A DNA stretch of 64,000 bases from Salsuginibacillus kocurii DSM 18087 (GTDB lineage Bacteria; Bacillota; Bacilli; Bacillales; Marinococcaceae). Position 1 is the first letter of the stretch, and each line of letters starts with the position of its first letter. Positions 1 to 64,000 of the stretch are shown here, one piece after another. The stretch covers positions 310,001 through 374,000 of the forward strand of contig NZ_KB898623.1 of assembly GCF_000377705.1 (NCBI RefSeq), given 5' to 3'. The notes below the pieces were generated by a model. It did no database searches, was not told the DNA's origin, and saw only the letters and a program-made list of their open reading frames with translations. A program made the position numbers and the translations under genes.

Positions 1-287
1 AATGAACAAAAAAACAAACCTATATGCTGAGCTGGGCCGGCCAATACAACGCATAATTCCTCATGAAAGGGCTTCGTCCCCGTTTCATCTGTTTCAAATA
101 CACCTCCAAAAGGAAGGAGCTCAATTCTACGTATGCGCCAGCCAAACCAATGGGCAGCTGCCACATGCCCTAATTCATGAACAGTTACAATAGCTACAAC
201 CATCAGCACTTCATAAAAAAAGCCTGTGACAGTACCTACCCCCATCACAAGCCAAAACAAAGGATGAATCTTCACCTTTCTAAGCAA
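1..287 (-). CDS. spoIVFB: SpoIVFB, sporulation intramembrane metalloprotease (3' end beyond window)
   Basis: Membrane-embedded zinc protease of the site-2 protease (M50) family that releases sigma-K from pro-sigma-K in the mother cell. I translated the minus strand by eye: the frame gives a segment KIHPLFWLVMG, a hydrophobic helix, then the zinc motif HELGH near residue 42, followed by ELLPFGG and LAGPAQH, all typical of the family. Only about 95 N-terminal codons are present; the rest lies left of position 1. The start is probably TTG at 287, eight bases after the spoIVFA stop; a GTG at 275 is the alternative. It is translationally close to spoIVFA, whose product holds it inactive. Identity is firm; the start is uncertain. 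Confidence 0.92.
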   Translation of the reverse strand, partial: MLRKVKIHPLFWLVMGVGTVTGFFYEVLMVVAIVTVHELGHVAAAHWFGWRIRRIELLPFGGVFETDETGTKPFHEELCVVLAGPAQHIGLFFCS

Positions 288-294
288 AGAGGGC

Positions 295-1068
295 TCAGTC
301 AAAACTCATCACTTCCATTGGATCGACATATTCGTCATCTTTTTCCACAGCCAGTGAATAAACATCGTCCTGATCATTTACTTCCCCAATGGGTTGACCA
401 GCCTCAACATGATCATACAAACGTACGGACTCTTCACTTAAATAACCGTACCATGACTCATGGCCATCTGGATGCTGTATAGCAACCGCCCTGTCCCATT
501 CTTCATGGGTACCGACATGAATAACGAATCCTCCAGTCACCGAATGAACAACGTTATCGTTTATCGGCTGGAGCAGTACGCCCGTCCCATTTTCATCAAA
601 TTCTTCTAATACTGAGGTTGAAACATGCTCAGACACAGGCACACTTTCTAATTCTTCTTCAGGGACCCCTGGTGTTTCGGATGGTTCAGGAAAAAATGCC
701 AATGGTGAGCCAAACCTTTCCTCGTACCAATGAGATACTGCCGCGAATTGAAAATGTTCTGTCATTGCTTCTTCAACCGTTGCTTGTGTACTTTGAAGTG
801 CTGGATGTGTTGATTGAAAAAGCATTCCCATTAATAAGAATAGCAAAAGTGATGATAACCATTGCAGGAGAAACCGTTGTTTAAAACGGACTGAATATGA
901 ATCTTGATCTGATTCTGCTTCACGCCACGCGTAAAATTCAGGTTCATGAGATGGCATTTCATCATGGTTGGGTTGATACCCCCAGCCACTTGGGGCTTTA
1001 ACTCTTTTTGTATCGGCTTTTCTACGGCGGTTTTTCAACTCTTTTTTTATTCTGCGACGTTGATCCAT
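295..1068 (-). CDS. spoIVFA: SpoIVFA, inhibitor/anchor of the SpoIVFB protease
   Basis: Stage IV sporulation membrane protein that holds SpoIVFB and BofA in the outer forespore membrane and is cleared when the SpoIVB signal arrives. The protein has a very basic N-terminus (RRRIKKELKNRRRK), one membrane segment around residues 70-90 (WLSSLLLFLLMGMLF) and a C-terminal degenerate M23/LytM-like domain (GGFVIHVGTHEEW ... GQPIGEVND). The first ATG at 1074 abuts a GGAGGG, so the second ATG at 1068, six bases from that site, is the better start and gives 257 residues. spoIVFB follows immediately, as in other Bacillaceae. Unlike in B. subtilis (from memory) it is not directly followed upstream by minD; three extra transcription units lie between. 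Confidence 0.9.
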   Translation of the reverse strand: MDQRRRIKKELKNRRRKADTKRVKAPSGWGYQPNHDEMPSHEPEFYAWREAESDQDSYSVRFKQRFLLQWLSSLLLFLLMGMLFQSTHPALQSTQATVEEAMTEHFQFAAVSHWYEERFGSPLAFFPEPSETPGVPEEELESVPVSEHVSTSVLEEFDENGTGVLLQPINDNVVHSVTGGFVIHVGTHEEWDRAVAIQHPDGHESWYGYLSEESVRLYDHVEAGQPIGEVNDQDDVYSLAVEKDDEYVDPMEVMSFD

Positions 1069-1174
1069 CTTCATCCCTCCGTAACAACCATAAGGAAGGT
1101 TGTCCTGTTACGAAGATCTGTATGCGGATGAATTCTCACCTATTCCTACAATTATAATTTCCAGTCTTTACTTA

Positions 1175-1537
1175 TCAACTCTTGCCTTCTTGACTGGCCT
1201 CAGAAGAGCTAAAATAGAAATGAGTATGGCGACCACAGCCAGGATTAAAAGCAGCTCGGCAATTAAGGCATTGATAGTTTGAACTTAGATAACTTTCAAA
1301 AGTCATTAACTGGCCACAATGCCCGCACAGGACAGAGGGCTCATGCTTCCTGCTGGCTGGCCAAGGCTCAAAAGCAGCTACAACTAGCTCCTGATGACAT
1401 TGATGACACGCATAAAAAACCTCACAACAAATACATTTTAGAGCAACAATATCTAAAGAAGTGGCATAATGCGCACAACGTGATTCTTGGTCAAGGTTCA
1501 CCCCGCATACTATTTGGCCATGAAGGTTCCTTTCCAT
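1175..1537 (-). CDS. CHY-type zinc finger protein
   Basis: A 120-residue protein with many paired Cys and His residues. It has the CAHY signature near residue 21, then CICC, CHQCHQE, LCGHCG and CLNC pairs, matching the compact bacterial CHY zinc-finger proteins that bind several zinc ions. The molecular role of these bacterial members is not established. The start ATG at 1537 has a clear AGGAGAG six bases upstream. It sits alone on the minus strand between spoIVFA and a divergent plus-strand channel gene, in a spot where B. subtilis (from memory) has no gene, so it is an accessory insertion in an otherwise conserved block. Confidence 0.85.
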   Translation of the reverse strand: MERNLHGQIVCGVNLDQESRCAHYATSLDIVALKCICCEVFYACHQCHQELVVAAFEPWPASRKHEPSVLCGHCGQLMTFESYLSSNYQCLNCRAAFNPGCGRHTHFYFSSSEASQEGKS

Positions 1538-1664
1538 CTCTATCTCTCCTTTTTTAATTTCACTCGCTTTTACAGTTTATATTGCCCAACTTTTTTGCTA
1601 GGTTAATAATATATTTTCATTGGTAACCGATAAAGCTTCAAATAGCAAGCTTCTCCAACGATAA

Positions 1665-1928
1665 CGTTATTCTACTATAGAAGTTCCCTCTGAGATAAGG
1701 CTAGTTGCTAAAAGATTGGTGGTTGATAATGAAGAGCGATAGGAATGCTGCGACATCTGTAGCAAGTTAAATCATATTTTTGCAGCTCACTTATTAATTA
1801 AACAGAATATGAACAGGGCATTAAATGTTAAACTAGGAGAGGGGGTAGGAATAGCGAATAGGGCCCCCTTAATACTCGGTAAAGCAATACGAGCCCTTAT
1901 TAACGGCCAATCATCATTGTGGAAGTAA
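1665..1928 (+). pseudogene. Possible gene remnant with one in-frame TAG, unrecognised
   Basis: By hand translation the plus strand is open from 1665 for 25 codons, has a TAG at 1740-1742, and stays open in the same frame for 61 more codons to a TAA at 1926-1928. The downstream part reads plausibly as protein (ECCDICSKLNH near its start; LGEGVGIANRAPLILGKAIR near its end). No ATG, GTG or TTG with a ribosome site opens this downstream part; the only in-frame ATG (1809) gives 39 residues without a Shine-Dalgarno. I do not recognise the family. It may be a decayed gene, or chance. It fills most of the gap between the CHY gene and the channel gene. Confidence 0.35.
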
Positions 1929-1934
1929 GTATAA

Positions 1935-1968
1935 AAGTTGTACTTTATATCTAAACCATATACAACTT
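1935..1968. repeat. 8-bp inverted repeat ahead of the TRIC-type gene
   Basis: AAGTTGTA at 1935-1942 is matched exactly by TACAACTT at 1961-1968 with an 18-base loop, followed by a short T-rich stretch. It lies about 95 bases before the channel start. It could be an operator, a leader hairpin, or a weak terminator of the remnant frame just upstream. Nothing else was seen in 1538-2061 apart from the possible remnant. Confidence 0.3.
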
Positions 1969-2061
1969 GAATTTTTTCTACATTTACTTATTACGGACTC
2001 TTCATTAACAAGGGGGAGTACTTGAGACAACAAAGTGAATTCATTTGTGGGAGTTGGCTGC

Positions 2062-2685
2062 ATGACTTGGGATATTTTAAATATGGTTGGGACGATTGCT
2101 TTTGCATTAAGTGGTGTTATCGTCGCAATGGAAGAAGATTATGATTTAATGGGTGTATATATTTTAGGGTTTGTGACTGCATTTGGAGGAGGAGCAATCC
2201 GAAATTTACTAATCGGGGTTCCTGTCTCGGCCTTATGGGAACAAGGTGATCTATTTACGATTGCTTTTATTGTGATGACGGTTGCTTTTATTATTCCGAG
2301 CCTCTGGTATAAACATTGGCAGAAATGGGGCATCTTTTTTGATGCAATTGGATTAGCAGCCTTTGCCGTGCAAGGAGCAATCTTTGCTACAGATATGGGC
2401 CACCCGTTCAGCGCGGCAATCGCTGCTGCTGCTTTGACCGGAACGGGTGGAGGTATGGTTCGAGATGTTCTGGCGGGGAGAAGACCAATGTTTTTACGAC
2501 AAGAGATTTATATTGCCTGGGCCATGTTGGCTGGATTAATTATAGGTCTTGGCATTGTTACATCAACGCTTGGTTATCTAGTGTTGGTAGTTATGATTGT
2601 AGCACTTAGAATGGCCTCTGTGTATTTTGGCTGGCGCCTGCCTTATCGCTCACTCAATAAGAAAGAAAAAAAGCGTGAGGCGTAA
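2062..2685 (+). CDS. TRIC/UPF0126-family cation channel protein
   Basis: Integral membrane protein of the trimeric intracellular cation channel family (formerly UPF0126, PF03458), which in bacteria forms a homotrimeric potassium-type channel. The two internal repeats are visible: the first contains FGGGAIRNLLIG, the second GTGGGMVRDVLAG, each within a run of three helices, plus a seventh helix near the C-terminus before a basic KKEKKREA tail. The first repeat has RN where RD is usual. The ATG at 2062 is preceded by GGGAG about nine bases away; the GTG at 2035 has no well-placed ribosome site. It stands alone on the plus strand. Confidence 0.85.
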   Translation: MTWDILNMVGTIAFALSGVIVAMEEDYDLMGVYILGFVTAFGGGAIRNLLIGVPVSALWEQGDLFTIAFIVMTVAFIIPSLWYKHWQKWGIFFDAIGLAAFAVQGAIFATDMGHPFSAAIAAAALTGTGGGMVRDVLAGRRPMFLRQEIYIAWAMLAGLIIGLGIVTSTLGYLVLVVMIVALRMASVYFGWRLPYRSLNKKEKKREA

Positions 2686-2723
2686 GCCTATATGCAACAT
2701 AAAATAAATGTATTCTTATCACT

Positions 2724-2771
2724 ACCTGGCAGGAAAATGTATCAGTTTGAGCCCGCTTTATCCTGCTAGGT
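2724..2771 (+). terminator. Imperfect hairpin after the TRIC-type gene
   Basis: ACCTGGCAGGA (2724-2734) pairs with TCCTGCTAGGT (2761-2771) with one mismatch and a 26-base loop, followed by a short T-rich stretch. It lies 38 bases after the stop codon. The long loop makes this a moderate call. Confidence 0.4.
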
Positions 2772-2832
2772 TTCTTATTAATAATTTTTAATAAAAAGAA
2801 GAGAACCCTTTTATCATTAAGGTCCTCCCCTG

Positions 2833-3012
2833 TTAGAAACGATCCTCCTTCCCGCTACGTTTTCGCCCTCTTCGCACCCGTGCTTTTTCATATATTAGTG
2901 TCATGTCCGTAGTATATTTTCTAAGGTATTCATGATTGTCCGTCTCTTTTGTTTTAGTTTTTAATTCCTCAATTCTCTTTTTTTCTTCTGGTGTATAAAA
3001 GTTGTCTACCAC
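2833..3012 (-). CDS. Small charged hypothetical protein
   Basis: A hydrophilic protein of about 59 residues, rich in Lys, Arg and Glu, with NFYTPEEKKRIEELK near the start and a strongly basic end (RVRRGRKRSGK). No family recognised. The frame extends upstream to a TTG at 3123, but the best start is GTG at 3012, which is preceded by AAGGTGGTGAG at normal distance; an ATG at 3060 has no ribosome site. A sigma-A-like promoter and a cre-like sequence precede it. It is likely helical and may bind nucleic acid, but that is only suggested by charge. Confidence 0.55.
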   Translation of the reverse strand: MVDNFYTPEEKKRIEELKTKTKETDNHEYLRKYTTDMTLIYEKARVRRGRKRSGKEDRF

Positions 3013-3077
3013 TTTTCTCACCACCTTTTTTGATTCGTTAGACCTCACCTTGCTTTTCATTTTGAAAAAACACAAAA

Positions 3078-3132
3078 TTAAAGCGCTTACATTCTCGTCT
3101 GCACTATACCATATCTGGACCAAAAACGTAAA
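3078..3132 (-). promoter_or_regulatory. Promoter with cre-like operator for the small charged protein
   Basis: On the minus strand TTTACG (3132-3127) and TATAGT (3108-3103) are 18 bases apart, a reasonable sigma-A promoter. About four bases past the predicted transcription start lies ATGTAAGCGCTTTAA (3092-3078), which fits 14 of 15 positions of the CcpA cre consensus. This position would suit roadblock repression by CcpA. The leader to the GTG start is about 85 bases. Confidence 0.5.
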
Positions 3133-3233
3133 TTATCTTTACTTCTAGTTGCCAAAAGCGTTCGCTTTATACTATGGTCCTCCTCCTTAGAGGGGGAGCG
3201 TGCAAGAACTCAATTTCTGCCTGCATGACAAAA

Positions 3234-3254
3234 CCTCACCCTTTTAGGATGAGG
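3234..3254 (-). terminator. Terminator after minD
   Basis: An 8-bp stem CCTCATCC / GGGTGAGG (one G-U pair on the minus strand) with a 5-base loop and TTTT, 15 bases after the minD stop. The plus strand also has a T-run, so it may work both ways. Confidence 0.7.
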
Positions 3255-3268
3255 CTTTTTATTTATTC

Positions 3269-4072
3269 TTATGCTTTTGCTTTTAACCCAATTAACTGTT
3301 TTAACTTATCCACGAAGGAGGGACGTTCTTCTAAGTTCATTAGCGGAACAGATTCGCCCAAAATACGTCTGGCAATATTACGGTATGCAAGTCCAGGCTT
3401 CGTGTCTGGCTGCATCGCAATCGGCTCTCCTTTTTGGGCGGCTTTTAAAACATGTTCATCGTCCACTACCATTCCAAGTAAATCTATAGCTAATGTAGAA
3501 ACAACATCATCTACATCAAGGGCATCTTCATAACTGCGGTGTGGGCCTAACACTCGATTTACGACAAGTCGTGGTGATAATAGATCCTCTTGTTCAAGCA
3601 AACCAATGATTCGATCAGCATCTCTTACAGCCGAATTATCAGGGGTGGTAACCACAATTGCGGCATCAGCCCCGGCAACTGCATTTTTGTATCCTTGTTC
3701 AATTCCAGCAGGACAATCGATTAAAAGATAATCATAATGAGGACGTAACTCTTGAACCAGTGCTTGCATCTGTTCTGGAGTCACCGCTGATTTATCAGTT
3801 GTTTGAGCAGCCGGCAACAAATGCAAACATTCAAACCGCTTGTCTTTTACCAATGCTTGTTGTACTTTGCAACGTCCTTCTGCAGCATCAACTAGATCAT
3901 AAATAATGCGGTTCTCCAGCCCCATTACAACATCAAGGTTCCTAAGCCCAATGTCGGTATCAAGCAAGCAAACGTGCTTTCCCTGCAAGGCAAGAGCTGT
4001 ACCAATATTGGCAGTTGTGGTTGTTTTTCCAACTCCACCTTTTCCGGATGTGATTACGATAGCTTCTCCCAC
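3269..4072 (-). CDS. minD: MinD, septum-site ATPase
   Basis: Membrane-associated ATPase that recruits MinC to the poles and so confines FtsZ ring formation to mid-cell. The deviant Walker A GKGGVGKTT is at residues 10-18, the switch DTDIGLRNLD follows, and the C-terminus carries the amphipathic membrane-targeting helix (FVDKLKQLIGLKAKA). Length 267 residues is normal. It lies 38 bases after minC and ends just before a terminator, so it closes the mreBCD-minCD cluster. In B. subtilis the polar partner is DivIVA rather than MinE, and no minE is seen here. Confidence 0.97.
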   Translation of the reverse strand: MGEAIVITSGKGGVGKTTTTANIGTALALQGKHVCLLDTDIGLRNLDVVMGLENRIIYDLVDAAEGRCKVQQALVKDKRFECLHLLPAAQTTDKSAVTPEQMQALVQELRPHYDYLLIDCPAGIEQGYKNAVAGADAAIVVTTPDNSAVRDADRIIGLLEQEDLLSPRLVVNRVLGPHRSYEDALDVDDVVSTLAIDLLGMVVDDEHVLKAAQKGEPIAMQPDTKPGLAYRNIARRILGESVPLMNLEERPSFVDKLKQLIGLKAKA

Positions 4073-4110
4073 TGCAAATCCTCCTTCCTGCCGTGTTAAG
4101 CGCAGCAGCT

Positions 4111-4782
4111 TTAGCTGTGTACGTGCATTCCTCTGATCTTCTCAAACGTAATTTCATTTCTCTCCCCAGATATGTACGCATAGAGCAAATCGTTTCTGGA
4201 TTCTACCTGTATTTTGTTACCTGCTTCCGGTGCTAAATAAATTGTATCATGAATCATCAATTGTGCTGGTTCCATAACAGCTGCTGCTACGACAGCATCT
4301 CTCCGCCCATTCACTCCAGCTTTTGCATTTCCTTGGAGCGTACCTAACACATATATACTTCCTGTGGCTTCCACCGTGCCGCCAGGATTCACATCTCCTA
4401 TGACTAAAAGGTCACCTCGCGCCTGCAGGACTTGGCCTGAGCGTACAAGCCTGGCCATCCCTGTAAACTGAGCTTCTTCCTGCGCCTCTTTCGCTTCTTG
4501 CCAGGTCGTAACCTCACTTAATACATTAGCTACATGAATGCCTTCATGACGTTCAATCAGCTCAATGAGTGATTCTTTTTCCTCGCGATGAACATAGCGA
4601 TACCCAAGGTCTACATTGACGTGAACATCAGGTCCATCTCCTGTAGGCATATGTTCTTCTGTCATTTTTTCTTCTAATTCCTTCATTAGTTCCTGAAGGC
4701 TGCACCGATCATCGAGATGTACTGTCAGGCCGGCTTTTGTTCCTTTGATTGTTACTAACTGCTTTGATTGGTCCGTGCGCAT
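4111..4782 (-). CDS. minC: MinC, division-site inhibitor
   Basis: Inhibitor of FtsZ polymerisation that works with MinD. About 223 residues with an N-terminal domain (VTIKGTKAGLTVHLDD) and a C-terminal beta-helix domain containing VRSGQVLQARGDLLVIGDVN and GTVEATGSIYVLG, the usual MinC_C pattern. The frame starts at a GTG at 4791, but the ATG at 4782 is better placed behind GGTGAGG. It is followed by minD after a 38-base gap, and a 137-base gap separates it from mreD, room for an internal promoter that I could not pin down. Confidence 0.95.
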   Translation of the reverse strand: MRTDQSKQLVTIKGTKAGLTVHLDDRCSLQELMKELEEKMTEEHMPTGDGPDVHVNVDLGYRYVHREEKESLIELIERHEGIHVANVLSEVTTWQEAKEAQEEAQFTGMARLVRSGQVLQARGDLLVIGDVNPGGTVEATGSIYVLGTLQGNAKAGVNGRRDAVVAAAVMEPAQLMIHDTIYLAPEAGNKIQVESRNDLLYAYISGERNEITFEKIRGMHVHS

Positions 4783-4919
4783 CGACCTCACCTCACCGGC
4801 ACAAAAATCATTTCTATCTTTTGAATCAAGACTTTTACACTTCTATAAGCCGACTACTTTACTTTATTCGAGATTAAAACACATTCTCCTGCAATTTCCC
4901 TCATCTGTTTTACTCAGCT

Positions 4920-5438
4920 TCAAACTGAATTTGTACCTTCTCTTTGTAGTAATACTTTCATTAAATTACGGACAGGGTAAACAATAAGCAAGGCAAACCC
5001 TCCATTAATAAGGAGCGAAGGAACAAGCCTGGACTGGAAAAAAACATCCCCCTCCATCGTAGTTACCCCAACGACAGAGTAAAGCCCATATACCAGGGTT
5101 TCAAAAGCAGCAAAAGCAACAATAGCAATCACGACAATATAAAGCATGCTTTGTTTAATGACAGGTAAAGAAATTGAAAACAAATATGCAATAAACGTGC
5201 AGGTAAACATGTAAATCCCTAAAACATCTGTAAATACCACATCATATAACAAACCGAGACCAAGTCCATAAACCGCAGCAATTAAAGGGCCGCGAAAGAT
5301 GCCAATCATTACTAGCAATACCATCGCCAACCTTGGTATAAATTGCAACGGCTGGTCTGGACTTACGAAGGTTTGAAACCAGATGCTCTCCACCAGAAAG
5401 AGAACGAAGACAAGAATTGGCGGTAGATAACGACTCAC
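4920..5438 (-). CDS. mreD: MreD, rod-shape membrane protein
   Basis: A 172-residue polytopic membrane protein of the elongasome that with MreC and MreB directs lateral wall synthesis. Five hydrophobic helices are visible, starting LPPILVFVLFLVESIWF, with the family-typical IFRGPLIAAVYGLGLGLLYD in the middle. Its ATG overlaps the mreC stop by four bases (ATGA at 5435-5438), indicating translational coupling. Length and context are normal for the family. Confidence 0.93.
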   Translation of the reverse strand: MSRYLPPILVFVLFLVESIWFQTFVSPDQPLQFIPRLAMVLLVMIGIFRGPLIAAVYGLGLGLLYDVVFTDVLGIYMFTCTFIAYLFSISLPVIKQSMLYIVVIAIVAFAAFETLVYGLYSVVGVTTMEGDVFFQSRLVPSLLINGGFALLIVYPVRNLMKVLLQREGTNSV

Positions 5439-6382
5439 TGGCCTTCACCCTCTGGCAATTCGTCTTCAACCGGCTCGTCGACTCCCTCTTCGATCTCCTC
5501 AACCAAATCATCTTCTAACTCTTCTTCAATATCCTCTTCAAGTGAATCTGTCGTCCGTTCAATGACACGGACTTGTTCAATGTTATAAAAATCGGCTACA
5601 GGTTCTACGAGCGCATTCATGGTGAGACCGTATTCATCAGGCTCTACATCTTTTACTTCACCTATAGCAAGACTCCGTGGGAAGATACCGCCTAAGCCAG
5701 AAGTACTTACAAGCTGTCCTTCTTCAATTTCTGCTTCAGATTCAATCTTACGTAGTTGGAGAGCCTCATGTTCATTATTCCAGCCTTCTAGAAACGCATA
5801 AACTGGTTCATCATCGGTATGAACCATCGCGGACACCCGATTAGTCCGGTCATCATCTGATAACAATTGCACGGTCGAAGTGAATTGAGAAACATGTTGT
5901 ACTTTCCCGATCAAACCTTGCGGAGTTACAACTGCCATATCCCGTTCAATTCCATGTTCACTTCCCTGATTAATTCCTATCGTTTCATTCCATTGATCAG
6001 GTGAACGATGTATAACGAGCGCTTCTCTCATAACATAATCAGATAAGCTATCCTCTGCATCAAGCATTTGTTGCAGGGTTTCATTTTCTTGTCGCAGCGT
6101 TTCTCTCTCAGAAGCAACGGAGGCGTATTCTTCTAACCGTGACTTTAATATTTGATTTTCTTCATAGACATTGCGTATATCTCTTACATCATCGACAATA
6201 CCAGACACAAAATAAGCTGGACGCTGAAGGATGCTTTGTCCTACGCCAACCGTATCACGCACAAATTGTTCTGGCCAGGTAATCGTTTCTCGCTCTCTCA
6301 TTGAAAAACCGACCAAGGCAACCAGGATAATAATGCCGACCATTAAGACAATTAAACGCTTATTTGAAAAAAAATGAGGCAT
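5435..6382 (-). CDS. mreC: MreC, rod-shape scaffold protein
   Basis: Bitopic membrane protein that forms an extracellular scaffold for the elongation machinery. An N-terminal membrane helix at residues 9-27 (LIVLMVGIIILVALVGF) is followed by a coiled coil at about 65-110 and the beta-barrel MreC core (GLIGKVQHVS ... VSTSGLGGIFPRSLAIGEV). The last 35 residues are extremely acidic, mostly Glu and Asp, an extension beyond the usual core that is notable. 315 residues. Stop overlaps mreD start. Confidence 0.95.
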   Translation of the reverse strand: MPHFFSNKRLIVLMVGIIILVALVGFSMRERETITWPEQFVRDTVGVGQSILQRPAYFVSGIVDDVRDIRNVYEENQILKSRLEEYASVASERETLRQENETLQQMLDAEDSLSDYVMREALVIHRSPDQWNETIGINQGSEHGIERDMAVVTPQGLIGKVQHVSQFTSTVQLLSDDDRTNRVSAMVHTDDEPVYAFLEGWNNEHEALQLRKIESEAEIEEGQLVSTSGLGGIFPRSLAIGEVKDVEPDEYGLTMNALVEPVADFYNIEQVRVIERTTDSLEEDIEEELEDDLVEEIEEGVDEPVEDELPEGEGQ

Positions 6383-6514
6383 AGCTCCCCACCTAATCCT
6401 AAATTAATTTCTTGTATTTCACTTTTTACATTGTACTAAATTTAATTGTAGTTACACAAAAGATTGCACTTAGTTTGCTGCGGTAGTTCTGCAAACAAAC
6501 AAGATAAGCAGAAA

Positions 6515-6536
6515 CCGGAAAGACTAGGCTTTCCGG
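6515..6536 (-). terminator. Hairpin between mreB and mreC
   Basis: CCGGAAAG (6515-6522) and CTTTCCGG (6529-6536) form a perfect 8-bp stem with a 6-base loop. T-runs follow on both strands, stronger on plus. On the minus strand it lies 23 bases after the mreB stop and could reduce read-through into mreCD. Confidence 0.6.
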
Positions 6537-6558
6537 GCTTTTCTTATACTTATTTAAT

Positions 6559-7593
6559 CTATCGGTTTGATCGTGAAGTAATTCCGGCCCTTGAACGGAA
6601 AAGGTGTAGATTTTCAAGCGCTCTACCAGTACCGAGTGCTACACAGTCCAACGGTTCTTCCGCCACTAAAACGGGCATGTTTGTCTCTTCGGCCAGCACT
6701 TCATCCAATCCATGCAGCAGAGCACCTCCACCGGTAATTACAATACCTCGGTCCATGATATCTGCGGCAAGCTCTGGAGGTGTTTGTTCAAGTGTTGTCT
6801 TAACCATTTCTACGATTTGTCTAACCGTATCAGCTAAAGCAGCAGCAACCTCTTGTGCCTCAATCGTTAACGTTTTTGGAAGTCCGGTTACTAAGTCCCG
6901 TCCCCGTATCTCCATGCTTTCGACACCTTCGTAATCACCAGCTGAGCCAATTTCCACTTTCAAGGCTTCTGCCGTCCGTTCCCCAATCATCAGATTGTAG
7001 GACTTTTTAATGTATTGAATAATGGATTCATCCATTTCATCTCCAGCCACACGAATTGATTCACTTGTAACAATACCTCCAAGTGAAATAATTGCTACTT
7101 CCGTCGTGCCGCCACCAACATCAACAATCATACTTCCTGTTGGTTCCCAGACAGGCAAATCTGCCCCAATTGCTGCTGCAAATGGTTCTTCAATCGTATA
7201 CGCTTCTCTTGCTCCCGCCTGTTTCGTTGCATCTTCTACCGCCCGTTTTTCAACGGCCGTAATACCAGAAGGCACACAAACCATAACATTCGGTTTACGC
7301 GTGAAAACACTGCGCGAGCGCTGGGCCTGATTGATAAAGTATTTCATCATGGTGGCCGTAGTATCAAAGTCGGCAATCACTCCATCTTTCATTGGCCGTA
7401 CAGCTACAATGTTGCCTGGCGTTCGTCCTATCATGTTTTTAGCATCATTACCGACTGCTTCAATTGTATTAGAATCTGTACGCTTTGCCACTACTGACGG
7501 CTCACGCACTATTACTCCTTTTCCCTTTACGTACACAAGTGTATTTGCTGTCCCTAAATCGATCCCTAAATCTTTAGAAAAACCACCAAACAT
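6559..7593 (-). CDS. mreB: MreB, actin-like cell-shape protein
   Basis: Actin-family ATPase forming membrane-bound filaments that orient wall synthesis. 344 residues, normal length. It starts [21 protein letters not shown], with the phosphate-1 motif DLGTANT near residue 12, phosphate-2 region [18 protein letters not shown] near 160, and the adenosine motif ITGGGALL near 290. A hairpin separates it from mreC, so mreB may be expressed more strongly than mreCD. A 326-base gap upstream holds a likely promoter. Confidence 0.97.
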
Positions 7594-7919
7594 CTATGTA
7601 GCTCCCTTCATGAAACGCAATCAATGTCTATTAAGCTTCTCATCAATTATCCATACTTTTGCTTCCAACTATCAAAGATAGTGAATTCCTTCACTTGAAA
7701 AAGAAAAGATCCACCTAGCACATCGGAAAATGTGGGGAGGAAAAGTATTCGAATCATTGATGTTTCTTGCTTAGCCGCCCTTTATTATACTGAAAATAAA
7801 TCTAAAAACATAGCCTTTCATAGACGTTTCACAAATTTACATCAATTGTCGCACCACTGGAAATATTTCTTTGACATTGTGGGAAATGAGGTCCAGATCA
7901 TTAATTATTAAAAAGAGCA
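7594..7919 (-). promoter_or_regulatory. mreB upstream gap with a TATAAT element
   Basis: No gene seen. On the minus strand a perfect TATAAT lies at 7789-7784, but no good -35 box is found 16-18 bases upstream, so only half a promoter is supported. It lies about 190 bases ahead of the mreB start. Confidence 0.35.
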
Positions 7920-8621
7920 TTAGGTCATATAACCAGCTTCTTTTAAACTAGTGAACGTTTTATCACCAATGATGACGTGGTCAAGAATATCGATTCCTAA
8001 CAAGCGGCCGCAATCAACGAGTCTGTTCGTTACTTCAATGTCTTCACGACTAGGAGAAGGATCGCCGGAAGGGTGGTTATGCAGGCATATAAGCGAGGCA
8101 GCTGATCGACGGAGCGCTTCTTTAAAAACCTCTCTAGGATGGACAATACTGGCATTGAGGCTGCCGATGAACAGCGTTTCACGGTGGATAACTTGATTTT
8201 TGGTATCTAAACAAAGTGAAACGAAATGCTCTTGTCGTAAAAAACGCATCTCATCCATTACATAATTAGATACATCCTCTGGAGAACGAATAACATAAGG
8301 ATCACTATTTTGATAGGTATGAATCCGACGGCCTAATTCAAGTGCTGCTCGAAGTTCGACTGCTTTGGCAAAGCCGATGCCTTTAATGCGCTGTAATTCT
8401 TCGAGGGTAGCCTCTTGAAACAGCTTCAAGCCGTCAAACTGAATTAACACCCGTTGTGCCAGCGTAAGAACAGATTCATTTTTGCTTCCTGTTCGGAGCA
8501 AGATCGCTAAAAGTTCTTGATTGGACAACCGCTCAGGCCCAACTTGTTGCATCCGTTCGCGCGGGCGTTCCATATCTGGCACCTCACGAAAAAGCAGAGG
8601 GTTTGGATTAGTCTTTGACAT
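7920..8621 (-). CDS. radC: RadC family protein (JAMM/MPN+ domain)
   Basis: A 233-residue RadC/YsxA homologue. The N-terminal part has a helix-hairpin-helix-like segment (ELQRIKGIGFAKAVEL, near residue 75) and the C-terminal part the JAMM metal site HNHPSGDPSPSREDIEVT, His-x-His plus Ser and Asp, near residue 180. Despite the name, the family's role in DNA repair is unproven; in Bacillus it lies between mreB and maf exactly as here. Confidence 0.92.
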   Translation of the reverse strand: MSKTNPNPLLFREVPDMERPRERMQQVGPERLSNQELLAILLRTGSKNESVLTLAQRVLIQFDGLKLFQEATLEELQRIKGIGFAKAVELRAALELGRRIHTYQNSDPYVIRSPEDVSNYVMDEMRFLRQEHFVSLCLDTKNQVIHRETLFIGSLNASIVHPREVFKEALRRSAASLICLHNHPSGDPSPSREDIEVTNRLVDCGRLLGIDILDHVIIGDKTFTSLKEAGYMT

Positions 8622-8649
8622 TGCTTATCCTCCAATCGACAATCAGCTG

Positions 8650-9216
8650 TTAAAGTGATTTTATTGCAAGCAATTTGCGATAGAGGGCGGCAATCGGCAA
8701 GCCAACGATTGAAAAATAATCTCCTTCCACACGTTCCACAAAACAAGCACCACTTCCTTGTATGCCGTATGCTCCTGCTTTATCCATTGACTCACCACTG
8801 GCAATATAGTCATCAATCTCTTGAGAGGAAAGAGGAAAAAAAGTCACCACTGCATGACCATAAAAAGTCTGAATTTGTTCTTTATCACTCCGAAGAGCCA
8901 CACCCGTATATACTTCATGGGTATTTGCAGATAATGAAGCAAGCATGCGTTTCGCTTCTGGCTCATCTTTTGGTTTGCCCAAAATATGACCTAGATGTAC
9001 AACTACTGTATCTGCACCAATTACAATAGAATCAGGCTCAACTTCTGACACCGCTTCAGCCTTCTGCTTTGCCAGCTGCATTACAACTTCTTGTGGAGAA
9101 AGATTAGGATCTACTTCTTCTTTGATATTTGGAATTTGAATCGAAAAGGAAAGGCCTGCTTGTTCAAGCAAGGCTTTTCGTCGAGGAGAACTGGATGCTA
9201 AAATAAGCGAATTCAT
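8650..9216 (-). CDS. maf: Maf-family nucleotide pyrophosphatase
   Basis: Nucleoside triphosphate pyrophosphatase, thought to clear non-canonical nucleotides; in B. subtilis overexpression blocks septation. It starts MNSLILASSSPRRKALLEQ with the SSSPRR substrate loop and has GADTVVV near residue 70. The frame begins at 9246, but the ATG at 9216 fits the family start and is preceded by AAAGGGG, so it is chosen (188 residues). It is 28 bases upstream of radC. Confidence 0.93.
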   Translation of the reverse strand: MNSLILASSSPRRKALLEQAGLSFSIQIPNIKEEVDPNLSPQEVVMQLAKQKAEAVSEVEPDSIVIGADTVVVHLGHILGKPKDEPEAKRMLASLSANTHEVYTGVALRSDKEQIQTFYGHAVVTFFPLSSQEIDDYIASGESMDKAGAYGIQGSGACFVERVEGDYFSIVGLPIAALYRKLLAIKSL

Positions 9217-9231
9217 GAAGGGGCCCCTTTC

Positions 9232-9252
9232 CAATATATGTTGCATATATTG
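9232..9252 (-). promoter_or_regulatory. 9-bp dyad touching the maf ribosome site
   Basis: CAATATATG (9232-9240) and CATATATTG (9244-9252) form a perfect dyad with a 3-base centre, directly before the AAAGGGG of maf. On the minus strand it includes TACAAT, a possible -10 box. It could be an operator or an mRNA hairpin next to the ribosome site. Confidence 0.4.
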
Positions 9253-9336
9253 TACTAAGTAAATCTAAGTTTACCAAATTCTTTGCCCACTGAAAAGAAA
9301 ATGATGGAAACACAATTAACCACCTGAACATTTGAG

Positions 9337-10302
9337 CTATTCTATTAGAGTGACTAACGCTTCCATTGCTAGCTGATGTCGCTTTTTTTCATTTCCTTCC
9401 TTTTCCCATCCTGCCTTCACTTTTTCTAAACTTTCTATGATCTCATCGTTTAATTCATAAGTTTCCGCTTCACGAGCAGCTTCTTCAAAGCTATCCACAA
9501 GCGTTTCTGCTTTTCCTTCCAGTTCCTCTGAATTGGTGTTTATTGAATACTCAAGTGCTTCACTTAAAAATTGTTTAATATGTGTGCTTTCTTCATCAAT
9601 AGATAATGTGAACGTCTCTGTTTTTTCAAATGTTTCAGGGAATTCTTCTAATGATAAAAGTTCACTTTCTGATTCTTCTGGAAGCATTGTCAAAAGAAGA
9701 AGGAGATGGTCTTCCGTTGGGACTACTGTACCGTAAACACCTTCAGCTTCTAGTTGTTCAAGGTGTTCGTTTGCCTTTGCTTCCGTTTCAAAGGCACCTG
9801 CTTGTTTCACATTAAATGACCATGTTGAATCTGAAGCTGCCGTTTCTTCACTTAATGTATCTTGGTCAAAAGCAAGGCTAGCAGGTTCTGTTTCTTCCGT
9901 CGCATCATTCAACCAATATAAAAAGATAAATCCGAACAATAAACCGAGGCTTACCGCCCCCATAACTAATGCAATCCAGCGTCCTAACCATAACTTTTGG
10001 TCATTCCCCGGCGGTGATTCATTCTTCTTTTTTTTTCGACTGAAGGGAAGGCCCGGGCTCCATGTTCGGTTGCCATCATCCCAATATGGACCTTGTTTTG
10101 TTTTGTATTCTTCCTGTTTGGAAGAAAAGTCAATAATTTTAGGCTCTCTGCTTTCTTCTTCAACACCTTCTTTTTCTTTCTCCATCCCTGTCTCTTCTGG
10201 TTCTTTTTTTTCTTCAAAAGAATTTTGTTTCGATTGTCCCTCATTTACCTTCATTTTTTTCCCATTCAAATGGACAGAAAACCGGTCTCTCCGTGGGCTC
10301 AC
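9337..10302 (-). CDS. spoIIB: SpoIIB-like SPOR-domain membrane protein
   Basis: Likely SpoIIB, which helps septal peptidoglycan dissolution and recruits the engulfment proteins. The start is GTG at 10302, preceded by a very strong GGGGGAGGG; the in-frame ATG at 10341 has none. A charged N-terminal region of about 105 residues is followed by one membrane helix at about 109-132 (LVMGAVSLGLLFGFIFLYWL) and a SPOR-like domain (WSFNVKQAGAFETEAKANEH) at about 161-202. The C-terminal 120 residues are acidic and helical. Sequence is divergent, and the identification leans on its place between maf and comC. Confidence 0.8.
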   Translation of the reverse strand: MSPRRDRFSVHLNGKKMKVNEGQSKQNSFEEKKEPEETGMEKEKEGVEEESREPKIIDFSSKQEEYKTKQGPYWDDGNRTWSPGLPFSRKKKKNESPPGNDQKLWLGRWIALVMGAVSLGLLFGFIFLYWLNDATEETEPASLAFDQDTLSEETAASDSTWSFNVKQAGAFETEAKANEHLEQLEAEGVYGTVVPTEDHLLLLLTMLPEESESELLSLEEFPETFEKTETFTLSIDEESTHIKQFLSEALEYSINTNSEELEGKAETLVDSFEEAAREAETYELNDEIIESLEKVKAGWEKEGNEKKRHQLAMEALVTLIE

Positions 10303-10366
10303 GCTTGTCCCTCCCCCTGCTGCACGTCTATCAGTTAACATAAGCGTATCATAATAAATGTAAAAA

Positions 10367-10393
10367 AGAACAAGACATTTGTCGTCTTGTTCT
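10367..10393 (-). terminator. Strong terminator after comC
   Basis: A perfect 10-bp stem AGAACAAGAC / GTCTTGTTCT with a 7-base loop, followed on the minus strand by TTTTTT. It lies about 220 bases after the comC stop and 65 bases before spoIIB. The interval 10394-10610 has an unopened frame discussed under rejected items and nothing else. Confidence 0.85.
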
Positions 10394-10610
10394 AGTTCTA
10401 TCTTTAATCATCTAATGGGCCTTTGCGTGAGGGGTGTTCTAGAAATTCATGTTTTAGCAGTTCTTCTTCTAAAGACTCTAGTTTAGGAGAATAAAACGTC
10501 GTAGCCTGAACGGTGATTATACCTTCCCGAACAGTGAAGGGACACGCTGCCTGTCTCTTCTAAGCCAAAAACGAAAGTGGACAAAACAGCTTGGGTATTA
10601 GGCACCTATT

Positions 10611-11375
10611 TTATAACCAAAGTCCTTTATACCAATCTAAAATTGACTCTCCTATGAAATAAGCGACCAGAGCACCAACAACGATAAACGGGCCAAACGG
10701 CATAGGGACGCCACGTTTTACATGACCGCTCAATAAACCAATTCCACCTATCAAAGCTCCGAGAAAGACAGATAGAAAAAAAGTAAGAAAGGTTAACTGC
10801 CATCCGGCTACAACGCCAATGACAGCAAACAATTTAATATCCCCGCCACCCATGCCGCCGCGGCTTGCCCATGCAATCGTAAATAACAGCATAAATCCAA
10901 TTCCAGCCCCGAGAAGTGGTTCCCACCAGGAACCCAGGGGTGCGATGGTGAAGCGCAAACCAATAAGTGGGACAACAAAAAACAGGAGTAATTTATCAGG
11001 AATGAGCATGTACTTCAGGTCGCTGACCATGACGCCATGCAATAACAATATATAAAGAAGTGCTATAAGAAACTCTGGCTGCCAGCCAAAAGTTAACCAG
11101 GCAAATACAAAAAGTGAACCTGTGAATAGTTCCATCGTTGGATAAAGCGGGGAGATTGAGGTACAACAATAGCGACATTTCCCCTTTAAAGTGAACCAGG
11201 AAAATAACGGTATTAAATCATATGCCCGCAATGTCGTATGGCAACATGGACAACGCGAGCGGTCTAGTGTGAAAGATTCCTGTTTAGGAATACGAAGACC
11301 GACCACATTCATAAAGGAGCCGAACACAAGCCCAAGAGTAAAAAGATACAGGCCAATTCCAACAGTTATGGTCAT
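10611..11375 (-). CDS. comC: ComC-type prepilin peptidase
   Basis: Membrane aspartyl protease (A24) that cleaves and N-methylates type IV pilin-like competence proteins such as ComGC. The N-terminal methylase region has paired cysteines (CPCC near residue 40, CRYC near 65) and the peptidase site GGGDIKLFAVIG carries the GxGD motif near residue 175. Eight or so hydrophobic helices. The ATG at 11375 behind GAAAGGA is chosen over the frame start at 11420. 254 residues. Its presence suggests genes for DNA uptake elsewhere. Confidence 0.94.
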   Translation of the reverse strand: MTITVGIGLYLFTLGLVFGSFMNVVGLRIPKQESFTLDRSRCPCCHTTLRAYDLIPLFSWFTLKGKCRYCCTSISPLYPTMELFTGSLFVFAWLTFGWQPEFLIALLYILLLHGVMVSDLKYMLIPDKLLLFFVVPLIGLRFTIAPLGSWWEPLLGAGIGFMLLFTIAWASRGGMGGGDIKLFAVIGVVAGWQLTFLTFFLSVFLGALIGGIGLLSGHVKRGVPMPFGPFIVVGALVAYFIGESILDWYKGLWL

Positions 11376-11532
11376 AGTTTTTCCTTTCTTGAATGGTAGG
11401 CACCAGAGCCTAGTTTCCATACTTTCACAGATGTTATATAGGTGACTTTTAGTCTATCATAGTAATTAGAATGTACTGGGCGGGGCTGGAATGTTACAGA
11501 CTGGCGGGGAGAACAATAACATAAGGAATTGT

Positions 11533-13242
11533 TCACACATGTTCCAGACTTCCAAACACAGACACCTTGTTCCTTCCCGCCTGTTTTGCTCCGATATACA
11601 TGGCGCGATCTGCTTTTCTCAGTAAAGACAGAGGGTGATCATCATCTGGGATCGTCGTTATTAAACCGATACTAGCAGTCACTGAAACTTCCTCTACGTT
11701 GGTTGTTAAATCCGAAGCTATAGTAAACGATGTGTGAGCTATTTTTTGCCTGAGTTGTTCAGCAGTTGCTATTGCCTCACATTCATTTGTATCCTCTAAA
11801 ATAACTGCAAATTCCTCTCCACCATAACGCGCGACTAACGCATGATCAGGAGATTCCTTTTGTAACAGCAGTGCTAACTCGCGTAAAATGATATTCCCTT
11901 TTTCGTGACCATAGTGGTCATTAATTGCTTTGAAATGGTCTACATCAAGTAAGAGAACCGTTAAATATTGCTTAAAAGCCCGAGCTTGCATAAATTTATT
12001 ATGCAGCGCTTCTTCCAAGTACCGGTAATTGTATAGTTGTGTTAATGCACAGGTTTCACTTTCTTCTTTTACCTGTTCATAAAACCTTGCGTTGTCAATT
12101 GCTACATTTAAATAATTTGCCAAGAACTCTGCTATACTTACATGATCACTTTTGAATGCATGAGCTTCTTTGCTAGCAAGTGTAAGTACACCTCCCAGCT
12201 CACCACCTCGGTACATTGGTACACTAATGACGGCTTCACACTCCTCAAACTGCTCGGTAAGTATATTTTCTTTCCATTCACTAGCATTTGTGTATAACAG
12301 AGATTGTCTTGTTTTTAATACAGCTTCACTAATCGTGTCCCCCTCTATTAATGAACAAGGTAGATGGTTCTTGTCAAACCGGTCTGCCCAGTATATTGAT
12401 AGAACATTATCTTTTACGTCATAGATTTGCAGAATATCTACCGGAAATAACTCACGTATCTTTTTCGAAAATAATTGGACAATTTGCGTTTCATATAATG
12501 ATGTGCTCAGTTCATAACCTATCATGTTCACTTTTTCCAAGTAGATGCTCGTTTCGTCTGCTTGATAATAAAGCTTGAGCATTAATGCAAGAGTAAGAAA
12601 AGGCAGACCTACATAAAACAAGGCAACTGTTCCTACTTCATTAAATAAAAAGACAAGAATTAATCCAAATGGAACTTTCAACCCTGATAAAGTTAATTCC
12701 CAATAAAAGTCTTTGGTTAAATATGGAACAGGTCGATGCAGTACGAAATTTCGGAATACATAAATAAAAGAATGGTTAAAGATTGTATAAGTTGAAAAAT
12801 AGATAAGCACAGGTATTAATTGCAGTGAAAGAGAGCCTTCCATAACAGGTGTTAATGAACCGCCAGCAATCCAGTACATAGCTGCTGCTGAAGTTGACGT
12901 GCATAAAAACATGACCGAATTGACTAGATAGCGATAGGATTCGCTCTTTTTCACACGTAATAAGACAAGTGAACTTAACACGGCAAGTTGGGTTACCAGA
13001 ATTTCCGCAAGCAGGCCAAACTGTAAAAAGGTAGCGAGGGAGACACCTTGGAATAAGACTACGGATGAATTCTTCATCTTAATCGGAAACATGGCAACCA
13101 GAACAGCCAATACGGCAAATAACAGTACATCAACAAAATGAGCAGACAACCAGGGGGTGGGAAAATAGATAACGCCTATTAAATAACCCGCCGCACCAAC
13201 TATCCAAACAGCTAATAACCACGTCATCTTATTTTCTGCCAC
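11533..13242 (-). CDS. Membrane-bound GAF-GGDEF diguanylate cyclase
   Basis: Predicted diguanylate cyclase making cyclic di-GMP. About seven membrane helices occupy residues 5-220, a GAF-like sensor domain follows at about 240-375 (ISVPMYRGGELGGVLTLAS), then a GGDEF domain with RYGGEEF near residue 473, DVDHFKAINDHYGHEKGN and DRAMYIGAKQAGRN. The active site is intact as GGEEF; no RxxD inhibitory site is seen at the expected position. The GTG at 13242 behind a G-rich ribosome site is preferred over the ATG at 13266. From memory, B. subtilis has no such gene between comC and folC, so it is a lineage-specific insertion. Confidence 0.85.
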   Translation of the reverse strand: MAENKMTWLLAVWIVGAAGYLIGVIYFPTPWLSAHFVDVLLFAVLAVLVAMFPIKMKNSSVVLFQGVSLATFLQFGLLAEILVTQLAVLSSLVLLRVKKSESYRYLVNSVMFLCTSTSAAAMYWIAGGSLTPVMEGSLSLQLIPVLIYFSTYTIFNHSFIYVFRNFVLHRPVPYLTKDFYWELTLSGLKVPFGLILVFLFNEVGTVALFYVGLPFLTLALMLKLYYQADETSIYLEKVNMIGYELSTSLYETQIVQLFSKKIRELFPVDILQIYDVKDNVLSIYWADRFDKNHLPCSLIEGDTISEAVLKTRQSLLYTNASEWKENILTEQFEECEAVISVPMYRGGELGGVLTLASKEAHAFKSDHVSIAEFLANYLNVAIDNARFYEQVKEESETCALTQLYNYRYLEEALHNKFMQARAFKQYLTVLLLDVDHFKAINDHYGHEKGNIILRELALLLQKESPDHALVARYGGEEFAVILEDTNECEAIATAEQLRQKIAHTSFTIASDLTTNVEEVSVTASIGLITTIPDDDHPLSLLRKADRAMYIGAKQAGRNKVSVFGSLEHV

Positions 13243-13273
13243 TCCCTCCACCCCCTTTAGCTGCATGAAAAAC

Positions 13274-13305
13274 CTTACGGCTAGCCGACTTCTAGCGTTA
13301 GTAAG
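13274..13305 (-). terminator. Probable folC terminator
   Basis: On the minus strand CTTAC...GCTAG pairs with CTAGC...GTAAG around a 7-base loop, with small bulges, followed by GGTTTTT. It lies about 60 bases after the folC stop. Confidence 0.5.
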
Positions 13306-13367
13306 TATTTGCTTGAGACCAATTCGTTGGTTTTCACTAACTCAATACTCACCCTTTTATCTGTTAA

Positions 13368-14663
13368 TTACATAAACGTGGTTCTAACAGTAGATATAAA
13401 GTATAAAGAACCGGTAATTAATATGAGATCTGCTGGTTCGGCCTGTGCTTTTGTAGCATTAATAGCCTCAAAGACATCTTCAACCGGTTGAGCCCCTATA
13501 GTCATAGCTTTTCCCTTTACTTCTTCTGAACTCGGAGCCCGATACCCTTCAAAAGTCGTAAATTTTAGGGATGATAATGGAAAATCCATCAAAGACGCAA
13601 AGACTTGTTCCGGGTCTTTTTCACTGGTGCAACAGAGAATAAGATGGATTTGTTTATCTTTGTATTGCTGGCTAATATAAGAAGCTAAGGCATCAACCCC
13701 TTCTTTATTGTGGGCCCCGTCTAAAATGATAAGCGGATGTTCTTGCACCACCTCTAAGCGGGCAGGCCATTGGGCTCGTGTTAAACCGATTCTTATATGT
13801 TCTTCTTCAATGGGCAGCGCGTACATCATTTTTAAATAGTCAAGTGCTGCCATCGCTAACGCAGCGTTTTTTTGTTGATAGCCTCCTTTTAACCCAAGAG
13901 TTAGATCTTTTTTTGTACCAAACGGATAGATCGAGTAATACGAGAATCGTTCATTTCCCGCTTCTGCTTCTATATGAAAATCCTGGCCTAGTTCATATGT
14001 CTTGGTACGATTGTTTTTGGCTGTTTCGCGAATGAGCGTTAAAACTTCCGGATCTTCCTCTGCAGTAGCTACTGGTACCCCTGATTTAATAATGCCAGCT
14101 TTTTCGTAAGCTCTATCTATTTTTTCTTCCCCTAAAATAGCAGCATGGTCACTTCCTACATTCGTTATTAAACTAATCATTGGTGAGACGACGTTCGTAC
14201 AGTCGAGGCGCCCTCCCAGTCCTGTTTCCCAAATTACAATATCCGGGAAAGCATAAGAAGCGAAGTATTTGATGGCTATCACGGTAACAAGCTCAAAAGA
14301 AGTAGGATGGCCCAGTGAAGATTCTTGCAGCTCATCTGCAAGAGGTTTAAGCTGGTTGGCTATTTCCAGGAATGCCTGTTTTGAAATGGGGTCTTTGTCT
14401 ACCGCAATCCGCTCCCGAAAATCCACAATGTATGGAGAAGTGAATGTCCCGGTAACAATTCCCGCCTCGGTCAAAGAGGCCCGCATAAACTCAGCTGTAG
14501 AGCCTTTTCCGTTGGTCCCGGCAATATGTACCGATTTTAAACGCCGTTCTGGCGATCCTAACTTCGCTAATAAATGTTCCACTCGAGAAAGCCCTGGTTT
14601 TATACCAAACGGGGCTTGTTCTTCTACCCACTGTAACGCTTCTTCATACGTTTTTAATGTCAT
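13368..14663 (-). CDS. folC: FolC, folylpolyglutamate/dihydrofolate synthase
   Basis: ATP-dependent ligase that adds glutamate to dihydropteroate or folate. Mur-ligase fold with the P-loop AGTNGKGSTAEF near residue 49, the SPYIVDFRERI segment, ITNVGSDH (metal/ATP site) and DGAHN in the C-terminal domain. The ATG at 14663 sits behind AGGTGAT and is preferred to the GTG at 14672. About 431 residues, normal length. It follows valS after a terminator, as in B. subtilis. Confidence 0.94.
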   Translation of the reverse strand: MTLKTYEEALQWVEEQAPFGIKPGLSRVEHLLAKLGSPERRLKSVHIAGTNGKGSTAEFMRASLTEAGIVTGTFTSPYIVDFRERIAVDKDPISKQAFLEIANQLKPLADELQESSLGHPTSFELVTVIAIKYFASYAFPDIVIWETGLGGRLDCTNVVSPMISLITNVGSDHAAILGEEKIDRAYEKAGIIKSGVPVATAEEDPEVLTLIRETAKNNRTKTYELGQDFHIEAEAGNERFSYYSIYPFGTKKDLTLGLKGGYQQKNAALAMAALDYLKMMYALPIEEEHIRIGLTRAQWPARLEVVQEHPLIILDGAHNKEGVDALASYISQQYKDKQIHLILCCTSEKDPEQVFASLMDFPLSSLKFTTFEGYRAPSSEEVKGKAMTIGAQPVEDVFEAINATKAQAEPADLILITGSLYFISTVRTTFM

Positions 14664-14759
14664 TATAATCACCTAACCTTTTTTGCTTCCTTTTTCGTTT
14701 CGTTACTACAGCTACATTGTTTCTACCTCTGTTTTTACGTAGCAGTATTGCAAAAATAA

Positions 14760-14781
14760 GCTGCCGCTGTATGGCGGCAGC
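14760..14781 (-). terminator. valS terminator
   Basis: Perfect 8-bp GC-rich stem GCTGCCGC / GCGGCAGC with a 6-base loop, then TTATTTTT on the minus strand, 10 bases after the valS stop. Confidence 0.85.
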
Positions 14782-14790
14782 CCTACCTAC

Positions 14791-17433
14791 TTATGAGGAT
14801 AAATCAACAAGGCGCGCAATTACTTTTTCACGCTTATCAATATAATCCCTTTCTTTGCTTCGTTCTTCTTCCACGACGTGAGCTGGGGCCTTACTTACGA
14901 ACCCTTCGTTTGAAAGTTTTTTCTGAACACGCTCTACTTCTTTATCAAGCTTTTCTTTTTCTTTACGCAGGCGCTCCACCTCAGCCTCTACATCAATTAA
15001 TCCTTCTAGAGGCATATAAAGCTCTGCACCACTTAATACATGAGAAACAGCTTTTTCAGGCGGGTCAATCTTCGTATCAAGGGTCAATGTTTCAGGGTAA
15101 CAGAAACGGTCCAAGTAATCTTCGCCCCGCTTTAAACAAGCCAGGGTATCGTCAGTAGCTGCCTGAATTTGCAGCTTGATCGGTCGGCTTGGTGGAACTT
15201 CCATTTCTGCGCGTGTATTTCGAACTGTATGAATAACTTGTTTTAAAAGTTCCATATCCTTTACAGCTTCTTCATCTTTAAGCTCTTCAGAACTTTCTGG
15301 CCAGGCAGCTACCACGATGGAGTCTCCTTCATGTGGCAAGTGCTGCCAAATCTCTTCAGTGATAAACGGCATAAATGGATGAAGTAATCTCATCGTCCGG
15401 TCAAAAACATAAGCAAGCACAGAGCGCGTAGTCGCTTTTGCCTCCTCATCTTCTCCGTAAAGAGGGAGCTTCGCCATTTCGATATACCAGTCACAAACGT
15501 CATCCCAAATAAAGTTATACAATGTGCGGCCGACTTCGCCAAATTCATAACGGTCCATTAAGCGGGTGACATGTTCAATGGTCTCTTGCAACCGTGTTAA
15601 AATCCAGCGGTCGGCTATCGTTTTTTCTCCGGATATGTCGACTTCCTCAGGCTTAAGTCCATCCATATTCATAAGTGCAAATCGGGAAGCATTCCATATT
15701 TTATTGCCAAAATTCCAGTTTGCCTCTACTTTTTCCCAATGGAAGCGCAAATCATTGCCTGGTGTTGTGCCTGTTGCTAGTAAAAATCTAAGCGCATCGG
15801 CACCGTACTGGTCAATAACATCCATCGGGTCCACACCGTTGCCGAGAGATTTACTCATTTTACGCCCTTCTGCATCACGGACAAGTCCATGGATTAACAC
15901 ATCTTCAAATGGGCGTCGTTCGGTAAATTCAATTCCTTGGAAGATCATGCGTGATACCCAGAAGAAAATAATGTCGTAGCCAGTAACTAACACATTAGTT
16001 GGATAATAACGGTTAAAATCTTCAGCTCCTTCATCCGGCCAACCCATAGTAGAGAATGGCCATAACGCTGAACTAAACCATGTGTCTAACACATCATCAT
16101 CTTGTTGCCAGTTTTCTTTATCCTCTGGAGCCGTGCGTCCGACATATAGCTCTCCTGTTTCTTTATGATACCAGGCCGGGATACGGTGCCCCCACCATAG
16201 CTGCCTTGAAATACACCAGTCACGAATGTTTTCCAGCCAATGCAGATAGGTCTTTTCAAAGCGGTCCGGAACAAAGTTTACGTTGTCTTCACTTTGCTGC
16301 TGCTTGATGGCCTGGTCTGCGAGTGGCTGCATATGAACAAACCATTGAGTTGAAAGGTATGGTTCTACCACTGCACCGCTTCGTTCTGAATGTCCAACTG
16401 CGTGAACGTGTTCTTCAATATTAAATAGTACTTCGTCATTTTGCAGGTCACTGACAATTTGCTTACGGCATTCAAAACGGTCAAGACCTTGGTAAGGACC
16501 AGCATTTTCATTCATGACACCACTTTCATCCAAAACGAGTACACGATCTAACTGATGACGGTTACCAAGCTCGAAATCATTAGGGTCGTGTGCCGGTGTC
16601 ATTTTAACTGCACCAGAACCAAATTCCATATCTACATATTCATCAGCCACAATTTCAATTTCACGCCCAATAATCGGCAGAATCACTTTCTTTCCAACCA
16701 GATGCTGGTATCTTTCATCGTCTGGATGAACAGCAACTCCTGTGTCACCTAGCATCGTTTCTGGACGTGTGGTCGCTACTTCTATATATCCTTCTCCATC
16801 TACGAGCGGATATTTCATATGATACAGAGCGCCTTTTACTTCTTCGTATTCCACTTCAATATCAGAGAGAGCTGTTTGGGTAGCTGGATCCCAGTTAATA
16901 ATGTATTCGCCTCTATAAATTAGACCTTTTTCATACAAGCGCACAAATACTTCTCGCACAGCTTCGGATAGCCCCTGGTCAAGCGTAAAACGTTCTCTCG
17001 AATAATCAAGCGAAAGACCCATTTTCCCCCATTGTTCGCGGATAAATTCAGCATACTCTTCTTTCCATTCCCACGATTTTTCAAGAAAGGTTTCACGGCC
17101 CAGATCATGTCTGGATTTCCCTCCTTCTTTTAATTTACCTTCTACCTTTGCTTGCGTTGCAATACCTGCGTGGTCCATGCCGGGAAGCCATAGTGCATCA
17201 TACCCCTGCATGCGCTTCGCTCTAATTAAAATATCCTGCAATGTGACATCCCAAGCGTGCCCTAAATGAAGGCGCCCGGTTACGTTGGGCGGTGGAATGA
17301 CAATCGTAAAGGGATCTTTTTCTTCTTCAGGCTTCGCCTCGAAAAAGCCATTGTTTACCCAGTAAGGATACCATTTTGCTTCAGTTTCTTTTGGGTCGTA
17401 CTTTGTCGACATCGTTGTTTTCATTTCATCCAT
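14791..17433 (-). CDS. valS: ValS, valyl-tRNA synthetase
   Basis: Class I aminoacyl-tRNA synthetase charging tRNA-Val. 880 residues, normal for the family. The HIGH motif appears as [13 protein letters not shown] near residue 50, the KMSKS loop as [10 protein letters not shown] near 525, the editing domain between them ([11 protein letters not shown]), and a C-terminal coiled coil ([20 protein letters not shown]) that grips the tRNA. ATG at 17433 has AAGGAGG seven bases upstream. Expression is governed by the T-box leader at 17663-17898. Confidence 0.98.
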
Positions 17434-17662
17434 AAAGAAGCCTCCTTAATTAAATCTATCTGCTTGCCCATCCCGATAACTCGTATTTAAAAGTTAAGGT
17501 TGTTTTGAAGAGAGGGGCATTCTGTGAATTAGCTACAAGCGGATGTTTCCCCCCACAGCGTTTCAGCCACTTGATTGAGCTTCTCATATAAACTTCTTAC
17601 TCTTTGCTTTGCCATTTAAGCAAGCTCACATTCTTTAGAGCGAAGGAGAAGAGCCAACACAT

Positions 17663-17898
17663 AAAAAAACCCCTTCATCAAAGGACGAAGAGGAGTCGCG
17701 GTACCACCTTTGTTTACAGAAAAGAACTTTCTGTACACTTATCCCGATAACAGCGGGGACTGGTTTTCTCTACTTTTTTCAAGAAAACAGCTCAAAGGCG
17801 ACCTTCCTCCGCACCTTATAAGAACCTTCCAGCAATTGGTTCTCTCTCTGGAATAAGAGTGGCGAAGTACTCTTCCTTTTCATAGCGTTTGCTTTATT
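17663..17898 (-). promoter_or_regulatory. T-box leader of valS (specifier GTC, Val)
   Basis: Reads uncharged tRNA-Val to allow read-through of a terminator. On the minus strand the leader has the stem I features AGAGAG and GCTGGAAGGTTC, the specifier GTC at 17802-17800 (aligned with the leucine T-box at 46.3 kb relative to the TTTGAG segment), the T-box core GGTGGTACCGC at 17708-17698, and a terminator CCTCTTCGTC / GATGAAGGGG followed by seven T at 17669-17663. About 230 bases separate it from valS; 17434-17662 shows nothing else clear. Confidence 0.95.
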
Positions 17899-17904
17899 TT
17901 CTTT

Positions 17905-17934
17905 ATTGTACGTCGACGTTGAAGGGTTCGTCAA
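17905..17934 (-). promoter_or_regulatory. valS T-box promoter
   Basis: TTGACG (17934-17929) and TACAAT (17910-17905), 18 bases apart, each one base off the sigma-A consensus. It sets the transcription start near 17898, at the foot of T-box stem I. Confidence 0.75.
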
Positions 17935-17996
17935 TATTTCCCGGGTAATGATTGACTAATTTGACGGACATTCTATGAAAGGTTTGCATATATTAT

Positions 17997-18192
17997 TATA
18001 AAGGCTTTGTTAATTTTGCTGTTGATTTTCTCTAAAAGACGCTCGCTTGCCTCGGGCATTGCTTCAGGTTCCTCGGGAAAAGAACCTTGCGGGATCTTCA
18101 GCTAATGCTATTTCCGAAGGCGTCTCGGACTTTTCTTTACAATCAACATAATTCTAATCTATCAACATTTATCCTTTAACAAAGCCATTATA
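17997..18192. repeat. MITE-like repeat with long terminal inverted repeats
   Basis: GGCTTTGTTAA (18003-18013) is matched exactly by TTAACAAAGCC (18176-18186), and the match extends to 16 of 17 bases (17997-18013 with 18176-18192). Inside, on the minus strand, the core begins GTTGATTGTA, contains GAGACGCCTTCGG, ATCCCGCA and AGCGAGCG, and ends AAATCAACA. This layout resembles, from memory, a short noncoding repeat scattered through many Bacillaceae genomes. A relative lies at 47770-47895. It carries no gene. Confidence 0.7.
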
Positions 18193-18215
18193 AAAAGTGA
18201 AACGAGGGCCATGTT

Positions 18216-18437
18216 ATGCGATATTTTCCTCCCCCTCCTCCTAAACCGCATTTCAAAAAACCTTATAAAAAAAAATACCGTATTCCATATTGGTTATTAA
18301 AATGGCGGCTTATTTTATTACAATGCTTACTTCCTATCATAATATTCCAGATTATACGCACACTCATCTTTCCCACCACACTAGATATTATCCTGGTCAT
18401 AATCTTGATTATCGTGTGGTTCCTTCTTTATAAATAA
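18216..18437 (+). CDS. Small proline-rich/membrane hypothetical protein
   Basis: A 73-residue protein: a Pro-rich, Lys-rich first third (PPPPPKPHFKKPYKKKYR) followed by two hydrophobic helices (LLKWRLILLQCLLPIIIF and DIILVIILIIVWFLLY). The basic segment before the helices suggests the N-terminus stays inside the cell. No family recognised. The ATG has GAGGG eight bases upstream. It lies immediately after the repeat element, whose right end could supply or disturb its promoter. The composition supports a real gene, but conservation is unknown. Confidence 0.5.
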   Translation: MRYFPPPPPKPHFKKPYKKKYRIPYWLLKWRLILLQCLLPIIIFQIIRTLIFPTTLDIILVIILIIVWFLLYK

Positions 18438-18514
18438 TGAAGGATGCTGCCAGTCTACTTCATGATACTTGTTTCGTTTATTACTCGTGTTCAACGAAGA
18501 AATTTTTATATAAA

Positions 18515-18554
18515 AACCCTCTGAACCATTACCCAGTAGGCGGTCCAGAGGGTT
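18515..18554 (-). terminator. ysxE terminator overlapping its stop codon
   Basis: AACCCTCTG (18515-18523) pairs with CAGAGGGTT (18546-18554), with further pairing inside, followed by TTTTTA on the minus strand. The ysxE stop lies in the loop. Confidence 0.8.
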
Positions 18555-19515
18555 CATTTAATTGATGAAAGATTGTTAATAAAAGAAGTTCCTCTTCAAA
18601 CTGAACACTCATCTTGCGCATCGACACATTCAGACGGTGAGAATTCTGAAGCGTTAAAAACAAAGGAACGGGAGAATAAAGAATAGAAAGAAGCAACCAT
18701 TTTTCCTCTTCTAGCAAAGGCAGACGTTCTTCATAAAATTGCAGCCAAGTAATTGGATTAACTTCATAAAACAGACGTTTTTGCACAGCTGACCTGATCA
18801 ATTGCGCAATGTCTTCAACAGGATGTCCAATTTTGGTTCGTTCCCAATTAATGAAATAGGTTTCTTCATTTGGGGTATATATCAAATGTTCTTCCTCGCA
18901 ATATCCGTGCAAACAACCTCTGCGTGCTTTTTCTATCGAACATATCCGTTCGAACCATTTTTGATAAGCTTGTTTGCTTCGTTCCAGCGCTTTATAAAGG
19001 AACTCATAGTTTAACATATATTGCCTAGCAAGGGGACTTGGATAATAGAGACGTGAAAACTCTTCATGCTGAAACCTAAAAGTTTGTTCCCACTTCCTTA
19101 TTGCCTCGGCATGATGTTTTTCATACGAAAGAAGCATGTTTTTATCGAGCGCTTTTTGGCGGGTACTATAGCGATGAAAACGGGCTAATTGATCCATCAT
19201 AACAGGAAGTGGGTCCGCTGATGGACTTCCCGTACTATCCATCCAATAAGTTGCCATATAATCGTGTCCATTTATTCGAGTAATAGGGCTCCCATCTGCA
19301 GCAGCAAGTACAGACGGACCACTTTGAACTCTTTCTCTTTTTAGGATCATTAAATGTTGAAGCATTTGTTTCTGTTGAAGACGATCTGCTTTTAATCGTT
19401 TTAAAGCTATAGTAGTCCCGTTTTTTGAAATTCTACAAAGTCTGTCAGTAATTATTTCAGGTGTTTCCGTAAAGTGATACGCACGTTGGAGCGTTGGCAG
19501 GTGGTCATTGATCAT
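18529..19515 (-). CDS. ysxE: YsxE, CotS-like spore coat protein
   Basis: A 328-residue protein of the CotS/YsxE family, which has an aminoglycoside-phosphotransferase-like kinase fold and is part of the spore coat. The sequence has TIALKRLKADRLQQKQMLQH (lysine of the N-lobe), CLHGYCEEEHLIYT in place of the catalytic HGDLHxxN loop, and YFINWERTKIGHPVEDIAQL for the metal-binding segment. The altered catalytic loop suggests weak or no kinase activity. Its ATG overlaps the spoVID stop by eleven bases, as expected for the spoVID-ysxE pair. No clear Shine-Dalgarno, consistent with coupling. Confidence 0.88.
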   Translation of the reverse strand: MINDHLPTLQRAYHFTETPEIITDRLCRISKNGTTIALKRLKADRLQQKQMLQHLMILKRERVQSGPSVLAAADGSPITRINGHDYMATYWMDSTGSPSADPLPVMMDQLARFHRYSTRQKALDKNMLLSYEKHHAEAIRKWEQTFRFQHEEFSRLYYPSPLARQYMLNYEFLYKALERSKQAYQKWFERICSIEKARRGCLHGYCEEEHLIYTPNEETYFINWERTKIGHPVEDIAQLIRSAVQKRLFYEVNPITWLQFYEERLPLLEEEKWLLLSILYSPVPLFLTLQNSHRLNVSMRKMSVQFEEELLLLTIFHQLNEPSGPPTG

Positions 19516-20779
19516 GAATGGTCTTGCTTTCAGATTTTGGAATATAGAGCAGATCGCCGACTTCGACTTGTTCTTGGCGCAAACTATTCCAGCGAATCAG
19601 TTGACTGCTTGTCACATTATACCTGGTAGCAATTGTATCCAGTGACTCTTGATCCTGGACAATACATAAACGCCAACTCGTATAGTCTTCTTCACCTTCT
19701 AATGATAAAATATTAGTTAACGTGCTGGCAGTGGTCGGGCGTTCAACCTCCTCCCCACTTTCACTTTCCTCTTCGGCTGAGTAACTTTCATCTTCTACTT
19801 CCTCTGTTCGATGCTCATTTTTGGAAGTGATAGTCACATGTGTATCCTGCTCTTCTTCCTCTAAGGGCAAGTGACTAACTTTTGTTTCTTCCTCTAGCTC
19901 TTCAACACTTTCAACAACTGGCTCCTCACTTAACTCTTCGACGTCTTCTGCTTCATCAACTGCACTTCCTTCTTGTTCTGTTTCTACAACGTATTCTTCT
20001 ATTTCCTGAGGCCTGTGCTCACCTGTTTGGGTAGTGTTCTCCCGTTGTGGAGAATAAGCATATAACTCACTTTCACTCTCATCTTCCTCTTCTTCTACGG
20101 AATAAGAATTAGAGGCAGGTTCATACGTGGAGTACGTAGCTTCGTCAGTTTCTGACAACCGTTCTTCCTCTTCAACCGTTTCGTCCTCCAGCTGGTTCGC
20201 TTCTTCTACTTCTTGTTCTGGCTCCCCTGGAGGCGAGTTTTCCTCTCTGTACTCATGAATGGATGCTCTATTGAATTGATCTTGTTCATACACTGGAAAA
20301 GAGCTTGCTTCGGTTGGTTCGGTCGGCTCTGCTTCTGGTTCTTCTCGCTCTTCAGTCATTCCGCTTACTGTTACATCAGCCGCTAGCTGAATACAAGTTG
20401 GGTCTGGAAGGTCATAATCAAAGCTGTCAATTTGCACATATACATCATCAATACTGTTAATGCGATGAAGTGGAATACTAATCTCGATCGGAAAATAATG
20501 CCGGATAAACCCTTCCCCACTTTGAAGAATAGACGCTTCATTGACAATTTGCGGAGGGGTAGGCGCTTCAGTGTCTCTTTTTCTTTCGTCATCTGTTACG
20601 GGTTGATAAGTTCCGCTCAGATGCAGGCCACCTTCAATACTTACTGAATCTTCGAATTCTTTGATCGTAATATCAGGTTCTAATTCCAAAGATTTTAACG
20701 CGCCAATTCGTTGTTCTTGATCAAGCCAAACTGACTCTTCCATTGTAAATGACAGGGTAGAGGTATGTTCATTTCCCAT
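19505..20779 (-). CDS. spoVID: SpoVID, spore coat morphogenetic protein
   Basis: Drives encasement of the forespore by coat proteins. The N-terminal beta-rich domain (about residues 1-150, LSFTMEESVWLDQEQRIGAL ...) is followed by a long, very acidic, low-complexity linker (about 155-370) and a C-terminal LysM domain (QESLDTIATRYNVTSSQLIRWNS ... VGDLLYIPKS) at about 375-420. The ATG at 20779 behind AAAGGAGG is clearly the start; the frame opening at 20803 has none. 424 residues, shorter than the B. subtilis protein mainly in the linker. Likely sigma-E dependent, though I could not fix a promoter. Confidence 0.9.
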   Translation of the reverse strand: MGNEHTSTLSFTMEESVWLDQEQRIGALKSLELEPDITIKEFEDSVSIEGGLHLSGTYQPVTDDERKRDTEAPTPPQIVNEASILQSGEGFIRHYFPIEISIPLHRINSIDDVYVQIDSFDYDLPDPTCIQLAADVTVSGMTEEREEPEAEPTEPTEASSFPVYEQDQFNRASIHEYREENSPPGEPEQEVEEANQLEDETVEEEERLSETDEATYSTYEPASNSYSVEEEEDESESELYAYSPQRENTTQTGEHRPQEIEEYVVETEQEGSAVDEAEDVEELSEEPVVESVEELEEETKVSHLPLEEEEQDTHVTITSKNEHRTEEVEDESYSAEEESESGEEVERPTTASTLTNILSLEGEEDYTSWRLCIVQDQESLDTIATRYNVTSSQLIRWNSLRQEQVEVGDLLYIPKSESKTIHDQ

Positions 20780-20976
20780 GTCATCTCCTCCTTTCCAGCT
20801 CACTTCCGCTACTCATACATTTCTACTTTATGAGAGAGCCGTCCGAGGTATGACTTTTTATTCCTTCATAAATAAAGAACCAATAAAAACTTTGAGTTTT
20901 TGCTTGGTAATACAATAGATTTCACTTACCCCATCTATAGAAATCACAGAAAAAAGTAGGGTAAAATAGAGCGTGG

Positions 20977-21006
20977 ATTTAAAGCAAGAATTCTCTTGCT
21001 TTAAAT
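20977..21006. promoter_or_regulatory. Perfect 13-bp palindrome upstream of the MFS gene
   Basis: ATTTAAAGCAAGA (20977-20989) is followed after four bases by its exact complement TCTTGCTTTAAAT (20994-21006). No T-run follows on either strand, so it is not an ordinary terminator. It ends 48 bases before the MFS start, a position that fits an operator or a leader hairpin. Confidence 0.5.
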
Positions 21007-21054
21007 AAAGAACATTACATAGTAGTTACTCTGGACAAAAAAGGTTGATAGCTT

Positions 21055-22361
21055 ATGTCTTCGTTTCGCAAACGCTTAGCAAACGACCAACTGCCCGTAG
21101 CATTCTCTTTTTTCTACGGCTGGATCATCGTAGCAGTCGCCGCCTTATCCGCGTTTTTCTCAGGCCCCGGGCAAACTTATACGATTTCGGTATTTATCGA
21201 CGCTTATATTGAACATTTTGATTGGTCGCGTACGATGATATCCAGTATCTATTCAGCTGCTACGCTCTTAGCCGGATTTTCTCTTTTCCTTATCGGTCGG
21301 TTAGTCGATAAAAAGGGCAGCGGTTTATGGCTGTTACAGTGGGGCTTTGCCTAGCTGCGGCTGCATTTATTAATAGTGCTGTTTTCGGACCGATTCTTAT
21401 GTTTATTGGCTTTTTTATGCTGCGCCTGTTTGGCCAAGGCTCGATGACACTCGTCCCCAATACCCTGGTCCCCCAATGGTTTTCTAAATACCGGGGGCGG
21501 GCGATCAGTTTTATGACATTAGGGGTATTAATTAGTGCTGCTGCCCTTCCCCCTCTTAACTTATTTCTTATAGAAACGGGCGGCTGGCGTTTTGCCTGGC
21601 AAGTTTGGGGAATTTTACTTTTAGTAGTATTCGTCCCTTTAGCCTTTATATTTATACGCAACAAACCAGAAGATGTAGGCTTATTAGCTGATAACGAAGG
21701 AAAAGGAAAAAGTGCTGCTGAAAAGTCAGAAGCAGCTGTTTTAGCCGAGGAGAAAAAGCGAGTAGCTTCTTTTACAGTGAAAGAAGCCATGAAAACGAAA
21801 TCCTTTTGGTTTGTTCTTTTTTGCGCTGCTGTACCCTCGCTTGTAAACACAGGTATCACTTTTCATTTATTTTCTATTTTAGGGGAAAAAGGAATATCAA
21901 GAACGTATATTGCATTTTTACTAAGCTTAATGCCGGTGTCAGCCTTTTTGTTCACCTTAATTTCTGGCTTCATCGTTGAACGCGTGCAAACACGGTTGCT
22001 CTTCTCTTCTCTCTTTCTTTTAAAGACGATGATAGTCATCTGGCTTATACTTACGGAATCTTTAATCGGAATTACTCTTTATGTTATTCTTTGGGGCGTG
22101 TTTGACGGAGCTACGAAATTATGTAATAACGTAATTTGGCCAAATTATTTTGGTTTAACCCATTTAGGGCAGTTACGGAGTCTAGCGACCACTTCGGTGG
22201 TGGTTGGTTCAGCCCTAGGCCCACTCCCGTTTGGCTACGCTTTTGACTTTTTTGGCAGTTATACTGAAATTTTACTCGCCACTGCTATGCTTACTCTTCT
22301 AGCCATGGTGCTTGCATTTGCTGCCAAGCCGCCACTAAAAAAGCCTCATTATTCGCTATAA
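21055..22361 (+). pseudogene. MFS transporter, frameshifted in an A-run
   Basis: A major facilitator transporter split into two frames: 21055-21354 (ends at TAG) and a continuation open from about 21310 to 22361. The first part carries four hydrophobic segments and the MFS loop GRLVDKKG; the second carries the remaining helices. Adding one A to the run AAAAA at 21310-21314 restores DKKGQRFMAVT and a continuous protein of about 435 residues with twelve helices and a sequence like oxalate/monocarboxylate-type (OFA) members. The start ATG has AAAAGG upstream. It is the only intact-looking transporter broken this way, so it is a recent mutation, a phase-variable tract, or a sequencing error. Substrate unknown. 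Confidence 0.8.
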
Positions 22362-22420
22362 ATAGCTGTTGCCATATAAACTAAAGGATAGAAACGAGCC
22401 GTCGTAACTGGTCTAATTTA

Positions 22421-22452
22421 AAACCCCGCTCCAAAAAGTTGGAGCGGGGTTT
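22421..22452. terminator. Bidirectional terminator between MFS gene and hemL
   Basis: A perfect 14-bp stem AAACCCCGCTCCAA / TTGGAGCGGGGTTT with a 4-base loop, between two convergent genes. Confidence 0.9.
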
Positions 22453-22556
22453 CTGTATATTGAACGAGAGCGGCAAAACTCTTACGAAAGAACAGAGCGG
22501 AATTAGCAAAAGAGATGTAAAGTAGATCAGTGTTCCGTAACTGCTCCGTTTCTCAA

Positions 22557-23849
22557 TTATTTAAGGGTTTTGAAGACTTCTTCTGCTGCTTCAACCGTTT
22601 GGTCAATTTCATCATCAGTATGAGCAGTAGACAAGAACATTCCTTCAAATTGCGAAGGAGCGATGGCAATACCCCGATCAAGCATTCCTCGGAAGTAACG
22701 GGCAAATAAATCAAGGTCCGAACTTCTTGCTGTCTCAAAGTCGTAGACCTCTTCGTCAGTGAAAAACAGACCAATCATAGAACCGGCTCGATTTATAGTA
22801 TGCGGAATATCTTGGCGAGAAGCCGCCTCACTTAAATTATCTCCGAGCCTTTGTCCTAAGCGCTCAAATTCTTCATAATCTTTGGGTCCGACTTGCGCTA
22901 AGGTTTCGTAGCCTGCGGTCATTGCGAGTGGATTGCCTGATAGAGTTCCAGCTTGATAAATCGGACCATCCGGGGCAATCTGCGTCATAATATCTTTCTT
23001 CCCGCCATATGCGCCAACAGGCAAGCCGCCGCCAATAACTTTCCCAAGACACGTCAAATCTGGAGTCACACCATGTCTTCCTTGGGCACTATGATAACCA
23101 ACTCGAAAGCCGGTCATGACCTCATCAAAAATGAGAAGACTGCCATACTGTTCTGTGATTTCCCGCACCCCTTCTAAATAACCTTCTTTAGGGTTTACCA
23201 CTCCCATGTTACCAGTTATAGGCTCCATGATTACAGCGGCAATTTCATCTCCAAATTTTTGAAAAGCAAGTTGTAAACTATCTAAATCATTATAAGGAAC
23301 TGTAAGTGTGTTTTCTGCCACAGACTCAGGAACCCCTGGACTGTCTGGAAGACCAAGTGTAGCTACGCCAGAACCCGCTTTGATTAGTAGCGAATCGCCA
23401 TGTCCATGATAACACCCTTGCATTTTTACAATCTTATTTCTGCCTGTATAACCTCGAGCCAGGCGAAGAGCACTCATAGTAGCTTCAGTTCCTGAGTTCA
23501 CCATTCGTACCACTTCAATTGAAGGAACTCGTTCAATAACGAGCTGAGCAAGCTTTGTTTCCATTTCGTGAGAAGCGCCGAAGCTTGTCCCTAAAGCAGT
23601 CATTTCCTGCAAACGATTGACGACCCGTTTTTCGGCATGGCCCACTAACAACGGTCCCCATGATAATACGTAGTCAATATATTCATTGTCATCCATATCA
23701 TAAATATAAGGGCCTTTTCCCTGTTTCATATAAAGACCTTGTTCCATTCCTACCGAGGCATATGCACGAACTGGACTGCTGACCCCTCCTGGCATCAGCG
23801 GCTTTGCCTTTTCAAATTCAGCTTTAGAACGAGTAAATGAACGCTCCAT
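22557..23849 (-). CDS. hemL: HemL, glutamate-1-semialdehyde aminomutase
   Basis: PLP enzyme converting glutamate-1-semialdehyde to 5-aminolevulinate, the second step of the C5 haem route. 430 residues. The N-terminus has [13 protein letters not shown], the aspartate motif [11 protein letters not shown] near residue 245 and the PLP lysine in [16 protein letters not shown] near 270. ATG at 23849 has GGAGGG upstream. It is the last gene of hemAXCDBL and ends before a strong terminator. Confidence 0.96.
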
Positions 23850-23918
23850 TCAAAAATCCCTCCATTTAAAAACATTGGCTATGCAAATACATGCAGCTAG
23901 ACTTCCGTACTATTTTCT

Positions 23919-24896
23919 TTATTCATTTAACCATTTCGCTACATCTTTGGCGAAATACGTAATCAATAAATCGGCGCCTGCTCTTTTCATACTAAGCAAC
24001 TTTTCCATGACCACGTCTTTTTCATCAATCCAGCCATTTTGGGCAGCTGCTTTAATCATCGAATACTCCCCAGACACGTTATAAGCCACGACTGGATAGT
24101 CTGTTTTATTTTTCACTTCACGCACGATGTCCAAATAAGAAAGGGCTGGCTTTACAATAAGAAAATCTGCCCCTTCCTCTACGTCAGATGTTGCTTCACG
24201 CAGAGCTTCTGTCCGGTTGGCAGGGTCCATTTGGTACGTTTTCCGGTCACCAAAAGATGGTGCACTATGGGCAGCATCACGAAATGGTCCGTAATAAGCT
24301 GAAGAAAATTTTACTGCATAAGACATAATCGGTACATCTTCAAAGCCAGCTTCATCCAAACCTTTGCGGATGGCTGTGGTGAAGCCGTCCATCATATTCG
24401 AAGGCGCGATAACATCAGCCCCTGCTTCAGCCTGAGAGACAGCAGTTTTAACTAATAAGTCCAGTGAAGGATCATTCAAAATCTCTCCATTTTTAATGAC
24501 ACCGCAATGTCCATGGTCCGTATACTGACATAAACAAGTATCAGCAATAACAGTCAAGTCAGGCTGGCGTTCTTTCACCTGCCGTACTGCCTGCTGTACG
24601 ATTCCATTATGCGCATACGCTTCTGAGCCATGTTCATCCTTCTCATTCGGCACACCAAACAAAATAACTGCAGGTATGTTGAGAGAGTTTAGTTCTTTCA
24701 TTTCTTCATCCAAGTAATCTAGGGATACTTGATAAACACCTGGCATCGAAGCAACTTCTCGTTTAATCGAACTGCCTTCGACTACAAATACCGGATAAAT
24801 AAGATCGGAAGGTGATAGAACAGTTTCTCTTACCATTTCCCGAATACCGGCTGAACGACGAAGCCGCCTGTGACGTCTGAATTGTAGTTCGCTCAT
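23919..24896 (-). CDS. hemB: HemB, porphobilinogen synthase
   Basis: Condenses two 5-aminolevulinate molecules to porphobilinogen. About 325 residues starting [15 protein letters not shown]. The zinc cysteines are in [15 protein letters not shown] near residue 120, and the two Schiff-base lysines in [16 protein letters not shown] near 195 and [11 protein letters not shown] near 248, so this is the zinc-type enzyme. The ATG at 24896 overlaps the hemD stop (ATGA) and has AAGGTGGA upstream. Confidence 0.96.
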
Positions 24897-25681
24897 TGTC
24901 TTCCACCTTTCCTGTACCATTCTTCGAGCGATAAAACCAACCCTTCAATTGTTGATTGTTCAGAAGTATGTACATCTTGGAACCCAGCCTGTAAAGCTGC
25001 TTCCTCCGTTATAGGACCGATACAAAACACTGTTAAAGACCTGGCCTGCTCTAGCATGTCTTTACCTGCTATTCCACAAAATGCGTTTACTGCGGAAGGG
25101 CTTAAAAATGTAATAACGTCTATTTCATCCAATGTAAGCGACTCTTTTAGCCTGGATTCATTTTCAGAGGCCATTACATTATTATATAGACAAATTGGGA
25201 GTACATTAAACCCAGCTTTTTGAAGTTCATCCCGCAGCACTGGCCGTGCTTGAGCGCTTTGCGGAAGCACAATCGTTTCCTCTGGAGAGATATGCTGAAT
25301 CATTTTTGCTGCCAACGCTTCTGCATTATAACTAGTTGGAGCCAGTTCGACTTGAAAACCGTGCTGTTCTGCTTTTTGTGCGGTTTTCTCTCCTACCACA
25401 GCAACGTTTACGTTTATATTTTCTATAGCTGTCCCAGTCAAGTTACAAGCTTTAATCACGTACTCTACTGCATTAGCACTCGTGAAAACAAGCCATTCTG
25501 CATGTTGAAGGGCGCGTACAAAATCTCTCACTGTTTCCCGCCAAGGTTCTCTAGGCTGCAAGCGAAAAAGTGGAAGAGGCAAAGGCTCAGCTCCACGTGC
25601 TTTTAGCGGATCTGCCAAGGCCTCAACCTCCTCTTTTCTACGAGTAACCATCACCCGCAGTCCAGCAAGTGACCTAGACAT
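24893..25681 (-). CDS. hemD: HemD, uroporphyrinogen-III synthase
   Basis: Closes and inverts ring D of hydroxymethylbilane. 262 residues in two similar lobes; the sequence has [12 protein letters not shown] at the start, [12 protein letters not shown] near 80 and [14 protein letters not shown] near 175, the usual weakly conserved landmarks. Its ATG overlaps the hemC stop (TAATG) and its stop overlaps hemB, so the trio is translationally coupled. Family sequence identity is always low, so the operon position matters here. Confidence 0.92.
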
Positions 25682-26613
25682 TACTGATCAAGCTCACTTT
25701 TTACACGATCTAATATCTCTTTCGCTCCTCGAGACTGCAAGTTGTTTGCAAGCGAACGTCCCAATTCTTCAGGATTATTACCTACTCCACTCTCTTTTAA
25801 TATTTGGCTGCCATCTGGTTCTCCAACCATCGCTTCAAGCGAGACGGCTCCGTCTTCTAAAAGTGTAGCATATCCTCCAATTGGTACCTGGCAGCCCCCT
25901 TCAATTTCGTGAAGAAAAGCACGCTCCGCTGTAACGCGGCGAGCAACGTCCTCATCATGCAAATGACTTAAAACTTCGAGCACATCTTTATCATTTTCCC
26001 TGCATTCAATGCCCAAAGCCCCTTGTCCGACAGCTGGAAGGCTCATTGTTGTATCTAAAAACTCGGTAACAATTTCTGTTGTCCATCCCATTCGTTCTAA
26101 GCCAGCCGCCGCTAAAATAATCGCATCAAAACCTTCTTCGCGAAGTTTCCGCAAGCGCGTCTCAATGTTACCTCGCACCCATTGTACTTTTAGGTCAGGC
26201 CTCGCGGCTAAAATTTGAGCAGAACGGCGCAATGAACTTGTGCCAACCACAGCACCAGCCGGCAGTTCTGAAAAAGGTACATGATCGTTAGCAATATAAG
26301 CATCTCGAGGGTCCACACGGTTCGTGATTGCTCCAATAGCAAAGCCTTCCGCCACTTCTGACGGCAAATCTTTCATGCTGTGGACCGCCATATCAATTTC
26401 ACCATTTTCAAGCGCCTGTTCGATTTCTTTCACAAATAGTCCTTTCCCGCCAACTTTAGAAAGGGTTACATCAAGAATTTGGTCCCCTTTTGTAACTATT
26501 TTTTTGATTTCGAAGTGATACGGCAATTGCAAGGCATTAAGTTGCTCAATGACCCACTCCGTTTGCTTCATAGCGAGATTACTTTTACGTGTACCAATGA
26601 CGATTGTCTTCAT
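25681..26613 (-). CDS. hemC: HemC, porphobilinogen deaminase
   Basis: Polymerises four porphobilinogen units to hydroxymethylbilane. 310 residues. [13 protein letters not shown] at the start, [11 protein letters not shown] with the catalytic aspartate nearby, [12 protein letters not shown], and the dipyrromethane-cofactor cysteine in [12 protein letters not shown] at about residue 241. Normal length and order in the hem operon. Confidence 0.97.
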
Positions 26614-26682
26614 CGTCAGCCTCCTACATATATAAATTGATTGTACTTCCTCTTATTTCACAGCCTGTACTACTTATCCTAG

Positions 26683-27510
26683 TTAGTACCAAAAATGAAA
26701 TTCTGTTAGTTCATCAGAAAGAAAATAGTTAATGAGCACTATTAAAAACGCAGCAATATTAAACAAGGCCATTCCATATCCTTGTCTAGCATTGACACCA
26801 CGTTGGTATAAATATCCCCCATAAATAAGTAACACAGCGAAAGAACCGATTACTTTAGCATCCAAGAACGGTAACGTCTCAAGCTGCACCCAGGCCCAAA
26901 TAAAACCAAGAATTAACCCTAGTAAAAAGGAAGGGTAAGCAACCATCGTTGATACAAAAGCGAAACGGTCTAATTTGGGCAAATGACCAAAGCGCACAAG
27001 CCGTTTTCCCCACTCTTTTTGCTTTAACATTTGACTTTGAAGAACATACATGAGCGAAAAGGCGAAGGCTACTGTAAAGCCCGCATAGCCAATTAATATC
27101 ATGCTGATATGAATCACTAACAGCTCTGATACTAATAAATTCGTTAATTCGCTAGGGACGTCACCACTAGGGGCAAACAAACTGAAAGCCAGCATCGCAA
27201 AACCTACCACATTGGTGAAAAAAACTAAAAAGTCAACTCGAAAAAAATAGTTGACGACAAGTGATAACGTCACAAGCAGCCATGCATAAAAGAAAAGCCC
27301 TTCAAAGGGGGTGATAACAGGTAGACGATTGAATTCAATCGCTCGAAGGACAAAAAATGCAGTTTGTAACAACCATACAATAGAAAGCAACCAGAAGGCG
27401 AGACGGTTCACCTTCCGGTTGTTCTGAAGAAAATCAATAAAATATCCGAAGACACTCAAGCTATATAAAATAATAGTCGTTAAATAGATGGCATTTGCAG
27501 CGACAATCAC
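26683..27510 (-). CDS. hemX: HemX, membrane protein of the hem operon (CcsA-like)
   Basis: An eight-helix membrane protein of the cytochrome-c-assembly (CcsA/CcmC) superfamily. In B. subtilis HemX lowers the cellular level of HemA. 275 residues, with FEGLFFYAWLLV near residue 70 and conserved His residues in ELLVIHISMILIGYAGF near 130. It lies between hemA and hemC as usual. Start is GTG at 27510 with GAGAGGAG about ten bases upstream. Confidence 0.92.
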   Translation of the reverse strand: MIVAANAIYLTTIILYSLSVFGYFIDFLQNNRKVNRLAFWLLSIVWLLQTAFFVLRAIEFNRLPVITPFEGLFFYAWLLVTLSLVVNYFFRVDFLVFFTNVVGFAMLAFSLFAPSGDVPSELTNLLVSELLVIHISMILIGYAGFTVAFAFSLMYVLQSQMLKQKEWGKRLVRFGHLPKLDRFAFVSTMVAYPSFLLGLILGFIWAWVQLETLPFLDAKVIGSFAVLLIYGGYLYQRGVNARQGYGMALFNIAAFLIVLINYFLSDELTEFHFWY

Positions 27511-27530
27511 CAGCTGAAAACTCCTCTCTA

Positions 27531-28940
27531 TTAGGAGCGGATAACAACATCTTTCGCATATGCGTAAGGACTAAGGAGTGGTGCTCTTCTTCCTTCTTCT
27601 TGTCCACTACGCTCCTTCTGGTCTATTTCATCAGCCTTTAACTTGGCGGCTTCCGCCATTTTTGCGGTCTCGACTTCTTCTTCTAGGCCAAAAATCTCAG
27701 TAAACAAAGCTAATGATTCATCTGCATCTTCTTCCCCGGACATTTCTTTAGCCCGAGTCACCGGTTCACGCAGCAACTGGTTCACAATGCTTTTTGTATG
27801 CTTTCGCAATACTTTCTTTTCACGTTCGCCCAGCTCTGGCAGTTTTCTTTCAATACTTTCCATTGTTTCAGCCTGAATAGCAAGAGCCTTTGAACGAAGA
27901 GCAGAAATTACAGGAACCACTCCAAGTGTATGGACCCATTCTTTGAATGTGGCCAGTTCTGTCTCCAGCATTTCTTCAATGACCTGAGCTTCGCGCGTAC
28001 GCTCAGCTACATTGGACTGCACAATTCCTTCAAGGTCATCAATATCGTACATATATACGTTCTCCAGCGAAGCCAATTCAGGATCAAGGTCCCGCGGCAA
28101 TGCTATATCCAACATAAAAAGAGGGCGCCCTTTTCGTTTTTTCAGAATGCTCTCCATCATGCCTTTACTAATCACATATGATTGCGAGCCAGTTGATGAA
28201 ATGACTACATCAGCCTCGGCTAGTACCTGTTCCAGCTCGTCCATCACGCGGGCTTTACCGAGAAAGCGTTCCGCCAGTTCCTGAGCCCTGGAATACGTGC
28301 GGTTTAACACAGAAATATCCGGTGCCCCGTTTGCGTGCAGGTGCTTGGCTGTCAACTCGCTCATCTTCCCCGCTCCAAGAACGGCCACTTGTTTCCCTTT
28401 GAAATCGCCAAATATTGTTTTGCCCAGCTCAACGGCAGCATAGCTGACCGACACAGCATTTTCGTTAATGGCTGTTTCTGAATGGGCACGCTTTGCAAAC
28501 GTCACAGCCTGTTTAAATAGTTCATTAAAAATGGTACCAGTTGTACCTTCCTCTTGCGCATTAAAAAAACTGTCTTTTACTTGTCCGAGAATTTGAGTTT
28601 CACCCACTACCATAGAGTCTAATCCAGTTGTAACTCTAAGCAAGTGACGAATAGCTTCATCATTTTCCTTAATCGTGAGTGTATGTTCAAAATCCTCGAC
28701 TGGGCGTCTGGACCAGTGAGACAAGAACTTTTTTGTGAAATGGCGGCCTGTATGGAGCTGGTCAACTACTGCATAGATTTCCGTGCGGTTACACGTAGAA
28801 AGAATCACGCATTCCAGCACACTTTTCATATTGCGTAATTGATCCAATGCTTGCGGCAGTTCGTCCTCTGAAAAGGCAAACTGTTCACGAATATCTATTG
28901 GTGCTGTCTTATAATCCAGCCCTGCGACGAGGATATGCAT
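27531..28940 (-). CDS. hemA: HemA, glutamyl-tRNA reductase
   Basis: First committed step of C5 haem synthesis: NADPH reduction of glutamyl-tRNA to glutamate-1-semialdehyde. The catalytic cysteine is C50 in [14 protein letters not shown]; the NADPH domain has [17 protein letters not shown] near 185 and a C-terminal dimerisation helix follows. The start MHILVAG at 28940 fits the family and the GGGGGTGA site better than the ATG at 28949. 469 residues; the C-terminus has a charged extension (about 25 residues after the dimer domain). Transcription starts near 29102 under a PerR-like site. Confidence 0.96.
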
Positions 28941-29090
28941 AGTACTCATTCACCCCCTAGTAGTTCAAACGATGATTGTTTTTTTGAAAAAAAGACATTA
29001 TGATAAGAAAAGCATAAAATGCTTTATAAAAACGTCTATGATCAATGCATTTACGCTATGGTTAATATGAACTTGTCTTATTTCGTCACA

Positions 29091-29137
29091 TTATAATAAT
29101 TCTTAACTATTATAACATGCAAGCGATCATCTACCAA
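29091..29137 (-). promoter_or_regulatory. hemA promoter overlapped by a PerR-type box
   Basis: On the minus strand TTGGTA (29137-29132) and TATAAT (29114-29109) are 17 bases apart with TG one base before the -10, a strong sigma-A promoter. Just downstream, 29105-29091 reads TAAGAAT T ATTATAA, matching 12 of 14 defined positions of the PerR box (TTATAAT N ATTATAA) and covering the likely start site. An outer dyad TTATAATA / TATTATAA spans 29091-29115. In B. subtilis hemA is a known PerR target. Confidence 0.75.
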
Positions 29138-29222
29138 AAATGAAATGTGAACAGATTCTGAAAAGGTTACATATGTACGCCCACACCTGCTTGCCCAGCC
29201 GTTCAATAAAGGAGGATTTCGT

Positions 29223-29699
29223 GTGAAACGAAAAGGCTTATTTCCCGGATTACTGCTTATTGGTTCTGGTTTGTTTTTCTTACTACAAACATGGAATGCT
29301 CCATTTGCTGATTACTTTTTAAGATGGCCTTCCATTTTTATTCTTATTGGGGCAGCATTTATTATTCAAGGGCTAAAAAAGAAACAAGCTGAAAGCCTGC
29401 TGCCTGGCTTTATCTTTTTAAGTTATGGGCTCCATTTCCTTTTAGTGGAAATGGAGTTTTGGCCAGCTCATCCTGGTATGTATTGGCTGTTACTTGGATT
29501 TAGTTTTTTGCTTACATATATTGTTTCTAAAAAAGAAGGTCTTGGCCCGGGTATATTTTTATTACTTGTGGGGATCGCTCTATTTTTTGGTGAAGAAGTG
29601 ATAGAGCTATTTGGTGCTTACTCTCAATATATTGAGCAGTTTTGGCCACTTGTATTTATACTTGGCGGTCTTTATTTTCTATTTGTGTATAAAAAATGA
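29223..29699 (+). CDS. Four- to six-helix membrane protein, LiaI/LiaF-TM-like
   Basis: A 158-residue hydrophobic protein made of repeated helix pairs, each opening with a GLFPGLLLIGSGLFFLL-type or GPGIFLLLVGIALFFG-type segment, resembling the N-terminal LiaI/LiaF-type transmembrane domain. Function unknown. In B. subtilis a membrane protein gene, ysxD, lies near here from memory and this may be its counterpart, but I am not sure. Start is GTG at 29223 with GGAGG eight bases upstream. Plus strand, divergent from hemA and convergent with ysxC. Confidence 0.65.
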   Translation: MKRKGLFPGLLLIGSGLFFLLQTWNAPFADYFLRWPSIFILIGAAFIIQGLKKKQAESLLPGFIFLSYGLHFLLVEMEFWPAHPGMYWLLLGFSFLLTYIVSKKEGLGPGIFLLLVGIALFFGEEVIELFGAYSQYIEQFWPLVFILGGLYFLFVYKK

Positions 29700-29700
29700 G

Positions 29701-29726
29701 GTAAGAGGAAGCAGCCTTCCTCTTAC
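29701..29726. terminator. Bidirectional terminator of ysxC and the membrane protein
   Basis: Perfect 11-bp stem GTAAGAGGAAG / CTTCCTCTTAC with a 4-base loop, followed by TTTTT on the plus strand. It overlaps the ysxC stop codon on the minus strand. Confidence 0.85.
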
Positions 29727-30322
29727 TTTTTCATTTCCGAAGCTCCCCATTGCTTTAAGGCCTTCCAGGCAGCATCCTTTCCTTCTCCGCTTTCTGTGGA
29801 GAAGAGAATTAATTCATCCTCCGCAGCCAGTTGCAATGTTTCTTTTACTTGCTTCACGTGACGAGGGCGTTTCGTTTTAGGTACTTTATCTGCTTTTGTT
29901 GCTACGACAAGGACTGGCAACTCATGGTGCTTTAACCATTCATACATTTGTTGGTCATCTTCAGTCGGCTTATGCCTCACATCCACCAGTAAAACAATTC
30001 CTTGTAATTGGTCACGTTCTTGCAAGTAGGTTTCAATCATACGGCCCCAGGCAGCTCGTTCTGTTTTGGACACTTTTGCATAGCCATATCCAGGAACATC
30101 GACAAAATAAAAGGCATCATTAATATTGAAAAAATTCAGCAGCCGTGTTTTTCCTGGTTTGGAAGAGGTATACGCCAAGTTTTTACGGTTTAATAACTTA
30201 TTGATAAAAGAAGATTTCCCTACGTTTGAACGGCCGGCCAGTGCAATTTCAGGCCACTGACCATCAGGATACTGTTCAGGGCCTGGTGCACTGATATAAA
30301 GTTCAGCTTTTTGAATTTTCAT
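29723..30322 (-). CDS. ysxC: YsxC/EngB, ribosome assembly GTPase
   Basis: Essential GTPase that helps assemble the large ribosomal subunit. 199 residues. G1 loop [13 protein letters not shown] at about 28-41, G2 around [10 protein letters not shown]3 [11 protein letters not shown] near 74, G4 ATKADKVPK near 141 and G5 near STESGEGKD. It overlaps the end of lon by 20 bases, the usual lon-ysxC coupling. Confidence 0.96.
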
Positions 30323-32642
30323 TTGATTCTCCTAATGCAATATCTAATACTTCATCTAAATGAGAGACGAACAAATAAGTTAAGCCTTCACGTACACTCT
30401 CTGGGACGTCTTCTAAATCTTTTTCATTCTCCTTAGGAAGAATAATGGTTTTTAAGCCTGATCGATGAGCACTCATCGATTTTTCTTTCACGCCGCCAAT
30501 CGGCAGCACTCGACCTCTTAATGTAATCTCTCCTGTCATCCCTACTTCTTTTTTAACCGGACGGTTTGTTAATGCAGATATAAGAGCGGTTGCCATCGTA
30601 ATACCGGCTGAAGGCCCGTCTTTTGGAGTGGCTCCTTCAGGAACATGAATATGAATATCATGGTTTTCGTGAAAGTTTGGGTCGATTTTTAGTTCTTCTG
30701 ACCGCGAGCGAATATACGTAAAAGCAGCTTTCGCTGATTCTTTCATAACATCTCCCAATTTACCGGTTAACGTAAGCTCCCCATCACCTTTTGTTAATAA
30801 CACTTCGATAGCTAAAGTGTCTCCGCCTCCCGAAGTATAGGCAAGCCCTGTAGCTGTGCCAATTTGGTCTTCTACTTCTGCTTGTCCGTAACGATATTTT
30901 GGTTTTCCAAGCATGTCTTCTAATGTATTCGGGGTGACAACCACGCGCTTTTTCTCATTTGAAACGATCTGTTTAACTGCTTTGCGGCAAACCGTCCCTA
31001 ATTGACGTTCCAACGTTCGCACGCCCGCTTCACGTGTATAATAGCGAATCGTTTTTAACAACGCATCTTCCTGCAGCCGCAGCTGTCCTTTTGTTAAGCC
31101 ATGTTCCTGTAACTGTCTAGGTAAAAGATAGTTTTTTGCAATTTCTACCTTCTCGACTTCGGTGTAGCCGGCAATCGAAATAATTTCCATCCGGTCAAGC
31201 AGCGGTTCTGGGATAGCCCCTACATTATTAGCCGTAGTGACAAACATAACTTTGGATAAATCATAGGCTTCTTCAATATAGTGGTCACTAAAGGAATGAT
31301 TCTGTTCTGGGTCTAATACTTCAAGCATGGCTGAAGACGGATCTCCCCGAAAGTCGCTTGCCATTTTATCAATTTCATCCAATAAGAAGACAGGGTTCAC
31401 GGTTCCGGCACTGTGCATCCCTTGAATGATACGGCCCGGCATCGCCCCGACATAGGTGCGTCGATGTCCTCTAATCTCTGCATCATCACGAACACCACCT
31501 AATGAAGCACGGACAAATTCCCGCTCTAGTGCACGGGCAATCGACCGGGCTAGCGATGTTTTTCCAACCCCGGGGGGACCAGCCAAGCAGAGAATAGGGC
31601 CTTTAATTTCTTGGGTCATTTCTTGGACTGCCAAATATTCCAATACCCTCTCTTTGACCATATCCAGCCCGTAATGATCTTCATTGAGGATTGTTTCAGC
31701 ATTCGTGATGTCCAAGCGGTCTGCTGTTTCAGAATGCCATGGCAAGGTCACAAGCCAATCAATGTAATTACGAATTACTGAACTTTCTGCAGAGCTGGCC
31801 GGTACTTTTTCATAGCGTCCCAGTTCTTTTTCAGCTTTTGCTTTGACGGCTTCCGGCATCCCGGCTTCTTCAATTTTTTCTTTCAGTTCATCAACTTCTC
31901 CGGTTTTTCCTTCTTTTTCTCCGAGCTCTTTTTGAATTGCTTTCATTTGCTCTCGCAAATAATACTCTTTTTGTGTTTGTTCCATGGATTTCTTTACGCG
32001 CTGGCCAATTTTCTTTTCCAGTCCCAGTACTTCTTTTTCATTATTTAAAATATCAAGCAAGGCTTCCAACCGTTCAGTCACATCAACCAGATTAAGAAGT
32101 GATTGTTTTTGTGAAACTTTGATCGGCAAATGAGAGGCAACAATATCAGCCATGCGGCCAGGTTCCTGAATATCTTGAACAGAAGAAAGTGTTTCACTTG
32201 ATACCTTTTTCGAAAGCTTGGTAAATTGTTCAAACTGTTCGAGCACCGTCCGCATTAAAGCCTGTTGATTTGCATCTGCTGTCTCTGTTTCTTCAGGGAG
32301 CGTGCTCACATCAACTTCTAAGTATTCACCCTGGTCTCTAAATGCCTCAATTCGCGTCCGGTTCAACCCTTCAACTAATACGCGGATTGTACCATTAGGC
32401 AGTCGTAACATTTGTTTAATATAAACTAATGTACCCATATGATAAATATCATCTTCGCTCGGCTCATCTACTGATAAGTCCGTTTGACTTGTAAGTACAA
32501 TTTCTTTTTTGTCCACCATTACTTTTTCTAATGCTTGTACTGACTTATCCCGGCCCACATCCAAATGTAAAACCATGGTCGGATAAACGAGCAAGCCTCG
32601 TAAAGGCAACAAAGGAATCGTCTGTTTTTTTTGTTTTGCCAT
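30303..32642 (-). CDS. lon: Lon, ATP-dependent protease
   Basis: AAA+ serine protease that removes misfolded and regulatory proteins. From the ATG at 32642 (GGAGGGG four bases upstream) it is 779 residues: N-domain ([20 protein letters not shown]), coiled linker, AAA+ domain with [16 protein letters not shown] near 350 and FLLDEIDKM near 415, and protease domain with the catalytic serine in [18 protein letters not shown] near 675 and lysine in [15 protein letters not shown] near 718. The frame stays open 67 codons upstream to a TTG at 32843, without a ribosome site; those residues are not family-like and are excluded. The lonB paralogue normally between clpX and lonA in B. subtilis (from memory) is missing. 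Confidence 0.97.
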
Positions 32643-33262
32643 GCTACCCCTCCAGTGAAGCATGTGTGGCTTCCCACACGCCATTGTACATTCTGTTAAC
32701 ACTATTACTATTATTAATAAGCTCTGTTTAGGACGTTGGTGATAAAGGTCTGGGACCCCCTGCAGGTCGTTCGCCTGAGGAAGATCATAGGTCACCCACG
32801 TAAGGCAGGTCATTAAAAAGAATATCAACCTACTCTTTATCAAAACTTTTTTAATACCTATATAGAATAGTTCTTTGGCTCTATCCTTTTAGATATGTAA
32901 CTCCTGCTGACTGCCTTAAAACTATTATACTAAACGTGTTTCATTTTATCCTATGCCCAAACGTTTGTCTAATACATAAATAACGGAACGTGCTAATTAA
33001 ATGACAAAGCACACTTGCAAATCGCATAAAGACTGTTGCCGACAGACCTACAGCTCCAGAGACTGGTGAGCCATCACTAGGGATTATCCTACAGACACTC
33101 ACAGCTCACACGTAAAAAAAAGCCACGGTGGAACTATGAGGACTCCCCCTTAACAGAGCCTCATCCTTAGAAACAAGCTGCCTGCGCTACACTTTTAGTA
33201 TACCCACTGCCTCTGTATTTAACTCCTGCAGCCAGCTGATATGTATAAAGCTTTAGTTGTGA
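32643..33262. other. Long gene-free gap between clpX and lon
   Basis: About 620 bases. On the minus strand a TATAAT lies at 32929-32924, likely the lon -10 although the -35 is poor, giving a leader of about 270 bases. At 33110-33175 there is an A-run, a GC-rich hairpin-like stretch and TTAACAGAGCC, which resembles a terminal piece of the Bacillaceae repeat described at 18.0 kb. I see no gene. This is where lonB would sit in B. subtilis. Confidence 0.5.
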
Positions 33263-33295
33263 AAAACGTCTCGAACATGTTGTTCGAGACGTTTT
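33263..33295 (-). terminator. clpX terminator
   Basis: Perfect 15-bp stem AAAACGTCTCGAACA / TGTTCGAGACGTTTT with a 3-base loop, four bases after the clpX stop, ending in TTTTT on the minus strand. Confidence 0.9.
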
Positions 33296-33299
33296 CAAG

Positions 33300-34580
33300 T
33301 TATGCACTTTCTCTTGGTTTGTCACTTAGTTTAACTTCTTTTCCTTCTTCGTCTTGAAGGATTGGTGAGCCGTCGTCAGTGACACATTCATCTGTAATAA
33401 TGCATTTAACAATTTCTTCTTTAGAAGGCAGGTCATACATAACATCGAGCATAATACCTTCAATAATCGAGCGGAGACCACGGGCTCCAGTGTTTCGTTC
33501 AATTGCCTTTAGTGCAATTTGGCGAAGAGCTTCATCCGTAAACTCCAGCTCTACCTCATCAATTTCAAGCAACTTTTCGTATTGCTTGACTAAAGCATTT
33601 TTAGGTTGAGTCAAAATTTCCACCAATGCCTCTTCATCTAATGGCTTCAAGCTTGAGATAACTGGCAAACGCCCAATAAACTCAGGAATTAATCCATAGC
33701 GAAGTAAATCCTCTGGCAAAATGTTGCTTAGATATTCACTATCATCCATCTCTGCATTTTCAGACTCTGAGCCAAACCCAATTACCTTACGTCCGAGACG
33801 ACGTTTAACGATTTGGTCAATGCCATCAAACGCTCCCCCTACAATAAACAGAACATTTGAGGTATCAATTTGAATAAATTCTTGGTGTGGATGCTTACGC
33901 CCTCCCTGCGGCGGAACGCTAGCTGTCGTACCTTCTAAAATCTTAAGCAAAGCCTGCTGAACACCTTCACCAGAAACGTCTCTTGTAATGGATGGATTCT
34001 CAGACTTCCGGGCCACCTTATCAATTTCATCAATATAGACAATGCCCTTTTCCGCCTTCTCAACGTCATAATCAGCAGCCTGGATCAATTTTAATAAAAT
34101 GTTCTCTACGTCTTCACCTACGTAGCCGGCTTCTGTTAATGAGGTTGCATCAGCAATTGCAAACGGGACATTTAAAATACGAGCGAGCGTTTGGGCCATC
34201 AGCGTTTTACCGCTACCTGTAGGTCCAATCATACAAATGTTACTTTTTGATAACTCTACTTCTTCGTCTGAACTCTTATTCTGTCCAGCATTCACTCGCT
34301 TATAGTGGTTATATACGGCGACAGACAGCGATTTTTTTGCACTTTCCTGCCCAATCACATAGTCATCAAGAATTTCATTGATTTCTTGAGGCTTTGGAAC
34401 TTCCTCTAACTCTGTTTCTTCTTCAGTACCAAGTTCCTCTTCCACAATTTCTGTGCAAAGCTCTATACACTCATCACATATATAAACACCTGGACCAGCA
34501 ACCAGTTTTCTTACCTGATCCTGTGTTTTTCCGCAAAAGGAACATTTCAACTGCCCCTTTTCATCACTAAATTTCAACAT
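33300..34580 (-). CDS. clpX: ClpX, AAA+ unfoldase of ClpXP
   Basis: ATPase that recognises, unfolds and threads substrates into ClpP. 426 residues. Zinc-binding domain with CSFCGKTQ at 14-21 and CDECIELC near 37, Walker [14 protein letters not shown] near 118, Walker [11 protein letters not shown] near 182, and the ClpP-docking IGF loop as KVIGFGSES near 265. Normal length and order (tig, clpX, lon). ClpP itself is not in the window. Confidence 0.98.
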
Positions 34581-35112
34581 GAGCGTTCACCCCTAACACG
34601 TTTATTGTACCTTTAGTACGGCTTAGCATACAAGCAATTCGATCAAACGGTTATCAGTTGCTTTATTAAGCACTCTGCTTTTTACCTTTGTATCTAGTGC
34701 AAGCTTATGCTTTACTTTTACGTTACGACTCAGAAAAACATGCGTACCATTCCACTTCTCTTTGGAAGTGTATGTATTGTATCACACTTTTACAGCAAGT
34801 AGAAAAAAATGGTTTCTAGCCAACTGGGACGGTGTCATACATTATTCTTACACTTTGTCCTTTATTTTACGTTGCATCTTGTTAAAATGTAAAAAGGTAC
34901 GTGATTTAACTAAAGGTAACGTATAAGCTTGTCATCAGATTTCCCTAATTAGGTGATCTGCAAACAACACTTTTATGATTAATATTTAAAAATAGCTTCC
35001 CTTATTCTTCATAATAATATGTATTTGAAGCTAGTCATTACTCTTTTTCCTCGTCAATAAAATAAAAAAGTGAGACAGATAAAAAACTAAGCCGGCGAAA
35101 TTAAGTAGTGTA
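34581..35112 (-). promoter_or_regulatory. clpX upstream region with an extended -10 element
   Basis: About 530 bases without a gene. On the minus strand TGATACAAT (34784-34776) looks like an extended -10 box about 195 bases ahead of clpX, with only a poor -35. A small dyad CACTTC / GAAGTG lies just downstream of it. Nothing else stands out. Confidence 0.4.
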
Positions 35113-35144
35113 AAACAAGGCACGGCTTAATGCGTGCCTTGTTT
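35113..35144 (-). terminator. tig terminator
   Basis: Perfect 12-bp stem AAACAAGGCACG / CGTGCCTTGTTT with an 8-base loop, ending in TTTT on the minus strand, ten bases after the tig stop. Confidence 0.9.
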
Positions 35145-35154
35145 GTTTATTAGA

Positions 35155-36471
35155 TTATTCGTTCGCCGCTTCTTGCTTTTCTACTTCTTTGCTATTTTCT
35201 ACAAGAAGGTCAATTGCTTTTTGGATTTTAAGATCACCTTTTAAGGTTTCTTCTCCACCTTGCATAGCTAGCAGGTTACGAATTTCTTCTTTATCGCGCT
35301 GGTACATTTCAGCCATTTTTTCAAGTTCAGCATCTACATCTTCGTCTGTTGCTTCAACTTCTTCTGTTTCAGCAATTGCTTCTAAGACGAGATTCATCTG
35401 TACACGCTTTTCAGCTTCAGGCTTAAACTGTTCCTTCATTCCTTCTTCGTCTGTTCCTGCCATTTGGTAATACATATTCATATCCATGCCTTGGGCTTGC
35501 AGACGCTGCCCAAACTCTTGGATCATTCGTTCAGACTCAGAGGAAACCATCGCGTCTGGAATATCAACCGTTGCATTTTCTGCAGCTTTTTCTACAAGGG
35601 TGTCTTTTACATGATGGTCTTTTTCGTGTTCTTTATCATGAACAAGCTTGTCCTTCAATTTACTGCGAAGTTCGTCGAGTGTGTCTACTTCTTCGTCAAC
35701 GTCTTTTGCAAACTCATCGTCGAGTTCTGGCAATTCTTTACGCTTAACTTCATGAAGTTTCACTTTGAAGGTTGCATCCTGACCAGCAAGCTCTTCAGCA
35801 TGATATTCTTCCGGGAATGTAACTTCCACATCTTTCTCTTCACCAGCTTTTGTACCAACAAGCTGTTCTTCAAAACCAGGGATAAATTGACCTGAACCGA
35901 TTTCAAGGGAATAGTTCTCTGCTTTTCCACCTTCAAATGCTTCACCATTTACGAAGCCTTCGAAGTCAAATACAGCTGTATCGCCTTCTTGCACTTCTCC
36001 CTCTTCTACTACCACAAGGTCAGCGTGGTTTTCCTGCTGCTTTTGCAACTCTTCTTCTACTTCTTCATCAGCAACTGTAGTATCGAACTCTTCAACTTCA
36101 AGTCCTTTATACTCACCTAACTCAACTTCAGGTTTTACAGTAACTGTTGCTTTAAAAACGACACCTTTTCCTTGTTCAATTTCCTCTATGTCAATTTCTG
36201 GCTGGTCAACTGGATTAATGTCAGCTTCTTGAACAGCATTGGAATAAGCTTCTGGTAAAACAATGTCGACAGCATCCTGGTAAAGCGACTCGATACCGAA
36301 ACGCTGTTCGAATAATTTACGAGGTACTTTCCCTTTCCGAAAACCAGGTACATTTACTTTTCCTCGTACTTTTTGAAAGGCTTGCTCTAGAGCCTCGTCA
36401 AGTTTCTCTGAGTCAACCGTAACGGTGAGGACTCCTTCATTGCCTTCTTTCTTTTCCCATTGTGCAGTCAT
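35155..36471 (-). CDS. tig: Trigger factor
   Basis: Ribosome-bound chaperone and peptidyl-prolyl isomerase. The ribosome-docking signature [17 protein letters not shown] lies near residues 44-60, the FKBP domain at about 150-245 ([20 protein letters not shown]), and the rest is the helical substrate-binding body. 438 residues; quite acidic. SD GGAGGG before the ATG. Transcribed alone to the terminator just after it. Confidence 0.97.
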
Positions 36472-36605
36472 TTATACGTTCCCTCCAAGTTTCATAGGTT
36501 ATTAACGGGTTTCAATCTTTACAACCATTACATTATAACATACACGATTTGCTTTTCAATCAGCGGATTTTAACCCAAGCTTGACAACTGTTACTTTCGT
36601 AAAGG

Positions 36606-37643
36606 TTAAAATGGAAAACCAGTTTCATCAAGTGAAGTGACCATTTCTAAACATTCTTCCGTTTCCTTTTCTTCGGTTTGATGATAGCGACATAAATCAT
36701 CAAAGCACGGCATCTGTCCTAAATACATTTTTGCTTCATAGTGAAGAGCCGCTCCCCAAGCTTCGACGGAATAGGCAGGAGGCTCAAATGGATAAGCGTC
36801 CAACACCACCTGCTGCCATATTTGTTTGGCTGCATCCAATAAACTCGGATCCATTTGTCCGAGTTGATCATTTAAATAGGAAGAAACACGTTTCACCGCC
36901 GGTATTTCTTCCATCGCAGGCAAATGACCGGGAGATTCTTCTGTTTTCTTTTCACCCTTTTGAATTGTGACCTTTTGGGTGATATTCCAATCCTTTAGCA
37001 AGAATAAAATAAAGGATTTCAATACTGAATTGATGTCGAGGTCAACCAACATATCTTTTAATCGTTGAATTACTGCTTCAGAGTGATAATCTTTTAGCAT
37101 TGACAAAGCTTGAAACTGACGAGGGAGATCTCCAGTCTCCAGTTGATGCATAATTTCTTCAGGGAAAACAATATCTCCTTCTGGAGGAGGAGAATTTTTC
37201 TCCAAATGATACCCCTGGTCTTCCTCCTCAGCCATCGTTCTTGCCAAATGAAGTAATTCAAAAAAATGTTCGGCTAAATGAGGTGGAAATTGACTCTCTG
37301 ATTGAACGGCTTCAAGCGTTTGAACTACCCCATGATAATCGCCAAGTTGGGTAAGCAAGGTAATGTACATTTGTAAAACTTCAAAGTAATCGCCTCGCCC
37401 TTCATGAAGAAGTTGCTCAGCCCATTCTTTTCCTTCATATAGACGGCCGATTTGCGTGTAAGCAACTAATAGGCCTGTTGCCGCAGGTTCATTGTCTGGA
37501 GCTCGATTAAGGGCAAGTTTAAACTTTTCAATACTTTCTTCATACTTGTTTTGTTTTAAAGCATCTAGCCCTTGTTCGATTAGCTGTTTAACAGCACCAG
37601 GAAAGGGAACAACATTATCTCTGTGATTATCTTCACTTGTCAT
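36606..37643 (-). CDS. ysoA: YsoA, TPR-repeat protein
   Basis: A 345-residue tetratricopeptide protein, located between leuD and tig as ysoA is in B. subtilis (from memory). TPR-like helices occupy the first third (AVKQLIEQGLDALKQNKYEE ... ALNRAPDNEPAATGLLVAYT). The C-terminal half has no recognised domain. Function unknown; probably a protein-protein scaffold. The ATG at 37643 behind AGGGTGA is preferred to the frame start at 37700. Confidence 0.8.
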   Translation of the reverse strand: MTSEDNHRDNVVPFPGAVKQLIEQGLDALKQNKYEESIEKFKLALNRAPDNEPAATGLLVAYTQIGRLYEGKEWAEQLLHEGRGDYFEVLQMYITLLTQLGDYHGVVQTLEAVQSESQFPPHLAEHFFELLHLARTMAEEEDQGYHLEKNSPPPEGDIVFPEEIMHQLETGDLPRQFQALSMLKDYHSEAVIQRLKDMLVDLDINSVLKSFILFLLKDWNITQKVTIQKGEKKTEESPGHLPAMEEIPAVKRVSSYLNDQLGQMDPSLLDAAKQIWQQVVLDAYPFEPPAYSVEAWGAALHYEAKMYLGQMPCFDDLCRYHQTEEKETEECLEMVTSLDETGFPF

Positions 37644-37852
37644 TTGATTCACCCTCTTTCCTGTGTGCAAATTGTATGTATGATTGTTTAAGTTTAGCAA
37701 GTGAAGGTTTAAAGTACAATCCTTAACTCCATATGGACCAAATAATGGTACTCTTTTCCTTTTATATGCTGGTTAAAAGTAATGCTCCTTTAGCCTGCTA
37801 CCAGCCGTATAATCTATTTATTAACCTTTTATACATTCTTTATTCCGTATAA

Positions 37853-37883
37853 AAAGGCCGCCTATGACTGATAGGCGACCTTT
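37853..37883 (-). terminator. Terminator of the ilv-leu operon
   Basis: 13-base arms AAAGGTCGCCTAT / ATAGGCGGCCTTT (one G-U pair or mismatch) with a 5-base loop and TTTTT on the minus strand, 85 bases after leuD. Confidence 0.85.
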
Positions 37884-37967
37884 CAACACCTCTCCAGCAC
37901 TCACTGCCTGGTGAACTCTTACAAGGTTGGAGCACAAGGTTGGATTTTAGAAAGGTATAGTGCCAAC

Positions 37968-38555
37968 TTATGCTTGCACTTCTTTCTCATACGATTCAAT
38001 TTCATTTTCATATTGTAGTGTTAAACTAATTTCATCCCAACCATTAAGCAGCATACCTTTTAAATAAGGATCAATTTCAAAGCTGGTTTCAAACCCACCG
38101 TCATCAGTAATTTTCTGATTTTCAAGGTCTACTGTAAGTTCATATATTGCGTCACGACCTTTCTCCATCAGTGCATACACTTCATCTTCAGGCAGACGAA
38201 TTGGCAAAATCCCATTTTTAAAGCAATTGTTATAAAAGATATCAGCAAAGCTAGGAGCAATGACCACACGAAAACCGTAATCATTCAGAGCCCATGGCGC
38301 GTGTTCTCTTGATGAACCACAACCAAAATTGTGATCTGCTATTAAAATGGAGGCATCTTTTGCATGGGGCTGGTTCAATTCAAAATTTTCATTATCTGAA
38401 CCATCTGCATTAAAGCGCCAATCGAAGAAAAGAAATTGCCCAAATCCTGTACGTTCTACCCGTTTTAAAAACTGCTTTGGGATGATTTGGTCCGTATCGA
38501 TATTAACACGGGGAAGAACGCCTGTATTTCCTTTTAACGTAACTAGTGGTTCCAT
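37968..38555 (-). CDS. leuD: LeuD, isopropylmalate isomerase small subunit
   Basis: Small subunit of the [4Fe-4S] hydro-lyase that interconverts 2- and 3-isopropylmalate. 195 residues, with VNIDTDQIIPKQFLKRVERTG near 18-38 and the swivel-domain motif NFGCGSSREHAPWAL near 80. Last gene of the operon, 40 bases after leuC. Confidence 0.96.
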   Translation of the reverse strand: MEPLVTLKGNTGVLPRVNIDTDQIIPKQFLKRVERTGFGQFLFFDWRFNADGSDNENFELNQPHAKDASILIADHNFGCGSSREHAPWALNDYGFRVVIAPSFADIFYNNCFKNGILPIRLPEDEVYALMEKGRDAIYELTVDLENQKITDDGGFETSFEIDPYLKGMLLNGWDEISLTLQYENEIESYEKEVQA

Positions 38556-38595
38556 ATCTATTCAACCTTTCTCATCATAGCTTTCTTGAACTCAA

Positions 38596-40011
38596 TTACG
38601 AAACAGGGGATCTTTCTAAATCACGAACATCAGCAAACTTGCCGTTCACCGCAGCCGCAGCTGCCATTGCTGGGCTTACGAGATGCGTCCGTGCCCCTTT
38701 TCCTTGGCGTCCTTCAAAGTTTCTATTAGATGTAGAAGCACAGCGTTCGCCTTCAGGAACAAAATCAGGGTTCATACTTAAACACATACTGCAGCCTGCT
38801 TCTCTCCAATCGAATCCTGCTGCCCGAAATATATCATCCAAGCCTTCTTGTTCAGCCATTTTCTTCACGCTCATAGAACCTGGAACGACCATGGCCCGCA
38901 CACCATCAGCTACTTTTTGACCCTTAGCCACAGCAGCGGCTTCACGTAAGTCACTAATTCGAGAGTTTGTGCATGAACCTATAAATACATGTTCCACTTC
39001 GATGTCAGTAATTTTCGTTCCTGGTTCTAATCCCATATACTCTAGTGATTGTTCAATCGCTTTTCTCTCTGGTCCGGACATGGCATCTTCCGGTGATGGG
39101 ACTTGACCGTGTACCGATACGCCTTGTGCTGGATTAGTGCCCCAAGTAACCATGGGCTCAATTTCTGCTGCATCAATTTCCACAACTGAATCATACGTAG
39201 CATCTTTGTCCGTAGCAAAGGACATCCATTCACTTACTTTTTCCTCAAAGGCTTCTCCCTCTGGAACATTACGGCGGCCTTTCAAATAATCAACAGTGAC
39301 TTGGTCAGGGCTTATTAAACCAGCTCTGGCTCCTGCTTCAATAGACATGTTACATATTGTCATACGCTCTTCCATCGTTAGTCCTTTGATTGCTTCGCCT
39401 GTATATTCCATAACATGCCCGGTACCAAAATCAACGCCAAATTTTGAAATGATGGCAAGGATAATATCTTTGGCTGTAATGCCTTCAGCCAAACGACCAT
39501 TCACTCGCACTTCCATTGTTTTCGGTCGTGACTGCCAAAGGGACTGCGTGGCAAGCACATGTTCTACTTCACTTGTGCCAATTCCAAAAGCCAAAGCGCC
39601 GAAAGCACCGTGGGTTGAAGTGTGGCTGTCACCACACACAATGGTTTTTCCTGGCTGAGTAAGGCCAAGCTCTGGACCAATGACATGCACAATTCCGTTA
39701 TTAGGGCTATTAATATCTGCTATTTCAACACCAAATTCTTCACAGTTTGTAGATAGAGTTTCCATTTGCTTTTTAGCCACTAAATCAGTAATTGATTCAC
39801 GATTTTTAGTAGGCACATTATGGTCCATGGTAGCGAAAGTTAGATCTGGCCGACGAACCTTCCGCCCTGCTAAGCGTAATCCTTCAAACGCCTGCGGCGA
39901 TGTAACTTCATGTACCATATGCAAATCAATATACATTAAATCCGGTCGGTCTGCTTCTGATTTGACGGTATGATGATCCCAGATTTTCTCAATTATTGTT
40001 TTAGGCTTCAT
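38596..40011 (-). CDS. leuC: LeuC, isopropylmalate isomerase large subunit
   Basis: Aconitase-family large subunit. 471 residues. The iron-sulfur cysteines are visible in [13 protein letters not shown] near 347 and [11 protein letters not shown] near 408-411, and [13 protein letters not shown] near 142 is the usual substrate loop. GGGGGAG precedes the ATG. Confidence 0.97.
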
Positions 40012-40055
40012 TGTTACTCCCCCAACTTATATACTAAGTTCCTTCCCTTGACCTG

Positions 40056-41147
40056 TTAGCTCTTAGCAGCAGCTGTTTGAAGCGCCTTAACTACTTCAGC
40101 TGTCATTTCGTCTGTGCTCAGGATTTTCTCTCCTGGCTTTGCAATGTCACCAGTACGAAAGCCATTCGAAAGCACTTGTTGAATCGCCTCATCAATCGCC
40201 GTTGCTTCTGCAATCATCCCAAATGAATATTTCAACATCATACCCGCAGATGCAATCGTTGCAAGTGGATTGGCTTTACCTTCGCCTGCTATATCTGGTG
40301 CTGATCCGTGTACCGGTTCGTATAGTCCTGGGCTGTCACTTCCAATACTAGCCGATGGCAGCATACCCAGTGAGCCAGTTAATACAGAGGCTTCATCACT
40401 TAAAATATCTCCAAACATATTTTCGGTGACCACTACGTCAAATTGCTTAGGATCACGGATTAGTTGCATAGCAGCATTGTCCACTAACATGTGTTCTAAC
40501 GTAACATCGGGATAATCTTCGCTTACTTCGTCTGCAATTTCGCGCCAAAGTCTGCTCGATTCTAAGACATTAGCTTTATCTACCGATGTAACATGTTTTT
40601 TACGGACTTTTGCAAGATCAAACGCCCGCCTCACAATCCGTTCAATTTCAGAACGCTTATAAGAGAGCGTATCAACCACAGCTTCTTCTCCACCTTCTTC
40701 ACGACGCTCTTTCGGTTCTCCAAAATATAAGCCACCGGTTAATTCACGGACAATCATAAGGTCTACCCCGTTAATGACTTCTTCTTTTAAGGAAGAAGAA
40801 GTGTTCAAACTTTCGTGTCCAGCAACCGGCCTAAGGTTCGCAAACAGCTCAAGCTGTTTGCGAATACCTAACAATCCTGCTTCTGGTCGCAAATGGCCAG
40901 GATTTTCATCCCATTTTGGTCCTCCAACTGCACCAAGCAGCACACCGTCACTCTCTCGGCATGTTTCGACTGTTTTATCAGGCAGCGGTACGCCTTCCCG
41001 GTCAAGAGCAATACCGCCGATATCAGCATATTCATACGTGAATGTATGGCCGAATTGTTCAGCAACTTCATCCAAAATGTTTGTCGTTGCTTCGACCACT
41101 TCTGGACCGATCCCGTCTCCTGGCAGAACAGTAATTTTCTTTTCCAT
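40056..41147 (-). CDS. leuB: LeuB, 3-isopropylmalate dehydrogenase
   Basis: NAD-dependent oxidative decarboxylase of leucine synthesis. ITVLPGDGIGPEVVEA at the start, AVGGPKWD, DLMIVRELTGGLYFGEP with the catalytic tyrosine, and GDILSDEASVLTGSLGMLPSAS for metal and NAD binding. The frame opens at 41159, but its first ATG is glued to GAGAGG; the ATG at 41147 is the more likely start (363 residues). Either is possible. Confidence 0.96.
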   Translation of the reverse strand: MEKKITVLPGDGIGPEVVEATTNILDEVAEQFGHTFTYEYADIGGIALDREGVPLPDKTVETCRESDGVLLGAVGGPKWDENPGHLRPEAGLLGIRKQLELFANLRPVAGHESLNTSSSLKEEVINGVDLMIVRELTGGLYFGEPKERREEGGEEAVVDTLSYKRSEIERIVRRAFDLAKVRKKHVTSVDKANVLESSRLWREIADEVSEDYPDVTLEHMLVDNAAMQLIRDPKQFDVVVTENMFGDILSDEASVLTGSLGMLPSASIGSDSPGLYEPVHGSAPDIAGEGKANPLATIASAGMMLKYSFGMIAEATAIDEAIQQVLSNGFRTGDIAKPGEKILSTDEMTAEVVKALQTAAAKS

Positions 41148-41182
41148 GACTACGTTCATCCTCTCGTCTCAAGTCCAAATCA

Positions 41183-43775
<2,593 letters not shown>

Positions 43776-43783
43776 TTATCTTG

Positions 43784-44305
43784 CTAGTTAATAACAGAAT
43801 ACCTTGGATGATCAATTGTTGTTTTCTTAGTGCTGCGCTTAAAGGCTGTGACGCCAGTTCTGGCCAGCTCTTTAATTCCATAAGGCTTAAGCAGATCAAT
43901 CATTGCTTCTACTTTGTCTTGGTCACCTGTTACTTGAACCGTTACGCTTTCTCTGCCTACATCGATAAGTGAAGCTCGAAACGGGCTCGCAACAGCTTCA
44001 ATTTCTGCCCGATGCTGGGGAGCAGCCACAACTTTAATTAAAGCAAGTTCCCGAGCGACAATCGATTCGTCTGTAATATCACGAACTTTCAGCACATCCA
44101 CTTGTTTATTCAACTGCTTAATGACTTGGTCAAGCCCGCGATGATTATCGACATTGACTACAAATGTCATTCTTGAAACGTCAGGGTTCTCTGTGACACC
44201 TACGGTAATACTCTCGATATTAAAATTACGTCTGGCAAACAGCCCAGTAATACGATTCATAACACCTGAGGTATTAGTAACAGTTGCTGTTATTGTTCGT
44301 TTCAC
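43784..44305 (-). CDS. ilvH: IlvH, acetolactate synthase regulatory subunit
   Basis: Small subunit that activates IlvB and confers valine feedback. 173 residues with an N-terminal ACT domain ([21 protein letters not shown]) and a C-terminal ACT-like half ([19 protein letters not shown]). Its ATG overlaps the ilvB stop by four bases, so both subunits are made together. Confidence 0.96.
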
Positions 44306-46032
44306 GGCTTAATCCCCTCCATTTCTTGATGACCTTTGCCAGGTGCTATCATCGGATAGACATTTTCATCAGCAGTCACCCGGACATCTAATAATACTGG
44401 GCCGTTGTGCGCCAAGGCCTCTTGTAAAGCCTCTTTTACTTTTGATGGGTCCTCCACTTTTTCGCCTTTGATGTTATAAGCTTCAGCCATCTTTACGAAG
44501 TCAGGCTGGATAGGAAATAGTGAATTTGAATACCTTTCTTCGTAAAAGAGTTGCTGCCACTGTCTAACCATACCGAGTGAAGCGTTGTTAACCAGAACAA
44601 TCTTTACCGGCAAGTTCAATTCCTGCAAAATCGACATTTCCTGAGCCGTCATCTGAAAGCCGGCATCGCCAATAACGGCAACCACTGGCGTTTCAGGCTC
44701 AGCAAATTGTGCGCCAATTGCTGAAGGGAACCCGAAGCCCATCGTGCCCAGGCCTCCCGAGGTGACCCAACGATTTGGTTTATTAAAGTGATAATACTGA
44801 GCTGCCCACATTTGATGCTGTCCTACATCGGTAGTCACGACAGCTTCACCATCTGTTGCTGTGAAGATATCTTCAATCAAACGCTGAGGTTTAATCGTTT
44901 CTTCATCCTTGTGATACCAAAGCGGATATTCGGTTTGTAATTCATGCAAATATTTTCTCCAAGCCGAGAAGTCGCCCCTGCTTTCACTTTTTTCAAGCAG
45001 CCCTTTCAGCGCTTCCCGGGCATCCCCTACTACTGGGATCTGAGTTTCAACAACTTTCCCAATTTCTGCTGGGTCAACATCAATATGGGCAATCTGGGCA
45101 GTCGGTGCAAAATGCTTCAAGTTGCCTGTCACTCTGTCATCAAACCTAGCTCCGATACTAATTAACAAATCACTTTCATGTAGAGCCATGTTTGCAGTAT
45201 AAGTGCCATGCATACCAGCCATTCCAAGTGATAACTCATGTTGTCCAGGGAAGGCCCCAAGACCAAGCAATGTACTTGCAACTGGAATTTTCTGGGTTTC
45301 TGCATACTCAAGGAGTTCAGCAGCTCCTCCGGCGTGTAATACGCCGGCTCCAGCTAAAATCACCGGTTTTTCTGCTTGATTAACTGCATCTTGCAATTTT
45401 TTTAGTTGCAGTTTGTTTGGAACGAAGGTCGGATGATAACCTGGCAGATCCACTTCTTCATCATAATTAAATATTCCAGAAGCTACTGAGACATCTTTAG
45501 GCAGGTCGATAAGAACAGGGCCCGGACGGCCGGTTGTAGCGATATGAAATGCTTCTTTTATCACTCTTGGGAGATCACTTACCTCCCGTACTTGAAAGTT
45601 GTGTTTCGTAATAGGCATTGTTACCCCAACAACATCTGCTTCTTGAAACGCGTCCGTACCGATGACTGACGTTGCCACCTGCCCTGTAATAACGACCAAT
45701 GGTAAAGAATCAATCATGGCATCTGCAATTCCAGTAACCACATTGGTGGCACCAGGGCCTGAAGTTACAACACAAACGCCCGGTTTGCCAGATACCCTTG
45801 CATATCCTTCAGCCGCATGGATAGCCCCTTGTTCATGCCTGGCTAAAATATGCCGAATACCTGTTTTATAAATTTCATCATAAGTGGGGAGAATCGCCCC
45901 GCCCGGATAGCCAAAAATGACATCAACTTTTTCCCGTGCCAAAGCTTTAATCAACATTGATGAACCTGAAACTTCTTCATAAGCATCATTTTCTTGTGTG
46001 GGGGTTTCAGCCATTTTCCCTTCCATTTTCAT
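44302..46032 (-). CDS. ilvB: IlvB, acetolactate synthase catalytic subunit
   Basis: ThDP enzyme making acetolactate or acetohydroxybutyrate, first shared step of branched-chain synthesis. 576 residues: [15 protein letters not shown] with the ThDP glutamate in [16 protein letters not shown] near 75, FAD-binding middle domain, and the ThDP signature [12 protein letters not shown] to [12 protein letters not shown] near 455-490. The ATG at 46032 sits eleven bases after GGGAGGAG. First gene after the leucine T-box. Confidence 0.97.
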
Positions 46033-46084
46033 CTTACTAATCGCTCCTCCCGTAACCTGTTCTTATTCGTCCATATACACCAAC

Positions 46085-46378
46085 AAAAAAATCTTTCCAT
46101 CCAACATCGACTGGGGGCAATCCAGTCGAAGGGACGGAAAGATTCCGTGGTACCACCCTTCTTCGTAACATTTTTGCAAATGCTACCTCGATAACGAAAT
46201 GTGTTCGTTATATTGATAACGGGCCAGCTGTGCGGGCTGCCCGGCCGTGAACTACTCAGTCTTTATTTCATCCCGGCACTCAGAGGGGAGTTCACAGCCG
46301 CCGGTGATACCGCATCTCAGCATACACGGCTCTCTGTTAAGCACCTTAACGGCTGTTACTTGACCTCTTCATCGTTTT
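46085..46378 (-). promoter_or_regulatory. T-box leader of the ilv-leu operon (specifier CTC, Leu)
   Basis: On the minus strand the leader carries stem I with AGAGAGCC, specifier CTC at 46290-46288 between GAA and CCCTCTGAG, the T-box core GTGGTACCAC at 46156-46147, and a terminator AATCTTTCC / GGAAAGATT (with an inner CGACTGG / CCAGTCG hairpin) followed by six T. It senses uncharged tRNA-Leu and controls ilvBHC-leuABCD. A weak promoter, TTGGAT and TAATAA 17 bases apart, overlaps the end of ilvE. Confidence 0.95.
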
Positions 46379-46397
46379 ATTATGCTTATTTTTATCT

Positions 46398-47300
46398 TTA
46401 TCCAACTTCAGCATTTGACGAGGTTTTAACTTTCACACCATCTTCTATCACTTTTTCACGAAAAGCTTGTAGCAAGCGTCCAGTTTCTTCCCCAGGCTGA
46501 CCATTACCGATTTGTCGACCATCGACTTTAACTACCGGGATAACTTCTGCTGCTGTCCCAGTTAGAAAGACTTCATCGGCAGTGTACACATCATGGCGGG
46601 TAAATGGTTCTTCTTTTAAGTTATATCCTAACTCTTCAGAAATTTCAATGATTGCTTGGCGAGTAATTCCTTCAAGAGCACCTACGTACCCAGGCGGTGT
46701 ATAGATCGCATCGCCTTTAAAAATAAATATATTATCCGCCGATCCTTCAGCTACATAGCCTTGATCATTTAACATTAAAGCTTCACTGACTCCCGCCAAA
46801 TTCGCTTCAATTTTCACAAGTACATTATTTAAATAATTCAATGATTTGACTTTTGGGCTCAAAACATCAGGACGATTACGACGAGTGGCAACTGTGACAA
46901 TTTCCAGCCCGGTTTCATACAACTCTTTTGGGTAGATCGCTAACTTCTCGGCGATAACAATCACTTGAGGACGCTCACAGTTCTGCGGGTCCAAGCCAAG
47001 ATTCCCGACTCCACGCGAAACAACAAGGCGAATGTAGGCATCTTCTAGTTCATTCTTTTGCAATGTCTCCACAATAATCGTAGTCATCTCTTTCATGTCG
47101 TAGGGGATAGACAGCATAATGGATTTGGCTGAATTATACAAGCGCTCAAGATGTTCATGCAGCTTATATACATTGCCTCCATATACTCGAATACCTTCAA
47201 ATACCCCATCACCATATAAAAACCCATGATCGTAGACAGATATTTTTGCCTCTTCTTTTTTTACGAATTCGCCGTCCAGAAAAATCCACTGGTCGCCCAT
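46398..47300 (-). CDS. ilvE: IlvE, branched-chain amino acid aminotransferase
   Basis: PLP class IV aminotransferase for the last step of valine, isoleucine and leucine synthesis. 300 residues. It starts MGDQWIFLDGEFVKKEEAKI, has DHGFLYGDGVFEGIRVYGG near 25-43, the PLP lysine in KVKSLNYLNNVLVKIEAN near 157, and EGSADNIFIFK near 192. AGGGGTGATT precedes the ATG. It lies upstream of the leucine T-box and so is not under it; it has its own promoter at 47440-47468. From memory B. subtilis has no ilvE here. Confidence 0.95.
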   Translation of the reverse strand: MGDQWIFLDGEFVKKEEAKISVYDHGFLYGDGVFEGIRVYGGNVYKLHEHLERLYNSAKSIMLSIPYDMKEMTTIIVETLQKNELEDAYIRLVVSRGVGNLGLDPQNCERPQVIVIAEKLAIYPKELYETGLEIVTVATRRNRPDVLSPKVKSLNYLNNVLVKIEANLAGVSEALMLNDQGYVAEGSADNIFIFKGDAIYTPPGYVGALEGITRQAIIEISEELGYNLKEEPFTRHDVYTADEVFLTGTAAEVIPVVKVDGRQIGNGQPGEETGRLLQAFREKVIEDGVKVKTSSNAEVG

Positions 47301-47409
47301 GTTGAATCACCCCTAGAACCGTTGTAAGTAAAGCGGGAAGCTTAGACATTTGCTGTAATGTAATATAGGCATTACCGGTTCATGTATTTCTCCGGTAGGC
47401 AAATGTGTC

Positions 47410-47468
47410 TTCCTTAAATACAAATCGTGTTTAAGGAATATCATACGCCGATTGTTACAGAGGGTCAA
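47410..47468 (-). promoter_or_regulatory. ilvE promoter with a 9-bp dyad at the start site
   Basis: TTGACC (47468-47463) and TATGAT (47445-47440) are 17 bases apart on the minus strand, a strong sigma-A promoter. Immediately downstream, TTCCTTAAA (47438-47430) and TTTAAGGAA (47418-47410) form a perfect dyad with an 11-base centre that covers the predicted start. It fits a repressor site or a 5'-end mRNA hairpin. Confidence 0.65.
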
Positions 47469-47695
47469 CCACTTCTCGTAAAATAATTTGACGATTCCGA
47501 CTTATGATTTTTTTTGAATGCGTTTACACTCAAAGATATCAGGGAATATAGCTATTTTTAATTTTTTTGACCATTTTTCTGAGTGATTGTTCACTCTTTT
47601 TTTGTAGGCGCTGCACTCGAAATTACGATATTAATCAAATGGGCATGCTTACTTTAACTTATGTAGGTTTGGTGATACGGTATGGGTGATTACAC

Positions 47696-47745
47696 GGGCA
47701 AACCAACAGATTAAGTCTGTACTATAAAAAAAAGTATCTTTGCCC
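47696..47745. repeat. Nested inverted repeat
   Basis: Outer arms GGGCAAA (47696-47702) and TTTGCCC (47739-47745) enclose an inner hairpin ACAGA / TCTGT. It is followed 25 bases later by the repeat at 47770. The gap 47469-47695 shows nothing I can name. Confidence 0.35.
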
Positions 47746-47769
47746 CCCGATCAGACATAGAGAAAAACC

Positions 47770-47895
47770 GTTGATATGTCGGGAATGGCTGACACTCTTG
47801 CGGGCCAAGTGGACCTGTCGATACCTTGCAGGTCGGGTTTCCCAAGGAGGCTCGCGACTCGCTCACTGAAGGGAGACCATAAACAACATATCAAC
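47770..47895. repeat. Second Bacillaceae-type structured repeat
   Basis: GTTGATATGT (47770-47779) is matched exactly by ACATATCAAC (47886-47895). Inside are GACACTCTTGCGGGCC, GACCTGTCGA with its partial complement CAGGTCGG, and CCCAAGGAGGCTCGCGAC, the same order of blocks as the core of the element at 18.0 kb. 126 bases, GC-richer than its surroundings, no coding frame. Confidence 0.6.
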
Positions 47896-47949
47896 ACCAT
47901 TCTCTAAACCATGTCTTTTTAAGAAGCGAGAGGGGACACTCATAAAAAA

Positions 47950-47975
47950 CCCCCCCTTGCAAAGCAAGAGGGGGG
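47950..47975 (-). terminator. Terminator after tRNA-Arg
   Basis: A very GC-rich hairpin, CCCCCCTCTTGC against GCAAGGGGGGG with a 3-base loop, followed by TTTTTT on the minus strand, 19 bases after the tRNA. Confidence 0.9.
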
Positions 47976-47994
47976 ATGGAGTCAGTATAAGTAA

Positions 47995-48070
47995 TGGCGT
48001 CCCAGGCAGGATTCGAACCTGCGACCAACGGCTTAGAAGGCCGTTGCTCTATCCCCTGAGCTACTGGGAC
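47995..48070 (-). tRNA. tRNA-Arg (anticodon TCT)
   Basis: 76 bases with an encoded CCA end. The acceptor arms GTCCCAG / CTGGGAC pair, the D arm AGCTC...GAGC and the T arm with GGTTCGAATCC are canonical, and the anticodon loop CTTCTAA gives TCT, reading AGA/AGG. Single tRNA with its own terminator. Confidence 0.97.
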
Positions 48071-48199
48071 AATTCACGTACTGTTTTATAAATCAAAATA
48101 ACGACATTTATTATATTAGCTAACTTTCGGGCCGCCGTCAACTTTAAATTTTCATGGATTTAATCTTTTTTCACCCTAGAGAGAAGAGAAGGAGGGAAT

Positions 48200-48712
48200 T
48201 TAGACCTCTAGCCGAAGAGAGGTCATTTCTTCCCCTGAATCACGTTCAAAAAAACGAACATCCTCAATACCTTTTTCCGTTAAACGACAAATAGCATATG
48301 TCGCTTCTCTCGGTTGACGCGGTAATAGCAGACTCCCTGGGTTAACAAACACTACGCCTCGCTCATGAAAAGCAGCCACACTGTGCGAGTGCCCGAAACA
48401 TACCAGGTCAGCCCCTGATTCCTCTGCTCGATACAACAGATTCAAGTGAGTCATCTTCACATTATGCAAATGACCATGTGTAACAAAGACACGCTGGCCC
48501 TCAATTTCGAGCAACGTTTCTTCAGAGAAATCCGTGCCAAAATCACAATTCCCTTTTACTATATTCACACCTTTAAGTACCTCATCAGTTCCCTCTAATT
48601 CTGAATCCCCACAATGGATTATAGCCTCCGTATCATTCGCATGCCTCGCTATTACTTTTGCAAGCTCTGTGCGGTCTCCATGAGTGTCACTAATGATTAA
48701 TATATTTTTCAT
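48200..48712 (-). CDS. ysnB: YsnB, YfcE/MJ0936-family phosphodiesterase
   Basis: Calcineurin-like metallophosphoesterase of about 170 residues. Metal ligands: DTHGD near residue 9, HCGDSE near 34, KGNCDF near 55, THGHLHN near 80 and FGHSHS near 108. Natural substrate unknown. The frame opens at 48784 but the ATG at 48712 has AAAGGAAGG and matches the family. It follows rdgB and rph as in B. subtilis. Confidence 0.9.
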   Translation of the reverse strand: MKNILIISDTHGDRTELAKVIARHANDTEAIIHCGDSELEGTDEVLKGVNIVKGNCDFGTDFSEETLLEIEGQRVFVTHGHLHNVKMTHLNLLYRAEESGADLVCFGHSHSVAAFHERGVVFVNPGSLLLPRQPREATYAICRLTEKGIEDVRFFERDSGEEMTSLRLEV

Positions 48713-48770
48713 ACGAGCCTTCCTTTCAAGCATTGTTCTTGCCAAGGATAATTCGTAGATTATATATGGA

Positions 48771-49358
48771 CTAAAACCATTCATCCCAGCGTTGTATTAA
48801 TTTTTCGAGAGCTTTACGGCGATGACTCAGCTTGTTTTTTTCCTCAGCTTCAAGTTCGGCCATCGTCCGATTCAATTCAGGCAGAAGAAACAGAGGATCA
48901 TACCCAAACCCATTGTTTCCTTGTTGTTCTTTTGCAATTGTTCCTTCACAATATCCATGCACAACTTTTGTTTCCTCTTGTGGAAGAGCTACAGCCAATG
49001 CACAAACAAAACGAGCACTTCTCTTTTCTAGCGCTAGGCCCCCTAGCTGTTCCAGCAGCTTTTGATTGTTCTTTTGGTCATCCTTTTCTTTTCCAGCATA
49101 GCGGGCGGAGTAAATGCCAGGGGCTCCATCTAACGCATCGACTTCGAGCCCAGAATCATCTGCAAGCACTGGTATTTCGAAGGCTTTACAAATTGCTTCC
49201 GCTTTGATGATTGCATTTTCAGCGAAAGAAGTTCCTGTTTCTTCAACTTCTGGTATTTCCTCGAAATCTAGTAATGAATAAACCGCTGCTCGGTCGCCAA
49301 GCATCTCTTTAAATTCTTTAGCTTTTCCTTGATTTTTAGTAGCAATGACTAGCCTCAT
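48771..49358 (-). CDS. rdgB: RdgB/YsnA, dITP/XTP pyrophosphatase
   Basis: Cleanses the nucleotide pool of dITP, ITP and XTP. 195 residues, with [16 protein letters not shown] at the start, [20 protein letters not shown] near 65 and [11 protein letters not shown] near 148. Its ATG overlaps the rph stop (ATGA). Confidence 0.95.
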
Positions 49359-50128
49359 GACTCTGACACCTGCTTTGTAAGTAAAGTTGGAATTAATGTT
49401 TGCGCTTCACCTAATGATTGTTGTTGAATAAAAAACAATTGGCGAATTCCTTCTTCTGCAAGGTCTAATAATACATTCATTTCTTTTCTTGAGAAGGTTG
49501 CCTCTTCCCCTGAACCTTGCATCTCTACAAATTCTCCATTCCCGGTCATAACTACGTTCATGTCCACATCTGCATTCGCATCTTCCTTGTAACACAAATC
49601 GAGCAGTTCACCTTTTTCCGGGTCAACACCTACTGAGACTGCTGCTAAATAATCTTTAATAGGAGAAGTTTTGAGTGTTTCATTTTTCATTAGCTGATGA
49701 ATCGCTAAAGTCATTGCTACAAAAGCTCCTGTAACAGAAGCTGTACGCGTGCCTCCATCGGCTTGTATAACATCACAATCGACCCATATAGTCCGTTCAC
49801 CAAGAGCTTCAAGGTCGATTACTGCCCGTAATGCCCGGCCGATTAAACGTTGAATTTCCATAGTTCGACCCGTAAGCTTTCCCTTAGCAGCTTCGCGAAT
49901 ATTTCTTTGCTCTGTAGCCCGTGGCAGCATGGAATATTCAGCCGTGACCCAACCTTGTCCCTGCCCTCTCAAAAAAGGAGGAACCTTAGCTTCCACACTA
50001 GCTGCACAAATTACTTTAGTTTCTCCAACAGTTATTAAAACAGAACCTTCTGGGTGTTTCAAATAATCCGTTTCAATTGTTAGTGTCCGTAGTTCATCTG
50101 CTTCCGTTCGATCATCTTCACGCAGCAT
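49355..50128 (-). CDS. rph: RNase PH
   Basis: Phosphorolytic 3'-5' exoribonuclease that trims tRNA 3' ends. Starting at the ATG at 50128 (AAAGGTGGT upstream) it is 257 residues: RPH core with [16 protein letters not shown] near 62, [17 protein letters not shown] near 88 and [20 protein letters not shown] near 115. A 305-base gap, with the gerM terminator, lies upstream. Confidence 0.95.
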
Positions 50129-50371
50129 AAATGATATGACCACCTTTTTTTATTTTTTGTGGCTGCTGTTAATACCTAGCAGTGATAAATGTAATGCTAC
50201 CTAGAATGAGCGCATTCATTACCGCTTTGTTGCTTTGTCATTACAATGGGAGCTTATCCACCTTACGATTTAACACCTTTGTATAATAAACACTCATACT
50301 AAACTTGTCGTATGATCCGGTTCAGTAATCTACCTTAAGCTAGATTATGCAACTCCTAGTGAAACTGAAAA

Positions 50372-50393
50372 AAAGGCAGCATAGCTGCTACCT
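50372..50393 (-). terminator. gerM terminator
   Basis: 9-base arms AAGGTAGCA / TGCTGCCTT (one G-U pair) with loop GCTA and then TTTTT on the minus strand, 40 bases after the gerM stop. The rest of 50129-50433 shows nothing else. Confidence 0.85.
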
Positions 50394-50433
50394 TGTAAAA
50401 TGTACTCTTCATTATAGCAAAAATAAGTCAACA

Positions 50434-51549
50434 TTACATGTCTGCATAACCTGAGACACTCACATCATTACGATTAACAGGTTCTGCAATGACTTCGCCT
50501 GCAACACTTTTAACTTCTTCTACCCCATCCACAGCAATTGCAATATCCTCTACTTCCTCTAATTCAGTAAGTGAGAGCACGAGCATATCCAAAGAGGCTT
50601 GAGAAACACTGTCTTCTTGATTTAATAATGCTTCATTAAACTGAAGATGAAGTACTCCATCATCGAGTTCAGGCTCTGAGGTTAATTCAGTTTGAGGTAC
50701 AAAGTCAGAAGCTAAATTCCAGGTAAGGTCAGGGCCATTTACAAGCTCCTCAACAATCGCTTCCACTTTATTATTGACATCCTCTATTCGGCGAGTAACT
50801 GGCACATATGAAGGCCCTTCCTCTCCATCAACAGCAAAGTACAAGGTATGCGCTTCACTTGCCGCAACATCCACTGTTCCTGCATCTTCCATGTTTATAC
50901 CATTTGAACGCGTCCATCCTTCTCCAACTGGCGTTTCTGCCACAGGCATCGTCGACTGTTCATGCCCATTTATTTGGAATTTCACCTTATCAACACTATC
51001 ATATTGAGTTAATGTCCACGTTACAGCTTGCAGCATGACCTCTTCTCGCTCTTCTGGATACTCTTCAATATCATTTGAAAAGTCCACCGTAGCCGTACCA
51101 TCCTCATCAAGGTCTACTCCTTGAATTTCCGTACCTGGTGGCAACACTGGCTGCAGCCCATCTGGCAGCATTGGTGTAACCGGTCCATCCATGACCAGGT
51201 GTTCTAATGATTGCTTTAACACGCCTTCTTCCTCAGGAAGTTGAAAACTACGAGGTACGACCATGCCTTCATCATCTAGAAGATAAAGCTCGCGTTCAAC
51301 CTGAGCACCATCGTCTAACCCCTCATCTATTTCTTCATCCTCGATTAAGTCTTCCTCATCAAACTCTAAGTCATCTTCTTCACTTGACCAATCTCCTTCT
51401 TCCCAGCTGGTCAAATCCTGTTCTTCCATACCTTCCTCATCTTCATCTAGCAGGACATTTTCCTCTTCTTCACCAAACCCACAACCTGCAATTAAGCCAG
51501 TAAAGACAAGTGAACTTGCCATAAATACTGGAATATACGTTTTTTTCAC
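50434..51549 (-). CDS. gerM: GerM, spore lipoprotein with two GerMN domains
   Basis: Lipoprotein needed for sporulation-septum processing and germination. Signal peptide with lipobox LIAGC at about residues 19-23; a strikingly acidic region at about 28-80; then two GerMN domains (TATVDFSNDIEEY near 150 and VLHLQFNEALLNQ near 300). 371 residues. Start is GTG at 51549, eight bases after GGGGG. The acidic insert is longer than I would expect and may point to a salt-adapted lineage. Confidence 0.9.
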   Translation of the reverse strand: MKKTYIPVFMASSLVFTGLIAGCGFGEEEENVLLDEDEEGMEEQDLTSWEEGDWSSEEDDLEFDEEDLIEDEEIDEGLDDGAQVERELYLLDDEGMVVPRSFQLPEEEGVLKQSLEHLVMDGPVTPMLPDGLQPVLPPGTEIQGVDLDEDGTATVDFSNDIEEYPEEREEVMLQAVTWTLTQYDSVDKVKFQINGHEQSTMPVAETPVGEGWTRSNGINMEDAGTVDVAASEAHTLYFAVDGEEGPSYVPVTRRIEDVNNKVEAIVEELVNGPDLTWNLASDFVPQTELTSEPELDDGVLHLQFNEALLNQEDSVSQASLDMLVLSLTELEEVEDIAIAVDGVEEVKSVAGEVIAEPVNRNDVSVSGYADM

Positions 51550-51693
51550 AGTCCAATCCCCCTTTAGACAGTTTGTACGACATATGTACGTGCCTAAAGA
51601 GAGAAATAGACCAGCATATTAGCATCAATTGTAGAATTTCAAGTTACGGCCCATGCTATTTTATGTTTTTAAAGAGAAAGGAAAGGATCACGC

Positions 51694-52503
51694 TTAGGAA
51701 GATGTCGCCAGGCTGACGCTGGTGACGACCATTTGAATATCAATACCCATCCAGCGTTTGGCAATTTGTTGAAAGTGTGTAGGAGACCCTGTCGTTAAAA
51801 ACGAATGCTTTGGTTCTCCTTTTTCTGTATACAAAAGATCATGGTGATATAAAAGGGTACTAACTTCCCTGGCTGTTTCCTCACCTGAAGAAATGATATG
51901 AATATCAGGACCCACCGCTTCCCTGATCGCATCATACAAAAGCGGATAATGTGTACAGCCTAAAATAAGCGTGTCAAAATCTAAATTATTTAAAGAGGAT
52001 AAGCCATTACGTACAGTTTCTAAAGCCTCAGACCCTGCAAAAACACCTTTTTCAACTAAAGGTACAAAAGCAGGACAAGCTAAAGCTTTAACTTGTATAG
52101 TTGGATGAATACTGCGGAGAGCTTCATCATAAGCTTGACTATTAATCGTACCTTCTGTGCCAATGACAGCTACTATATCCCTATCCGTAACTTTCAAAGC
52201 AGCAGTAGCTCCAGGGTGAATGACGCCAATAACAGGAATTGAAAGTTCTTCTTTCACTTCTTCTAATACAAAAGCAGTTGCTGTATTGCAGGCAATGACC
52301 AGCATTTTAATATCTGCTTTTCTCAGCTGCGCAATCATCTCCCATGTGAACCTGCGCACTTCCTCAATCGGTCGCGGTCCATAAGGACACCTAGCCGTAT
52401 CCCCTATATAAATCATTTGTTCTTTTGGAAGTTGACGCGAAATTTCTTTAGCTACTGTTAATCCGCCAAGTCCTGAATCAATAACACCTATCGGTCGGTT
52501 CAA
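51694..52503 (-). CDS. murI: Glutamate racemase (RacE/MurI)
   Basis: Supplies D-glutamate for peptidoglycan (and poly-gamma-glutamate where made). 269 residues, with [17 protein letters not shown] at the start and the two catalytic cysteines in [11 protein letters not shown] near 73 and [12 protein letters not shown] near 184. Start codon is TTG at 52503, six bases after GAGGGG. Flanked by ysmB and gerM as in B. subtilis. Confidence 0.96.
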
Positions 52504-52538
52504 TGTTGTCCCCTCAATTTCTTATGAATTAGTAACGC

Positions 52539-52988
52539 TTAACGCTCATATGCGTGTTCACTTTCCATTTCCCGGTGCAAAGAAGCTAATATTTTTTCTA
52601 ACTGATCGACTTCTTGCTCAGAAAAGTCTTCAAGAACTTCCGATAAATAATCCTGTCTTTCCTTTACCACTTCTTGAATAATAGTTTTTCCTTTTTCAAG
52701 CAAATGAATACGGACCACGCGCCGGTCTGATTTATCTTTTATTCGTTCTACTAAATCATTTTTTTCCATACGGTCAACCAAGTCTGTTGTCGTACTACAT
52801 GCTAAATACATTTTATTCGACAACTCCCCAATTGTCATATCTCCTTTTTCATGAAGCCATTGTAACGCCACAAATTGTGGGGGAGTAATCGGAAATTGAT
52901 TTAGTATCTCACGTCCTCGCTGCTTTACAATGTAAGCAATTCTTCGGAGCGATTTTTCAACATTGGCCACTTGACGTTTATCTGTCAT
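52539..52988 (-). CDS. ysmB: MarR-family regulator (YsmB-like)
   Basis: A 149-residue winged-helix regulator. MarR fold with the recognition segment MTIGELSNKMYLACSTTTDLVDRMEKNDLVER and wing KSDRRVVRIHL. Ligand and targets unknown. GGGAGGAG before the ATG. 35 bases upstream of murI, so probably co-transcribed; the placement matches ysmB from memory. Confidence 0.85.
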   Translation of the reverse strand: MTDKRQVANVEKSLRRIAYIVKQRGREILNQFPITPPQFVALQWLHEKGDMTIGELSNKMYLACSTTTDLVDRMEKNDLVERIKDKSDRRVVRIHLLEKGKTIIQEVVKERQDYLSEVLEDFSEQEVDQLEKILASLHREMESEHAYER

Positions 52989-53094
52989 GTGAACTCCTCC
53001 CTCTTCATATCAGCATGCTTTATTATAAATGTAGGCTAACGAAACATTGCAAGTCCATCTTCATTCTGCCCGTTTTCAAAACCAAATGCAAGAA

Positions 53095-53352
53095 AGAAAA
53101 GCGGAGGGCGCCTGAACATTGGCGCAGGGCCCTTCTTCACCGCCGAGGAGGCTGTTGCCGCCGCAGCGCCGGGAAAAGGGATCACAAGCCAATGGCGCCC
53201 GCAGCTAGACATAGAAAAGCGGAGGCGCCTTGCTCAGAGGCGACAAGTTTTTCAGCATCTGAGCAGCGTGGCTTGCCGCGCGGAGTCAGAGGCAGAAAAA
53301 TCCTCGAGCCTCTAGGCGCCCGGAGCTAGACAGAAAAGCTGAAAGCACCTTA
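53095..53352. repeat. Tandem GC-rich palindromic repeats (two full copies and a partial third)
   Basis: Copy 1 is 53095-53212 and copy 2 53213-53332. Each begins AGAAAAGCGG followed by a G-rich start and GGCGCC, and ends GGCGCCC, then G(C/G)AGCTAGACA. A third degenerate start, AGAAAAGCTGAAAGCACC, follows. The GGCGCC blocks at both ends of each copy are complementary and give long hairpins. GC content is far above the flanks. From memory this AGCGGAGGCGCC ... GAGCTAGAC element is common between genes in Bacillaceae. The open frame reading through it is an artefact. Confidence 0.8.
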
Positions 53353-53375
53353 CCACTTCTTAACCGTTAAAAAAA

Positions 53376-53395
53376 CCGCCCAGTAGCCTGGACGG
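53376..53395 (-). terminator. ptsI terminator
   Basis: 8-base arms CCGTCCAG / CTGGGCGG (one G-U pair), loop GCTA, then TTTTTTT on the minus strand, 27 bases after the ptsI stop. Confidence 0.9.
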
Positions 53396-53422
53396 CTTTT
53401 AGCAACACTGAGCGTCAATGCG

Positions 53423-55147
53423 CTATACGTTTAACAAACCTTGTTCCTTTATGAACTGTTCAACTTCACTAGACGTTTTTTTATTCAATACCTCATTGGC
53501 CAGTGGCTGAACGTCTTCGTAAGCTAAACCGCGAACTTGGGTACGAGCCGGAAGGATAGAAGTAGCGCTCATGCTAAATTCATCTAGTCCTAGCCCTAGA
53601 AGTATAGGGACAGCTGTTTCTTCGCCAGCCATTTCTCCGCACATCCCGACCCACTTTCCTTTTTCATGAGCTGCATCAATCACTTGTTTGACCAGGCGCA
53701 AAATCGCCGGATGATAAGGCTGATACAAATGCGATACTTTTTCACTCATGCGGTCTGCTGCCAACGTATATTGAATCAAGTCGTTAGTACCTATGCTGAA
53801 GAAATCAACTTCATCCGCAAAGAGGTCTGCCGCAACAGCTGTAGAAGGGATCTCAACCATGATGCCTAGTTCAATCTTTTCGGCAATCTCATGACCTTCT
53901 TCTTTTAAGTTGCGCCATTCCTCATCGAAGATTGCTTTTGCTTCTCTAAACTCTTCAATAGTGGCTACCATCGGGAACATGATTTTTAGGTTGCCAAAAG
54001 CACTCGCACGAAGCAAGGCTCGCAACTGTGTTTTAAACATATCGGTTTCTTCAAGGCATAAACGAATGGCTCGGAAACCTAAAAATGGGTTTAGTTCTTC
54101 CGGTAGGTCTAAATAAGGAAGGTCCTTGTCCCCACCAATATCTAAAGTCCGGATGACTACCGGCTTATTTTCCATCTCCGTTAAGACTTTTTTATAAGCT
54201 TCAAATTGCTCATCTTCACTTGGAAGCTCATTTCTTCCCATGTATAAAAATTCGGTACGGTATAACCCAATACCTTCAGCTCCGTTATTCAATACCCCTT
54301 CTAAGTCATCAGGCGTACCAATATTTGCAGCGAGTTCAACTTGATGGTTGTCTGTTGTAATTGAAGATTCGTTTACAACTTGTTTCCATTTTTCCTTTTG
54401 CTGTAAAAAACCTTCTTGTTTTTTCTCGTACTCTTCAACAACTGCACTGTCCGGATTAACAAAGACAGCTCCTTCAATTCCATCTATAATTAACAAATCG
54501 CCTGTTTTCACTTGTGCTGTGACCTCTTTTGTCCCTACAACCGCAGGGAGTTCAAGGGAACGTGCCATAATAGCAGAATGCGATGTACGTCCGCCAATAT
54601 CGGTAGCAAAGCCTAGCGTGTAGTCACGGTTTAACTGAGCTGTATCAGATGGCGTTAAGTCTTCAGCAATAACGATCGATGTATCTTTAATCCCAGCTAG
54701 GCTTGTATTTTCTACGCCAAGCAAGTGCAGCATCACACGCTTAGAGACATCTTGAATGTCTGCAGCACGTTCTTGCATATATTCATTATCCATCTCTTGA
54801 AACATCGTGACAAACATATCTGTAACGTCTTTAAGTGCGCTCTCTGCATTAATCTTTTCGTCGCTTATTTTTGATTCCACTGCTTTAAGCAGCTCTGGGT
54901 CATCAAGGACGAGTAGGTGAGCTGCAAAGATTTCTGCATTTTCCTCACCTTGTTCTTCCAATGTTTTAGCTTTTATCTCTTCAAGCTCTTCTTTCGCTTT
55001 CCCAACTGCAGAACGGAAGCGCTCACTTTCAGCAGCAGGATCTTCAACGGATGTTTTTTCTACTGTCATATCTGGTTGTTCAAGAACAAAAGCTTTAGCA
55101 ATTGCAATCCCTTTTGAAGCCGCAATGCCTTGCAGTTGGTTAGCCAT
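53423..55147 (-). CDS. ptsI: Enzyme I of the phosphotransferase system
   Basis: Transfers phosphate from phosphoenolpyruvate to HPr, first step of PTS sugar uptake. 574 residues. The phosphorylated histidine is in [15 protein letters not shown] near residue 190; the C-terminal barrel has [12 protein letters not shown] near 293 and the catalytic cysteine in [12 protein letters not shown] near 502. Its ATG overlaps the ptsH stop (TAATG). Only ptsHI are present; no enzyme II gene is next to them. Confidence 0.97.
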
Positions 55148-55410
55148 TACTCTCCAAGCCCCTCTTTAACCACTTCTTCAATCGCGGCAATCGCTTCCTC
55201 TTCATCATTTCCTTCAACGGTAATTGTAACTTCAGCTCCTTGTCCTACACCTAATGACATAACACCCATAATTGATTTTAAGTTTACTGATTTTCCGTTA
55301 TATTCCAATGTTACATCAGAAGAAAATTGGCCCGCTTTATTTACTAGTTGTGTAGCTGGTCTGGCATGAATACCTGTTTCACTTGTGATTTTGAAGTTTT
55401 TTTGTTGCAT
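55147..55410 (-). CDS. ptsH: HPr, phosphocarrier protein
   Basis: Small carrier that passes phosphate from enzyme I (on His15, in [12 protein letters not shown]) to sugar-specific EII proteins, and when phosphorylated on Ser46 (in [11 protein letters not shown]) acts as corepressor with CcpA. 87 residues from the ATG at 55410, which follows AAAGGAG; the frame start at 55437 is not used. Its leader contains a RAT/terminator switch about 200 bases upstream. Confidence 0.97.
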
Positions 55411-55613
55411 ATTGTCCAACTCCTTTAGTTTTATCAATTATTGTCATCAACTTTATTCATTCCCTTACGTGTGCTTTTAATCAACATGATTTTGCTAGTT
55501 TTCATTAAAAACTGACTATCTTTCCTGTTTCCGATCGTATGATGACTTGCTTATGGTGTTTATCCCTTACCATTGCATAATTATTGTCTGCACTCTCATT
55601 AGGATTTCCCATT

Positions 55614-55702
55614 AAAAAAGGCACGAGTACCACAACAAGTTACTTTTGTAAGGTTTGCACTTAAAGTGCGCTCACTTACTTGTTCTTGTTTGTACTCATG
55701 CC
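55614..55702 (-). terminator. Attenuator hairpin in the ptsHI leader
   Basis: On the minus strand GGCATGAGTAC (55702-55692) pairs with GTACTCGTGCC (55630-55620), followed by TTTTTT. The 61-base interior holds further pairing (ACAAGT / ACTTGT and a GCACTT / AAGTGC hairpin). Its 5' arm overlaps the RAT at 55692-55723, so the two structures exclude each other. It could also end gerE transcription. Confidence 0.75.
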
Positions 55703-55723
55703 TGATCGAGTCAGTAACACGTA
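55692..55723 (-). promoter_or_regulatory. GlcT-type RAT antiterminator target
   Basis: The minus strand reads ACGTGTTACTGA, CTCGA, TCAGGCATGAG, in which CTGA and TCAG close a small loop. From memory this closely matches the ribonucleic antiterminator of the B. subtilis ptsG leader, bound by the BglG-family protein GlcT. It overlaps the 5' arm of the terminator at 55702. No ptsG or glcT lies between it and ptsH. Confidence 0.7.
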
Positions 55724-55760
55724 AAGTTGAATGTTGTTTGTTGATGATTTATCTAGACTT

Positions 55761-55789
55761 AATGTAGCACACCCCTTCTGTTTAAGCAA
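55761..55789 (-). promoter_or_regulatory. ptsHI promoter
   Basis: TTGCTT (55789-55784) and TACATT (55766-55761), 17 bases apart on the minus strand, four of six matches each. It would start transcription near 55754, about 30 bases before the RAT. The gap 55790-56008 towards gerE shows nothing else clear. Confidence 0.5.
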
Positions 55790-56008
55790 GTGTTTTCCAT
55801 GAATAGGACTTTAAAACAGTAGTCTTTTCTTTCAGTTTGTTCCCTCACTCGGACCCTATTCAATTACAGTAAAAGAACACAGGTATTTATCACCTGCCAC
55901 TTACATTAAACCGGCTAAGAAACTGACCATCTGATTAGAAGGTGTAAAAGGGTTGTACCCATCAGCACATTAGGGAATGTGGTTTGCTGTTTATGATAAA
56001 ACGAGCTA

Positions 56009-56233
56009 TTAAATGCGGAGCTCCCCCATGCGGATCAATTCAATCACAGCTTGAGAACGCCCCTTTACTCCAAGCTTTTGAATGGTGTTTGATATATGGT
56101 TTCTCACCGTTTTTTCGCTGATAAATAATTTATTTGCGATATCTTTTGTTGTATGATCTTGAACGAGTAATTCAAAAACTTCACGTTCCCTTTTAGTCAA
56201 TAACTGGCGCGGACTTCGCTCCATATCTGTCAA
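56009..56233 (-). CDS. gerE: GerE, late spore-coat transcription regulator
   Basis: A 74-residue LuxR-type helix-turn-helix protein that tunes sigma-K-dependent coat genes in the mother cell. LLTKREREVFELLVQD, FISEKTVRNHISNTIQKLGV and GRSQAVIELIRMGEL are nearly the B. subtilis sequence as I recall it. The start is TTG at 56233, about seven bases after AGAGGGTGA; the ATG at 56224 would be 15 or more bases away. A 260-base gene-free gap lies upstream. Confidence 0.95.
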   Translation of the reverse strand: MTDMERSPRQLLTKREREVFELLVQDHTTKDIANKLFISEKTVRNHISNTIQKLGVKGRSQAVIELIRMGELRI

Positions 56234-56456
56234 CGTATTTCACCCTCTCCTCCTAGCTGAACTCACACAAAAACAAAATCATAACGCTTCCTCTTTAGCG
56301 TTCATTTCATTTTATGAGAAAAAAGGACTGACGTGACAGGAATTGGCGTACTTAGACGAATGTTGTCCATTAAATCCGGCCTAATTTTTCAAAATAAACA
56401 CGCTGCCGACTTCTTTCGCCTAGAGAGTAGAAGAACGTTGGGGATAACTAAAAAAA

Positions 56457-56483
56457 CTGAGCCACCATGAAAAAGTGACTCAG
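56457..56483 (-). terminator. sdh operon terminator
   Basis: 9-base arms CTGAGTCAC / GTGGCTCAG (one G-U pair), 9-base loop, then seven T on the minus strand, ten bases after the sdhB stop. Confidence 0.85.
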
Positions 56484-56493
56484 GAGCTTCTTA

Positions 56494-57252
56494 TTATTTA
56501 TCGCTACCAAAAAAGCTTTTGAATGACTGCACTGTCATTTCTCGATTTAATGCAGCAATAGACGTCGTTAATGGAATTCCTTTTGGACAGGACTGCACAC
56601 AATTCTGAGAGTTACCGCAGTCTTGCAGGCCTCCCTCTCCCATTAATGATTCAATACGTTCTTCCTTGTTCATTTCCCCAGTTGGATGTGAGTTAAATAG
56701 ACGGACTTGAGACACAGCTGCCGGTCCAATAAATTCTGAATTGTTGTTAACGTTAGGACATGCTTCAAGGCAAACTCCACACGTCATACATTTTGAAAGC
56801 TCGTAAGCCCATTGGCGCTTGTTTTCAGCCATTCTAGGTCCAGGCCCAAGGTCGTATGTCCCATCAATTGGAATCCAGGCTTTAACTTTTTTAAGAGAGT
56901 CAAACATACGGCTTCTGTCAACAATCAAATCGCGAACAACAGGAAATGTTTTCATTGGTTCTAGGTGAATCGGTTGTTCTAGATTATCAATCAATGCTGT
57001 ACAGGATTGGCGGGGCTTTCCGTTAACCACCATCGAACAAGCTCCGCAGACTTCCTCCAAGCAGTTCATATCCCAATTGACTGGAGCCGTTTCTTTTCCT
57101 GCTGCATTCACCGGGTTGCGGCGAATTTCCATTAAAGCAGAAATCACATTCATATTGGCACGGTATGGAATCTCAAATTCTTCCGTGTAAGACTCCTCTT
57201 CTGGACTGTCTTGTCTGGTTATAATAAATTTCACTACGTTGTTTTCACTCAT
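56494..57252 (-). CDS. sdhB: SdhB, succinate dehydrogenase iron-sulfur subunit
   Basis: Carries electrons from SdhA to menaquinone via three iron-sulfur centres. 252 residues. The [2Fe-2S] ligands are in CLEEVCGACSMVVNG near 65-75, the [4Fe-4S] and [3Fe-4S] ligands in CMTCGVCLEACPN near 157 and CVQSCPKGIP near 217. Its ATG overlaps the sdhA stop by four bases. Confidence 0.97.
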   Translation of the reverse strand: MSENNVVKFIITRQDSPEEESYTEEFEIPYRANMNVISALMEIRRNPVNAAGKETAPVNWDMNCLEEVCGACSMVVNGKPRQSCTALIDNLEQPIHLEPMKTFPVVRDLIVDRSRMFDSLKKVKAWIPIDGTYDLGPGPRMAENKRQWAYELSKCMTCGVCLEACPNVNNNSEFIGPAAVSQVRLFNSHPTGEMNKEERIESLMGEGGLQDCGNSQNCVQSCPKGIPLTTSIAALNREMTVQSFKSFFGSDK

Positions 57253-59030
57253 GATTTACCAGCTCCTTGCTTGTCACCCGCTTTTGCCTTTGAATAGTCA
57301 CGTTTACGCGGTGTGATGAGTGAGACATCAACATCTTCATATTCGAATTTCGGCCCGCCTTTTTCTTGGTCAAAGCTAGCCTTAGTAGTCTTTAAGAAGT
57401 TTTCATCGTCACGGTCAGGGAATTCAGGCTTATAATGAGCGCCGCGGCTTTCGTTACGATTATAAGCACCCATTGTAATAACTCTGGCCAGGTGAAGCAT
57501 TCCATCAAGTTGCCGCGTAAAGGAAGCTGCTTGGTTGTTCCAGCGGCCGGTATCATTAATATTGATATTTTCCCAACGCTCCATGAGTTCTTGAATTTTT
57601 TCATCTGTTTTTAATAAGTTTTCATTTTCACGTACTACTGTTACGTAATCCGTCATCCATTCACCGAGCTCTTTATGAAGCTGGTAGGCATTTTCTTTCC
57701 CGTCCATTTTCATAATTTTGTCGTTGAATGCTTGTTCTTCTTTCTCTTTCTCCTCAAAGATAGAAGACGACAGATCTTCAGCAAGGTAATCTAAACCTTG
57801 CATATATTCCACAGCTTTTGGTCCAGCTACCATTCCGCCATAAATGGCAGATAGTAAGGAGTTGGCTCCTAATCGGTTTCCTCCGTGCTGGGAATAATCA
57901 CATTCGCCTGCAGCAAACAAGCCTGGAATATTTGTCATTTGATCGTAATCAATCCAGAGACCACCCATAGAGTAATGAACAGCAGGGAATATCTTCATTG
58001 GTACTTTGCGTGGGTCATCCCCCATAAATTTCTCATAAATCTCCATGATGCCGCCAAGTTTAATGTCCAACTCTTGTGGGTCTTTATGAGAAAGGTCAAG
58101 ATACACCATATTTTCGCCGTTAATCCCTAGCTTTTGATCTACACAGACACTAAAGATTTCCCGAGTGGCAATATCACGTGGCACGAGGTTGCCGTAGGCC
58201 GGGTACTTTTCTTCTAAGAAATACCATGGCTTTCCATCTTTATATGTCCATACACGTCCGCCTTCGCCACGTGCAGATTCACTCATGAGGCGGAGTTTAT
58301 CATCACCAGGAATAGCGGTTGGATGAATTTGAATAAACTCTCCATTAGCGTAGGAAGCGCCTTGCTTATAGACAGCCCCCGCTGCGTACCCTGTATTAAT
58401 CATAGAATTGGTCGATTTACCAAATACAATACCTGGTCCGCCAGTTGCCATAATTACAGCATCACCGCGGAAGCTATAGGTTTCATGTGAAGATAAATTT
58501 TGCGCCGTAATTCCGCGGCAGCGTCCATCATCGTCCAGAACGGCCGAAAGAAATTCCCAATTTTCGTATTTCGTGACTAAGCCTGACACCTCATAACGGC
58601 GGACTTGTTCATCTAATGCATACAAAAGCTGCTGACCAGTGGTAGCACCAGCAAAAGCCGTACGATGGTGCTGGGTACCCCCAAAACGACGGAAGTCTAA
58701 TAAGCCTTCAGGCGTCCGATTAAACATTACTCCCATTCGATCCATCAAATGAATAATTCCTGGAGCTGCCTCGGTCATTGCTTTTACAGGAGGTTGATTC
58801 GCAAGAAAGTCCCCTCCGTAAACTGTATCATCAAAGTGTTCCCACGGGGAATCCCCTTCCCCTTTTGTGTTTACCGCACCGTTAATTCCGCCCTGTGCGC
58901 ACACTGAATGAGAACGTTTCACCGGAACGAGGGATAACAGGTCAACATTAACCCCTGCTTCCGCTGCTTTAATTGTTGCCATTAAACCAGCAAGCCCACC
59001 GCCGACAACAATTACTTTGCCGTTACTCAT
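57249..59030 (-). CDS. sdhA: SdhA, succinate dehydrogenase flavoprotein subunit
   Basis: FAD subunit oxidising succinate to fumarate. 593 residues. VVGGGLAGLMATIKAAEAG at the start binds FAD, KRSHSVCAQGGINGA near 40 contains the covalent FAD histidine, and LMSESARGEGGRVW near 248 is at the active site, with RLGANSLLSAIYGG near 383. Follows sdhC by 14 bases. Confidence 0.98.
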   Translation of the reverse strand: MSNGKVIVVGGGLAGLMATIKAAEAGVNVDLLSLVPVKRSHSVCAQGGINGAVNTKGEGDSPWEHFDDTVYGGDFLANQPPVKAMTEAAPGIIHLMDRMGVMFNRTPEGLLDFRRFGGTQHHRTAFAGATTGQQLLYALDEQVRRYEVSGLVTKYENWEFLSAVLDDDGRCRGITAQNLSSHETYSFRGDAVIMATGGPGIVFGKSTNSMINTGYAAGAVYKQGASYANGEFIQIHPTAIPGDDKLRLMSESARGEGGRVWTYKDGKPWYFLEEKYPAYGNLVPRDIATREIFSVCVDQKLGINGENMVYLDLSHKDPQELDIKLGGIMEIYEKFMGDDPRKVPMKIFPAVHYSMGGLWIDYDQMTNIPGLFAAGECDYSQHGGNRLGANSLLSAIYGGMVAGPKAVEYMQGLDYLAEDLSSSIFEEKEKEEQAFNDKIMKMDGKENAYQLHKELGEWMTDYVTVVRENENLLKTDEKIQELMERWENININDTGRWNNQAASFTRQLDGMLHLARVITMGAYNRNESRGAHYKPEFPDRDDENFLKTTKASFDQEKGGPKFEYEDVDVSLITPRKRDYSKAKAGDKQGAGKS

Positions 59031-59044
59031 GATTTATTCACTCC

Positions 59045-59674
59045 TTATATATTAGCCAAATCCGGATTAATAAAAGCTAAAATCGCTCGAATACCAACAA
59101 AAGACAAGACGACGAACACACCGATGCTCACGTAAGTCATAATTAGTTGAGAACGAGGTGTAATCGTAATCCCCCAAGAAACTGCAAATGACCATAATCC
59201 ATTTGCAAAATGGAACGTAGCAGAAAGAACACCGGCTATGTAGAATGCTAACATCCATGGACTACTCAAAATATCAGCCATCATATCATAGTTTACATCT
59301 ACCCCAAGTGCTGCCTGTACTCGTGTCTCCCATACGTGCCAGGCAATAAAGATAAGAAGAAACACGCCAGTCACTCGCTGAAGCAAAAACATCCAGTTTC
59401 TAAAATATCCATACCTTCTCGTGTTGTTTTTTCCCTGAAATACAATATAAAGACCGTAAATGGCATGATACAAAATAGGTAAGAAAATAATAAAAATCTC
59501 AAGTGCATACCGGAAAGGTAAACTTTCCATAAAGCTTGCCGCTGCATTAAATGAGCTAGCCCCGTAGACAGCAAAATGATTCACAATGAAATGCTGAATC
59601 AAAAAGATACCAATCGGGATCACTCCCAAAAGCGAATGCAATCTTCTGTTAAAATACTCGCGATTCTCAGGCAT
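59045..59674 (-). CDS. sdhC: SdhC, cytochrome b558 subunit
   Basis: Di-haem membrane anchor of succinate:menaquinone reductase. About 209 residues with five hydrophobic helices and conserved histidines in RRLHSLLGVIPIGIFLIQHFIVNH, LPILYHAIYGLYIV, FIAWHVWETR and TFHFANGLWSFA that ligate two haems. The ATG at 59674 behind GGGAGGAAG is the start; the frame opening at 59773 is not used. Haem supply comes from the hem operon of this same region. Confidence 0.95.
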   Translation of the reverse strand: MPENREYFNRRLHSLLGVIPIGIFLIQHFIVNHFAVYGASSFNAAASFMESLPFRYALEIFIIFLPILYHAIYGLYIVFQGKNNTRRYGYFRNWMFLLQRVTGVFLLIFIAWHVWETRVQAALGVDVNYDMMADILSSPWMLAFYIAGVLSATFHFANGLWSFAVSWGITITPRSQLIMTYVSIGVFVVLSFVGIRAILAFINPDLANI

Positions 59675-60042
59675 TGCCCTGCTTCCTCCCTGTAGGTGAA
59701 TTCTGTTAACTGGTTCCACTGTCCTCTTGCTATGTTGTTCCCCCAACTTCCAGGCAGCAGTGTTCTTTTGCAAAAAATGGACCCTGTCCGATTTTTGCGA
59801 AAAAAGAAAGTTGCACTGTAGAAACTCTTCTCTGTCCCGCCTGAAACGTCAACCCTCTATGGAATATGTAGAAAAAAACGTTGCAGCACCGCTATCAAGC
59901 ATATGTAATCCTTGCACTGAGCAAACGCTCATCATTCTGCACATACTCCTTCATAACTTCAAAAGAGAAATACTACGTTGTTGTTCCTTTGGGCTACAAT
60001 ATGAAGAGTACAATTTCCCCTGTTCAACATTCCGACACATTC

Positions 60043-60071
60043 ATTTTACTCCCCCCAGTTACCGACGTCAA
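60043..60071 (-). promoter_or_regulatory. sdhCAB promoter
   Basis: TTGACG (60071-60066) and TAAAAT (60048-60043), exactly 17 bases apart on the minus strand, one mismatch each. It implies a leader of about 360 bases before sdhC (59675-60036), in which I see no gene. Confidence 0.6.
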
Positions 60072-60127
60072 GAAAACGGATTCACTATATTGGCGGGAAT
60101 CATGCAATTTCCTATTCATTACATAAA

Positions 60128-60157
60128 GGAGAAATAGGTGTTTTCACCTATTCCCCC
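60128..60157 (-). terminator. Hairpin after the KtrB-type gene
   Basis: 13-base arms GGGGGAATAGGTG / CACCTATTTCTCC (two G-U pairs on the minus strand) with loop AAAA, 19 bases after the stop; the T-run (TTTATG) is weak. Confidence 0.65.
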
Positions 60158-60175
60158 TGCAGCAGACGCTTGAAA

Positions 60176-61528
60176 TCAACCAATAATCATGCGCTCTGTT
60201 GGATATTTATAATGTGTTTTTGTATCCTTTTTCTTCAACGAGAAAAGAAGCACTAAAATACCTACTCGCCCAATTAACATAAGTGTCATTAAAATAGCTA
60301 AGCTTGGGTTAGATAAATGTTCTGTTACGCCTGTAGACAGCCCGCATGTTCCAAAGGCTGAACTTGTTTCAAAAATGATATCATGTAATTCCACTTGGTC
60401 ATTACCTCTTTCAAAAGCAGCAATCCCCATAACAGCAGAAAAAAGCCCGACAATGAAAAAAGACAACACGATGAAAGCTTTTTGCTTGTCTTCTGGGTGA
60501 ACCTCTCGTCCAAACGCTTTAACATCGCTCTTACCTAGAGCAAAGCTTCGAATCGTTAAAAACATTACCGCAAGCGTGGTGGTCCGTATGCCACCACCCA
60601 CACTAGAAGGACTGGCTCCAATGATCATCAACCCAGAGATAAATAAAACCGTAACCAGGGTAAAACCCGACACATCAAGCACAGTCAAGCCTGCACTCCT
60701 TGAGGTGGCAGAAGTAAACATTGTTTGAAAAAATTGTTCATGCCAGGCAAGTCCTGCAAAATAATATCCTCTTTCTAAAAACCAGATACCCAACCACCCT
60801 AATACAAATACGAGTCCATAGGTAGTCACCGTGATTTTGGTAAACAAACTAAATTTGAAGTTTTCATTTGAAGGACGAAAGTACTCTCGTATTTCCATAA
60901 GTACAGGAAAGCCGATGGCCCCGGCAAAAATTAAAAGAACCGTAATAAACTGCACATAATAATCATTAGCGAAAGGGAGCAACGATTCACCAGTCACATC
61001 AAATCCTGCATTTGTAAAGGCCGACAACGCACCAAATGCCCCCTGATACATAGCCTCACTAAACGTGTCAAAATACTGGGTGTAATAGGACCCTAATATT
61101 AGTGCTCCTATACCTTGGATCATCAATGCTGTAAATAAAATCCCACGCATTAATTTCACCATACCTGAGAATTGATACTGGTTATGGTCGACCATAATTA
61201 ACAAGCGATGGCTTAAATTTATCTTTCGGCCTAATAACATCCACACAAAGGTCCCCAAAGTCATAATACCAATTCCACCAAGTTGAATGGCAACAGCAAT
61301 GACAAGAATTCCAATCCCGTTAAAGGTTTCGGAAACTGTGATAGTTACCAGTCCGGTTACACTAACAGCAGAAACGGCCGTAAACAAAGCATCCATATAT
61401 GTAAGCTCGCCCCCTGGTTGATGGGTTACAGGCAACCATAGCAAAATGCTTGCTACAAACATCGAAATTAAATACGCAACGATAATAATCCGAAATGGAG
61501 ACATAAATTGGTGCAATCCACGCCGCAT
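60176..61528 (-). CDS. KtrB/TrkH-family potassium transporter membrane subunit
   Basis: Potassium- (and possibly sodium-) translocating subunit of a Ktr system. About 450 residues made of four helix-loop-helix repeats. The four selectivity-filter loops are visible as SAVSVTGL near 60, SAFTNAGFD near 175, TSATSRSAGL near 300 and SSAFGTCGLS near 405, each keeping its filter glycine. The ATG at 61528 is preceded by AAAGGGCGG; the frame start at 61585 is less likely. No KtrA/KtrC regulatory subunit lies nearby, as for the unlinked KtrC/KtrD of B. subtilis. It is inserted between sdhC and yslB, where B. subtilis (from memory) has no such gene. Confidence 0.9.
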   Translation of the reverse strand: MRRGLHQFMSPFRIIIVAYLISMFVASILLWLPVTHQPGGELTYMDALFTAVSAVSVTGLVTITVSETFNGIGILVIAVAIQLGGIGIMTLGTFVWMLLGRKINLSHRLLIMVDHNQYQFSGMVKLMRGILFTALMIQGIGALILGSYYTQYFDTFSEAMYQGAFGALSAFTNAGFDVTGESLLPFANDYYVQFITVLLIFAGAIGFPVLMEIREYFRPSNENFKFSLFTKITVTTYGLVFVLGWLGIWFLERGYYFAGLAWHEQFFQTMFTSATSRSAGLTVLDVSGFTLVTVLFISGLMIIGASPSSVGGGIRTTTLAVMFLTIRSFALGKSDVKAFGREVHPEDKQKAFIVLSFFIVGLFSAVMGIAAFERGNDQVELHDIIFETSSAFGTCGLSTGVTEHLSNPSLAILMTLMLIGRVGILVLLFSLKKKDTKTHYKYPTERMIIG

Positions 61529-61644
61529 AAGAAACCGCCCTTTCTGAAACTCGCCATTTAGTATACCACCCATTCTTTTTCTCATCTATAGAGTTTGCTA
61601 GAAATTACCGCTATAATGGAAGGGGAAAGTGGGGGACTTACGCA

Positions 61645-62076
61645 ATGGAAGATAAAAAAGAGATGGAAAGCCCGGGACAAAAGTATTCTGATTTTGGTTA
61701 TGAGCTGGTCCGAAAAGAATTTCTGCAAGAACTTCTCGGCCAAGATGAAGGCGAGATATTATATTGGGGCGGGCGTGTATTAGCAAGAAAACACCCTGTA
61801 CACTCTCTTGAAGAAGTCATTCAGTTCTTCACCACAGCAGGGTGGGGGGAACTTCAACTAATAAAAGAAAGAAAAGAAGAGATGACGTTACAATTGTTGC
61901 TTCCAGAAGAACAAAAAAAACCGTTGTTTAACCGGCAGCTTGAAGCTGGCTTCTTAGCTGAACAAATAGAAACACAAAAAAATGCAGCAACAGAGACAGT
62001 TATCGTCGAAAAGAAGTACCGCATTGAATTCCATATCCATTGGAATCTCAAAGAAACAGTACTCTCTGACCAATAA
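61645..62076 (+). CDS. yslB: YslB, DUF2507-family protein
   Basis: A 143-residue cytoplasmic protein of the YslB family (DUF2507), with KYSDFGYELVRKEFLQELLG and ILYWGGRVLARKHPVHSLEE near the start, a fold related to V4R-type ligand-binding domains. Function unknown. GGGGGA lies eight bases before the ATG. Plus strand, divergent from the potassium transporter and convergent with uvrC; a TATAAT at 61612-61617 may be its -10 box. Confidence 0.85.
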   Translation: MEDKKEMESPGQKYSDFGYELVRKEFLQELLGQDEGEILYWGGRVLARKHPVHSLEEVIQFFTTAGWGELQLIKERKEEMTLQLLLPEEQKKPLFNRQLEAGFLAEQIETQKNAATETVIVEKKYRIEFHIHWNLKETVLSDQ

Positions 62077-62172
62077 TTACACGTAGCTGAATACTTCTTT
62101 TGAAGAAATGGCCTTAAATACTACCCATCGCTCGACCCTACTATTTACTTATCATCAACCTTCGTACTTAAA

Positions 62173-62203
62173 AACCGTCCACTCCTAAATGAGTGAGACG
62201 GTT
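62173..62203 (-). terminator. uvrC terminator
   Basis: AACCGTC...ACTC and its complement (12 pairs, one bulge) with a 6-base loop and TTTTT on the minus strand; it overlaps the uvrC stop. Confidence 0.8.
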
Positions 62204-63980
62204 ACTTTGCTTTCTCTTGAAGATAACGGACAATTTCTTCTGCTGTATTTTTCGGAATGGACAATTTTTGAAACTCTTCTACCTCTGCTTCTTTCATGCG
62301 TTTAAGCGAACCAAAGTGTTTAAGCAGAGCCCGTTTTCTTTTTTCTCCAACGCCGGGTATATCATCAAGTACTGAGGTTGTTATACCTTTGCTTCTTGTG
62401 TTGCGGTGAAAGGTAAGTGCAAATCGGTGGACCTCATCTTGGATGCGCTGCAACAAATAAAAAGCGTGGCTATCCCTCTCTAGGTTTATTTCTTCCGGCG
62501 GGTCCCCGATAATGAGATTTGACGTTTTGTGTTTTTCATCTTTAGCTAAACCAGCTATTGGAATAGGAAGCCCTAGTTCATCTTCGACGACACTTTGCGC
62601 AGCAGTTAACTGCCCTTTTCCTCCATCAATTAAAATCAAGTCTGGTAATTCTGCCTGCTCTTTTAACAAGCGGACATAACGCCTTCGAACCACTTCTTTC
62701 ATGGAAGCATAATCATCAGGACCAGCCACAGAGCGCACTTTATACTTGCGGTATTCATTTTTAGCCGGCTTGCCATCTATAAACGTTACCATGGCAGAAA
62801 CCGGATCCGTTCCTTGAATATTGGAATTATCAAAAGCTTCAATGCGGTACGGGGGATCCATATCAAGCTTTTCGCCTAACGTTTCAATCGCCCGCACAGT
62901 TCGTTCTTCGTTCCGTTCAATTAGGTCAAACCGTTCTTTTAAGGCGGCATGGGCATTTTTTGCTGCAAGGTCTACAAGCTCTTTTTTCTGTCCTTTTTGA
63001 GGTTGAAAGACCGTAGCACCAGTTAATTCCTCTACCATGCTTTTATCGATCGTCTTCTCCACTACAATTTCTTTTGGCACAATGTGTTCGGCTTTTAAAT
63101 AAAACTGGCCGATAAACGCCAGCACGTCCTCTTCAGCATCTTGATAAAATGGAAAAATAGAAACATCTCGTTCAATTAACGTGCCATTTCTCACAAAGAA
63201 AACTTGCACACACATCCAGCCTTTGTCATACGCATAAGCAAAAATATCCCGGTCTGTCCGGTCTTTAATCGCCATTTTTTGCTTTTCCATAACGGCGTCA
63301 ATGTGTTGAATTTGGTCTCTTAATTCTTTGGCCCGTTCAAAATTCAGCGCTTCAGAAGCTTCTCCCATTTCACGGTGAAGGCGTTCTTTTACATCATGAT
63401 GACCGTTTCTTAAGAAACTAGTGATCTCGCGTACAAGTTCTTTGTTCTGTTCTTCGCTTACTTCAAATTCACAGGGAGCTAAACATTGACCGATATGATA
63501 GTACAAACACACCCGGTCCGGTAGCGTGCGGCATTTGCGTAAGGGATACAAACGATCAAGCAATTTTTTTGTTTCATTAGCAGCTCCAGCGTTCGGATAA
63601 GGCCCAAAATACTTTCCGCCATCTTTTTTTACATTTCTAGTCGTAATTAAACGGGGATGCTCTTCGTTCGTAATCTTTAAATAAGGATAGGACTTATCAT
63701 CCTTTAACAGCACGTTATAACGCGGTTCATGTTTCTTTATTAAATTCATCTCTAAAATAAGCGCTTCGAGATTACTGGACGTAATAATATATTCAAAATC
63801 ATGAATCTCACTAACGAGGCGCTGCGTTTTCCCATCATGTGAACCTGTAAAATAAGAACGAACCCTATTTTTTAACACTTTGGCTTTGCCGACATATATA
63901 ATGGTGCCATGCTTATTTTTCATTAAATAACAGCCCGGCTGTCCTGGAAGCACTGCTAGTTTTTCTTTAATGGTATCCAT
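62202..63980 (-). CDS. uvrC: UvrC, excinuclease ABC subunit C
   Basis: Makes both cuts around a DNA lesion marked by UvrAB. 592 residues, full length. N-terminal GIY-YIG nuclease ([29 protein letters not shown]) at 10-90, UVR domain around 205 ([20 protein letters not shown]), RNase H-like nuclease with [17 protein letters not shown] near 382, and C-terminal helix-hairpin-helix pair ([20 protein letters not shown]) near 555. AGGAGGGG before the ATG. The promoter lies beyond the right edge. Confidence 0.98.
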
Positions 63981-64000
63981 AACGCCCCTCCTCTCTCCAC

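Follow-up and report, generated by a model that had tools for sequence, protein, structure and literature searches.

Why does an RNA switch of the kind known from ptsG stand directly before ptsHI, and which protein works it? HPr and enzyme I, the products of these two genes, are commonly regarded as constitutive, household components of the phosphotransferase system (PTS). In the window, that is, the whole 64,000-nucleotide stretch of DNA analysed here, from a genome that is probably that of a salt-loving Bacillus relative, the minus-strand leader at 55789-55614 carries a weak promoter, a ptsG-type ribonucleic antiterminator (RAT) and, overlapping it, a terminator; ptsHI follows after about 200 nt. 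A preliminary description held that ptsG had been lost or moved while its switch was kept, leaving GlcT in control of the general PTS proteins.

The arrangement resembles the GlcT/ptsG system of Bacillus subtilis, in which, according to the accessible part of the source, a RAT overlaps a terminator, PTS genes lie downstream and a PRD antiterminator is inactivated by EII phosphate (PMC12445079). The core of the window RAT is likewise that of the ptsG RATs of relatives. Unlike that system, the window has no ptsG between switch and ptsHI and its genome no GlcT that could be found; the likely partner is an EIIA-linked antiterminator and the target is the general PTS proteins. An engineered ptsG deletion of B. 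subtilis that fuses PptsGHI to ptsHI also places the ptsG promoter region directly before ptsHI, although that arrangement is man-made and glcT still lies upstream (PMC3217849, from the part of the text available). In the open-licence literature, as far as its text was accessible, no report of a RAT directly before ptsHI was found, and such cases may be listed in subscription papers or regulon databases.

Anatomy of the leader

The putative promoter P1 (55761..55789, minus strand, as are all features of this leader) consists of a -35 element, TTGCTT, at 55789-55784, a 17-nt spacer and a -10 element, TACATT, at 55766-55761, preceded by TG. The RAT ACGTGTTACTGACTCGATCAGGCATGAGT, of the G.A class, occupies 55694..55722 and is recognized by a pattern match and by the core that it has in common with relatives. 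It is followed by an intrinsic terminator (55620..55702) with 11 contiguous base pairs at its base, whose 5' arm GGCATGAGTAC overlaps the RAT and whose T-run lies at 55614..55619, the whole spanning 55702-55614. These coordinates fit those first described to the base, as does the distance of about 200 bases to ptsH: the T-run ends at 55614 and the ptsH ATG is at 55410. The spacer between terminator and ptsH (55411..55613) holds no detected ptsG or glcT remnant and no clear second promoter. The gene that comes next is ptsH rather than ptsG; it occupies 55147..55410 and encodes an HPr of 87 aa (NCBIfam NF010352 149.6 bits, cut-off 110; Pfam PTS-HPr), followed by ptsI at 53423..55147, encoding an enzyme I of 574 aa (TIGR01417 803 bits, cut-off 342). 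Directly upstream of the switch lies a gene (56009..56233, minus strand) that we take to be gerE-like, a syntenic marker; going upstream from the RAT, its homologue is the first gene recognised in 10 of the 11 RAT-bearing genomes of the family, the window included.

The terminator hairpin, 83 nt long, has a computed folding energy of -30.9 kcal/mol (z -6.1 relative to 100 mononucleotide shuffles), and the RAT 39-mer by itself one of -6.2 kcal/mol. Such a weak RAT beside so strong a terminator is what would be expected if a protein must hold the RAT in place. The full 176-nt stretch 55775-55600 stands out less (z -1.75 relative to dinucleotide shuffles). A simple terminator scan, allowing loops of 3-8 nt, missed the switch terminator; the sole site it listed is a small terminator-like hairpin at 55897-55879 (minus strand), upstream of the promoter, which is possibly the end of the gerE transcript. 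Rfam gave no match within window positions 50000-62000 at E values up to 1.

The promoter described at P1 is where its coordinates place it, and related sites occur in relatives, although in the window it does not rise above chance. A sigma-70 scan of the leader returned nothing at the tool threshold, and aligned leaders were used in its place; a consensus promoter scan of the window preferred a site other than P1, with a score often reached by shuffles. In 9 of 11 family leaders the site that scored highest, TTGnnn-17-TGnTAnAAT, lies upstream of the RAT (individual shuffle p values from 0.015 to 0.33), and by eye P1 of the window and its counterpart in the congeneric genome G001 are degenerate forms of it.

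A ptsG-type RAT comprises a lower stem, two internal loops split by two pairs, and an upper stem, CTGA/TCAG. The window RAT keeps the core and is a ptsG-type hairpin, with two deviations: its outermost upper pair is C.A, and the fourth pair of the lower stem is unformed; the C.A pair recurs in 7 of 17 distinct ptsHI RATs, and pairs 8-28, 9-27, 13-25, 14-24, 15-23 and 16-22 are kept in all 17. It is also the only match in the 3.83-Mb genome to a 22-base RAT pattern with up to 3 mismatches, for which a reversed control gave 0. A RAT covariance model, built from 42 RATs of five sorts that include the window RAT and its relatives, likewise found it alone (E 6e-9), with 150 of 956 first-look candidates scored. 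A looser 20-base pattern adds one match with 2 mismatches at C3:225 kb, and the pattern GTTACTGN{4,10}CAGGCA finds two besides the RAT; none of these three is reported by the RAT model, and all are taken as chance.

Conservation and synteny among relatives

The order was surveyed in 101 genomes, our own included, from 47 families, of which 69 contain a RAT match within 3 mismatches. Scoring, for each of these, the best match and the first downstream ORF resembling one of 10 reference proteins gives a ptsG-like EIICB in 43 and ptsH in 20; an antiterminator-like ORF precedes the RAT in 42 of the 43 EIICB cases. Two of the remaining six stand before a mannose/sorbose-family PTS operon (G041, Pfam-checked, and G094, by likeness), and in G036, G051, G067 and G076 the best match is something else or chance. 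The 20 ptsH cases are spread over seven families (f1, f3, f6, f11, f26, f29, f42). Of these, 19 leaders were folded (G069 was left out), and all 19 have a RAT, an overlapping terminator with 8 to 20 contiguous pairs, and a T-run. This conservation settles the reality of the switch; its lack in close relatives would have spoken against the preliminary description, which on this count stands. In G001 both terminator arms have changed together, GGCATGAGGAGC with GCTCTTCATGCC. The 17 distinct ptsHI RATs and 20 distinct ptsG RATs have a common core.

The survey also turned up RATs in other company. At L320 (G041), L318 (G049) and L312 (G094), a ptsG-type RAT and a terminator-like repeat stand before a mannose/sorbose-family PTS operon, assigned by Pfam for L320 and L318 and by likeness for L312, so that GlcT-type control may reach other permeases. 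In G059, a perfect ptsG-type RAT (L319, about 2290) stands before a lone EIIA-glc gene, and the same genome has an antiterminator-RAT-EIICB locus.

Within the family, 11 of 29 genomes have an exact match to the 20-base RAT pattern before ptsHI, always at one syntenic place: downstream of the sdh genes, from which gerE separates it in every genome except G002, and ahead of marR and/or racE (racE is visible in 10 of 11, and G019 shows marR only). None of the 10 reference genes lies near the five family matches with 2-3 mismatches that are located away from ptsHI (L052, L055, L057, L063, L064), and further matches with 1-2 mismatches occur in G009, G020 and G027. Gene calls around the RAT, ptsHI and antiterminator loci rest on BLAST to the 10 reference proteins. 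Fifteen of the 18 RAT-less family genomes have a clear ptsI at the same place, with racE or marR downstream in all 15 and sdhB in view in 13, and the RAT core is absent from the stretch read upstream of ptsH in each of the 15. The other three, G007, G010 and G015, gave no enzyme I matches or only weak ones and may have lost the sugar PTS.

Since ptsHI occupies this place with or without the switch, the switch has been lost or gained at a fixed ptsHI position. The arrangement is therefore old rather than the product of a recent ptsG loss, and nothing shows that ptsG was ever there; the proposal that ptsG was lost or moved around a retained switch is not supported. Nor was the suggested ptsG scar found between terminator and ptsH: a tblastn search of 55401-56010 with 73 antiterminators and 10 reference proteins, in which ptsG was represented only by the genome's own EIICB, recovered no ptsG or glcT remnant, its two matches (E 0.11 and 0.67 in an artificial search space) being taken as chance. 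The terminator-to-ptsH stretch varies from 105 to 266 nt among the 11 family leaders. Right after the window terminator there is a 35-aa ORF with its own ATG (55612-55505, minus strand), which is not conserved in relatives and is probably a chance frame. A ptsG-like EIICB with a GlcT-type gene is found elsewhere in the genome in 9 of the 11 family RAT genomes.

The antiterminator of the genome and its distribution

The genome encodes one protein in which a BglG-family domain was found (PF03123, E 1.6e-18), at G000:C6:232.9 kb and 281 aa long. Its architecture, a CAT_RBD followed by two PRDs (PF03123 65.5 bits; PF00874 in two stretches), is that of the BglG/SacY family, so the genome that carries the RAT also carries one antiterminator of the family. 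It is not GlcT by either measure applied, scoring 215 against a cut-off of 320 for NCBIfam NF047357 and falling outside the GlcT clade with support of 100/100 in a tree of 73 rows, and it also stays below the LicT cut-off (NF046042, 222.7 bits against 300). Judged by sequence it appears SacT/LicT-like, and its best solved relatives are BglG/LicT proteins. Four histidines, H98, H157, H206 and H268, presumably the phosphorylated ones, are invariant in 12/12 aligned relatives. An N9H change in the CAT domain marks 8 of 10 antiterminators of its branch and is absent from the window's own.

No GlcT was found in this genome, whose assembly is 99.88% complete in 23 contigs. The preliminary description had named the lack of a BglG-family GlcT as evidence against its own proposal; none turned up, but a BglG antiterminator of another branch is present. 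Its statement that ptsG and glcT are both lacking fits the neighbourhood and, for GlcT, the whole genome, but a ptsG-like EIICB lies at G000:C7:112 kb (TIGR02002 591.0 bits against a cut-off of 591.8), by eye before a nanE-like ORF and with no RAT found near it. The antiterminator gene follows the only EIIA-glc gene of the genome, with a terminator-like repeat between them by eye, and four permeases with a glucose-type EIIB, among them the ptsG-like EIICB, have no EIIA of their own (L002, L005 and L007 by NCBIfam, L006 by eye). The inventory thus comprises one antiterminator, one EIIA-glc adjoining it and one convincing RAT, that of ptsHI.

This antiterminator resembles LicT, SacT and SacY in its CAT RNA-binding domain and two PRDs, whereas the window RAT is of the ptsG class rather than GGATTG...GCAAGACC, the neighbouring gene encodes EIIA instead of a sugar-specific permease, and the target is ptsHI. 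A recurring RAT-EIIA-antiterminator-EIICB operon with an A.G-class RAT, read at many named loci (L164-L236), is found in Bacillaceae and Exiguobacterium. Here too EIIA stands beside a related antiterminator and the RAT has the same upper stem, but the inner pair is A.G where the window has G.A, and the RAT precedes the operon's own sugar genes instead of ptsHI.

Sixteen of the 29 family genomes encode 39 antiterminators in all. Of the 11 genomes with a ptsHI RAT, 10 have a member of the clade of the window's antiterminator, and of the 18 lacking that RAT none does; by genus, the RAT occurs in g1, g2, g3, g6 and g9 and the clade in g1, g3, g6 and g9. Among the RAT-less genomes, 17 of 18 also have no EIIA-linked antiterminator. 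The exception, G025, has one of a sister branch, with its own RAT before EIIA and none before ptsHI. With G025 counted as presence, the co-occurrence table of EIIA-antiterminator and ptsHI RAT reads 10, 1, 1, 17 (Fisher p 6e-6), and that of GlcT and ptsHI RAT reads 9, 2, 3, 15 (p 1e-3); both p values ignore kinship, and the family counts treat related genomes as separate.

Candidate regulators of the ptsHI switch

Taken together, these observations suggest that ptsHI is under protein-dependent antitermination, and that the EIIA-linked antiterminator at G000:C6:232.9 kb, not GlcT, is probably what exerts it; we infer the binding partner, its phosphorylation logic and its signal from gene content and co-occurrence. 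Transcripts from P1 would stop at the terminator (55614) by default. An active BglG-family antiterminator would bind and stabilise the RAT, using up the 5' arm of the terminator, and polymerase would then read on into ptsHI. As in the family of this protein, its two PRD domains would receive phosphate from EII/EIIA and HPr: idle PTS proteins would hold phosphate and keep the antiterminator phosphorylated and off, and sugar uptake would drain the phosphate and turn it on. The same logic applies to LicT. It is borrowed here from GlcT, a PRD antiterminator inactivated by EII phosphate (PMC12445079, in the part available). Because the adjoining gene encodes the only glucose-type EIIA and four permeases have none of their own, what the switch senses would be general PTS traffic, high traffic leading to more HPr and enzyme I.

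Several relatives bear on this assignment. In G056, G078 and G098, from two other families, an operon RAT-ptsH-ptsI-EIIA-antiterminator unites the proposed partners; G078 and G098 have no other antiterminator, so that a G.A RAT can probably be worked by an EIIA-linked protein, and G056 has an additional SacT-like one elsewhere. The antiterminators of these three sit elsewhere in the tree than the window's clade. Other genomes count against the EIIA-linked reading: G002 has the ptsHI RAT with GlcT and a further antiterminator type only, and none of the window's clade; the EIIA gene of G009 is not adjacent to the antiterminator but begins some 2.5 kb upstream of it; the RAT of G001 has a degenerate lower stem; and in G038 and G083 a ptsHI RAT occurs together with a GlcT that has its own RAT and with EIIA-antiterminators that have their own SacT-type RATs, so that no EIIA-linked antiterminator without its own RAT is left over.

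The RATs themselves speak in two directions. The inner lower pair is G7.A31 in all 17 distinct ptsHI RATs and all 20 distinct ptsG RATs, and A7.G31 in 32 of 33 distinct RATs near sister EIIA-antiterminators in the named genomes, a count that leaves out the 28 of 80 named loci without a RAT of the pattern. Hence either the window's branch has changed specificity or something GlcT-like binds. The upper stem, CTGAYNNRATCAG or close to it, recurs in ptsHI, ptsG and EIIA-antiterminator settings, and the RATs adjoining sister EIIA-antiterminators carry CTGAYNNRATCAG as the ptsHI RAT does. The family GlcTs (12 loci read) have their own RAT beside ptsG, whose upper stem is another one, CTGGTNANGCAG, with one base fewer in G024; the GlcTs of G030, G033, G038, G083 and G096 likewise lie beside a CTGGTNANGCAG RAT, and all GlcTs so placed form one clade. 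In the genomes read that have both a ptsG and a ptsHI switch, then, the two RATs differ in their upper stems. The specificity rules applied here are those of the BglG family, in which upper-stem differences usually keep RAT/antiterminator couples apart.

The reading put forward at the outset, in which the B. subtilis GlcT/RAT system lost ptsG but kept a GlcT that senses glucose and gates ptsHI, draws on the G.A class that the ptsHI RATs share with the ptsG RATs counted, on the finding that 9 of the 11 family RAT genomes have a GlcT, and on a GlcT-type gene right before the RAT and ptsHI in G030, G033 and G096. These last are second, fast-evolving copies with long branches and an unsure place in the tree. 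Yet GlcT was found neither in the window genome nor in G001, which refutes GlcT control for the window genome if its assembly is complete (the estimate is given above), and the distinct RATs beside ptsG in the family, the missing ptsG remnant in 55401-56010 and the GlcT-bearing genomes G012, G023 and G027, which have neither the window-type antiterminator nor a ptsHI RAT, all count against it, so that it is very improbable. A related possibility, compatible with control by the EIIA-linked protein, is that the ptsHI RAT is served by GlcT as well as by the EIIA-linked antiterminator in genomes that have the two, and that the window genome kept only the second. Both proteins occur in 8 of the 11 family RAT genomes, and G002 has GlcT without the EIIA-linked one; since the upper stems of the two RATs are consistently different, such overlap is rather unlikely.

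The switch might instead be a relic, deaf to antiterminators, that only damps ptsHI or is bypassed by an internal promoter driving most of its expression. In B. subtilis ptsHI has a strong constitutive promoter of its own and responds little to glucose, so that antitermination has a small effect on it (PMC12445079, from the accessible text). In the family, 7 of 11 leaders (L046, L048, L050, L051, L053, L054, L056) contain TTGACY-18-TATSTT between terminator and ptsH (individual shuffle p values from 0.17 to 0.48) and, after it, a shared site, TATGWAAGCGATATAA, seen by eye and presumably cre-like on the consensus we assume. A similar cre-like site was seen in the RAT-less leaders L135-L139. The weakness of P1 in the window would also suit a relic, whereas the kept RAT core, the intact terminator, the lack of a clear internal promoter in the window and the parallel absence of the EIIA-linked antiterminator from nearly all RAT-less family genomes make it unlikely there. 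The window, G001, G003 and G009 have no visible internal promoter and cre-like site, so the switch may be the main gate in these four.

If the EIIA-linked antiterminator is the partner, the history of the locus could be one of regulator exchange on a kept RNA switch. On this account, which we offer tentatively, the ptsHI RAT was ancestrally served by a GlcT-type protein, as the GlcT-type genes still right before RAT-ptsHI in G030, G033 and G096 would suggest, and passed to an antiterminator of another branch coupled to the hub EIIA, creating a dedicated feedback by which the level of HPr and enzyme I follows the combined flow through the glucose-type permeases. A similar hand-over would have taken place separately in the operons of G056, G078 and G098. 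Genomes of the family that carry the switch can be set beside others that lack it at the same place, and several relatives contain three or four RATs each, differing in upper stem and inner pair; this makes the insulation of couples, and the exchange of regulators on a kept RNA, directly testable. If HPr and enzyme I are gated by PTS phosphorylation, the import system as a whole would adjust itself.
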